Source: Chionis minor (lineage: Eukaryota > Chordata > Aves > Charadriiformes > Chionididae). From it: DNA of 64,000 nucleotides. The translations under genes were made by a program, and so were the position numbers. Positions 1 to 64,000 of this stretch are shown here, in pieces. The notes under the pieces were generated by a model. It saw only the letters and a program-made list of their open reading frames with translations. It made no database searches and was not told the DNA's origin. The stretch spans positions 184,734 to 248,733 of the forward strand of contig VZSF01000660.1 in NCBI GenBank assembly GCA_013398295.1, read 5' to 3'. Position 1 is the stretch's first letter. Every line of letters starts with the position of its first letter.

Positions 1-3000
1 TTAGAACCAGATGAGAGTCAGCTAGAGAGGGAGAGGAGGGCCTGATTCTCTACCAAATCATTTATAAAAGAGCAGACTGAATACTAAGTATGTATAACAC
101 GCTCACGTCCTGGTTTATTAACAGATATAACTGACTAGCATATTACACTTGCATGATATAAATGGATCACTGGACAAAGGTGGCTGGTAGGGGAGACCAA
201 TGCACAGGGAGTGGGAGCGTACGAGGGGTTTCTGTTCATGGTGATGTGAACCTCTTGTGATAATCTTACCCTGTGTTACTAATAGGCTCTACAAAGTTAG
301 AGAAGAAAAAGTATGACAAGTTCATTTAATTTCTCTCCTATTCCCTCTGGCACGTCGCCTGCAGAGTTCTGCCTGATCTTCCTATATTCTGGCACTTGCT
401 AACTTTTGGGTACCCAGCTTTGCAGCCTTGGCTCAATTCTTTTACTGCTATTTTTTTCTGTAGGACTTTTCAATTTAAAACAGGCAATCCATGACATTCA
501 AGAAGAATGATTCTGTGCGGAGTCAGTCTGGGACTTCTGAGTGTGGACCGTGTCTGCTTGAGATAAAAGGTTGTCTCAGCAGATAGCGTTAGCAAGCTAT
601 TATCCTATTTCTACTCGGCTTTAACAGAGGGATAGGGTATATAAACTTTCCCGATGGGTTAGACACCTAACTGTTAGCTAGACATTGCTTGGTAGAAATT
701 TGGATTCCTGGATTTTATGTCATGCTCTGAGATTTGAAGCGTATCTAGAGAAGTGATTTTCAATCTTTTTCAATTAGCAAACAGGAAGAACAAAAACCAA
801 TCAGTAGAAGAATAGCTGCCAGTATAGTGCATCTAGGTCCATAAGCTCACTTCTCCCAGCTACATTAAGAGTAGTTTCCTTAAAAATAAACTAGAGATTT
901 TAAAAACATAAGTTAAAATCTGCTGGGCTTGATGCTAGAGAAAGGGGCATGAAAATAAGGGGCTTTGGATCGATTTGCTTGTTAATGATGATTTGACTCT
1001 CATAAATGAGTCTGAAAAGTGTGTATGTGGAAGCTGCCTTATTAGCTAGGCACTATAACTAACCATTGCTGGCGTATTAAGGAGGTGCCAAATGCAGGTC
1101 TGTAGTCAAAACTGCATTCTGATAGAGGCTGACATCCTCCTTCTGTGCACAGAGGTACTATATCCATGTGAAATTTCACACTGTTCAGTCTTATACACTT
1201 TGGTTTTTCTGTGTAGGTTTTGTTTGTCTTCCTTTCATAAGCATTCAACAGGGTGTGTTTGAAATTGGTCTCAGGCTGAGAGTCATTATGTTTGTAGTAT
1301 TTCATTGTTGGTGTGTTTCTTCAAAAGGAGACAAATCATTCTGTTTTAAATAGGCACAGGGGCAAAGCCGCAGTAATTCTGATGCAAATAATACAATTTG
1401 AAAGGAGGCAATTTAGAAGTGAAGCCATTTTTGTTATGTTTCATAACAGAAAGTTTATCCTTCAGCAAAGACTAATGCGTAGCTCTTGGTGAAACCACGG
1501 CCATGCGTTGCATTGCATCAGGATAGTCCCTTCCAGTTTTTCTCCCGGGGATGGAAGCGACAGGCAGTTTCTGTTTCAGCTGGTCAGCATTTACTACAAA
1601 GCAGCAGAAATTTAGGTTGCCTGTAGTAAAGATGGGTGTTGCCTCTGTCCTGAAACCTGCTGTTCCTGTCACAGTAGGGAAGGGGACTGTGGAGAGCAGC
1701 AGAAAAGGGTAAGTGAGGATGGAGAAGGTCCTCTGAATGCATGCCGGAAGGGAATGTGTGGAGAAGGCAATAGTGCCTGAGCAGGGAGTATGGGATGCAG
1801 GATTGTCTTCCCAATGCGCACAACAAGGGAACATGGGAGGGTTTATACCTGAGAGGGTAGGGGGCAGAGAATGAGGCAGGAGGATTACAGAGAATCCATG
1901 TTTTCCACATAAGGGGCAATACTGAGGGACAACATGTCTGGGGCAGGAGAACTGGCAAGGCACTGAAAGAGGGATCTTGAAGGAAAGAGGAAGAGGTGAC
2001 AGGAGGCGCAGGGGTTGCGAGAAGCAGCCAGGGTTGACAAGCCGGGGTTCTCCTGCTATAGGGATAAGGATTAGTAGAAACAGGTCTTCTCCAAGCAGCT
2101 GCTATGAAATGAATTTGCAGGTAGAGTTTTGAGCCTGAAATGATCAAACACGCTTTAGCTGCGCAGCTTCCACCAAAATGTCACACAGCAGAAGGCAGGG
2201 AAAAAACCCCAGTCTTTGACAAGCTTTGGTATCAGACCAGCTCTGTCAGCCTCGCCGGGAGTTACAGGGCTGTTTCCAAATCTTGTGACATTTGAACTGC
2301 TTCCTAAGGCAGTAAACCACAGGGTGAGATGCCCACTGTTCACTAAGAGAAGTGAATTTGTGATTTTTGCAGTGGAGGAGGCACAATTAATAACATAGCT
2401 ATAAACGTCTTGAGAACACTAAAATTAGAAGGCAAATAAAAGTTCTTTTGTTTTTATTTTATATACATGTATATAAATATACATATATACAAAATCTTAT
2501 CTGATGTTAAATACAAATTACATTATTCCAGTCAATCTTGTGATTTTTGTGTGTACTTGGTTCATGATTTTCAAGTACCAGGGGCTGGCAATACAGACTC
2601 TAACAAACTTCCTTTGTTTCACTGCAGACAGCTCCTGAATCACATTAAGTTAACTGTTCTGAGGATATTCCCAGCTTTTTTTCTAAAGTAGACAAGAATT
2701 TATGTACAGACTGTTTACTCTGCATATCTTCATTGACCGCTACTTGTTTAGTGAACTCATCCTTCCCTTAATATTTTAAAGTATTCTCCTTTGGATACAA
2801 ATACCATCGTCTGTAGTTTTACTAGTTGATAGTTCTCAGGATCAATTTTTTCTCTTAAAGCACTGGTGCCATGTTTGCTGGTTTTCCATTTTTGCCATTC
2901 CCCAGGTCCTTACAGTTTTTCAGTACTGATTGCGTGTCCAGTAAATTCATCTACTAGCTTGATTAATACCTTCAGATGCGTATTATCCTTCCTTGCTTAC

Positions 3001-5859
3001 ACCTCATTAAAGAATTTATTTATTTTTAAAGAAGGTTGTCATCATCTCAGAATGTTCAAACTTTTCTTTATTTTTCTTGTCAGAGTAATTATAAAGAGGA
3101 TTTCTTCACTTAGTGTTGCATAATCTCTTACAATATCATTTTCCTCATTAGGAGACAGACTGGCGCTCTTTTTAGTTTCATCACACAACATTTTCACACT
3201 GAGAACTCCCATTGATTATGCAGGATTATTAAAGGAACATAATAGTAGTTGGAATGGTAGAAATAGCTCTTTCATGCAAGTATTTCTTTTTGCAAGATAC
3301 ATAAGTTATTGGAAGTTGCAAAAGTTTTGCTACAGTTCAATTACCAGTTATGGAGACTTACACAGGAATGTTAGGGTGCAGTTCTCTAGGCTGTATTAAG
3401 TGGGATATAAATGAGGTGATCAAGCTACCTTGTCAATCTTTCTTCTAAGATTATTTTACCAGGATGAATTTTGAAAATCCATTTTGCTTTCTTTTGGTGT
3501 ATCTATCTGTCTGATTCTTAGCCGGTCTTTCACCTCTAACAGTGGATAAACATTAGTAATTTCCCTTGATTCTAGGCAGTTTAACATCCAGGATCTCATC
3601 TGTTACTCCACTGTTTGGGTCTTAGCACCAAAACTTCAGTATAGAAAGATAATTCTGATGGATAAAAGATTTCAGAATTTTGAAATCCGGTTTTCTTCCA
3701 ATTTCAAGCACAAGCCTATCCCTGCATCACATCCCGGGCCCGTCTGTCTCACAGGCGACGGACCCTGGAAACCCGGGGTCTCCAACTGCAAGATAGTTGC
3801 CAGGCAGTTTTACTGCAGTGTTGAGAAAATTGAATTGCTTTTACAGACAGTTTGGATTTCAACAAATTGACTTTCACTTATGGAAAATACCCTGTTGGAG
3901 GATTTTCAGCCTATTCTATTAATACTGCAACGGAAAAACATAAACTGAAGCAAAAGGAAGTGTTTTAACTCTCTGACGAGCAAAAGCTTCATGAAAGCAT
4001 TTGATTTCATGACAGCGTTTCTGCACAGGCTTTTCTTAAGATACACACACACCAGCAGAAGATGTGGCCCACTGGCTTTCATGAGCTGTTGTGAAAATAT
4101 TTTTAAATGACTAAAAACTGTAGAAGCAAAATTGATTTAGCCTAGCCTGACTCCTTGCTACATTTTTGCTCCACCTCTATGACCTTAAACTGCATCTGAC
4201 TTCCTGGAGAATTAATGCTTGACTGAGGAAAAATTGAGTGAATACCTCAGTATTTGGTATGTTTATAGCATACCTTAATGTAATGCCTAGCTCTTTGTTA
4301 GGCGGACGATGAATAGCTTGGAGAATGGGTTATTAATGACTTTGCATTTGGTTTTGCCCCCCGACTGACCAAGACAGATAGAGATTAAGAGAGAACAAGC
4401 TATAATAAAACATCAGGCTAACAGAATTCCTCTCGTGAAACTAAAACCAGGGTAGCAGAGAAGTGGGGGTAAGACCTGAGAGCTGTCAGCCACCCTCCAT
4501 TTACTGAGACCTCGCACACAGCCCCCACAGCACCCTGATGGAGCACTGGGGCTGATTGGGGAAGACTTAAAATCCTCCTAGACAGAAGCACGCCGAGCGG
4601 GTGTTACTCAGCCCCAGCTGGGGCTATGAGGAAACAGCCATATAGGGGAAGGGGACTCTGGGTTACCCCACATCTTTGTAGCTACCCAACAGCGGTTTGA
4701 TTTTCTGAACTACCTGGGGACACCTGCTGTGTTACGGATCATTGGGAGTCAATTGAGCAAGATCAATAGAAGAGGGAGTCCTGCTGGCAATGAATAGGAG
4801 CGGGGTGGTGGCAGGTGGGGGACTCAGAGGCTGCATCGCACTGTAAGGTGTTGCAAGGATGTACGGTGCCTTCCATCGCGTGGCGTGATGGTTGTTAGCA
4901 ACCATAGTGGTGTTTACACGGTGCCCAAAGGGTGCTAAGTGCAACAAACATAACATCCTGGAGACCTCATGGGGAATCCACCGGAGAGAGAAGCGCTGGG
5001 GGGGGGAGACAGAAGGAGAGGGAAAGAGTAACAAGCCAGAAGCCACAAAAATGACATACAAAAAAAAAATTGTTTTTATTTCTCATGTGCACAAAAAGAG
5101 AAAAGAAAAGAATCAAACAGAACTGAAGCAATGAGGAAAAGCCAAGAGTGGCTGCAGCAGCCTAGAATGGATATGACCCTGCACCTGGCACTGGCCCCCT
5201 CCCCTCCACGCTCTCATGTCTAGCTTAGCCTGGAGAGCATCGGCAGAGCTGCTTACGGTTGGATTTGTTGTCAGTTCTGTAATTGTCATCGTTTGATCCC
5301 TCTTTCCTGCTTTGCAAGTTTGCCACCATCCTGGACCCAGCCAAGGAGCACACTGTGGTGTTTGTGGGGTCCCTCAGAAGCCCTCATTCTGTCAGTGCCA
5401 AAGGGGGCAGCTATGATTATTTTTTTTCCCAGGGGGGTGCTTTTCCGTAGGGACAAAAGGGTGGGGTTTTTCCAACAGTTCAGCAAACGAAAAATTCCTT
5501 TAGGAAAATGTTTATGTGCCTATATATAATTATATACTCGAGAGAAGAAAGAGGTGCAGGGTTTTTTGTTTTCCTTTTGTGTTTGTTTAACATCCTCACA
5601 TTCATGTTGTGATTAATTCTGAAGTCTTTCTCTGAATTTTAATCATCACTACAGATGGGTCAGAAAGCATGCAGACTTCTCCCTGTTTCATCAGCAGGGC
5701 TCATCGCCACCAACCCTCCCCAACATTTACAGGTCACAAGGGTGTCAGCTTTAATGCATCCACCCCGTGCAAACATCCCTCTTCCTTGCCCCACATCCCA
5801 TCGGGCCAAAAGGATGCGAGAGCTTCAGAGAACAGACCTTGAAATTGCTGCCCAGTTTT

Positions 5860-5901
5860 AAATGCCATGGTTCCTGTTGCTCCCAGCGAACCATGGCATT
5901 T
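5860..5901. repeat. Perfect 14-bp inverted repeat with 14-bp loop
   Basis: The arm aaatgccatggttc at 5860-5873 pairs with gaaccatggcattt at 5888-5901. It lies about 3.3 kb past the presumed PAX2 3' end. Confidence 0.95.
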
Positions 5902-6162
5902 GAGAACTCATGAGATTCCTCCCCCGCCAAAAAAAAAAAAAAAGGTGAGAGAGGGACATCCAGTCACACAGCGTTTCTGCTTGGTCCATTAGATAAAGTA
6001 AACATAGCAGCAAAGCTAAGAATGATAGAAGAAAGAAGTGAAGGGAGATCTGAAGAAAAATAAACGAAGAATGATTGTGAGAAAAAGGAAAAGAAAAGAA
6101 ATGTAATGGAAACATTCATTATTATTCAGAATAATACTTAACACTTTGATAGAATTTTCTTT

Positions 6163-6400
6163 CCAGGATCTCAAAGCACTGAGCCGGTGCTAATTAATTC
6201 AGCTGCGCAATCCCCCGGTGAACTAGGAACTATTGTTATCCCCATTTTACAGAAGATTGGAATTGAGGAATGGGGGGAAATTGGACTTGACAAAGGTTCT
6301 CTAGAGCCATGAGGAGAATTGGGGAGCTTGAGTTCCCAGATACCTGCTCTCATATCAGTAATGCTGTTCCCTCTCTGGATAGAAAAGTGCATTGGGAATG
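6163..6400 (-). repeat. MIR/CORE-SINE-like fragment, reverse orientation
   Basis: The phrase ttgttatccccattttacag followed by gaattgaggaa and then ttggacttgacaaaggt resembles the reverse complement of MIR-type SINEs (cattttacagatggggaaactgagg, then tgcccaaggtcac). It is strongly diverged. Confidence 0.5.
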
Positions 6401-7696
6401 AAGAATAATAAAAGATAGAGATACAAACAGAATGGAAAGAGGGTGTGAGAAAGAAATGGGAGAAAGGGAAGAGACTGCTGAATGGAGGAGAGAGATGCGA
6501 GTCATAGACTTCACTGGATTTTGCATAGTGTTTTCTTCTTCCAATTCTTTTTCATTTTTCCTGTAAAACTTTTTAAAGAAATATGAAAAAAAAATCCACC
6601 TATAACAAAGCAACTGTTGGCCTGTTGGGGAAGGGGTCCTTCCAAGTTTTGGCTGTTCCCTCAGGTTCTGGATTTGTGCTGTGCTTTATTGAACACATCG
6701 TTTTGTTTTCAGTGAGCACAACGAGACTTGCACAGTACAGACAGCGTGTTCCTTATCTACAGGATGAGACGAGGCTGTTTTAATAACTACCATGATGAGG
6801 ATGGAGATGAACTTATATACAAGAGGAATTGCCTTCACATTACACACATTATCTTCCTACAAAGCAGCAATTGTTTTTGCAAATAACATAATATTAAATA
6901 ATTGGTAGAATTTTTGCGTTTCCTGCATAGTCCAGTCTAATGGAATCTATATGAATATTGATGGTTTTCTTCTGCATAATATCACCACATAAATCCCCAT
7001 GTCAGCTACTAGACTTTAGCTATAATACTGCTTTACAATGCATCCACCGACTGTAAATCAAAACAACCAACACAAGAAACTCTTTGGCAAATGTAATTCA
7101 GTACATTCGCATGGGGGTCTACAGATGGTGGTGGAAGAGGATTAGACTGACCAGTCCTTTGCATAATTCTGCTTTCCTTTTAATTTTCCTGGTCGAACTA
7201 TATGCCATACTTACGAACTTTCCAGACCGATCCAGTGCCTGGTGGAAACCCTCTTTTTATCAGTGGAGTTACACCAACAATGGATTTGGCCCTCCAAGGG
7301 CCAAATCAAGCCAGCCATGAGTGAGCCAACCAAATCCTGCTTTCATACCCTAGCTCATGTCTCAAGTTTAGCGAAACACCATTATAAAAATAAGCATTTC
7401 CGAGCTGCTAGCTTCTCTTGCAGTGGCCCCAGGGCTGCGGGTTGCCACGTGTGAGGCGTGACCGTCTCCTTTCCTCTAGCCTCCTCAGGAGGTTCCCCTT
7501 GCTGGTCCTGGGATTTACTGCCTCTGCCCCGACCACCTGTTGAGTGAAACTGGGTGGTGCACACGTAGAGCAAAGGCTGTACTGGGAGATCAAAAGGGAG
7601 ATTTTACTAAGGGTCCAGCATCTATCCAGTGTCCGTGGAGGAAAACAGAAGGAGTGGTGAAAGTAAATTTTTAGAAACTACTCAGAATTTTCTTCT

Positions 7697-7890
7697 CATA
7701 TAGAATAAGGTAACGGGCCAAATTCTGGTTGAGGTGACAGTGTAACAACTCTGCTATTTGAAGCAGGTTACTCGGAGGTAAGACATGCGGAATAACACTT
7801 TTAATAGATCAGGAGTAACCTCTTTGATTTTATTCTGTACAGGAACAGATTTTAGCTCTATATCTTCTATGTAAACATCCCCCCCCCAAA
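7697..7890. repeat. Old interspersed repeat fragment
   Basis: It begins with cgggccaaattctggttgag and continues with aggagtaacctctttgatttt, resembling decayed CR1/L3-type repeat ends. Assignment is tentative. Confidence 0.35.
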
Positions 7891-9245
7891 TACCCTTATC
7901 ATTTGGGCAACCCATTAAAGAGGACACAGACCTATAATCAGCTAGAGCCATGCAAGGGCTAGAAGTGTTAGGTGAAAGGGGCCTTTGGGATCAACGCAGC
8001 TGTTTACTGATGATGGATTTCATACATACAAGTTAAACTTGGAGACAGAATACCGAGTCCACAACCACATCTCCTCTGAGGCTGGGAGCTCTGGATTTGA
8101 TACATAACGTTGGCTGTACAGATTGCTCCGCTGTTCACTTTTATGCCCTTCGGGGGTTTGATTCTCAATCCTGCCTTTGTCCATGGACAGTAGCCCACGA
8201 GTTTTATCTGAAACCTCTCTAAAACAACAAGGATCTATTTTGGCAGACTTGATACCCTGGGGACAGGCTATAGCTGCCTTCATGTTTTCTTTTGAGTATT
8301 TTTTAGGAAGTGTCAGTGCAAGGAACAGTTTATGAGTTTGCTGACGATACAGGAGTAATAAGCATTTCTATTGACAGTTAGCCTTTTGCAGAACAGTGTT
8401 TGCCAGTCACTTGGGAACCCAAAAGAGCAGAGAATCATCAGGTGAGCATTTGGGATGAGGGGTAAATATTAGGGTGCACAATACAGGATTGAAGATGAAA
8501 AGATGGGGCTGTATGTTGGGACTGGCTGGTAGGATGCAGACATATGGATTTGAATGGAGGCCTATAAATTAGTAGGTGTTAAGAGCAGATGGACTGGGGA
8601 TCGAAGGGGGCCCATACAGCAAAGCTATAGTGGTTAGGAAATTAGGTGTTGGGCACAGATAACGAGGCTGTTGTCATCGGCTGTGGGGATTTGGAGAACG
8701 GGCGTTGGGCATATCTAGAATTGCGGAAGTTGGGATGTGGGTGAACTGAAGTCGTCACGGGTACGGGGGTTAAGGTAAAAGGAGCAGCGGCTAAGGGCGA
8801 GGGAACCAAGCAATAATCCCAGCCAATCCTGAATTTGTCCATCTCAGTCTCAGCTGTCCAGAGGGCAATCAGATGGGCCCACATGAAGCCCCACACTTTC
8901 CTTTCCACCACACAGCGCAGTTAAGAGCGCAGCTGGGCTTGTTTTCTTTGTTTGCCAACCAGTGACATGGAAAATGTTTGTTGACTCAGAGTGCTTTTTT
9001 TGTCGACTGATGTGTTTGGTAACTTGGTCAGATGTGACTTGTCCACACTGCTCCCCAGAGACAGGATTTGGGAAAGGGGGAGGAGGAGGAGGCGACAGGG
9101 GTGGAGCTGGCATCCAATCCTCTCCAATACCACCATCCCATTGTAGTGCAAAACAGAAAGGAAACAAAACCCTAGAGTGAAAGAGGAGCATCAAACATCA
9201 GAGGAACTCTGTCTGCCATTCAGGTGGCGGGGAGGGATGGGACTT

Positions 9246-10193
9246 GGAGTTTTATTTTTGTAGGGTTTTTTAATTATTATTTTGGTTTTTTTGTTGTTTT
9301 TGTTTGCTTGGGTTTTTTAGAAAATTGGGGATTTGTTCTTTTTTTTTCCTTTTTACAGACCTTCATGACAAAGCATAAAAACACAGTTATATTTATATAT
9401 CTATTTATATATTTCTTCATTTCGTCGGTTGGTTTGTAAATGTTGCTCCATCCTCCTGTCTGAGCTGATTGTGTGTCACAGAAATTGTGGGTGTGTGTGT
9501 GAGGTTCCTCCCAACTCTGGCCTGCAAAGTCACCACGCGTGGGGTGCAGCCAGCTATGGGGGAAGCCATGCTGGGGAGTGGGGATGAGGTGCACAGAGAA
9601 CCCCTCGCGGGGTGCAGATAGTTACTTGGTCCTTTTCTTCATTGCCAGGTCTCTGTACTGCCATCTCTGCTCTAGCCAGACTGTTCCCTCGGTCCCGGGA
9701 AACAGGGTGAGCATCAGAGGTGTTACTCGTGTTGAAGAGTCCACCACAGAAGAGCATATCTTTGGGGAACAGTGTTTCATGAGCGGCGTTCTCCCCTGCT
9801 TCCCCCGGCCCTTACCGCTCCCAGAAGGGGGTCCTGTATGGCAATGGTTGCCAGCTGCATCGCTTCCCCCTGAAGTCCTGGAAGCAGAGGGGACTTCGCG
9901 TGGCTGAGCTTTGCCCTGGCACAGTGGAGGGCTCCCGCAAGGAGAGGCCAGTTGGCCGCAGGCTCTTCCCGGCATGGGGGAGCAGTGGGGGCGGAGGGCA
10001 AGGGGAGGGTGGGGGGTCTCAGTCTCGAGTTGTGAGTGCTTGGTCCTTCGTGGCGAAGAGGAAGGAACTGGACTGCGGGGAGGAACGGAAGAAGGTCTCT
10101 TCACCCTTCCCAGGGATGGAGGGAGGTGATCAGACAGGTACAATGTGGAGGCCTAAGCTGTCGCCCTGCAGTTTCATGTGGTTTCCATGGTAA
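9246..10193 (-). other. PAX2: Probable PAX2 3' untranslated region
   Basis: The sequence after the stop codons shows no further convincing coding frame. On the gene strand it passes from GC-rich to strongly A/T-rich (9246-9440, several ATATAAATA and AAAACAACAAAA stretches). It ends at a candidate poly(A) signal at 9251-9256. The exact end is inferred. Mammalian PAX2 3' UTRs can be longer than the roughly 0.9 kb assigned here, so transcription may continue further toward lower coordinates. Confidence 0.6.
9251..9256 (-). terminator. PAX2: Candidate PAX2 polyadenylation signal AATAAA
   Basis: The plus strand reads TTTATT, which is AATAAA on the gene strand, about 0.94 kb after the main stop codon. 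About 45 to 100 nt further downstream the gene strand is T- and GT-rich (gggttttgtttcctttctgttttg between about 9145 and 9175). This is suitable for a downstream element, although the GC-rich stretch directly after the signal is less typical. Another TTTATT occurs at 5076-5081 but is far away. Confidence 0.5.
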
Positions 10194-10251
10194 CTAGTGG
10201 CGGTCATAGGCAGCGGCAGCAGTGGGAGGTGCGGAGCCCCGGGATGTGGCA
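10130..10251 (-). CDS. PAX2: PAX2 alternative C-terminus in an overlapping frame, ending LGLHIVPV
   Basis: A second acceptor (cttattattatag before 10251) lies 19 nt inside the terminal exon. Spliced to the A that ends the exon at 11614-11700, it makes an ATG codon and the frame (LLM)PHPGAPHLPLLPLPMTA, then TSYHGNHMKLQGDSLGLHIV and PV with stop TGA at 10130-10132. The frame is open for 39 codons past the junction and runs 64 nt beyond the first stop. Zebrafish and mammalian Pax2 isoforms with an LLM..PLPLLPLPMTATSY..LHIVPV tail are known, so this appears to be a conserved alternative end. It would replace the inhibitory YDRH tail. Confidence 0.88.
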
Positions 10252-10270
10252 CTATAATAATAAGGGGAAC
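10194..10270 (-). CDS. PAX2: PAX2 terminal coding exon, main frame ending AAAAYDRH
   Basis: With the upstream acceptor (gttaactttcag before 10270) the exon encodes (S)SPYYYSATSRGSAPPTAAAA, then YDRH and the stop TAG at 10194-10196. This is the standard C-terminus of PAX2/5/8 proteins and forms the inhibitory tail that tempers transactivation. The A-rich plus-strand tract at 10319-10378 is, on the gene strand, a very long pyrimidine tract about 50 to 110 nt upstream of this acceptor. The same bases are also read in a second frame (see the entry 10130-10251). Confidence 0.96.
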
Positions 10271-10318
10271 CTGAAAGTTAACACAGGAGAAGAATGGACT
10301 GGTTGAAAGGACAAACAG

Positions 10319-10440
10319 TAAAAAAAAAAACAAAAACAAAAAAAAAACAATCAAACGAAGAAAAAAAAGAAAGGAGAACTGAAAAGGAAAGGAAAGGAAG
10401 AAAGAAAAGGAAGGGAAAAGGAACCAAAAGAACAAACTTG
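10319..10440. repeat. A-rich low-complexity tract (pyrimidine tract on the gene strand)
   Basis: The plus strand is almost pure A with some C and G. On the gene strand this is a long T/C tract ending about 50 nt before the terminal PAX2 acceptor, where it could assist splicing factors that bind pyrimidines. Confidence 0.85.
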
Positions 10441-10843
10441 GGGGTCTCAGCTCTTGATGGGGTTAGGGAAAGACAATTAGTGGAAATCAGCCAAGAGCCA
10501 CATTTCAGTGGATAGATACTGCTGTGGCCTCTGGCTCTGAAGCCACTCTACAGGAAGGAGATCCTTTCGCTTCTTCTGACCATCATTAAGTTGCCAAGGG
10601 GGAAGCCTGAGAGCATTGCAGCACAAACAGGCCACACCTGATCTGCGGCCACAAGGAAAGTCTCAGGGCCAGATGTTCTGAGCATACCTGACAAAGTATA
10701 GCGGGTCACTTTTAAAACCAGGAGGGGAGAAATCAAACAAAATTACAGTGTTTTATTGCTTGGGATTTTGGTCACATTTGGTATGAAAGCTCTCTAGATG
10801 GTTATTGAATGTGTGTTAAATAGCGATTGATTATTAAGATCAC

Positions 10844-10912
10844 ATTTACTGAGGTTTAACAACACTGGAATAAAATGTGCATCTATTACCCAGTTGTTAA
10901 ACCTCAGTAAAT
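10844..10912. repeat. Perfect 20-bp inverted repeat with 29-bp loop
   Basis: The arm atttactgaggtttaacaac at 10844-10863 is repeated as its exact reverse complement at 10893-10912. Either strand can form a 20-bp stem with a 29-nt loop; TGG (10866-10868) and CCA (10890-10892) could extend it after a small bulge. It lies in the last PAX2 intron, about 570 nt upstream of the terminal acceptor. Confidence 0.95.
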
Positions 10913-11613
10913 ACGTAGGTAATAATCATAGCTGATTTATTTTACATATAATAAATCTCTTCCTGTTCCCTTGCAAAGAAATGTTCTATTAGAAGATATG
11001 GTCTTATGGGAGGTTATTTCCCCCTCTGAAAAAAACCCTGACTATTTCTGGGCATATTAGAGTCACTGAAGATGGATATATCCCTGTAAGAAAATTCTGC
11101 TGGCTATTACAAACCGAGTGATGCAGCCTGTCTCCCGCTCTGGACACTGTTCCAATGGGTCCGATAAGAAGAACTTCTATTGGATTTCCAGATCCCCAGG
11201 AACTGACAGTGTGTTTAACTTGGGAGAGGAGTGAAATCTCATCTGTATTTTTAATCAGACTTCGAACAGATGCTTATTGCAGCCTGAAAGAGCTAGCAGG
11301 ACCTGAATTTAACTTCTGATCTCATCTGGAATAAATTGTGGATGCAGGCTATGGAGAAGACAGGGCTGAACTGGAATTCTGAACCGTCTCACACAAGAGG
11401 AGTTGGCTTCAGTCAGACACAAAACACACGTGACGTATATGCCCATCTAGACACTGGACTGGAAAGTGAGGAAAAAGGCCTCTCACCTGGCCCAATACTT
11501 GAAAGCCCTCTTCAGAAACAAAACAAACAAAAAAAAGAACAAAGAAAAGAAAACAAAGAGACAAACAGAAGGTGCGCGAGGCTGGGGGCGTGCTGTGGGA
11601 AAGAGGTACTCAC

Positions 11614-11700
11614 TTAGTAATGCAGGGTTGCTGAACCGCCAGGCCTCGTTGTAGGTTGTGTACTGAGGATGGCTGTAGGGGTTCCCTGAGAACTCGCTCC
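11614..11700 (-). CDS. PAX2: PAX2 exon: [13 protein letters not shown] segment (human exon 11 equivalent)
   Basis: This 87-nt exon encodes (G)[18 protein letters not shown], then [10 protein letters not shown], and ends with a single A. It belongs to the end of the transactivation domain before the inhibitory C-terminus. The acceptor is tgctttcttccag and the donor gtgagtac. The trailing A is used in two ways: with the acceptor before 10270 it forms AGT (Ser), and with the acceptor before 10251 it forms ATG (Met). In mammals an 83-nt alternative exon upstream can shift the frame of this exon; I did not find that exon in the intron at 11701-17616. Confidence 0.96.
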
Positions 11701-14700
11701 CTGGAAGAAAGCAAGGAAGGTGTGGAATATAGTTAAGAACGAAGATTTATGTCTGTTGTTCCATCAAGCCAATGTTCATGTTGAATCCGTATGCCACCAG
11801 GAAAACTAGTGTATCTGGCTTCCTTGCCTACCTGGGACTGTGCCTTTCAGAACACTATAGTGTTTGTTCAGTGCAATGTTGCTTACCCATACAATTAAAA
11901 ATCATAGGATTGACCTCTTCAGAATCAAGAAATTAGTTTCAAATAATGAAAATCAGTAATACAAATAAATAATTAAACTGGTTAATTTTTCGTTGCCTTC
12001 TGACTTCTGATTCTCGGGTTGCAGTAAGATTGCACATGCAAGCTTTTTCTGCAATTAACTATCAGCTTTCTTTTAAATAAAATCTAAGGTTCTCCAGTAG
12101 AGTCAAGACACTAGACATCGGAATTTGATGGGAGAAGCTCTCAATAAATTCATTGGAACTGGCAGTGCCGTTGATGGCAATAAGTATTTCTAAGTTTTGT
12201 CTGTAGGGTATGGAGGGTGATGATGTATTTGTGGAGAAGAGGATCGTTCATTATTGAAAATGTTCTGACAGCAGGGTGGGCTTAAACATAAAACAAAATG
12301 AAAAACATATTAATTGCTCTTTTTTACTACATTAGTTAGTCAGAAAAGTGATTCATATATGATGAGCCCCACCTTTGTGCTAAGTTAGTGAGTTACAGCA
12401 GAGACAACTTGCTGAATTCCAGTTCCAGAAAATAATTTTCTAATTATTAGTTCTTTAGGTGCTATTCTGAATCTGAAAGACAAGCTGGGCTACATCTCCC
12501 TTTTTCACATTCAGTAAAAAGGTCTCAAAACAAAATACTGTGAGCTTTGTGATCTAATAAGCCTCTGCTCCAAGACTCGAATGTTATAGAGTCTTCTTAA
12601 ATACTCAGTTTTATTATGCATCCTTGTTTATAGAAGGCTGTGCAAGGCTATGGGAATTATATTGGGTAACTGAGGAGGTATGGTGCTCCATTCAAAATAA
12701 ATAAATCTCCTAAAACTTAAAAATATATGATTCTGTTAAGTAAAAACATGCCATTATCTGATCATAACCTCATTTAATGCAGTACCAATAGGCTAAGGAC
12801 AATTAGTGCCATCTGAAAGGCATTATGTGCTTAGAAGACAGGGGAAAAAACAGTGTGGCTATTATCTGGTCTGCCCTGAGGCAGAGGTGGGCTGTTACAG
12901 CAGAAGTGTTTGGAAAGCACCTGGGGTTCCTGCTAGATACCGTGGAATAGGGAAAGAAGGCAATGCAAGACACCCTGGATGACTGTGATACAATTACCAG
13001 ATAAATGTCAATTAATTATACTGTAATCTCTGCAAATCTCCCCTCACCGGAGAGTTAAAGCCAAACCCACAGTTTCTCAGATGGTGGGAATAAAGTCTGT
13101 TGAGGTCAGGGGATTTGGACTGGTTTAAACTTGAGGAGAATCTGCCCAGCCAGGTTCTTTAAAGACACTCAGGGTAATAACCAGTAATAAGTAGTCAGTA
13201 AGAAAAAGTGTACATGTCAAAACCAATCACTATCCAAAGAAGGTATTTTAGTCACAATAGTTTTTAGTTTCAGCATAAAACCTCATTTTGTGTGACAGAC
13301 CTTGCTAAATACTGTTTTAATGATAATAACTCGGTGTGTTTCCATATCTAGAAACAACCTGCACTGAAAATCCTGACAGCTAGCTGAGAAGGAGTATGTG
13401 AAATCTGCTAAGGTGGCCAAGATGCTGTGAGATAGAATACAAAGGCAAAAAGCACCACATAGTCCAGATTTATCTCTACTGAAGTGACTTATCTGTGGGA
13501 TATACTGGAATGAGTTTGCCTCCCAAAGAAGGAAAAAACTACCCAGATGAGAATTTCTGCTTTGAAATGCCTTGTATAAACGTCACTTCTCTGCATGTAG
13601 AGAAGTTCTGATATTTCAAGGCTTCTCTCTCACCCTCTTCTGAGTTGTCACTCTAAACTGTTTATAGTGTTCCTGAAGCACGGGTTAAGTAGAGGAGAAA
13701 GCGCCCCAGCTATGGAGAGCTGAGGAGGAGGGAGGGCAGCCACTGGAAACAGTGTTTATTGACGAGGAGTGAAAGCATGCATGCAGCAGGATAATGAGCT
13801 TTTGAGCTCAACTGTGACCAAGAGGAACTGAGCTATCGCCTTCCCCGATCGCTAATGAAACAAGTGTAATTTCCTCATCAACATTGGATTCTGTTTAACG
13901 ACTCCCTGCTGTTGCCATCACCAGCCCTCTGCAGGCTCTATGCTCCTCTGTGTAAACTGCAGCTCCCTTCAGCGGATGCTTGCTTTGCCAAAACAGTTTG
14001 CAGAAACTTGATGGCCTTTCTGGGAAAGAGGAAGAATTGGGGTGGGGATCAAAGGTGCTCCGTTACCTGTGCAGGAAACATCTCTCAGACACATAGGTTA
14101 TGTGCAGCACAATACCTGATTAATCCATCTTTGAGTGACTAACCCCTGCGTTTTCAAGTGTATTCTCAGAGACTACTGGCTTTCATCCACATCTACTGCC
14201 TGCGATCTGAAGTTACAGGCAAGGGCAAATGCAGGACGTGTATCTTACCACATCATCTGCATAAACCTCAGAGATATTTGCATGCATGACTGACCATGTT
14301 GCATGGATATACTGCTACTGGAGACAAGCTCTTCTTTAGACTATACAAGTAGAAGTCTAGTGAAAGGTTGTCATGGATAGAACAGAGCAGGTTTGGTTAC
14401 CACTGGTCAAACAATCTTCTCAGAAACAGTTTTCCACTGGAAAATGCTGTCTCATCGAAATGGAAATGTGTGGCACGAGCTTGTCGGCTTCAATGGAGTT
14501 TTGGAAAGAAAAGTTCTGAAATGATTGCAAATTGAGACAAAGTATTATGTTTCAACTTTCTTGTTTTGTTTCATTTTGCCTTTCTCATCTCATTTAATTT
14601 CCTTTCAACTCTCTTATTATTTTAATATGTCTTGACATCTAGAACATGTTGACGTTATTGAAATGTTTCATCCTGATGTTTGCAAATTGAACCATTTCAA

Positions 14701-17616
14701 GATTCTGACTCCTCATCCCAGTGCAAGATGAAAACAAATGTCAAAAAATCAGAGTTTTGCATGCGTTGGAAGTTCTGATTTCTGACCAGTTCTATTTTTA
14801 GCTCTGCGCCTTTATTTAGAGAAGACAGAGCGTCTTTCTCAGATTCACTCGCATCTGGACAGTAAGGTTTGTTTGCCTGTCAGTATGTTTCTGAAAGATG
14901 CTCCCCGAGTGGTCATCTTGCTGGCTTCTTGTTTCCCATGTAGTTACAGCACGGACCCCTGATCTTTCTTGGCCTGTGGGCACGTAACAAACCGTTGGCA
15001 ACATCATATTTGTTTTCTCTGCTCAACCTGGACTCTTAACAGAGGTTGCGAGCAAGCACAGAGGATCGATCTCATGAGGCCTATATTCTGTGCAATCTGT
15101 GCTCTGGGAACCTTTACTAACAGTATTTCTTGGTATCTGTATTTAAATCTTGGCACGTTTAGTCTTCTAATACAGAAACCATGAGGCATGAAGTGAGCCT
15201 AGCAGGTGGCAGGTTCAGAACAAATAAGGGAGGTAGTTTTCACACAATATGTAGTTAAGCTGCAGAACTTCGTGCCGTAGGTTACTACAGATGTTAAAGG
15301 CTTATATGGGTTCAAGAGATGCTGTTTAAGTTTGTGGAGGGTAAACCTACTGAGGATGTTTAATACTAAATAGAAGGATACTACGTCTGGCTTAGGAAGT
15401 CTCTGAGCTGCAACTTGTTGCAGGCTGGGAGAACTTTTGAGAAAGTACCAATACATGCTTGCTCTGCTCTTATAACCTTCCCCAGGCATTCACTTCTCAC
15501 CCCTGACAGAGAGTAGTGGCTGCAGAGATCTGCAGTGCGACCCATTAAAGCCAAGTCTTATGTTCCTTCCCAGGAAGTCTCTTTGTCTCCAGCTTGTTGG
15601 CTTCAGCCACATTAGAAGACAGGAATAGAAGGGCTGCCAGGCTGGGTCTGGCCAGTGGGGCATGACTGAAGCAGCCAGAACTTGATGAGCTGTGGAAAGA
15701 TGTAGTAACTGCTGCAGGATGCCCCACTATGCCACCAGAAAACCTTCCTCTAATTGAACATTGACATCAGATTTAATGTAAAGCTATCCATTTGAGTTGA
15801 ATAACCTCTTTTTCTTTGAAGTATAACTCAACTTATTTATCATCCTGTTCCTTTTCTTTCTGGAGGTATTTGTGTGGCTTTGGGGACATTGCTGTCTTAT
15901 GGATAAGCAGCCTCCACATTAAGGAGCTGAAATACCCTGTTCTTGGATAAGTGACCCCTTTGATTAGTGGTCTTAAAATTTTTGTCCCAGTTTAGATGTC
16001 AGTATCATCCTTGTGATGAGGATGTTAAACTTACACAGCAGTCATCAAACAGTTGAGAACCTGAGAAGAGCCTGTTTTTTGGAAGTACCTATTCTATTAA
16101 TCATTTCTATATGCCATGACCTTCTGTAAGTTTTGACCTATAACTGACTTAAATGTTGACAACTGAGTCCACTTACTGTAACTGTGTGGGATTTTTTAAT
16201 TGATTTATATTGTCTTAGTGCTTCTCTGATTCTGGAGCCAAACCATGTCCCTGAAAAACTTAGTGTAGAGATGCCCCAAAATTTGCCAACCCTGCACCAC
16301 CGCAAAAGTTAAGCAACTATACCAAGGGACTAAAGTTGGGGTGAGGAGGGGACCAATTCACTGTCTTTTCCTGACCTGGAGGTCAATCACATCACCTTCA
16401 CAGCACAGCCCGAGATTTTGCTGTACCTTAGGATCATAAGCAGTAGGTAGCTTGTGAGCTCTGGAATGTGACGATAGGTATTAGCCAGTACCTCATGCTA
16501 TATAAGCAGTGATTTGTCATTTAAAGATGTTAATGCTTTGTCCTGCAAACATTTCCTATCAGTGATGTTTTCACTATCGTCACTGCGGTGTATGTTCATT
16601 TAGCTAGCTGTTCTGAGATTTGGATGAGGGTTAAGTTAGGCTTTTCACTCATAAGCCCTGCCAAATCATATCATAGTGATTTAAGAGCTTTCTGTCCTCA
16701 GCTCTCTGCTGCTTCAGTTCTGGAGTCATCCCTCCAGTAGCAGAGGCTGTAGAATGGACTGTGCTTGTTAGCCAACCCAGGGCAGTAACAGAAACAGAAA
16801 CCAGCGGCAGATGAAGCTCCGAGTTCTGAGCTACCATGGCTGAGAAACAAAAGTCCTGCCTCTTCATTTATCTACTGGGGATAACTGTTACCAGAGGAGT
16901 GCGGACTAGAGCCTGGGGAAATAAACTCTTCAGTTGTCCTAGGTAAATAGCCTCTCTTCTCCCTAACCACTGGGAGAATCCATTTGCCAAGAGAAAGTAT
17001 TTCTCCAAAGGCATCGGGTAGCAAAGAAACAGTTTGCCTTTGGATGTAGGATTAGGCAGATAGTTTCTTGGATTGGAGACGCTATCTTACAAACAGGAGG
17101 TGGGTAAGTAGTTGGTTGTTGAAAGTGAATAGTTAGTTGCTCCTGAAATGCTGTTACTCATTGCTGAGTTCTTAGCTAGTTTAGGCTGTGGACAATAGGT
17201 CTCCAAAAACTGCAGGTATTAAATTACCATTGATGATTTTCAGTTTGATGTCCTGGCTTTAGATAGAAGGTAAGTTGTTACCCTAAGTTAGTGGATAGCT
17301 GAATATCCTGAGCCATGAGCAGTACATAATAATCTGCACGGGTCATTGGAAAATAATTACATTAGTTAATGAATACTAAGGTTAATTAATTACCAATTAA
17401 TTGCGACAGGTTATAGATAGCTAGTTGCCCATAGCAGCAGTGAATCAGTTACTAGGGAGAAATAGATATGTTAACAGAAGGGGTTGTTAGCTATATTGGT
17501 TATAGGCACCTGATGATTTCTTTATGAAAAGAATAGACCTTAATATCAGCAAAGCCAACTGTGAAAGCTCTTACAATGATAGCACATGTATGCACCATGA
17601 CTGAAGTCTGACTTAC
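11701..17616 (-). other. PAX2: PAX2 intron between the exons at 17617 and 11700
   Basis: This 5.9-kb intron was searched by eye for the 83-nt alternative exon known near the 3' end of mammalian PAX2; none was recognised. AT-rich blocks with CAATTAATTATA-type motifs (about 12975-13045), a non-repetitive block at 13785-13905 and a TAGTT/TTAATTAA-rich stretch (about 17040-17460) could be regulatory or old repeat. There is no other gene. Confidence 0.75.
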
Positions 17617-17718
17617 CAGGAACCATTCCTGCAAGAGTTGAGGTTGGGTAGCTGCCTTGTCCAGTTGGGGGAACATGGGGTGGGTAGCCAGGCAAGGTGG
17701 TGCTTGCCATATCACGAC
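17617..17718 (-). CDS. PAX2: PAX2 exon: [14 protein letters not shown] segment (human exon 9 equivalent)
   Basis: This 102-nt, phase 1-1 exon encodes (G)[18 protein letters not shown], then [15 protein letters not shown] and the first base of a glycine codon. It is part of the C-terminal transactivation region and one of the best conserved blocks among PAX2, PAX5 and PAX8. RDMAST and [10 protein letters not shown] match PAX2; the PAX5 counterpart reads RDLAST and differs in the second half. The acceptor is ttccctttgcag and the donor gtaagtca. It is preceded by the cassette exon at 21453-21662 and followed by a 5.9-kb intron. Confidence 0.97.
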
Positions 17719-20700
17719 CTGCAAAGGGAAGGAATCGGGACAAGTGATCAATAGGGATAAGATCATTCAATATTGATTTGATATCACCTTTTGTCCCACT
17801 GTCACATGACTGGCACCTTGATAGGCAAGTGCTGTGCCACCTTCTCTGACATAAGTGCTGTCCATCTGCTGAAAATTTTGGGGGAAGATTGTGGCACTTT
17901 TGATCTCACACTCTAAGGATGCATGTTAAAACTTAGCTTTGTGTGGCTCAAAAGAATTTATTTTGTAGCATTGTAGATTTTGGATCTATTTTAACTAAAT
18001 CAAAATGGCCCCGAGCTGCACAGAGAATGGCAGCATATTCATTGCCAGAGTAGCTGAGGTCCTATCTATATGCAGTAGATGCAGTTCCAAAACTGTGGTG
18101 ATGTTGCTTTAGGGCATGATCAATGTGCAAGGCATTGGAAAGCGATCCAAGAGTTTTCTGTGCCTGTCTCTCTTCCCACCTCTGCCATTCGCCTGCTGAT
18201 GATTTTAGGCAAGTCACTTCACCTCTCTGTGCTTCTTTTTATGCTGCAAACTCTTTGGTGCAAGGGCACACTTTTAGTACATTTGCACAGTGCTTAGCAA
18301 GAGATCAATACTGGTTGGACTCCTTCCAGGTGCTAGTGTAATATACATAATAATAGGATCATGCGAATTAGTTTGAGTCCCACTTCATTTTTATCACAGG
18401 TGCAAGTTTTTGTTAGTAATACTTAAAGCTGCGCTATCTTTACTCCACCAAAGAAGTAGAGAGGGGTGTGGACTGGGTGGATGATTGTAGTTTATTTTTC
18501 ATCTCTTAGGAAGTGCAGCTGGAGGCTTCTTGGTTGATGCCAGAGGCATTTCCTCATTTGGACTGGTTAGCCTGAAAATGGGCCAGCCAGAAGGGCATTT
18601 GCTGTTAGTGCTTATTGCATTTAAATGAACTAAAATCATCTCAGAAGCTGCTGGGAGTTTCAAGCCAAAACCAAAAAAAAAAAAAAAGAAAAAAAGAAAA
18701 AAAAACCCAAATAAATTAAGATAATCTTTCCCCCACAGCTGCTGGGAGATTTACAGCTCAACCTCCAGCACTGCCTACTGAGATCTCGGGCCATTCCAGG
18801 CATCCAAAGCCTTTCACATTCCCTAGGTGAACTGTAGCTCACCAAGAAGCTTGTGTCTTCTGTTAAATTTTGCCTGTTCTAACTGGAGGGCTGGAGTCTG
18901 TTTCACCTTTAGAAGGGACAGGTTAAGTATGGCCCACTAACACCACTGGAGTCACTGGAACTGTGCTGGGATATGCCAGTGAAAGAAGACTAAGAGTTGC
19001 TTTAGCTCTACTAGTGGCAGAATGGTAACTGATACAGCAGGCCCTGGAACAAGCATGAACCTTGGCTGGGGAATCAGGAATAGATAGCAGTTACAGAGCA
19101 AAGCAAAAACAAATCAACGTGGAGCATTAACCTGAAGAGAGGAAGTTTCTCTGGGATGAGGTAGGCTAAATCAGTGCCGTTGCTTTCACCAGTCCCGACT
19201 AAAGATTACTGAGGTGATTTGCTCAAGAAAAAAGAAATGCGAGTTCACTCTTTCTCCCTGAAGAGCTTCCTGATCAGTGGTTGATGATCTTAGCTCACCT
19301 CCTCTTAGTTAGTGGCACAGAACTACCAGACAACGGCTGAGCTGTTTCCCAGCCACTCCGCGATATTGATTGAAAAATATATATATAATGCCTCAGGGAT
19401 TTATATTCTACACTCTTCTATTCCTTTATCACCATCATTCCTTTAGTGATTTGTAGCTGTGTGTTAAATGTGTTAATCTGTATGATTACCACCTACTAGA
19501 TGCAGGTTGGGTGTTTTTTTTTCTCACATTCTTTTAAGGCAAGAAAGTTTTATGCTTAAAAGTCATGTTCTTTTGGTTTTGTTTATTGACTAGCCTGAGA
19601 AATAACAACAGGTGATGAGTGAGAAAACAGTGTCACTGAAAAGTTAGAGAGAACATTATGTAGCAGCAGGCAAAATGAATTTATTTTGACACTTCCATTC
19701 AGGTGGGAACACATACACACTCACTCTGCTACTCCATCTATGCACATACGCCCCTGTGTTTTTACTCAGACACGAGCACACAGAGGCTGATGTTAAAAAC
19801 TCGATGTGGAAAATTCATTGGCAAGTGATCATCTATCAAAATCCCAATCTTGAAAAAGAAGGTAACAAATACAGTTTCAGCAACATGAATGAGTCCCACA
19901 GAGGGACTCTTAAAATGCTGTAACATACAAGCAGGCCCCTTCCATTACCTCCTCTCATTACAAACAGGTAGACGGGATTATTATACTCTTATACTCCAGG
20001 GCTATGACAAAGCTAGCACCTATCCTGCTCATAACATACTTCCAACTCCAGCCATTCTCCCTTCTCCAAGAGCCTTCTGAGTGAGGAACAGCACCTTCAT
20101 CACTATGACACTGTTTGAGCTTTTGAACGCTTTCTCCCATTTGTCTCTCTCCATAAGGGTCCTAAGGCAGGTGCCTCTCCTGAAACACAGTGCCTTCTAG
20201 GCTACGGGGTGGTCATATATGACTGCATCCCCAGAGAACTATATTGTTGGAGAGATTCCTTGGCTTAGGAAGTGCCCAGAGCTCACAGGCTCTTACTAGC
20301 TGCAGTAAGACTGGACCAGGACAGTGTTATGAATACAGAAGTCTTCTCTACTCTTACTTGCTGCTTTCCTACAGGGAGGTTTAGAAATGCAAATCTCACC
20401 TGACAAGACAAAGGGAGGATGTTAGGTCAAAAGAGAAAAATAATACAGGAACATAAAGGAGGCAGAGGTAAGTTGTGTTTCTTGAGCATTAGGAACTGTG
20501 TTCTGCACTAAGACTTTGTTCAGAAAAAGTCCAAATAACGTTCTTTGACAGTGGAGTGACAACAGCCTCAGTAGTCACGTAAAATGATACCCACTATTTC
20601 ATCCAAGCCACCCCTGAGCTTCTGCAGCAATGTTGCTTCAGTTACCTTGCACAGGAGTTTCACCTAGTACCTACCTGGAACTTGTCCTTCCTCCCCATCC

Positions 20701-21452
20701 TCCCCTCCAGCCTGCTGCTCCTAAGTGCTGCCATCTTCTGCAACCTGTTTCTTCCCTTCTGTCCTTCCCTTAAAGGCCACCTACCTCAGGTCTGTATTCC
20801 TTTGGCTGTAAGACATTATAGTCTCTCACCCACCCTTCCTGGTCTGGACATCCAGACGTGATGCCCTGTTTCTCAACCACTTGGTCTGCTGTGTAAAAGC
20901 ACCAGCTCGCATTGACACTCCCAAACCAGGTAGCTCAGATATTGCTCACAACATAGCTGTGGCAGTGCTCACCAGCTGCCTACGTACTTATCTAACTTAA
21001 TAGTTTGAGCAGCCCATGGTGGATGACCCAATCAGTCCTGGAGCTGGGCTGGGTTATTCCAGCTGCTATCGCCTGCCTCGGGTGAGCACGCAGTGCCCTT
21101 GCTGGGCCTACAGCACTCAGGGACAATATGAATGTTGAAGCAGCACAGGATTTTGCTGTAGGAGTGTTTCTAGACTAAGTCCCAGACCCATGCGACTGGG
21201 ACACCCAGTCACTTCTAGGTAGTTACAGCATCTTTTCCGATTTTATTCTACATAAGGAAGGACAGGCATGAAATCTGGTTGTGACTGTCCATGGAGTTGA
21301 GAACACACGCTGCATGCGCAGAATTGGAACGTGGTTGCTCTGGTTCCCACTTGCACTCAAAGAGCTTGCAGCATTTACTGGTTTCCCCGTCAGACGAAAC
21401 TGAACCCCTTGCCTGCAGCATCCCCACTGAGTTTGTGGCCAAGGCCGGTTAC
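17719..21452 (-). other. PAX2: PAX2 intron after the cassette exon
   Basis: This 3.7-kb sequence lies between the cassette exon and the RDMAST exon. It holds a MIR-like fragment at about 18080-18330 and an A-rich tract at 18670-18712. I see no coding segment. Confidence 0.75.
18080..18335 (+). repeat. MIR-like fragment, forward orientation
   Basis: The phrase ttaggcaagtcacttcacct followed by ctctgtgcttc is the typical MIR core text. It continues with actctttggtgcaagggcac and tttgcacagtgcttagca, a tail common in reptile copies. Confidence 0.55.
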
Positions 21453-21662
21453 CTGCTATCAGAGGCTGGCTGCTGGACTGCCCAAAGTGGGCACCATGAT
21501 GAAGGAAGGCACTGTAGCAAGGCGTGGACGCATCGTCTGAAAGGGCCATGTGGAAGGGCTGAAGATCAGCCTGCCCAGAGCCGACCGGCGTGGTGGGGGT
21601 GAAAGGGGTGAGAGAGGCTCCATGAGGCTCTTGCTTTATACTGAGGGGAGAGGAGAGGTTTT
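21453..21662 (-). CDS. PAX2: Probable extra PAX2 cassette exon related to the alternative exon of PAX8
   Basis: This 210-nt stretch lies in the PAX2 intron between the exons at 34083-34209 and 17617-17718. It has a pyrimidine-rich acceptor (tcccttaccctaccacag), a plausible donor (gcag|gtaacc), no stop in the gene frame, and is phase 1-1, so including or skipping it keeps the frame. It would encode (E)NLSSPLSIKQEPHGASLT, PFTPTTPVGSGQADLQPF, HMALSDDASTPCYSAFLHH and GAHFGQSSSQPLIAG, then join RDMAS. PAX8 has an alternatively spliced exon of about 63 residues at the same position with SPFAIKQE near its start and a GQ..LLSG-like end before its REM segment. The matching position, phase, IKQE motif and end make homology likely. 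It could add serine/threonine/proline-rich activation sequence. I do not know this exon from mammalian PAX2. Transcription is not shown by the sequence. Confidence 0.8.
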
Positions 21663-24600
21663 CTGTGGTAGGGTAAGGGATGGACACAGACAGACAAAGG
21701 GAACAGGGGGAGGAAGAGGAGGGTGGGGAAGGGAGGAGAGGAAGAACAAAATGGGTAAATGAAAATGGAGTGGTTAAAATCTACAGGGAAATTAATTTAA
21801 AAACAAAAATAAAAATAAAAAGGTTAGGAGTAGATCAGAGGAGCCAGTGCTGAGACAACAGCAGTAAATGCACCCGGGGGCTAGGCTCTGACTGCAGGGA
21901 TGCCTCTGCAGGGGCAGCAGGAGATGAGGAGAATGGAGTGCAGTGGCAGATGGGAGGAATGGGATGCAGGAAAAGGAGAGGTGAGGGAAGGAACATGCAG
22001 GAGAGGGAGGACAGGAAGAAGCGTAGGGCTGGGAAGGAGAAGAATGCTCTGAAGCTTCTGTGCTCCCTTTCCTGCTGCTTTCTCTCGCTGGCTGAGGGCG
22101 TGTGAAGATGCTACGCTTACACACTTTGGCCCAGGGAATTATACCACTTTGTCTCTTCAAACCCAAGGTAACCTTCCCCAGGAGAGCAGCAGGGATTATG
22201 AGCATCTGTTAAACAGGACGCTCGGTGTAATGGCCAAAGCCTCTCAAGCCAAACTCCATGAAAGCTTTGACAAAAAAGGTGTAGCTGAAGTTTGAGGTAG
22301 TTAAAATAAAGATGGGACCGTATAATTAATAGGTGGATAGACAGATCAATCAGTTGATCTTGTTCACAGTGGCACACTTTGGAGCTTTAACTATGAAAAC
22401 AGTCAGTACTGACTCTGGTTGTTCCCAGAGTACAGCGTTGCCAGGCAGATACCTTGACAGAGAGCTATAATGGAGGAGAGGAAATGGGGGGGACTTATAA
22501 AAGGTCTCATTTTCAATTGTTCTTTGTAGTGGACCTCCATTTCTGATGTGCACATTTGTACACCAGCTCCTAACTTGGCTGCCAAGTAAGAGGTTTGGGA
22601 ATTGGAGACCTCTGTGACCTAAAGCATGAGTACTCCAGAACACCCACTGTTGTTGGGTCAGCAGTAATAGAGTCCTGTATCTGAACACCTGAAAGAGAAG
22701 TATGGATGATGTGATCAGATGTGATCCAAATCATCTAGCAAGCCATCCACCCTCAGGTAAACAAATTAAAGCCAATAAATGAAAGCCATCTCTCTGCCGT
22801 GATAGCAAGTGTTGCCAATTGCCTAGGAAATAAGTTAGTTCTGGTGGTTTTGATTTATACAGAGAAATATAAATGTGACATATAATTAGGTCATAAATCT
22901 GACTTTGTTAATGTAGAACTGGCTTAATTAACTCCAGGCACCTTATTGTGAGGCTGCAATGCTCACCTAGACAATAAAGGGCTGGGCAGTTTCTATCCAT
23001 GAAGGCTGTTTATCCTGAGGCATTTGTTTCCTAAAGGTTTGCTACCTGGCAAAAATGATAGTTTGCCATCTGTGTTCTTCTCCAAGTACCTCTAACCTGG
23101 ACGGCCAGCAAAGGTCTCTGATCATTGAGACTCCTTTGCAGCAAAGACATATGTTCATGGTTTAGTTGATAGGGAAGGATCAGTCCTAGCCAAAAGGTGT
23201 ACAGTTCCTCTTTATTTAGTTTACTTATGTGAAGTCTCTGGTATGCTCAGTTAGGATTGTCATTTCTTCTCCCTTTTTGCTGTAGGAAGCTCCGTTTGGC
23301 AAGAACCTTTTGTGGAGGATATGGGGAACAGTAGCTGGAGTATCTGGTTCTCGCTGCAGTCAATTAGTGTCACCAAGAGTAGGCAGCACATCACTGCTCA
23401 GCTTCTGCTTTTTACAACTATACACTATCCTACAATCCTACCGGTGAGCCTTGACATGCTGGTGCCAGTCTCAGTAGATGGAGAATCCCCAAAGCTATTT
23501 TTTCTCTTGCATCCTCTATCATCAGATGGTAAGGACCGCACAGTTTTACCTTCAGGCCAGATAGGCAGAGTCACCACCAGCAGTTTGGGAGTGCTGAAGC
23601 CTTTATCCAAATAACGTTAATACTAGAGAATTTTGATAAATAGATCTATCTGCAGGCAGAGGGCCAAAAAGTTCCCCTTTTCAGGGGCTGCAAGTGAAGC
23701 GATATTTTTTCAAGGAAGCCATTTGACAGTCACACTTAAATAAGATGCTTAAATAAACTTGGGACATTTTGGTCCTGGGAATCTTCCAGGCTCCTTTTTC
23801 AGCTCTCCATACTGCGCAAGAGACAGCAGGTGTGGCGAACTGCTGGGGAAGAAAGGGCAGAGAAGAAGATGGGCACAGGAAGCATGAGTGGGCAGAAGCA
23901 AGACGTGCTATGGGCAGAGGTTAATCCTGTTTGCACAGCCCCCAGGCACATTGGGTTTCCTAGTCCCTCCCCTGCTTTATTTCTCTTTTAAAGCATGGAA
24001 TTTTCAGCTATAATCCTTCCTAAACCGCAGCATTTTTCAGGCACTCTGTGTAAGTGAAACCATAATCTCTGGTAAAACAGACCGCTTAAGCTGCTGTAGC
24101 ATTAGTCCAATCTGATCCAGCCCCTGGATTTCCGCTCTGCCCAGCCACCACGGAGAGGATTTTAGCCTGAAAGACTGTCTAAAACCTTTGCAATGGGAAC
24201 AACAGTGCTAGGCCTTGCCTTGCAAAGCTGAGAAGGGTTAAGGGACCAGGAGCTATTTGTCCCAGTGTTGTGAGGCTGTTAAAGCCCCTGTCAGACTCTC
24301 AGCGTAGATGAGCCCAGCCCTCCCTTGAACACATCAAGGCTTATGAAGAAAAATTCCTTGCACCTTACAGAGGCAGCACCACTTTCTCAGTGCAGGGGGA
24401 TAAAGAAGTCAACAGTAACATGGCAAAGAGACTGGGATACAATAATGCTAAACACTCTTCTCTCTCCGAGTAGTGGAGAGGCGAGGATAAGGTCAGACAG
24501 CGAATGATTGCACAACCAAAACTCAGACTTTTATGTGTCTATCTATCTATCTGTCTCTCTTTCCCTCTATGCTCCGAAACTGCACAGGTAGAACTTATAT

Positions 24601-25739
24601 CCCATGTATCTTTCCTGGTGGATGGCATTTACCAATTTTTACTCCTTTGTTGTCCAACTCTCCCCTGACTAAAAACACCTGAATTCTGTCTCCGATATAA
24701 CTCCTGCCACTGCTATGCTGGAATAATTGCCCCAGCAGTGAATTATAGCTCCAAAGTGTGTCAGTGTAGACGAGATCAATTGATTGATCTATTTATCCAC
24801 CTGTGAATGGCACCGTCCCATTTTTCATTTTAACCACCTCAAATGTCAGCTGCACCTTTTTTGTTTTCACTTCTGATTTTCTACATTCTCTAATTCTTTC
24901 GTGGTTTTGATGGAGAACTTTCCCCTTTCTATCCCAAGTCCTGCTAGTGCCAGCAAGCTGTGGAGCAGTGCTGTACTGGTTTGTCTGTGTCTTGGGGGGT
25001 GTCCCTCAGTAAGGCTGCATCAGGGAGCCCCAGCGTATCTGTCAGTGTCTTATTCCTAAGCCTGGAATGCCGACCTGTAATCAAATGGAGGGTGGAACGA
25101 GTTTGCAACCCCCCAAAGCAGCAGAAATCTATTCCTGTCCCAGGCTCCTCTCCTTCTAAATGGCAAACAGTATCCTTGTTTATAAGCGACAAAAAAATAC
25201 CACTCGATGTCATGGTGGGGGAAATTTGGAAGTGTCAGCAAGGTGGGGATATAGCTAGGAACATAGCAGAGAAGTACATATTTTCTGCATCTCCTGCTCC
25301 TCTCTTTCTGACTGTACTTGCTGAGTTATGGCTGTTTTTCTTCCTTTCTAACCCTCTCCTCTGTTATTCTGGCGGAGAGCTAGAACTGGTGATCTCTGGC
25401 CTAAATTCCCCCTGCGAATGAAGGGATTTTGGCCAGACAGGGCGAGAGGAAGATTCACAGCTTTGGGTTCCTACAGAGACTCATCTCAGCTTTTATCATG
25501 CTCTCTGCTGCTGAGGGGAAGGGAAGCAGGGGGGTTTGCAGAACTAGTTAAGCTGCTTGTTTTTCATTGCTGGCTTCCTGGAGGATAAGCTACCTGCATC
25601 CAGTGCTCCTTTTCAGTAAACAAAGAATATCAAGATGGCACATCCCCGCGTAAGGGATGGCTTGTACACACCCACTTAATGACACTGCTCACCATCTTGA
25701 CAATGTTCAGCATTCTTCATCTTTTCCTGGGGTCTCTGT

Positions 25740-25930
25740 CAAATATTTATATGACCCCAGCGCCTCACTCTTTAGAACATGTATCCTTACAGCATCCCTG
25801 AGGGATCACTGTTTTATCTGTGAGGAACTGAGCCCAGAGAAGATATACCCAAGTTCACGTAGGAACCCTGTGCCAAAGCTGAATCTTGACTCAGGTGTTT
25901 TGAATCCTATGCTTGTACCCACCATTGAAA
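25740..25930 (-). repeat. MIR-like fragment, reverse orientation
   Basis: The order gttttatctgtgaggaactgag, ttcacgtaggaaccctgtgcc and tgaatcttgactcagg matches the layout of a reversed MIR element (cattttacag..aactgagg, then ggtcacacagc, then gaacccagg). It is diverged. Confidence 0.45.
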
Positions 25931-26078
25931 TATCTTTTTCTGTACCTGAGTTCTCCATTCCTTAGAAAGGTTTCATTGTGGCAAACAGAATGGGACTGGG
26001 TCCTCAGCATTCATAAACTGGTGAGTTTACACTACAGCCACTGGAGTCACATTGCTTTATCCCATGTGAGAATCCTAC

Positions 26079-26115
26079 TCAGAAATTCTAGAAGTCCTCA
26101 GAAATTCTAGAAGTC
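26079..26115. repeat. Tandem duplication of 19 bp
   Basis: The sequence tcagaaattctagaagtcc is directly followed by a second copy lacking only the last base. The identity suggests a recent duplication. Confidence 0.9.
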
Positions 26116-27439
26116 ATGCAAAAGACCAAACTGGACTGACACAACATATCTTTCACTTTTGCTTTCTGTCATGTCAGAAGAACCACTTTTTCTTTCATTT
26201 TAGCTTTCTAGCTTGTCTTTTGCAAGAGCATTATGCAAGTTGCACTGAAGATAAAGATCAACCTATTTTTCTTCCCTCCTCTGTGATCATAACAGACCTT
26301 TGCCAGAACAACTGAAAAGTGTGCCAAGACTAATCTGCTTCTCGCTGTACCTTTCTTGTCTTCTCTTGCTATTTCTGCTGACTTGGAGAGTAAGCCTTGT
26401 GTGTTCAGGGTTATTTTCTGTTTCTGTACAGATCCATCCATGTTCTTAGCCCAATACTTTACTTGTGGGTTGTTGAAATACATGTTTAAAGAAACAACCC
26501 TGGATTGCTTTCTCCTGAGAGTCAAAACTTGTGACATCACTGATGTCAAGTGTTGAAATCTATTTGCAACATTTTTTTATAAAACTGAATTTTATAAATC
26601 TAGATTTTGTGTCTGTTGCTGTCAAAGTAAACTGACCTGCTAACTCTTTGTTACTTTAGAGAGAAAAAGTTTTATAGTCTTCGTACAGAGTAAAACCTGG
26701 ATCTTCCAGTAGACCTGCAATCTGGACTTACTCTTTGAAGCTAGTTGAGTACTGTTAGTGTTAATTACTTGAGAACCCCACTGAAGTCAACTTCATGTGG
26801 CTCTAAGTGCATTTGTCTGCAGACGAAGCTGATGAAGGAGGAAGTGTTTTAAAGTTGGGGGGGGAGGGGGGAGAAAAGACGTGCTACTTGTGCACTTGGC
26901 AAACAGGGAAGTTCAGTGGAGTTTGTAGTCTTGTGCCCTTTCTGGAGTCCCAGCCCACCAGGTTGGGCAATTACTCCCTGCCTTAAAAGTGTAACGTATG
27001 TTTATTCCTTGGTGGGTTGGGACTTGAATGTTCTCTCCTAAACAACATGCTTTTGAAATATATACTGGGAAACATAATTAGAACATGATAGTTTTTCATG
27101 CAGTCCTCATTAGAAGTATCTCCAAGGTTTCATCACAATGATATTCTACTGATCATAAGACAGGACAGATCTTCCTGGGTAGCCCACAGCAACCCTAAAC
27201 CTGCAAAGGGCCAAAGATTTCCATCAGCTCCCCATTTCGCTGATTGACTGCAGTGGCAATTTCAATTGTACAAGCAGCTGGCCTGGTTAAATCCAGTACA
27301 GCTGATGGAGATCAAAAGTTATTAACACCCGCTGACAGGTGTTGCTTAACTCACATATAAAGGGCAGTCTTTGCTGTCAGTGGGCAAATATCTACATCAC
27401 AAAAATTTTCATCATAGCCATACTTACTGGATCCTTCCA

Positions 27440-27466
27440 TTTTGAAGGATCCTTCATCCTTCAAAA
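27440..27466. repeat. Perfect 11-bp inverted repeat with 5-bp loop
   Basis: The arm ttttgaaggat at 27440-27450 is followed by ccttc and then its reverse complement atccttcaaaa. A further atccttcc copy lies just before it at 27431. Confidence 0.9.
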
Positions 27467-28708
27467 GAAAAGGCAAAGCCTGAATTGTGGGGAAGTCAAT
27501 ATAATTATTTTTTCTAAAAAGTCCCTTTCAGTGTGGCAGCCTGCAATGCTGTCCCCTTGCCGAGGGGAATAGGACTGGGAATGCCAGTTCACTGCTGTTG
27601 TCATTACATGACATTAATGCATTCACTGCTATTGTTCACTTAAATGCTAATTTAAGGAAGGTGAAGACATTATTTCTTTCAGACCCATCCATTTCTGGGT
27701 TCTTCACTTCAATGTGCCTTTCAAGCCCATAAGCCACCTTCTTCAGCATCATAAAGTTATTCTCAGTGAAACTTCCATTGGATGCATGGAATTAGCTTAT
27801 GTGATTCCTTTCCCCCCACGCTATTCGTGTCCGTTCCAGGGATCATTCATCTGACCATCTATCACCCTCGGCCATTTGGTCCTGGCAAAGAGTAGTAACA
27901 CCTTTTGCCTTTCCAAATTCCTTGACTAGATAAGAAGATATTATCTCTTCTTAGGGATGGGAAACAGTTGATGGAATTTGGAGGTTCTGTGGGCTTCTAC
28001 TTTTGTTGATTCCTAATCTTAAATAGAGGATAGGCTTCCTTACAGAAAATACCTCCTTAATTTTGATGGGGCAGGATAGTAACAACCTTGTAGCAGCCAC
28101 ATGAATGATAATCGTATTTGATTTTCAGGGCATTGGGGCATCCAGAGATGCGCCCGAAAGGCTGCCTGTCTGCCGGCAGCCGCAGCCGCGATGCTGTGCC
28201 GCAGAGTGCAGCTCTGCCTCTGTCGGATTTGCTGTCACCAAAGCCAGTCTGGGACCCCTCGCAGTTTGTTAAAGAGATTTTCTTAAGTCAGCGCAGTCAA
28301 GCCCTGACCAGGGCCGTTGCTCACTGGTGGCAGAGGCTAAAGCAGACTGGAGCAAGACAGGAAATCTTCACCAGTGCAAACAAGGAGAAAGGGAAGGAAA
28401 TGCTCCCCCTCTCAGCATAATGATATAAGTACAACTGAATGTAACGGTCAGTTTTAATCATGGTCTAAAACAGCAAGCTGAATCAACTGGTTTTACATTT
28501 GCACTATGAGGCTGTTTTCTAAAAGGTTGACTTTTATGGGTGGTAACAAATATTTTGACAAATACAAAATTTATGCTACACATGGTTATTTCAATTTTTG
28601 CTAAGTAGATGAACTGCATCTGTGCACATTTATTTAAGCAATTATGTTGTTTAATGTAATTTGTCTTTACATGTTATTATACGACAAAATAGTGAACGAT
28701 GAGTCCAT

Positions 28709-28739
28709 ATTATTAGATTATTAGATTATTAGATTATTA
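28709..28739. repeat. 8-bp tandem repeat (TTAGATTA)n
   Basis: The unit ttagatta is repeated about four times without mismatch. It lies in a very AT-rich stretch (28540-28830). Confidence 0.9.
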
Positions 28740-31689
28740 ACTTTTTACTTGTCATCTGTGTCAAGTTATATTTGAATGGAAATTAGAATTAAATTAAAAA
28801 CAGTATTTGTAATTATTCATGCTAATTAAATAAAATGACCACAAGCTCCCTGACTTCCTAAATATACTAGAACAGAAAAAGCAAGCTTTTCTAAGCAGGT
28901 TTTGCATTATAAATGTCGTATTAAGTGAAGGAAAGGATATATATATATAAAAAAGCAGGAAATTGAACTGATTTTAGAACACGATTTTAGAACTAATAGA
29001 TCTCATCCTTTCACACCAAGCTTAATTCAGTCACTGACAGAGGAAAACAAATGTTCCTGCTTTTCAAATACTAGTTTGTTTCTTAGTTTTGAATGACCTG
29101 GTTATTGAACTGAACAATTCTCTTCAGTTCACTCACTAAGCTGAAACGAAGGAAATAATATCTTTTCACCTTGCAGGAGGCTAAAGTTCTCAAAAGATTG
29201 TTTATCATTTCAGAAAAACTTTGGAGCCAGGTGTCTAGCCAGTGATTTCTCCATGCTTAGCATCACAACTTTCTTGAAAACTTTCATAGAAATAAGATGC
29301 TGTTTAAGTACTATTTTTGTATGTCTTTCAGAAATAGCAAGTAATAGCCTTTATGCCAGTAATTATATGCATTTTTTTCCATACATTTATGTATGAATTT
29401 AAAAAATTAACTTAAACTGAAAAAAAATCTGACCCCATGCCAGAGAGGGGAGGTCTGGAGTAAAGTGAGATTGACGGAGTTTGTGCTTTTTTGGTGCCTT
29501 TGTTTGACACATTATGAGTTGTCAGGTTTTTCCCAGAGAGAAGGAAACATTTTCTATACAGGATCTGTCCACTGTTTTGGTGGGTGATGATGATTTTAAA
29601 AGTTACCTATTCCTGTTAATAGGTGCTAACCATAACACAAAAGCAGTCAGAAACCTCCTCACAGGAAGAATAGTATACACATACTCCCATTTCAGTCCAC
29701 GGTAGCATTTGCTGAAGTGCTTTTTTGGCCTTTTTTTTCTTGGGCTCATCTTTTACCTTTACTGTTCCTCATAGACCTCATGCATTGCAGTGGGCTGGCA
29801 AACAAGGTCTATTTAGTTAAAACTGCCAGATTCAATTACGGGAAGTTTTTCTTTACCTTTGTGGTAATTTTACAATCCATCTAGTAGGTAAATCCTCCCC
29901 TTTAGTAATCTGTTAATAAGCAAGTTTCAAGCCATATGTGAAAAGTCCATTGTGTTTTATTTCCCATAGTGCTGCCTCTCTGTTGGGTAACTTCTGGGCT
30001 AGATAACTGAGTTGGAAAGGACTCTGCTCCCAAACTACTAATCTAAGTCCTCAGAACTCAGAACTGGGTTTGAAGACACACCAGTTCTTTCATGCATGCC
30101 TATTCCAAAACACGTGACTTCTGATGGCACTTAAAGAAGGATCTTAACCTCTGTTCTCAAAGGATTCACGCCTTCTGTGAACAACCCTGTGCTTTTAAAG
30201 TACTCCTGTTGCTAGTGTCAAAATCATGAGGTTCTCCTCTGCTCACCTCTTGGGTGTTAGCTACAGAGTACCTTCCAAAATCAAAGACCTGTGGAAACTG
30301 AATAAAAGAAAGCTACTGAGATTTTCTATGTTTACTTAGCTCTGTACAGGTTTATACCCCTCTGCCCGGGCTGTTTGCCTTCAATGGAAATAATTGAAGT
30401 AGAACATCTCTGAACAACAGAATTCTTGTCTTGGTGTTCAACTGCATGTACTTATCTCGGTATGTTCAAGCGTGGATCTTTGCTTCTAGGAAATCTGATT
30501 GGTGTCCAAAGATACTGTCCAAGAAACTGGCAAGGATCTACACCAGTCTAGCTATGATGGCCATGCAACATCAAGGGAAGATGTAGCTGGCCCACTGGCT
30601 TGCGTGTGAAGGAAGTGAGGTGGTGTTCTCAGGCAGCTCTTAAGAGCTTTCTCTCTCTGATACTTCCTAAGGAAGTTGAAAATTTCTACACTGTCTGTTC
30701 TATATGAAGGACAGCAGGAGCATGTTTCCTAGCCTAGTGCCCAGCTAGCCCCTAAGTATCAGCTCATTCACGGAAATTACTTGCAGATACTTAATGGGGA
30801 GAAATAAGGATGACCTGTCTGCTCCATAGTACACAGAAGTTTTTGTTTACTTGTTTTAGGGGATGTGAGTAAGAAATGGACCTAAGATGCACTAGACAGA
30901 ATAACTGTCTGAAAGGCAGTGTTTGATATTGGCGGTACTAGGCAAGGCTGTGCGGTATGTAACTTTGGGGAAGACCTTCCTGCACCTTGGGGAGGTGGCT
31001 GCCTGTTCTGCAGCACTTTTAGCTCTTCAATTCTAGGAAGCTCACAGACAGACAGAGGGACTTCAGAAACACCTGTACTTAACTAACTCACTACATTCCA
31101 AGATTTTAGGTAGTTACATATTGTTCAGGTTTTGGTGGCTTTTGGAGGCATGTATTCTCAGAACTGTGTGAGCTGAGAGAGCTTGCTGAGACGAGTTGAT
31201 CATAAGCCAGACAGAGGAGAAGGATGTTCTCTGAAGTTTTCAGAAAGGGCAAGAATTCAATGCCAGACAGCTTTGGGTTGGAAAGAGCTAGTGATACTTG
31301 TTTCTGTCTGAGAAGACTGAGCTGGGGAGACTTTCTTGTAGACTGAAGCTCAGTCTTATGTCCTGAAGTGACTGCACGCAGAGTTTGTACCCTGCATGGG
31401 TGGATTTGTTTCACAGTTGTTTGAGATATCACCTGGGTTCACAGGCTGTCCTGGGGCAACAGCAGAGACACATTTCAGAGATGACACTATAGCAGCAAAA
31501 CAGGGAGCTAGCTATTCGGTACTCACTATTACTCCAATATCCCTTCTTGGGAGAGGGATCTGGGTGATACCAAAGCAATCTGCATGCTCCCAGCCTCTTC
31601 CTTAATTTCCTGGCTGGGGTAGATCAGGAGGCAGCACCGAGTTCCTCACCTCTCTAATCCTTCCTGAAAGTATTGCCCAGCCCCATAGC

Positions 31690-31805
31690 AAACATATCAT
31701 GAATCATTCATCTTTAATAGATTATGCTAATTGAGGACATCAGATCAATGAAGATCAATAACTGCAACCATTTAATTGCCAGCAAAAACATTTTAAGAAT
31801 GAGCA
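31690..31805. promoter_or_regulatory. Candidate regulatory island rich in TAAT and ATCAAT motifs
   Basis: Within about 110 bp there are ATGAATCATTCATC, TTTAATAGATTATGCTAATTG, two GATCAAT motifs and CCATTTAATTGCC. This is a high density of homeodomain and TALE-type sites. It is inferred from motif density alone. Confidence 0.3.
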
Positions 31806-34082
31806 TTATCTGAAGTCCTTTCTTGGGTAATGGCACCATTAATCCAAATGTTGGATCCTGGCCTAAGCGTAGAGGAAAAATTCGCCACCCCTCTTCCCCT
31901 GCTGCCTTTCAGGGTGTTGAGAGTTTTTTTTTTCCTTTTCATTTCCAGTTTCTGAGTTTCCCCATCATTACCACCAGAGAACAACTCCCAACGCTAATAG
32001 TTCTGCTTTTGTTACTCTGCGCTGATTGAAATGTCGCATACAGATTGAGATGTTAGGGCTAAGTTGCCACCTGGGAATGTCAAGCTGGGTCTGAAATGAA
32101 CTTTTCTCACTCTTGGATCCAGATGGATCAGATGGGGATGTTCTCGAGCTGAGCTGGGAGCATTGCAGAGAACAGAGTGGGGATGGCACAGGGTTGCGGG
32201 GACATGAAGATTTTCTGCCTCAGCCAACAGCTTCTTCTGTGACGCCAAATCTGTCCCCTATTGTCCCCCTGTGAGAGTCATGTCCAAAGCTTGTGCAGTG
32301 TATCCAGCCTTCAGGAATTCTGCTCTCATATTAACAGGCTGGAATGCACCATCTTCACTTAGGCAGAAGCACTAAAAAGAATTATTTTAATGGCTGCTTT
32401 GAATATTAAACTCTGATTTTAGGCATCTCACCTTTAAGGCCAGCTATGGGGATTTGCCTTCCATGAAGGAAGGACAGTACTGCTTTCCTACTGGTTTTGC
32501 CCCCCAAAGACAGGAAAGTGCTTCCTGGAAGAGGTGTAGATTTTCTAAATGGTAGATGGACACCAGCTGAGTATTGTCTTGCATGCATAAATACAAAAAA
32601 AGGTGGAACAATTTTGCCATAGCTGAGCCATTTTTTTTACAGCTGGCTAAGAAACTGCATGGTTACAAGGATCCTGGATCAAGCCTGATAGCAATAAAAG
32701 CCATGAAAAAACTCTGGGTATGTCACACTTTCTAGACACTCCCTAAATATGCAGTTTACCTCCTCATGGTTCTCCATGACATTTCACAGACCTCACACTG
32801 TATCCCCTCTGTATTTGGGGTAACTGTTAGTAATCCTGCCTGGTCCCAAAGCTCCTGGTAGCCAAAAGCTGCATGCAACAATATGCCTTTGCTCAGTGTT
32901 TGCTGAACAGGCAATGACCGCCTGCCTCAGCCATGAGCTCCGCTGACCTCAGGGGCTGGGGCTTCTGCAAGAAAACACGGTGATACAAACTCCAGTGCTC
33001 GCGATTCTCTGCCACCAGAGGACAGCGCTTTGGCCAAGAGGCAACAGCTCCTTCCCTTGCTAACAGGACTGACACCTCTTTGTCAGGAGTTATGTCTCAG
33101 CTTACACCACAGGGTTTCTAGAGGGACCGCAGCAGTTGTAGGGCAAGGGGTGGGACATACTAAACAGGGGTGAATCGCTTGGGCCTTGTCAGCTGCTCTA
33201 GCAACCCCAGAGGAGATGTGCAAATCTATGGTAGCTGTGTGAGCTGGAAGCAGTGGCAACTGAAGCCTGAGAAGATGAGCCGTGGCACCAGAATATCTCC
33301 TCATGGCTCTAGACACGCAGAGGGCAGGCAGTCTAACACTTGTATCAGATGGTGTGCCCTGTGGCCCCAGGACAGCCCTGTGCCACTCAGGTCCTGCACG
33401 TGCCACCAGCAAAGAGGAAGTCTCTGTGTAGCAGCTGCTGCAGAAATTGCCTCCTACTCCTGCGCATCCTGATTCCTCTACTGTCTTGCCCTTGTTCTTA
33501 TTTCCTACTCTCCCAGTCACACCTGAGTTTAATGTGCCCACACGTGAGGCAAGGGGGGAAGCTGTGAACATATTTCTTTTGCCAGCTGCCAGCCACTCAT
33601 GGGCTTAAGGAAGAGGGAGTTTAGCAGTCACAGTTCAGCAGACCTCAGTATGTAGTTTGCAAATGCCCCTTCCAAATGCCAGGACTGAATAAAACTTAAA
33701 TTATTAATTCTCCCTGAGAAAACCGAGTGCAGATCATGGGTAAGCAACGACCCTCTTGTTCTCAGACACAAAGGAAAAATCACCGTGCGTATTTGGACAT
33801 ACCTGTCCTCCACCAACACCCATCCCTAAGCCCCATCTGGGCACACAAGTTCCTGACTTACACCTGTGTCTCTCTGTCTTTGAGTCACACCTGGGTACCT
33901 CTAGGTGTACCCAAAGCTGCCAATACTCTGAATTTCAAGCTTCTCTGGAGCCCTTATGTCCTCCACAGTCTTTCTCTCTCTTTCCATGAGGGATATCTTG
34001 CATTAGCAGAAAAAGCAGAAGCTAATGGTGATGAGGGAAATAAATAAAAAGCTTGGTTCTGCTGTTTGGTCAGGCAGCTTAC

Positions 34083-34209
34083 CGGTAACCACAGGGTACG
34101 TCTGGGGTCCTGACACATTTGTCCCCAGGTCTGGGTTAGCAGAGGTGGATAGACTTGATTTGACTTCATCGAGACCAGGGGTCAGAGCTGGGAGGGAGTA
34201 CTCATTACC
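34083..34209 (-). CDS. PAX2: PAX2 exon: start of the transactivation region (human exon 8 equivalent)
   Basis: This 127-nt exon encodes [40 protein letters not shown] and VT plus the first base of a glycine codon. The segment is diagnostic for PAX2; PAX5 and PAX8 differ strongly here. It belongs to the C-terminal proline-, serine- and threonine-rich transactivation region. The acceptor (ctcctctcttccccag) and donor (gtaagctg) are strong. Because it ends in phase 1 it can splice either to the exon at 17617-17718, giving VVTG-RDMAS, or to the extra exon at 21453-21662, giving VVTE-NLSS. Confidence 0.97.
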
Positions 34210-36263
<2,054 letters not shown>

Positions 36264-36699
36264 TCAGATCAGCAAGGAATGTGGGACAAGGACAGAACTG
36301 GAAAGAGGGGGACCCTCTGCCTCCACCCTGGGAGCTGTGCCACTGCTGTGGGAAGGGGACACTGTGGGGACCCGAGAGAAGCCCCCTCCTGACAGCTGGA
36401 GTGGCCTGGCTGCTCCTGCAGGCTCCATGGGACTCTCTTGCCCAGGGTGAGTGAGGCTGTGGAGAATGGGGCTCGGCTCAGAGATGAGTTTCAGTTCTGC
36501 TGATTTTCAGTGTTAAAAATTGCCAAATCTCCATTGCTGAGCATAAAATGGGAGCAAAGCACAGCGATTAGCATCGCTAGAAGACTACTAGAGAGGCAAG
36601 TCACAGAGAAACCAGAATGCTGAAGATGGACCTATACTGGAGAGGACTGAGGAAGCCTGGAATGGAGAAAGGGCTCTTTTATAGCTTGGAAGGGAGTCA

Positions 36700-37720
36700 G
36701 TCTCTATTGTAGGTCCCCAGTCCCAGTAGAAGTTATATCTCTGTTGTAATTTCCTTCTCATCTGATCTTGTCCTGTTGTACACCAGATGCATCTTTCATC
36801 CCCCTCAGATAACAGGAATGATCCTGTTTCTGACTCCATGTTTCACCAGAGACAAGTCTCTCCCTGTGGATTGTCTGTTGGTTTCTGTTATGATCTCTGT
36901 CCCATTCTACATGTAGCTTGTGATATACACAACCCCTATCTCTGTTATGAAACTCCCTCCAAAATGAAATGAATCTTTGTGTCGGTCCTCCTTCCTATCC
37001 AAAATGAATTATTGTATTACAAAACCTAGTCCTATTCAGCAGGAATCCGCCTTCCTGGTATTCCTTGGTTCTTAGTAGGAAAAAAAGCCTTTTTCTGGTA
37101 GAAACATCACCAGAAGTGCATCTCTGTACTTGCAACAGCCCTCTGACACAGTCCAGTCCCACCACAGTGCCTCCTGCCACGTTCCAGGTATCCCTATCTC
37201 TGTTGTGCCGTCCAGTGTCTCTTAACAGCCCACTCATCCCCTCTGAGGTGTCCATTATAAACGCCCTGCCCCATTCAAAGTGAATCTTTCCCTGTGATAA
37301 ACCATCTTATCACCCACCTGTTGGGTTGGGTTTTTTTCCCTGTTATCCCCCAACTCAAATGAGGTGCATTTATCTCGGTTATATCCCCTTTTTATCTGAA
37401 GTGAGCGAGTCTCCTGCTATTAGCATCTGTCACATCCAAGGTGAGTCTGTCTGTTATAACCTCCTGTCCCAGCTGAAGTGAATCTTCCTTTGTCATAATC
37501 CCTCATCTCATCTGAGGCAAGTCTGCTCATTATAATCTTCTCCAACTGTGCTGAGTATCTTTCTACTGTCACCTCTCAGCCTAGCTTTGGTGAGACTGGT
37601 TATAATCCTCTGTCTCATCCATGCTGATATACCTCCATATCCTCCATGCTGAATCTCTACCTACTGTGCTTCATCAGACACAAGCCTGACTGCCTTATCA
37701 CCCTGTCTAACCTAAAATCA
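36700..37720. repeat. Degenerate tandem repeat, period about 37 bp
   Basis: Successive phrases share the form CTGTTATAA..CCT..(C)CCATCTGAAGTGAATCTTTCC. Clear units begin near 37341 (ctgttatcccccaactc), 37378 (ggttatatcccc), 37450 (ctgttataacctcctgtccc) and 37490 (ttgtcataatccctcatctc). Each runs into a TGAGGTG/TGAAGTGA phrase and then a TCT-rich end. Units differ by many substitutions, so the array is old. Boundaries are approximate. Confidence 0.7.
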
Positions 37721-39169
37721 GGTTCTCCCTCTTACACTGCGATTACTTTCCTGCTTTTTCACTATTATTCCTCATACTTCAGCCTTTCTCAGTTGCTTTC
37801 AGGCTGTGAATCTCAGAAGCTTGCTGCCTGTCAAGAAAGTGGTTGTGGGATCAGTATAGACCTTTTCCCTCCTCCAAGTGACTGCAGGTGTTCTCACGGG
37901 CAGACGATACTCCCAGGAGCCTGGCGTGGCATTCACTCTGCAACGGCCAGAACCATGCCACTGCACCGCTTCATCTTTTAGCTCGGAGATGGTGCCAAGA
38001 TGGGTATTTTCCTGGCACAGTTAATGCCCAACTGGTGGCCCAGAGTTATAACTGAGCCTGCTGCCTCCTGGCTATGAGATATATCCGTTTATAGGTGATT
38101 ATATGATATGATATAATCAATAGTACATTATATACAGTAACGTAGTACAGTACCACTCACAAGACCATAGAAAATATTACATATTGATTTGTCCCAGTCA
38201 GCAGCCTTCCCTTGAGCAGACCCTTCTCTCTTTCTTTTCCACCCCTAGCCAGAGCAAGGCTGTTTGCTGGCACTGATTCCTGGCATTTTCTCCTCTCCTT
38301 GTGCTTTTTCGCACAAGGGAAAATTCTCAAGTTCCTGAAAGCTGGAGTTCATGGCAGATTTGACTAAGAGAAAACAAAGCAAAGACCAGTCTTGGTGGAC
38401 TGCACACTGTGTGTCTCAGTGCGGTCTTCGTGTTTTAGATGGACTAGGCTGTTACCGCAGTGGGTAGCTTTCAGGAGGACTGGGGCAGCTCGAGGTTCAT
38501 GCTCCCAATTCTAGTAGGCACTTCTCTCTGGTCCTCCCTGCAGAAAGCTGGCACAGAACTCCTGGGTCCAGGCTCAGAAAAAATAAAAGTGTGTTTCTGT
38601 ATCAGCACTTGCCTCAACCTGTCTGCAGCCTGTGAAGCTGTTTGCCTTTGAGGATTTTTTTCCACATGTGTTAGTGTGCATGACTGTGCACACCATGACA
38701 CTAATACACATGGGTCTTTTTGCAGTAGATCATTAATCTGGTATTCTTTAGATTCTGCATCACCCTACATGCCTGAGCAGCTGTTTGTCTGTGGCGGCTG
38801 GTTTAGGCTATATTTGCTTTTCAAGGATGGCAGCCCTACACTGCGCACGGTGTTTGGTGTGAGTGGATGGGCGCTCACATATACGGTACAACTTCCATTG
38901 ATTGTCATTAAACCAGGTTTTACCCTTAGTGAGGTGCCCTAGGTGGTTACACAGATTAGTGCATGCATGCACGTGTATTTACAGTCCTGTCTGCCTGCAG
39001 AGCCCTGTGCACGCGTGTCTCCCGTGTGTGCACAGGCCGTGCCTTTGTGTGAAGAAGCTGAAACCACAGCTTTCCCAAGTCGCTGTAGGAGTCTCTTTTC
39101 CTTCATTTATTCAGGGGCCTTTCAGATCTTGACAAATCTGTCACTCTAAATTTGCGAGAGATTATGGTG

Positions 39170-39405
39170 CTCTCTCCCTAGCATGGAGAGAGGTGATATA
39201 TGATATCTGCTGCCCCTATTGATTGCCTGATCTGGTGGCAGAGGGCTGGCGAAATGAACTTGAAATGAACATCATGCCTCAACTCATTGTGCGTATAATA
39301 CACTACTTAATCCCACATTTTTCAGCCGCTATGGAATTCAATTGATCAATCATGTCCCTCTGATAGTACTGTTTTAGGGGTTATTGCTGCTCTGCTCACT
39401 GACCT
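39170..39405. promoter_or_regulatory. Candidate conserved intronic element with TGATTGAT-like sites
   Basis: This non-repetitive AT-rich stretch contains CCTATTGATTGCC, GAATTCAATTGATCAATCATG and CACTACTTAATCCC, which resemble PBX/MEIS/HOX and bicoid-type (TAATCC) sites. It is followed by a (TTTA)n run at 39408-39425. The regulatory role is inferred. Confidence 0.33.
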
Positions 39406-41149
39406 TTTTATTTATTTATTTATTTGTGTCAGCCTGTGTGTGTGTGCGCGTGCACGTAAGTGCATATGTGTATTTGGGAAACTCAGGACGAGCTGGTAAG
39501 AAAGGACCTGTATAGTCAGTGGGAAATGAAAGAAAAGCATGAAGGAAGGAGAAAAGGAAGGAACCGGGTTAGATAAGAAATCAGAATGATCAAAGCAAGC
39601 AAGTAGATAGGGAGAGGTGGAAAAATGGTAAGGAGAAAGGCAATGCTTTAGTTTAGCTGGGAGCTCAGGGGAGTGTGGGGGGACACACTGTGCCAGAGCC
39701 TAGGCTTTAAAATCTGCAAAAGTAAAGAAACTTTTGACAGAGGCCTGTAGGCTACCTTGAGGTGGACCTTGTCTAAACAGCTTGCAGTATCATTAGACTT
39801 AATAATGGTAGGGCACACAAATCCTGAACTTCATAGAGCAGCAATATGAGCTCTGCATACGGATTTTACTTATGAAGTGGAGAAAGCTTCACAGAGATGA
39901 TCCTGAAAGACAGATTTATATGTCTTGTGTTGCTTACACTGAGACATTCACAGTCACGGATCATTATATTTTCTTCGAAACCAAAGGACTGGAAATTCCC
40001 TGTGTTTGTTTCCTGGTGTCAGAACCTATAGAGGATGCATTTTCACTTTTTCCCTGAAACTGCAAGGGACAGACACTTCTTATATCTGTTTTTAGATCAA
40101 AGTTGCAATTCTCATCTAAGCTTATGACTGTGAGGTGGACTATCAGGAGAAGCCTAAAATATCATAATAAGCAAGTGTGAGAGCTGACAACTGCATGGGT
40201 ATGAGCAAGATGGCAGTAAGGAGCAGAGGACTGGTGAAGAGATGGGGTCCATCAAAGGGCTGTGGGTGAAAGTGAAGGGACAGCTCACGGGGAAAATTTG
40301 GGTTGGGAAGGACTAGCAGATCCCATGAGGAATGGCACTGTTGTGGGCAACAGTCACTTCAGCTGATGAAGAACAGTGCTAGGAGTAAAAGCCTGAGGGA
40401 TGGGGATTTGCCAAGAAAGCAGCTCTTGGAAGAGATGCAAGGGAAGCAAGGCTTCAGCTACAGGATGAGTCTGGGGATGCCACCCAGGTAACTGCGCTAG
40501 CTGTACCGTTAGGAAGCATCATCACCTTTCCCAGTTCCCTTTTACTGGCGAGGGAAACTCTACAGTGCTGTGACACAGGGACACCTCTCTCTTAAATCGG
40601 AAGGATCTTAACAAACAGCTTGAGAGGTGAACCATGGCCTCGGTCACTGTGTCCCTCACAAGAGCACACAGTTGCTGTCAGCGTGATCAGGACTGGCCTT
40701 GCACATGTGACAGGAAACATCTCTCCTCCCGAGGGGCTGCCGAGGGAGCGTACACCACCAATGTTCAGAGCAAACCTTCGACACAAGACACAGAAATGCT
40801 CCACGGGTGTCACAGAAGTATCCTGACAGATAACAAGGAAATGCTGTGCCAGAGAACACAGGAACAACCTTAACTACATCCGACATAGCATATGTCCATT
40901 AAATAGCTCCAAAACAGACATTCCCAGTCTGGAAGCCACAAAGACACCATCATGTACAAGTAGCACAAAGCAGTGTAATACAGTTACTTCTCTGGCTACA
41001 GGTGACAGACAGCACCCTCGCTCAAGGTGGGACAGGCCATCTCAACAAGTAATTCAGAAGTATTGCTGACATAGGAAGACCTTTGTGGCACAGAAACATG
41101 TAGGAGGATCGTGAGAAGCTGTGCAGCTGGCACACAAACACGGAGATAC

Positions 41150-41280
41150 TGTTCTCTCTTGGGGCAGGGGCTATTGCCATCCCCCTGACGTGTCTGCCCA
41201 CTGCCTCCTGGGGCCCCGATCTCAGCTGGGGCCTCGCAGCACTACCAATAAAAATCACAGTCATAATAAAAGACAATGTG
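41150..41280 (+). repeat. SINE/LINE-tail-like fragment
   Basis: The text ctcttggggcaggggctatt and ggccccgatctcagctgggg, then cctcgcagcactacc and aataaaaa, is a tail common in interspersed repeats of turtles and crocodilians. It supports a non-avian sauropsid source; I recall the motif but cannot check it here. Confidence 0.5.
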
Positions 41281-41589
41281 ACTGGCATGAGAACTGCCAG
41301 CCAGGTGACACAGCAGAACCCATCTAATTGTCAAAGCCTCCCAGGGAAACGCATCTGTCTGATGCAGCAGTGCTTAGCTGGCTGCTGAAATGCCATCCCT
41401 CTGCGCCAGCAAGGCAACCCTGTCCTCTCCTGCAGCCTGCCTTTGTCACCATCCCCGCTAGGGTGCTGAGCCCAGAGCAGCCCTGTCCCACTCTCCGGGT
41501 ACTCATGACAACGTGTGCTGCCCTTTCCCAGGTCACCCTTTGTGTTAAGACGGCTCCTTCCCTTTATCCGACTTCCCTTCTCTTTTTTC

Positions 41590-41830
41590 CCCCTCTGATG
41601 TGTTCCCGTGTCCCCGCGCAGCCCGGGCCTGTCAGGCAGCTTTCCTGGACGTCCCGGGGGGCCTTTCCCCGCACTGCCAGTTGTTGCAGTTTCAAACTCA
41701 ATTGTTCTCCTTGGTACTGAGGCAAATGGAGTCATTAATTACCTTCTATCGGCTGGGCCGAGTTCAGAACGCGATCGATAGCCAGCGCTTGTCATTCACG
41801 GCAGCCAGCCCTGCGCAGACCCTCCCGCTG
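41590..41830. promoter_or_regulatory. Candidate CpG-containing intronic element
   Basis: This block combines a GC-rich, CpG-containing part (tgtccccgcgcagcccgggc) with GTCATTAATTACC and GAACGCGATCGATAGC. Intact CpGs in intronic DNA far from a promoter suggest constraint or low methylation. Function is not shown. Confidence 0.33.
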
Positions 41831-43257
41831 CATTCGGCGCGGGTCCAGGAAGGAGCCCAGTGCTATCAGACCCAGGCTTCAAACCCTGGCATCGAGCTCC
41901 CGCCGGGAATAACAGACCTCCTGCAGCTGTGTCTGAGCTGACCCCCAACCAAGGCAGAGATCAGGGACAAAGACCTGGGCTGCGGGAGCGGATCACACGT
42001 TTTCACATGGCCAGAAGTGTCTGGTACTGGTGTCCTGGTCCGCACAAGCTGATTCAGTCTGGCTGCCACGATGTTTCTACAGATTCCATTTGCATCCTCA
42101 GTGATCATTGAACTAATACTGTACTCCCCACAGTAGGGACAAGGGCAAGAACTGGTGGCCCTAATCTGGTGATCTTTTCCCCTGTGTAACTTTCTTGCCT
42201 TACTCTGTAGGGAAAAGGAAAGCTGTAAAATTTGATTTACATTTCTTTCCAGAAGAATTTTTGCAGCCTTTTGGGCAATGTGAGAGAAGGCATTATCTCC
42301 AGATAGACCAGTTCTGTATTTCAGCACATAGAAGTCCTGCAAGAATTGTCAGGGCTTTGATTGTGATAACAGAACTGGTGGGGAGAAAGATTAAACTCGA
42401 GTCCAGGTGGAAAGGATCCCAAGTGAGTGCAGGAGAGAGGTGACAAAGCATGTAAGGGGCTGGCAAGGTCCAGCAGTGCATAGAGAAGGAGCGTTATCAG
42501 GGATCTACATTGTGATACTGAAAGAAGATTCGGTACAAGTTCAGGTTATGAACAGTATCCTGCAGGAAGAGGGATAGTGGGAGATGAGTGTTGGAGGAAT
42601 ATCACCTCAAGGAAGTGTATCAGCCTTTGTGAACTCTGCAGTTGTTCAGATTCCTGTGTCCGTCTGCCTCAAGGGAATCCACAAGCCTGAATCTGAGTAT
42701 GCTAATTGATGGTACTGTGCCGGTCCATGTGTCTCTCTAATTTAAGTGTGTCAGTGACACATAAACTGTGTGTGTTTCTTACTTACATGCTCAGGCTCAG
42801 AACAGAACGGCTCAGAAACAAAGGGATTTTATGTTTTGATATGAGGGTATAGCTCACATGAGGAATCGGTGAGCAAGGCAGGCTGCTCATGCAGGGAAGT
42901 GAGCGTGCCTGACTGAGGAAGAGTGAGATGTGTGCCGGTGCCTGACAGCTGGGGGGCTGCGGTGCTTTTAGCACAGGGGTTGTATATGACGGAGTAACTC
43001 AGATGGAGCAGGGATGGGCAGTGCAGCTTTAATGCAGCGCTTACATGAGCAAAATGGCAATGCTCAATGAGAATGTAAATGAAATGAATTGTGTGTGCAA
43101 ATGTGTAATGAACTGTATACTCAGATCTGTCTTGGATTATCATGGGAGCATGCAAATGTGCATTTAAGGAAGTGAGCGTGTGTATGCGTATGAAAATCAT
43201 ATGTATTTACTACAGCATCTAAGTGTATGATTGCAAATTCAGCCCAGAGCATCTGGG

Positions 43258-43283
43258 AACCTAAGTCTGTACAGACTTAGGTT
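43258..43283. repeat. Perfect 26-bp palindrome
   Basis: The half site AACCTAAGTCTGT is followed directly by its exact reverse complement, with no spacer. It is not a simple-sequence repeat. Confidence 0.95.
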
Positions 43284-43649
43284 TGGGTGTTAGATTGTAA
43301 TAATCAGCATGTCCAGCCTTATTGGACACACCAGTAGAGGCCTTTTCAGGTGTTAGGCTGCAAGGAGCTGCCTCAGATATGTGTACAACATGTACTACAG
43401 CGTGTGTGGGTGTGCAGATGAGGCGTGTTAGCCTGGGTAGTCAAAGCTGGTGGCTTCTGTGTGAGCAGTCAGTGCAGCTTTGTGACCTTTGGGTATGCTG
43501 GAGGTGATCAGACATGTTCTCCTCTCAGTCAGTTTGTTGCAAATCCACAATGATTCCCCTACCTCAGAAGAGGCACTGCAGATTTAGACCATTGTAACGA
43601 GGGACAGAGTGTAGGTGCAGTATGTCTTACTAGCACTATTAGGCTTGAC

Positions 43650-43850
43650 TGTTAGCCAGACAGAGATGCAGCTGCCTCCGGGACCCAGTACACTTGCTTT
43701 GTTTATGTTGGCCGAGTAGCGAGCAGCATTATCACACAGTGGGACAGATCCTCTAGTTAGTGTAAATCTGTACGTCTCTTGCATTCAGTGCTTATACTGA
43801 CTTACACATCCTGAACGTTATCAGAAGGGTTATCCTGATTTACACTGTTG
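43650..43850. repeat. Old CR1/L3-like fragment
   Basis: The phrase gggacagatcctctagttag followed by tgtaaatctgtac and later tatactgacttacac resembles the GGGCCAGATCCTCAGCTGGT/TGTAAATC repeat seen in many amniote genomes. Similar starts occur at about 7714 (gggccaaattctg) and 61648 (gggccagattctg). Confidence 0.4.
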
Positions 43851-44139
43851 TGGCGTCCACAACATTGTCTTTAGTGCAGAGCGCTCGGGAGAGCTGCTGC
43901 CGCAGGAAAGTGGGGTGCCGGGAGCTATGCTGTTCCCTCTGCCAGGGCAGAAGATGTTCTGAGCATCCTTAGCATGACTTAGCTTCCTCCTGTCATCTTC
44001 CTAAGCCCATTTGTTGGGGATCTACTTCTTGGCAGGATCCCCCTTGGTGAGCACATAAAAAAGGGTGGCTTTTGTTAGCTCCAAAGGACAGAAGCAACGC
44101 AAAAAATTACATCGCATGCAGCCCTAACTATGCTTGTTT

Positions 44140-44370
44140 AGAGAAACTGCTTGCATTTATGAAGTCTTTGGTGCGGAAAGCAGGGTTGCAAATGACTGCA
44201 TCAGAGCGACAGTAAAGGCCATTAATTTCCTGTTATGTTTTCCTGTGTTGGGGGCTTTATTAATTTAATTTTACACTGTCGAACAACAGCGAGCGTTGAC
44301 ACCGCCACACTCAGAGGGTTGTTTTTTTTCTGAAGCAGTGCTTTGCCTGACATGCAAATCAACACTGCTA
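44140..44370. promoter_or_regulatory. Candidate conserved intronic element with octamer site
   Basis: This complex stretch includes GGCCATTAATTTCCTG, TTTATTAATTTAATTTTAC, a CpG-containing segment (CGAACAACAGCGAGCG) and a perfect POU octamer ATGCAAAT at 44352-44359. The combination of TAAT cores and an octamer fits a neural or otic enhancer, but this is inference. Confidence 0.35.
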
Positions 44371-46714
44371 TCAGGACCGCTAGAGACAAGGGAGGGAGCA
44401 CAGACCTGGGCTGTCCCCATCTAGTCCCATCTTCCAGTTTCTAGGACATCCATGACATTCCAGTGGAGCACACTGGCATCTGAGAGGCCACCAGTGCTCA
44501 GACTCAGCAGATCTGCATCAGGCCATGGACACCTCTAATGCACGGTACAGAAAATTATGAATTCCTCTTTAACCCACTGGGTTCCATTGGCTTGGTCCCC
44601 CACTAACCTGCCTCTTAATACCTCCTTTCCTTCCATTTCCCTTGCTCTAGACTCTCCCTTCCTTTCATTCCACCTTATTTTCCCTTCATACACACTTTAA
44701 CCTTAACCTCGCAAGTCAAAAAAGGCTGTGCCTGCCCCCAAGCCAGATACTAGTGAATCATGTTATTGGAAGCCCTTCTGAGTCAGCACTAAACCAGTGC
44801 TCAAGCAGAGTGTTTTTAGAGCTGCCATTTTTGACGTGCCATAAAACAAAGGCTCCAATCACTCAGAGTCATTAAAATTCCCACGGCATTTTTTGCAAGA
44901 GTGCAGACATTAACCTGGCTGTCCTGAACAAAATCCAGCCTGAGTGATTACCCACAGCATATCTTAATTCTCCTGTGGTTTCATTTGGACATGGCACAGC
45001 AAAATTTCACTGTTGATGCTCTGTATTGTTCAACATCTGCCATGGTCCATGCGAGAGTCAGCCACATTTCAGTAGTAAATGAGATCTTTGGAATGGGAAG
45101 GTTAATAAACAATGTATTATACAGGATGGGTAATTGCAAAATGCCATGCAATGAAAGAGCTACAGGCTTGTGATATGCTGCAATCTGCTTGGACTGTCAC
45201 TGTGCAAACTCTTTTTTTGAATGTTCATTCTCATAACTGTAAAGCATTAGTAGAGTAATTTGGACTCTTTCTGCGTGAACTCATGTACAGGCGCTTACTG
45301 AGATCATGAAGGATCCTATACTGATATGAGCTCTATAAGATGTATGTTGGAGATATGTTCCAAAGTGTAAGAGGTAGTCCTGAAACAAGAGGGAGCCCAG
45401 TCATGGGTAGCAATCAGTTCCACAGACAGGAGAGGGCTGTGCACACAAGAGCCTTAAGTATCTCTGAGGATTAGCTAGTGGGGTATTTTTTTAATTCACT
45501 GGGATTTAGTAAAGTTGTTCCAAACTCTACGATAGTTCTGATCTGTTTGCAAGGTCAACTATTCCGTTCCAGGCCTACCTCTTCCCACACTCGGTGCCAA
45601 AAGCCAAAACAAAAAAGTGACAGTTCCTTTGGGAAACCAAGCATGGAAGTATACCTATCCGTTATAACAACCTGGTCTAAAGCACCTAAGAGAGAACTAG
45701 GAGGCACTCAAGACTTGATGGACATTTTGTAGACAGATGCCTACAAACCTGTTCCAATGCAAATCCCCTAGCTTAAAAGCAGAAGAACACCTCTAAGCTC
45801 CAAAGAAAGGCAGAGTCTGTGAAAAAAATCCCGACCTACTCCATACCAGAAACAGCGATACCCATGACCCCATGTTCTGGCACTGTGCTCTTGTGTGTCT
45901 TCCTGTAGCTGTTGACCTGTGTGGGAGGAGGACTTTGTACCTTGAACCTGATGGGATGTAATCAGTAGGATGCTTGGACAGAGGAAGGAAAAGCAAAAGA
46001 GAAATGTGGATGTAGGCATTAGTTTTAGGTCCCTTGACAAAACTCTGACATTTTAAAGGGCCTTAAAACGGTCTTGAATTGCATTTGGCACCTATTCAAA
46101 GTGTCTTTTTTTTAATCTGATTGATGCATGGAAAAATCACCTTCAAAGAATTATCAATGGAGACAGACGGAAGACAGACAGACATGTCTGCTGTGTCTTG
46201 ATAGACAGGTATCTGTAACTGCTTCTTTCAGGCCATCTACTGTTAACAGAGTTGTGCCCATATGCAAGGTCTTAGAGCTTAGCCTAGCCTCTGCAGGCCA
46301 GCACAAAATGCTGTTTATCTCAGGTCTTGCTTGGCGGCAACAGAGGTAGCTGGAGGAAATCCAATATTCCCTAAAAGGGTCTTAAAATGTTCACAAACAG
46401 CATTTTTCTTTAATTCAAGTTCTTGTGGCAAAATTAAGCACATTGTTTTTTCTCTCTCTCCCCTCCACTCTAGTCACCTCCTTGCCCCACATCTAGCCAG
46501 CCAGGATTCTCACGAACTAATCACTTGGTGAAATCTTGTTGCTTCCCCCTGGGATCCCGTGAAACACGGCTGGAAGATCTGATGCTATCACTTAGGGAAG
46601 CAAAGAGCTCCCGCTTTCCTTCCAAACAGCAGCAGCCCCCATTTTGGGAGGAGGAGGGGTTTCTCTCTGGCCCTGACTGAGAACAAGGTGCTTAGTGTTT
46701 TCCTTTAGCACAAG

Positions 46715-46860
46715 AAGACACCTCTCTGTAGGAACGATTTCCATCTATGAACGGCAAGCAATGCTTAACATTACATTGACGTAGACTTGGGAGTGCAGAG
46801 ATAGCCAAATTAGGAGCTAATTGGTGCACAGGGGATTGACTGTTGGGCTCCCTTGGCTGC
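46715..46860. promoter_or_regulatory. Candidate regulatory island
   Basis: This is a non-repetitive segment with ACATTACATTGACGTAGAC (a CRE-like TGACGTA core), CCAAATTAGGAGCTAATTGG (itself an interrupted palindrome) and a following GGGATTGACTG. Constraint is suspected from texture only. Confidence 0.28.
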
Positions 46861-48664
46861 TGGGATGTGACTGGAAAGAGGGAGAGAGAAAAAAAGGCAG
46901 AGAGCAGGAGCCATCCTCTGCCGACACCTCTCTAAAGGTTGGGATTCCTGAGGCCGTTGCTGTCTAGTGCTGTCAAGGTCAGCGGGTTCGGGTTCACTGA
47001 ACGGTCAGGATGGTTTGAATTACTGGCACTGCCTGCCGATTCCTCCGCTGATCATGATCCGTCTTCCAGTGCTGGCTGCAGGATGCTGCTCCGTGGCCAT
47101 GTGCTGTGCTCGGTGTGGGGCACAGGGAATGTCAGAGAGGCAGATGCTCTTGTTAAGAGGGTAAGTTTTCAGGAAGATTTAAGGAGCCAAGGCAATGCCG
47201 AAGAAAGGCACATACGCCATGCACCGAGCACGTGGAGGCTAGGCTTCCAGAAACAGCAGTTCTGATCCATTTCTCTTTTACCTGGACAACTGCCCCCTGC
47301 AAGGTTCGGCCTTTCATGAAAGTTAGGAGAATGGCTTGAACGGAGCCTATCAAACCCTTATGGGGTGAAAAACCTGTTGGTGAAGATTTTTGTCCAATTC
47401 TGCATAGGTATAATGCTTAGTGAGCAAAGACTAACATGCAAGTCTTTATGTAAACCACACTGCTAGGACATTTTTCCCCCAAACACACATAGCTGTGTGG
47501 CCTGGGTAAAGGGCAGACAGAGGTAGCCAGGCGTGTTCCTACAAGGCTGTCTGTGGAAAGCACCACAGAGCAGGCTTGGAGCCACTGAAAGGGACCTCAC
47601 CAGAGCAGGTGGGGACAAGCTGTGCCTGTGCAGGGGTGTGAAGATACACAGGCAGGCTGCCAGTGTCACAGACGTGTGCCAGGGGTGGCATCAGCGTGTG
47701 GCCGAGTGCCTACATGTGCGTGTGTGTGTGTATACTGTACACGTGCTGTCCCAGCATCCATAGCAGCAGTGATGGCAAAAGTAAGCATATAAGAAAAAGT
47801 ATAGCAGGAGAGAGCAACAAAAGGGAATCAGAAGAGGACTGGGGGCTATGTGGAAGTAGTGTCCAGTGTTTGTCTTTGACAAGAACATCTCCACAGGCAT
47901 CACTGGCTGGCTTTCAGTGGAGTTGCATTACAGAGAAATCTGTCCCTCTCAGTCCAGAAGCTGGAGTGCTTATTTTTGCGTCCCATTCTGAGGTTTGTCA
48001 TGTACCTCTGTGAGTCAGTTACCTCTCGGGTGCAGTCAGATACATCTGCCTATAGCTATGCCTACATAGCTTTCGTACTCACATCTCTCCATGTGCCCAC
48101 CACACACATTTTTACACCTGGAGGAAGCTCAGGGTAATGCTGAAAATGGAGCTGCAAGGTGCTGCCCATACATGAGGCCTCTTGCGCAGCACTCTCGCTG
48201 CTGACCAAGACATGGAAGAGATCAGGGTTAACGTCAGGCCATCTCCTCTGCAAAAGGGAAGCCCCAGCTACTCTAAGCTCAGCACAGGTATTCTAAGCAG
48301 GTTCTCTGTGTGGCCTGGTCCCTATGCATTAGGAATTACATTGTGCCTACCATCCTCTCTGCTCTTGACTCCTCTCCCAGTTCCCTCTTCCACTGCAGAG
48401 CAATGGGCTCTGGCAAGAAGGGTCAGGGACAGTGCCCAGTATTGTGCTCGTTTACATTAATGAGATACACACAGTGTAATCCAGCAATGGAGTCAGGTCT
48501 ACAAAAGGGGGTAATAGCAGGCTGCCACGAACACAGCAGCTCAGGTAATTGGTTTATCTATCTAGAAGCAGTAGTAGCAATCTCTGCACAGACAGAGTAG
48601 CAGTAAAGTCTCTTCCTTAAGGCTATTTCCTTTGTCTTTTCAATTGCTTGCACATCCATGTGAG

Positions 48665-48719
48665 ATAGAGAGAGAGAGAGTGAGGAAGAGAGAGAGAGCT
48701 AGAGAGAGAGAGAGGGAGA
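48665..48719. repeat. (GA)n microsatellite
   Basis: The run consists of GA dinucleotides interrupted by a few changes (tgagga, cta). It ends just before an AT-rich, possibly conserved segment. Confidence 0.95.
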
Positions 48720-49139
48720 AATGTTAATTTGTGAATTAATGGCTTTTCTCAGCGGAATTGTAAATTCAAATGTCACCTCACAGGGTGACACTATGCTGGG
48801 CTGCTGAAGAAGCAATGATAAGATCCCCCCCCATCCCCATGCCGACATATACCCATGCCCCTCCCCTCCCTGAAAGATAGCTTCGGAGTGGAACATGCTA
48901 CTTTTAATTTGCAGTAACACCACAGCACAGGGATGCAAGAATAGCTGCTTTCTGACCCTCCCTTCCACAACAAGCCGGGCCACATCTTTCCCCTTCCACA
49001 TCTACCTCCTTCCACCCCCTCTTCAACCCCTCCCATTTTAAACTGAGTCCAAGACAACACATTATCTCAACTCCCCCCACCCCAAACTAATCAAAGGATG
49101 AGCTAAGGGAGGGCTCTTTAGAACGGATGCCTCTGCAAC

Positions 49140-49460
49140 CCTCTCCTCTCCTGCAATAATCAGGTGAATTAATGACCCTGAAGTTAAAGTGAGCGCTGAT
49201 ACTCAGGCGTTGTGCAGCGTAGGGGAGAAAGCCTTCATTGTTTTCGAGCAGGAGGCGGGCAGCAGCAAGGGAGATTCATGGATGGAGATTGAATATGCAA
49301 TTTTCTTTCACCTTGCCAAGAGCTGCCCCTGGGCTGTGCCTGGCCTAAATTTTTTTTTCGTCTTGCCATCTCTGCCTTATCCGGCCCTCCCACCTCCCTT
49401 CCATTCTTTCCAGAAAATTACCTTCAAAATTGATTTCCACTTTTACAAACAAATATAATG
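49140..49460. promoter_or_regulatory. Candidate conserved intronic element
   Basis: This complex stretch includes GAATTAATGACCC, TTAAAGTGAGCGCTGA, TTGAATATGCAATTTTC and TTCAAAATTGATTTCC. A similar AT-rich segment lies just before it (48720-48780, GTTAATTTGTGAATTAATGG). Both resemble constrained non-coding DNA more than decayed repeat. Confidence 0.3.
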
Positions 49461-49914
49461 GGAACATGAGGGGGGAAAAAAAATCTTGGGCTGTGATGAA
49501 TTAGGGCTGTCAGGTGCTTCCAAGTCTCCTTTGTTTTTGTTTTACTGCCCGTTAGGTTCTTTGTTTTTCCAGCAACTGGGAATAGTGCCCCTGCCCACAC
49601 AGTCCCTATGGTTCATGGCTACCATCACAGGATATGTCCGTCACCTGCTGTCATCACTGTGTTATCCCTGCTCTCCATCACTGTGATGCAAACAGCCACT
49701 GCTAACAGACTGCCCCAGCCCTTCACACCAGGACGCAACTGATCTCCTCGTGGACACTGCATGTCCCACACTGCTGGTGACCCAGCTCCTGTAGCCACCG
49801 TACAGGTCTGTTGAGTTGCCTCAGATCTTCACCCTGCTCCTCCAGTTCTCCTTTGCCTTATTCAACTGATTCTTGATGGAGGTTTCCCAGCCCTCCCTGT
49901 TCTGATCAGCCTGG

Positions 49915-50100
49915 GTCATTGACATGTCACCTTGATGCCTGTTGTGCCTCAGTGCCATGTCACCTGGATTGCATAGCAGTATTGCCCTTATGTTTCATTG
50001 CCATGTCACCTGACCCCAAAACAGTGTCATCCCTATCTCCCACTATCATGGCACCCTGACCCACCAGCCTCATGTCCCATTGCCAAGTCACCAACAACCC
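49915..50100. repeat. Degenerate tandem repeat around GCCATGTCACC
   Basis: The phrase recurs as ttgacatgtcacctt, tgccatgtcacctgg, ttgccatgtcacctg, tatcatggcaccctg and ttgccaagtcaccaa at intervals of about 35 to 45 bp, each followed by a C/T-rich segment. Weaker copies may extend upstream to about 49600. Confidence 0.65.
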
Positions 50101-50499
50101 TCTAAAATACCATTTCCCTGCATTTTGCCAGCTATTCCTGATCCCTTTTGCACTTTATTCTGTCATCCACTGTGCATTAACCTGAGATCCTCATGGATCC
50201 AGGCACCACGCTCCCTCTGACTCCTATACCCTTTACAGCCATGAAAAAATGTAGTGGTCACCTCCCTGAATGCAGGCAGAACCAGTGTACAACTCAGCTA
50301 GAGAGAGCAAGAAGATCCAGAGGGAGACAGACAGCAGCAAAGCTAGGGAGCAGCCTCTGCACAGGTGGACACACGGAGCCGGCAGAGACGCTGGGAGGAG
50401 TTGTAGCTGTCTGACTCCTGCTGACACGTTAGCTGCAACAACCCCTCCCAGGAACGAGTCAAAAAGTGGAAGGAGAAGATCTAACCACAAACTAAATAC

Positions 50500-51340
50500 C
50501 CATAAACAAACAGTCAGAGGAGCACACATTCATAGCATTCACACAAATAAACTTAAAGAAAAGCTGTACGCGTAAGTAAGATTCACAAAACATAGCCAAT
50601 AACATTTAAAGACACAAGAATGCAAACTGGGACACAAGGAAGTACTAATGCAGGTGCATGTCAATTAAATGTAATTTCTATATAAACAAATAACTTACAA
50701 AAATGTACATACACTAACTAAACGAAAACCTGGAACTCAAAGGAATTTCCTTAAATGCACATATACAAAATTAAATCATGTAAACAAATACAAACTGTTT
50801 ACATAAATAAACAACCTTCACACAGGCAAGAACAACTGGTATGTATATACAACATACAAATATATAACCCCAATGCAAATACACATCTGTACAAAGCGTA
50901 TACAGAAGTGCACAGCACTAACAGGCTACATATTCATATCCAGCAACCACAAAGATACATTGATACTCCAAGTATTTAACAACACATACGCACAGAATAT
51001 ACATACAAATATACAACATTCACATATAGGCTCAAAATGTGCATACAAATACCTGACATTCATAGAAATACATAGCACTAATGTAATGCCCAGACCACCC
51101 GTAAGATCCACAGTATGCATACTCCTACTAGGCAGTATTATACACAGCTTAACATACACATTTTCCAGGTCTCCATAAGCATGCACAAAAATACGGGTCC
51201 AACCTGCCACTCACCCCAGGACATAAGCACAGATAAGCGGAAACCACTGATCCTAACACAGAAATACAAAAAACAGACAGACGTGCATTCCTAGAGACAC
51301 AAATACACAAGCAGAGACGCACACAAATACAGATGAAGCC
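50500..51340. repeat. A/C-rich degenerate repeat region
   Basis: About 0.85 kb is dominated by phrases such as catacaaatatacaacattc, catacaaatacctgacattc and aaatacatagcactaatg. The pattern suggests a decayed tandem array with a period in the mid-30s. G is rare on the plus strand. Confidence 0.6.
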
Positions 51341-51510
51341 AGACCAGCTTGTCTTCAGATAGTACCAAACCCTGCCAAACTAAGCAGCACTGTAAGCTTC
51401 AGAAGCAGAGCATTCTGTCCAAACTGCTTTCTGTGATGTAAGCTGTTAACTCTCCCTTACCTGAAGTCCTCCTGAGCAATGCCTGCCCCCCAACCCCTCA
51501 GGGTGTGTGC

Positions 51511-51546
51511 AGACACACACACACACACACACACATATATACACAT
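51511..51546. repeat. (AC)n microsatellite
   Basis: About 12 AC units are followed by ATATATACACATA. It is the purest dinucleotide repeat in the window. Confidence 0.95.
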
Positions 51547-51949
51547 AAACACATACACTGCCTCTCTTGCTGACAGACTGACCTCCCGATTCCTGGTGCA
51601 ACAGCCCACATTTCTGACAGTGCTGTGCTGCTTAGGCATTGTCATCTCCTTTACCCAGTCTCCCCCTCCTCTCTTTTTCCACACATACTCTCCCTTTTCT
51701 GACCATCCTCCTGCAGTTTATTTAGAGCGGTGCAGGATGAGTAGAAGGCGCCTTTCTGATGTCCTCCCAAGGAGTCTCCTGCCTCCAAGGAGCCAAAGAC
51801 CCTCAGGAGGCAGCAGTGGGTGGCTGCTGAGAATAAACTCCCTCTGCAGTCTACATTTTAACCGAGGATGGAAGGGAGTGTTAACTACACTTGTATGTAT
51901 AGACACAGTGAGGCTGGATGTCCCCCGTGACCACTGCTGTTTGCAGTGA

Positions 51950-53110
51950 TGCACCATTGCTGCAAGCTGATAGCCACTGGCAACTCAGCCACACTGCAGG
52001 AAACAACAGTCTCAGGGAAACTAAGAGGAAGACACTGTGAGAAGTGTGAGACACTCCAGAAACTGCTGGCTCCATCTGCACAGCCATAAACTGCTGGGTG
52101 CACACTCCACAGCTGTGTGGGATGGCTGGAACGTGAGGTTAGCACCTGAGGAAAGGTAACTGCATGTGTCTCCAGTGTCATTAAGACTATTGCTGACCTG
52201 CAATAAAGCAATCATATAGAATAACGCCAACACATCAGCTGTGGTGACAAGAAATCACAGCATGAAACAATGCGGCCACACCGCAGACAGTGGTGCTGTT
52301 GTGTCACCTGCAAGGGTCCAAACACACTCTGTTGTCTTCAACAACACAACTGTTTTGGGAGAACAGAAATACACCTAATATGCCCAGAGATAAACATACA
52401 TCAGGTGCCACGATACAGTCAAGTGGAATGACTCACTCACACTCTTTGCAAACATATGCAGGCAGCATAGGAAAATAAATATTTCCCTGCAGGACAGTTA
52501 AGGGCTGGACCTCTCTGCACTAGTACAACTAGAGCACTGCTAAAGTATCACCATACTGCAGATGACAGCATAAGTGCGCTGTATGTCCTGAAACAACCCC
52601 AGTATGCTGTGAAACAATATGGTCGTACTTTGTGAAAACACACAATTCTCAAGGTGGTGCTGCAGTGACATAGCCGCATCGACTTCACTGGCATGGCCGG
52701 GTGACAGTCTGTTGTCAGTCAACACATCGCATCAGCTGCAGTAACAGCTATATGAATTTCAGTGACAGTACAGCCTGCACCAGTCTACCAACGATTACCA
52801 CAATGAAACATCCTTACTGCCTGCAACGATGCAGACATACCACCAGAAATAATTCACAGCCGCCTCCATGAAGAGTGCAACAGCCTTGAGTGTAATGGGG
52901 CAGCATAGCAAGCACTGATACAGTTAATCTCATCATTAGCGTCACAAACCCGCAACCTATAGCGAACAACATGATAACCACAGCCACACTGCCTGCAAAC
53001 ACACGTTGATGGCACTGACAATGACACAAAGCCACCTGAAATGTCACAACCATGGCTCCCAAATTATATTATCATTGCCACCCTGAACAACACAAATGGG
53101 ATCATACCTG
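51950..53110. repeat. Degenerate tandem repeat around CTGCCTGCAAC/CAGTGACA phrases
   Basis: Recurring phrases include tgaaacaatgcggccacacc, gctgcagtgacatagccgc, actgcctgcaacgatgcag, tgaaacatccttactgcc and cagccacactgcctgcaaac. Spacing is irregular and copies are strongly diverged. Confidence 0.55.
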
Positions 53111-53824
53111 CAGTGGCACACTCAGCTGCTGTATATCTGCTCAAAAACTCAGACCTTCTTAAACACTTTGCACATCTCTCTGCACTACTTTCCACTTAAA
53201 AATTGAGTTCACAATGTTCTTCAGGACAGTCTTATGTCCTGGGACAGTGTCTAAAAAGACAACTTTCAGGACTGGGACCATTGCAGATCTCTCTGCCTCC
53301 TACTCCACCTGAAGGAGGCAATTCTACTTTCCCAGTAGGAAGATGAGATCATGGCCAGGTAGGAAAATCCCAAGCTGAACACGGTCAAAACCCTGCCCTG
53401 AAGTTAAAGGCTTCCCATTTGGAGTGAGGGAAGAGAAAACCACCTGTAACAAAAGCAATGCTTCTCAGCAGAGGGTGTTGTTGTAGTAATGGCCAGAAAA
53501 TTATGCAGCTGCGGGACTAACAGTGCAAGTGCTCCTACTGCTAGTAGGCAGCACCCTGCCCTGCGTAGCTCAACCCCATTTTGAAGAGTACGGTGAACCA
53601 CCTGTACTGATACAACTAACGCTCTCTGAAAAACACCACCAGACCTGCTGAAATGTTGGTGACCCTTTAGTGTCGCCCTGCACTGACACTGCCCTGCATC
53701 ACTTACTTCAATGTAAGTCACTGTCATCATCAAAGTGGCAGGTGAAGAAAGGAAAGGAGGAATTCCTGCCTTCTGAGGTTTGCTCCCTCATCTCCGCTGG
53801 GGATTCCTTTACTGCAAACAGCCC

Positions 53825-54110
53825 GAGTATTATTGCCATTTACAGTAGCAATCACTCTGTCCCCTCCTCTCCCACAAACCTACTGCTGATATTAGCACTG
53901 ATCATACTAACAAGTCTGTGGGTTTTATTACTACTGATACTAATAATACTGGACACATTACGCCTGCTCCCGCCAATAACATGCTGCAGATATGATCCCT
54001 GCTAATGCAAATAATACTGGGGGATATTATCTCTGTCACTGTCGGCACTGCAGATATTATTGCCAGTAATGCTGGCAAATACTATAGATATTGTCAGGAC
54101 CAAGATTAAT
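53825..54110. repeat. Degenerate ATACTG/GATATTA-rich repeat region
   Basis: Phrases such as ctgctgatattagcactg, ctactgatactaataatactgg, gcaaataatactggggg and gcactgcagatattattgcc recur over about 290 bp. It looks like a decayed tandem array; the unit is not clear. Confidence 0.45.
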
Positions 54111-54315
54111 AACGCAGAGATTGTTACAGCACCAGCCTCACTGGAACACGAATCCCAAATGAGAATTAGGGTCTATAGAGGAAGTCTGTTTGTGGCCTGC
54201 TATGGAGAGAAAGAGCTGTCTCTAATAAGAGTGGTTTTGTAAAGATCCCAAAAGTTTGACCCAGCTGGAGATGCTATGGTATGCAGGGAACAGTTTGAAA
54301 TATTGTTTTCATATT

Positions 54316-54356
54316 ATCTATTGTCTGTCTATCTATCTATCCATCCCTCCATCCCT
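54316..54356. repeat. Mixed (ATCT/ATCC)n microsatellite
   Basis: The sequence reads ctattgtctgtctatctatc and then atccatccctccatcccttt, an impure tetranucleotide run. Confidence 0.9.
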
Positions 54357-54599
54357 TTCTTCCCATCTCTTCCTTTTTCTCCTTATACAGTGATGAAGAC
54401 TACAGTATGAGTGATACTAATTTTTTGATAGTGCCTCTGGGTCACCCCAATTCTCATCATTTTAGCTATCAATGAGGGGGTTATGGAACAACAGAAATAT
54501 TTGCATATTATTTTTCTTCTTTATCCTTCTGAACTTCTTATTGCTGCTCCTTAGTCTGACAATGACCCTGCTGAGCTTGGCCTGCGATAGCACCATAGT

Positions 54600-54760
54600 A
54601 CATTAGGATCATGAAGAGCCAGGAATTCTCATTTCCAGCTGCAGCTTGATACTGCAAGACTCTCAGTGGTCTTGGGAAAGCCATTATGTGCTTTAGGGCC
54701 ACTTCTGCCTCTGCAAGATGGTGAGTGCAAGTGGCGGGGAAGGTCAGAGGGAAATTACAG
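54600..54760 (+). repeat. MIR-like fragment, forward orientation
   Basis: The text gtcttgggaaagccattatg, then ctttagggccacttctgcct and ctgcaagatggtgag follows the MIR order (cttgggcaagtcactt, tctctgggcctcagttt, catctgtaaaatgg) with many changes. Confidence 0.4.
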
Positions 54761-57700
54761 CAACATTGGCTGTACCCATAGACTGCAAGAAATGGCACAC
54801 TGTGCTGCACAAGTGGTGGTGAACTTTTTTAGCCAAATTATCAAAAAAATCGTGGGAGATCAACTAAGTCAGAGGGTTTGCAATCACTAGTCAAAAACTG
54901 AAGCAAAAGGAATACATGGTCTTAACAAGGCTTCCTAGGCACTCATCTGAGGAAGACACACTGCGTTTTGAGGAAAGACTTGTGATCTGACAGTTACGTG
55001 TTGTGGCTAGTAGACACTCAGAGGTACCTCCCTGCTAGCTCTCTCTCAATGCTGTGGTCTTCCCAGGCCACCCTTGCAGTTGCAACCAGCACATTTGGTA
55101 GGTTGGGGTTTCCCCTCTTCCCTCTAACTCCCTGTGAGGGACACACCTGGCTGTCAGTGTCCATCGCTGAGCCCACCTCAAGCATCCGTCTGGCTCCTTC
55201 TGTCCAACTCGGGAGTTCTGCTACATCATCTTGACACATAATTATCTCTCCTCTTCTTAATCATCTGTGCTACTGTCTAATTCAGGCACCAGCTGCAGCA
55301 AGGAGGACCTGGGGGAGGGGGTGTGCTCGGATAGAGGCTCCTCTGTCTTTCTCCCACCCTGTTCCCCCCAGCCATCACAGAGGTTGCTAACAAGGTTTTC
55401 AGAACTGGGCATTCAGGAGCAGCTTGGTACTTCCCCCCCTTTCTGCTGAACTGGATTCCTCACAGAGGAATCCTTGAAGCAGAGCTGGTCCAACAGAGCG
55501 GAAAGAAAGAGAGCAGTGCTGCTTCTTCTGCCGCTTTTAGAGAAGAGCTACCCCCAAAATGCTGGGAAAGTAGATGTGCATTGGGAGCTCAAAAGGGCTT
55601 TTCAACGCAAGAATAAACCCTGCAGTTAAGAAACTGCAACAAAACTGTGCTCGGAAGCTCTGGGAAATACTGAGAAGGTGTGTACATCCAACATGAGCAT
55701 GAAAGAAATACCTGCACTGGACTTCTTGCCTGGATTTTGTAATCCCCATCACAGCTAGGAACAATCGGAGCCCTCAGAGCTATAGGGGAGATTGCCCAGG
55801 AGTGAGTGCAGGTCACTGGCTGTGCAAAACCTCCCCTTCTCGCCTTAGGACCCAACCCTGCAAAGTGGTGGTGATGTCTTTCAGCATTTCTTAAGGCCAG
55901 TGTTAGCCCAGATAACTCAACTCTTGGCTGGGGGTGTTCAGCAGCTGGCAGGGTGTCCCATGTGAGATTTCTCTGGGACAGGAACATGACACCTCCCTGC
56001 AGCAGGTATCTGGGATGGCAGGATGAAGGCTGTTCTCTAAGGCAGTTGGAGCTGTGTCACGTAACTGTCACCTAAAACTCTGAGAGCTAAAGGCAAGCAA
56101 CATCTCCAGGATTGTCTGATACCTTTTTGATTCCTAGTGGGATATGTGGGCTCTTGGCCAACAGCAGGGAGTTGCAGAGTGTTGCTTGCCCTTCATAAAT
56201 CAAATCTGGGATGAATTAAGGACAGACACAGAGAGTTGTTCTTACTGTCAATATGTCATTGTGAAGTGTCACAGTCTTAGATGGCTGCTTGGTTGTTTCT
56301 ATGTTTACTGTACTGCTCCAAAAATGCTCAGTTCTGGGTCTGGAAGTAACTGTGTGGTTGCATCTAAAGTGGGATGATTTGTAGGTATTTGGAAAGAATA
56401 GCTGCTAACACCAGATTGAACTGCTTCATTTCAAAATGAAATATGGAGGCACTATGTTGGGAGCTGGTCATCACCATGCTGGACTGTATGAGAACCCCAA
56501 ATAACTGCCAAGAGATTTTTCACAGCCATTAGAGAAACTTGTCACTCAATTGGAAATGTCACTGTTTCCTGTATATGTAATGATGGGAAATGCTGGAGGG
56601 GTTCGCAGTGTTTGCAGTCTCTTATTCCTGACGTTTTTTGACTTTGAGGCATTGACTCAGCCCTTCCATTGCTACACTTGTCTCTTAGCTGGGCCCTACT
56701 GCCATCTAGCTGGGAAATGGATCTTCCTCTGGGGTCTGATCCAATTTCCAATGACATCAGCAAAAATCTTCCCATTTGCATTAATAGGATTGGGTCCTTG
56801 CCTCTGGTTTTACCTTGTAGTAGGGAGAAAGGCTCATGATGACTGCCTTTTTTGCTTGGGATTATTGTATTTATTTGGATCAAAAACTTATAGATGTGAA
56901 CCTCACCAGAACCAATGCCGAGAAAATGATTAGCAAAACCCCAAAACGCAGCATCTCTCTCAGGACAGCTTTCACAGAGTGAAATGTATCACAAACTGGT
57001 ATTCTCTGGCACCACACAGCCTTGGGGTTACAGCACACGCAGCACACTGAGCCACCTGTACTGCTAAAAGCTTCCCCCACGCAACAGGCAACAGTGGGAA
57101 ACAACATACAAAAGGCAGGGCTGAACCGAACAAACTGGTAAGATGCTACTCAGAGAAGTTCACCTCCTGGTCCTCAGTTTTTGAATGCATCAAATTAAAT
57201 GAGCATGTTTTAAGAAAAAAAGTTTACAAAGCCACCATAAAAGCACTGAGACCTTACCCACCCCTCCTGACTCAGTCTGACTAGACCTGAGGCTCCAGCT
57301 TTTGGCTCATTTCAGGATTCACTTTGCCCCAAGTCCTTCCCAGCAGGTAGGAAAGAAAAGGAGATAGCTTAATCCTAATTCCTTAGAGCTCTAGCGAAAG
57401 GCATAGATAACAATCTTAGGGCCACAGTACTCAGAAGACCCCCTGTTCTGCTTTCAGACTGTTGCAAGCATGGCAGTTCTGCTGTGGTAAATGCTACCCA
57501 TTGAAAACTGGGCCCTTATGATCATCAGCTAAGGCTGGTCATGGCACGTCACAGGGCAGGAACTTGTTTGCAAAGGGAATGAAAGATAACTCCCACATTG
57601 CTGGTGCTTCTCCGAGATGGCATTTTGTTTGAAAACAAGTGAGTCGGGGAAACCAGGTTTACCCACAGTTCAAAGTCCGGGCACCTGCTGGCACCTGGGG

Positions 57701-57981
57701 AGTTCAGTTCCAGCCGTTTCCAGCAGTGAATGAACTTGGGATCAGCTCCAGCAATGGAGACGGCTCTCTGCCTGCCGAGCAGATGTCTGGAGATGCAGCC
57801 TGTCATGAAAGGGCCTCGGAAGAAGAGCATTCCAAGCCAGCAGGGCAGTGGCGGGGAACTGGTCTCTCTTGCTAAAACTGATCTAGCCCCTGGAGCAGCT
57901 GCAAACCTTGGCCTGAAACTGGAGCCTGTACATGGGGACAAAGAATATAAAAGGGAGGATGAGCTTCTCCCCTCCCCCTAC

Positions 57982-58101
57982 CTTCATCACGTTTCCTCTT
58001 CTCGCCATTCGACCGAGGAATCCCCAGGATCCCGTTAATGGAGTAAGAGCCCACTGGATCATTGGAGGCACTGGAGACGGGAGGGGATGCTGTGCTGGGC
58101 A
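57982..58101 (-). CDS. PAX2: PAX2 exon: octapeptide exon (human exon 5 equivalent)
   Basis: This 120-nt exon reads (V)[17 protein letters not shown] and then the octapeptide YSINGILG (58022-58045), followed by [13 protein letters not shown]. In PAX2/5/8 proteins the octapeptide recruits Groucho/TLE corepressors; the basic KRKR stretch may contribute to nuclear localisation. The acceptor is ccttttgtccag and the donor is gtaggggg, which lacks a consensus A at +4. The last base (g) joins the exon at 36042-36217 to give KRKRDE-DVSEG, with no intervening alternative exon. It is the first coding exon downstream of a 2.0-kb intron and precedes the largest intron in the window, about 21.8 kb. Confidence 0.97.
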
Positions 58102-60260
<2,159 letters not shown>

Positions 60261-60889
60261 TCAACTGCAACCCTTCTGTGCCTGTGCACAGCCGCGATCC
60301 CAGCTGTCAGAACCTGAAGCCTGATCTGAGCTCTGGGTGCAGCAGAGTGGCTTCATTTGTCTTCTTGTGATCCCGATGCTACTGCCTTAATGGTCCAGTT
60401 CCCAGAGAATTGTCCTTTCTCTGCTCTGTCATCTTCTCCCCAAACTTGGGTATTCACTGCATAACTGTGGTGCTCAGTGGGTGGGCTAGGGTCTCCTGTG
60501 CGTCAGCAGCTGCATTGATGTTTATGATCTCATCTGCCAGCATGATCACAAGGCACTCTTTGCAGCTAATAGAGCCACTGCTGGATTTACAAGTGGTGTA
60601 GATTTAATTTCGTTATGTACCTAAAAAATACCTTTCTGGCATAGAACTGAATGCTTTGAACTGATGGAAGATTTGCCTTGCCCTTCAAAAATTAAGAAGG
60701 TGGGAGAAGGCGGCATCTGTAGGAAGCACTGATGGGATATAGATCACCAGAAAAAAAGAAGCCCCAGCAAAGAGACCAAAAATTGGTGGTGAATGAACAC
60801 AGCATGGGAACCCAAAGAGATGTCTCAGTGAATGCTACAAAGCTCATAACGCAGCTCAGAATGAAAATAAACTGAACTGTAATTGTCAG

Positions 60890-61100
60890 TGCTCCGTTTC
60901 TTGTTACATGAAATCTTTCACCTCTAGGTCACTGGTTTAAATCCAGCTCAGGTCAGTGGTGAAAGAAATCACTAGCACCTAGGACTTGACTGGCAGGGTC
61001 CCTGCCTCCTGGCAGATGCTGGGTATCTGTAACTCAGGAACTACCATCTCACCAAGGAACTTGGCAAATAAGCCATGACCTGTGGAGGCCATGGAGACCA
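60890..61100 (+). repeat. Possible tRNA-derived SINE remnant
   Basis: The text ctaggtcactggtttaaatc followed by cagctcaggtcag includes a near match to a pol III B box (GGTTCRANNCC). No intact A box or tRNA fold is apparent. It may be an old SINE; the family is not recognised. Confidence 0.3.
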
Positions 61101-62200
61101 AATTCCTTCCCGAGATTAAAATGAGCCTCTCCAGTTAGGGTGAAGGCTGCAGATGCTCTTTGGCCTGAGTTTCTGGAACTCTCAGCCCTGCATTATATTA
61201 GCTTTAAATTCTCCCCAGAAATCTCTCCAGAAAGGGAAAGCTAATAACACATTTTCCCTGCCCACCCGAGAGCTTCCCTTAAAGATTCATTCTAAAGAGT
61301 AAGTTGGCAAAACTTCAAAGAGCAACTGTGTGGCTAGCGGGTGGTATGGCATGCACAGAGATAGGCAGAGACGTTGAAAGAGCATTTTTGAAAAAGCACA
61401 ACTCCTGAGAGTGAAACCTTCTTAGGAAAAGAAAGGTATTTCAGAGCATATCATCCCAGCACGTTAGGAAACTCTGATACAGACATGATGAAGCCTGGGC
61501 AGTAGCTGGAGTGGCAGAGGGGCTGCCTGGGACGTAGCTGGAGACAGGGAATGTCAAGGTTCTAGCTGGGCGTATAGGTCAGTGGTACCAGGGGCCGTAA
61601 TCTACAGCTGCGGAGGACCTATACAGAAGGTGTCTGAGGGCCTTGGGGCCAGATTCTGAGGTCATGATGATTTGCACTAGCTGAGGAGCTGATCTGAGAA
61701 GTCTGTGCTAGGACAAATAATATAACTTTTTTCTTCTTTTCTGGTTTTTTCTTTTCTTTTCTCTTCTTTCACATTCCCCCTAAAATCCCCTGAAGTGCCA
61801 CTCCGGTTGTGTGAGTTTATTGATTTCCCCCAGCCCGGAGAAACAGAAAGAGGGGATGGGGTGCAGGCAAAGGGATGGAAATAGAAAGCTATAAATTATT
61901 TGTGACAGGAAAGCAATAGTGCCAGAGTGCTGAGCACAAGTCCCGTGTCACTATTAGATTCCTTTTAGCCTGATGACACTGTAAAAGAGGTTAAGTGTCT
62001 GATGGAATCGTACACCTTGGGGGCAGGGGCAGTCCAGGAGCAGAACACGCCACAGAGAGCGGGTATATCAATTCTCCAGGCCAATAATATTCCCCTCATT
62101 GATCGCAACACAAAGTTCAAAAATCTCATTATAGCCAGGCAGACCTGGAACTTTTTAAAAATCAATAGAGTGATATAATGTATGTATACTTTGTATAAAT

Positions 62201-62241
62201 GTATCTATCCATCCATCCATCCATCCATCCATCCATCTATC
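62201..62241. repeat. (ATCC)n microsatellite
   Basis: About nine ATCC/ATCT tetranucleotide units. A related but less pure ATCT/ATCC run lies at about 54316-54356. Confidence 0.95.
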
Positions 62242-62375
62242 CAAAATCTGCCTGAGGGTGTCTAAGTTAACCTACACATTATACTGTGTTATGTTCTATT
62301 GTAGTGTAGCGCAGTGAATGGATTAGAAGATTTCCCCTGAAGCCTTAGATGACATATTGTAAAACGTCCTGTTAG

Positions 62376-62520
62376 CACTGAGGTGACATCAGACAGTTCC
62401 ATTCATACTGAGATATGACATCAGATTTGCCATTTGTATTGGGAGGTGGTATCAGACAGCTCAGCTTCCACTGAGGAGAACCATAAGATGAGCCTCATTA
62501 TACTGAGATGGCTGATCAGG
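62376..62520. repeat. Tandem repeat, period 30-32 bp
   Basis: Units begin CACTGAGG (62376), TACTGAGA (62406), TATTGGGA (62437), CACTGAGG (62469) and TACTGAGA (62501). Most continue with (TGACATCAGA)-like text and a C/T-rich end such as cagttccatt. This is the best ordered of the diverged arrays in the window. Confidence 0.75.
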
Positions 62521-64000
62521 CTGTGCTGAATCATGCTGCATGAAAACTGCAAAGTTTTGAAAAGCCATTTAGAGTGAAAACAGCCTGTGAAACGATGGTG
62601 TTATAAAATGCCTGTCCATAATGCTTCAAAAACACAAGCAGGGGATGAAGAGGAAGGTTCAGTTTCCCTCCCCATTCAGTTCATGGTCTCTCGGCTGGGA
62701 ATGCCAGTTAGTGCCAGTTGTGACTGTGTTCACTGAGATGTGTCCGTTAGGAACTGGAATGAGACGCACCAGCTCATTTCACCCAGTAGCCATCAGTTGG
62801 TAATGATTTTCGGTCACTACCAACCAGGGCCAGATTTCAGCTAGTGACCCAGAGGTGAAAGGCTCCGTTCAAAAACGCTCCCCTCCTAAGAATGAAACTG
62901 GTTTTATGTCACAAGAAAGCGTCTGGAAACAGTGAGCAAAGGGGAGCAGTTCTGGTTGTGCAACCTCCAGTGGCTTGGGTCAAACAATTCTCAGCATCAG
63001 ATACACAGCGAATCTAATGAGGTCTCAGGTAAAAGGTATTTCCTATGGCTAAAAGAAGAGACAGGTCATGAAAAGGCTCTCCCCAGCAGTACTCCTTTGT
63101 CCTGCAGTCACGACTGAACTCTAGTGTTGTAAGAGGAGAAATTTCAGGACCCTAATGCTCGGTACAGAATACAGCAGTGCATCCCCCTGGGTCGATTCGT
63201 TTAGCGATAGTGATAAACAGCAGGATAGCCGGGCATCACTGCTGCTGCTTTAAGAGGCTTCAAGTGAGTCTGTCCTACATGAGACCACCTAATGAAACAG
63301 CAGATGAAAGATGAACAGAGCTGACCTGATCCTGTAGCAACAGATGTGGGATAATAATGCTTGCTTTAAAGTTTGGGATTGCTGAGAGCTTCTCACCCTT
63401 ACCGGAGACTGAAATACGTACTAAGCCAGCTCTGCTGCCTCAAACCTAGGATTTCTGGATTACTGCTGTGTGAGAGGGAGCAAAACCTTGATCACCTCTT
63501 GCTGCCTTTGACGGCTTGTTCTTGCCTCTAGACACTGGAGAAAGACAAGCCTTTTTGCAGAACACTTCCTCAGCCCCTCCCAAAAGCAGAAGGGACACAA
63601 ATCCTGGCACACCAGTCAGCAGTGCTGATTTCTTGAAGTAAATGCTGACATTTTCCAACTGTCTGCCTTTTCTCCAAAAAAAGCAGAAGATTCTTTTCTC
63701 CAAAATATATTGTCACTTTGGGCTAAATTCATCCCTGCTCTAATTCCATCACAGTCAGTGACTCCAGTAGCAGCATTTGTGTTTAATTAGGGGCATAAAC
63801 TGATACTTACTGTCAATTCCCATTTTTCATTTTCCAGTGGGAGGTTTTTGCACAAGGTGTCTACTTTGAGTTTCGAAGAATATACATGGATTTAATACGT
63901 AACCTTATGAAGTTTCAGCAACAGGGCATTTATAGATCTTTGATTGCAGTAAAGCAACTGAACTTCATTTCACAATCTGAATTTAATATGCAATATTATC

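What the first reader, a model, noticed from the sequence alone, without database searches (positions are those of the whole stretch)
21453..21662. A PAX8-like cassette exon inside PAX2
The sequence shows a 210-nt, stop-free, phase 1-1 segment with a good acceptor and plausible donor on the gene strand, between the two exons where PAX8 has its alternatively spliced serine-rich exon. SPLSIKQE here matches SPFAIKQE there, and both end in a hydrophobic-A/S-G before the R-D/E-M exon. This suggests that the common Pax2/5/8 ancestor had this exon, that PAX2 kept it in this lineage, and that mammalian PAX2 (as I know it) lost it. It would give a PAX2 isoform with 70 extra residues in the activation region.
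Basis: partly seen in the sequence, partly recalled or inferred. Interest (0 to 1): 0.88.

Follow-up and report, generated by a model that had tools for sequence, protein, structure and literature searches.

The report
Real extra PAX2 exon, PAX8-like
The stretch is a genuine optional coding exon of the bird developmental gene PAX2, related to an optional exon of its sister gene PAX8; public databases already list it for birds, crocodilians, amphibians and fish, and its most constant feature is a single lysine in a likely SUMO-attachment site.

Summary
Window 21662..21453 (minus strand) is a 210-nt, phase 1-1, open exon in a 16.4-kb intron of a bird PAX2 gene. It is already in the databases: a search with its translation returned 96 records (full clean matches: birds 95-100% identical, crocodilians 88%, frogs 68-72%, salamanders 64%, sturgeon 63%, teleosts 59-64%), and a second search added gar, bichir, coelacanth, eel and others. 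One record bears a UniProt 'Isoform 2' name for Xenopus. The likeness to the PAX8 exon is homology: in 28 of 28 sequence pairs none of 1000 shuffles reached the score, and profiles align over 63 columns (E 2.2e-10). So the exon predates the PAX2/PAX8 split. No mammal was named among the PAX2-type records, which fits loss in mammals, but no such genome could be searched. My mechanism: the exon adds a SUMO-acceptor module. Its lysine, nearly always the only one, lies in psi-K-x-E in 121 of 121 PAX2-type records, and KQE is the only invariant triplet in 13 aligned PAX2 and PAX8 exons. Consensus and conservation are shown; SUMO attachment to PAX2 and its effect are inferred. The exon is known; the module idea is testable.

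The parts
21453..21662 (-). Cassette exon of PAX2, 210 nt, phase 1-1, adds 70 residues
   Evidence: Open spliced frame and splice sites; homologues in 121 PAX2-type records
21628..21639 (-). Codons for I-K-Q-E, the psi-K-x-E core with the only lysine of the window's cassette
   Evidence: Sequence; core present in 121 of 121 PAX2-type and 38 of 39 PAX8 records
34083..34209 (-). Upstream PAX2 exon ending ...TYPVVT-G, phase 1 donor
17617..17718 (-). Downstream PAX2 exon beginning [12 protein letters not shown]
36042..36217 (-). PAX2 exon DVSEGS...TSEHIKSEQ, carrying a second psi-K-x-E (IKSE, 36056..36045)
57982..58101 (-). PAX2 exon with VPSTASPP...YSINGILG...KRKRDE
60146..60231 (-). PAX2 exon with [17 protein letters not shown]...GHTI
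11614..11700 (-). PAX2 exon [14 protein letters not shown]...NPALL
10194..10270 (-). Last coding PAX2 exon SSPYYYSATSRG...AAYDRH-stop

Best explanation
The segment is a genuine optional coding exon of PAX2, inherited from a gene that existed before PAX2 and PAX8 separated; PAX8 keeps the same exon. Inclusion inserts 70 residues of lysine-poor, S/T/P-rich sequence into the C-terminal regulatory region without changing the frame. Most likely mechanism: the exon is a plug-in SUMO-acceptor module. Its lysine sits in an invariant psi-K-x-E core, so including or skipping the exon adds or removes a SUMO site that restrains synergy or stabilises the factor. Shown: the exon, its homologues, the consensus and its conservation. 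Inferred: actual SUMO attachment in PAX2, its effect, and regulated inclusion in birds. My split: real exon 0.97; homologous to the PAX8 exon 0.93; SUMO module as main function about 0.45.
For: Homologous cassettes at the same protein position in 121 PAX2-type records from birds to bichir. Of the 46 bird records P0001-P0046, 34 hold the window's cassette letter for letter. PAX2 against PAX8: 28 of 28 pairs with 0 of 1000 shuffles reaching the score; profile E 2.2e-10 over 63 columns. psi-K-x-E: 121 of 121 PAX2-type records (120 KQEP, one KREP) and 38 of 39 PAX8 records, whose only [VILMF]KxE motif it is. One lysine in 110 of the 112 PAX2-type and 36 of the 36 PAX8 cassettes that could be cut out (of 121 and 39). 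KQE is the only run of three invariant columns in 13 aligned cassettes; shuffles give psi-K-x-E in 131 and 152 of 20,000. A paper passage says that Pax8 stability falls when its sumoylation is prevented (PMC3485284); the site, K309, is my recall.
Against: No RNA evidence was examined for birds; most records are predicted isoforms. The cassette evolves faster than its neighbours: crocodilian 85% against 98-100%, zebrafish 51% against 71-97%. Other blocks are conserved too (PFTP, DASTP, SQPLIAG). psi-K-x-E is a common motif and no SUMO assay on PAX2 was found. The flanking prolines of the classical synergy-control motif (recalled) are incomplete in frog, axolotl, gar, bichir, sturgeon and zebrafish. 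The shared lysine could instead serve ubiquitin or acetylation.
Confidence: 0.55

Rival explanations
1. A real, conserved, optional exon that tunes transactivation as an activation or spacer segment (S/T/P-rich, with S/T-P sites and tyrosines), without SUMO being the point.
For: Several conserved blocks besides KQE; the listed title of Kozmik 1993 says that Pax-8 splice isoforms differ in transactivation (reference list seen; paper not held).
Against: KQE is the only triplet invariant across both genes, on a nearly always single lysine.
Confidence: 0.35
2. The segment is conserved as regulatory DNA inside the intron and is seldom or never used as an exon; database models merely project it.
For: Many records are automatic predictions; synonymous sites could not be compared here.
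Against: Conserved as protein with intact frame and both junctions from bichir to bird; a UniProt isoform name and a non-RefSeq Xenopus protein carry it (P0080, P0096); homologous to an exon used in PAX8 proteins.
Confidence: 0.03
3. The PAX2 and PAX8 exons arose independently or by later exchange, and the resemblance is convergent.
For: PAX5-named records did not appear, so inheritance through the three-gene ancestor is not shown from that side.
Against: Same place, same ends and colinear similarity over nearly the whole exon; already in bichir, sturgeon, gar and coelacanth PAX2.
Confidence: 0.04
4. A chance open frame with chance splice-like ends.
For: 102 open phase 1-1 AG..GT intervals of 200-600 nt exist in this intron when splice quality is ignored.
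Against: Homologues; only the cassette passes both splice cut-offs.
Confidence: 0.01

Closest known systems
PAX2 long isoforms in public databases (for example Xenopus laevis Pax-2-B 'Isoform 2', alligator isoform X2, zebrafish Pax-2a isoforms)
   Same: Same exon, same place, same frame: 69% (Xenopus P0054), 88% (alligator P0049) of the searched region identical to the window
   Different: The window's copy is the bird form, identical to many bird records; nothing distinguishes it as a new kind
Optional C-terminal exon of PAX8 (63 residues in human PAX8 as recalled)
   Same: Same place between ...YPVV and GR(D/E)M, same psi-KQE core, STPSSL-like block and YGQ..(G/S)Q.L..G end
   Different: About 35% identical; PAX8 copy shorter and more serine-rich, and its KQE is the only [VILMF]KxE motif of PAX8 records, whereas PAX2 has another in a flanking exon. 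That the PAX8 exon is skipped in some isoforms is recalled
SUMO-acceptor / synergy-control sites of transcription factors (glucocorticoid and progesterone receptors)
   Same: psi-K-x-E core in a transcription factor's regulatory region (passages of PMC3373386)
   Different: Here the site lies on an exon that can be left out; modification of PAX2 there is untested and the flanking prolines vary

Membership tests
PAX2 coding exon | Lies between PAX2 exons on the gene strand and keeps the frame | tested here: met
   Exon model and joined translation, Pfam Pax2_C E 5.8e-56, tblastn of PAX2 proteins
PAX2 coding exon | Present in PAX2 proteins of other species | tested here: met
   96 and 61 records, 121 distinct PAX2-type records together
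PAX2 coding exon | Transcribed and spliced in this species | not testable with these tools
   No RNA data held
PAX8 optional C-terminal exon (homologue) | Same position in the protein | tested here: met
   YPVV...G(R)(D/E)M frame in both
PAX8 optional C-terminal exon (homologue) | Sequence similarity beyond chance | tested here: met
   28 of 28 pairs, 0 of 1000 shuffles each; profile E 2.2e-10
PAX8 optional C-terminal exon (homologue) | Same intron phase in the PAX8 gene | not tested
   Only PAX8 proteins were seen, no PAX8 genomic DNA
PAX8 optional C-terminal exon (homologue) | Exon present in the PAX5 branch or in invertebrate Pax2/5/8 | not tested
SUMO-acceptor site | psi-K-x-E core, conserved | tested here: met
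   121 of 121 PAX2-type, 38 of 39 PAX8 records
SUMO-acceptor site | Lysine carries SUMO in cells | not testable with these tools
   Needs a conjugation assay
Synergy-control motif (definition with prolines recalled) | Proline shortly before and after the psi-K-x-E core | tested here: inconclusive
   Both prolines in bird, crocodilian and coelacanth PAX2 and in PAX8; upstream proline missing in frog, axolotl, gar, bichir, sturgeon and zebrafish

The most novel reading that the evidence does not exclude
The gene ancestral to PAX2 and PAX8 carried an optional exon acting as a removable SUMO module, so that splicing decided whether the factor could be restrained at promoters with several binding sites. 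PAX8 depends on it for its only such site; bird, frog and fish PAX2 have it beside a constitutive site; mammalian PAX2 lost the exon and with it the splice-controlled switch.
Probability: 0.3. Interest if true: 0.6.

Novelty: already known. Interest (0 to 1): 0.4.

Why it matters
PAX2 controls kidney, eye and ear development, and much functional work rests on mammalian PAX2, which appears to lack this exon. If the exon is a splice-controlled SUMO site shared with PAX8, frog, fish or chick PAX2 may behave differently from mouse PAX2 for a definable reason, and the overlap between PAX2 and PAX8 becomes testable at one residue.

Tried and rejected
Rejected: a chance open frame (and the homologues). 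Rejected for direct joining to 34083: the inner acceptor whose AG is 21642-21641, since entry there in phase 1 meets TAA at once (sequence); two database models (P0051, P0052) do start their cassette there, after other exons. Conservation as regulatory DNA only, convergence and chance are kept as minor rivals.

Could not be done: dN/dS (no DNA of relatives), RNA junctions, mammalian, turtle, squamate or shark genomes, PAX5 and amphioxus. Cluster members behind a representative's name are not shown, so 'no mammal, turtle, squamate or shark' means no record so named. No structure prediction was run.

Literature: ten searches, seen as listings, in a library that lacks most subscription journals. 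I saw no listed paper on this exon's PAX8 homology or its loss in mammals, but the papers most likely to treat it were not held (de Cristofaro 2009, Heller and Brandli 1997, Kozmik 1993, Short 2012), so I make no claim that it is unpublished. Read: PMC4488758 parts 1-3 of 7 plus passages (its Figure 1 is not held and may draw this exon); passages only of PMC3288081, PMC2532684, PMC10931086, PMC3485284, PMC9266416, PMC3373386, PMC9456430 (nothing on PAX5 sumoylation there).

Full report
What is there. The window holds a 3' part of a PAX2 gene on the minus strand. Exons read from the sequence are 60231..60146, 58101..57982, 36217..36042, 34209..34083, 21662..21453, 17718..17617, 11700..11614 and 10270..10194, each also matched by tblastn of database PAX2 proteins. 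Joined, they give 327 residues whose end matches Pfam Pax2_C with E 5.8e-56; that match begins at residue 215, inside the cassette. The cassette is 210 nt, entered and left in phase 1, so including or skipping it keeps the frame.

Is it more than chance? Open frame and phase alone are cheap: 102 phase 1-1 open AG..GT intervals of 200-600 nt exist in the 16,364-nt intron. With both splice sites at least as good as the cassette's, only the cassette remains, and 20 of 20 resampled introns had none (matrices recalled, cut-offs set at the cassette's own scores). Its acceptor score (6.2) equals the lowest of the six other exons scored and its donor (3.3) is second lowest of seven; weak sites fit an optional exon (inference).

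Relatives. A search using only the cassette part and its edges found 96 records among 106 candidates. Full clean matches are 95-100% identical in birds, 88% in crocodilians, 68-72% in frogs, 64% in salamanders, 63% in sturgeon and 59-64% in teleosts. Two lower ones, P0086 (a parrot, 66%) and P0096 (Xenopus, 46%), look frameshifted in the middle of the cassette (my reading). P0080 bears the UniProt name 'Isoform 2 of Paired box protein P...' (cut off in the listing). A search with the sturgeon cassette found 61 records among 79 candidates, 25 of them new, adding gar, bichir, coelacanth, eel, arowana, zebrafish and others. Together there are 121 PAX2-type records. Of the 46 bird records P0001-P0046, 34 contain the window's cassette letter for letter. 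The window is therefore most likely from a bird, and the exon is already in public annotation.

PAX8. A search with the human PAX8 cassette (letters recalled) returned 39 records among 177 candidates: mostly mammals, a tuatara, a turtle, and nine unnamed contig records. Seven PAX2 and four PAX8 cassettes compared pairwise scored 74-125 against shuffle means of 28-31; in 28 of 28 pairs none of 1000 shuffles reached the score. Profiles of seven and six sequences align over 63 columns with E 2.2e-10. The place in the protein agrees. The exon therefore goes back to before the PAX2/PAX8 split. The PAX8 intron phase and the PAX5 branch were not tested.

Loss in mammals. No mammal-named record is among the 121, although mammals dominate the PAX8 result. 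This fits loss or decay of the exon in mammalian PAX2. It is annotation-level evidence only. Turtles, squamates, sharks and spiny-rayed fish are also missing by name, and clusters hide their members.

Conservation. The cassette changes faster than its neighbours: alligator 85% against 98-100% in the other exons, zebrafish 51% against 71-97%; in Xenopus 65% against 83-100%, leaving out the last exon, which shows 16% there, probably because a different reading frame is used (my reading). It is nonetheless far from free: 34 of 46 bird records identical, and 30 of 71 columns invariant in seven sequences from goldfish to bird.

Mechanism. The cassette has one lysine in 110 of the 112 PAX2-type cassettes and in 36 of the 36 PAX8 cassettes that my end pattern could cut out of 121 and 39 records; the nine and three others were dropped by the pattern, not by their lysines. 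The lysine lies in psi-K-x-E in 121 of 121 PAX2-type records: 120 with KQEP and the sardine P0155 with KREP. It does so in 38 of 39 PAX8 records; the rabbit model P0135 lacks that part. In 13 aligned PAX2 and PAX8 cassettes KQE is the only run of three invariant columns, and shuffled bird and mammal cassettes show psi-K-x-E in 131 and 152 of 20,000 tries. The PAX8 records hold no other [VILMF]KxE motif, while PAX2 records commonly hold a second one, IKSE or IKPE; in the window it is IKSE in exon 36217..36042. A passage in PMC3485284 says Pax8 stability falls when its sumoylation is prevented; that the site is K309 is recalled, and in my recalled human PAX8 the only such motif is at K308, in this exon. 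Passages of PMC3373386 describe SUMO sites of this form limiting synergy in steroid receptors. I therefore propose that inclusion adds a removable SUMO site. Conjugation of PAX2, its effect and its tissue control are inferred.

Against. The faster evolution, the other conserved blocks, the incomplete proline flanks in frogs, axolotl and most fish compared, and the commonness of psi-K-x-E all leave a plain activation or spacer role open (0.35).

Verdict. Observation confirmed. The exon is already known to databases; the SUMO-module reading is the part worth testing.

Noticed in passing
21223-21452 (-): The cassette's open frame runs on past its donor to a stop at about 21223; two duck (Oxyura) records (P0042, P0046) use this read-through as an alternative protein end.
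   Followed up: partly
10133-10258 (-): The last exon has a second open frame (MPHPGAPHLPLLPLPM...GLHIVPV) used as another C-terminus in bird and frog records (P0008, P0051, P0067).
   Followed up: partly
32433-32525 (-): A stretch of the same intron, 68% identical as protein, is used as an extra exon before the cassette in a ptarmigan record (P0045); may be an exon or gene-model noise.
   Followed up: no
23023-23207, 22585-22695, 27378-27485 (-): Further intron stretches resemble extra exons of single bird models (Amazona P0043, Pluvialis P0051, Lonchura P0052); probably model noise over conserved intron DNA.
   Followed up: no
36045-36056 (-): A constitutive PAX2 exon carries a second psi-K-x-E motif, IKSE, which PAX8 records lack.
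   Followed up: partly
salamander records P0089 and P0092 (not in window): Both have about 38 extra residues between the upstream exon and the cassette, suggesting a salamander-specific exon.
   Followed up: no
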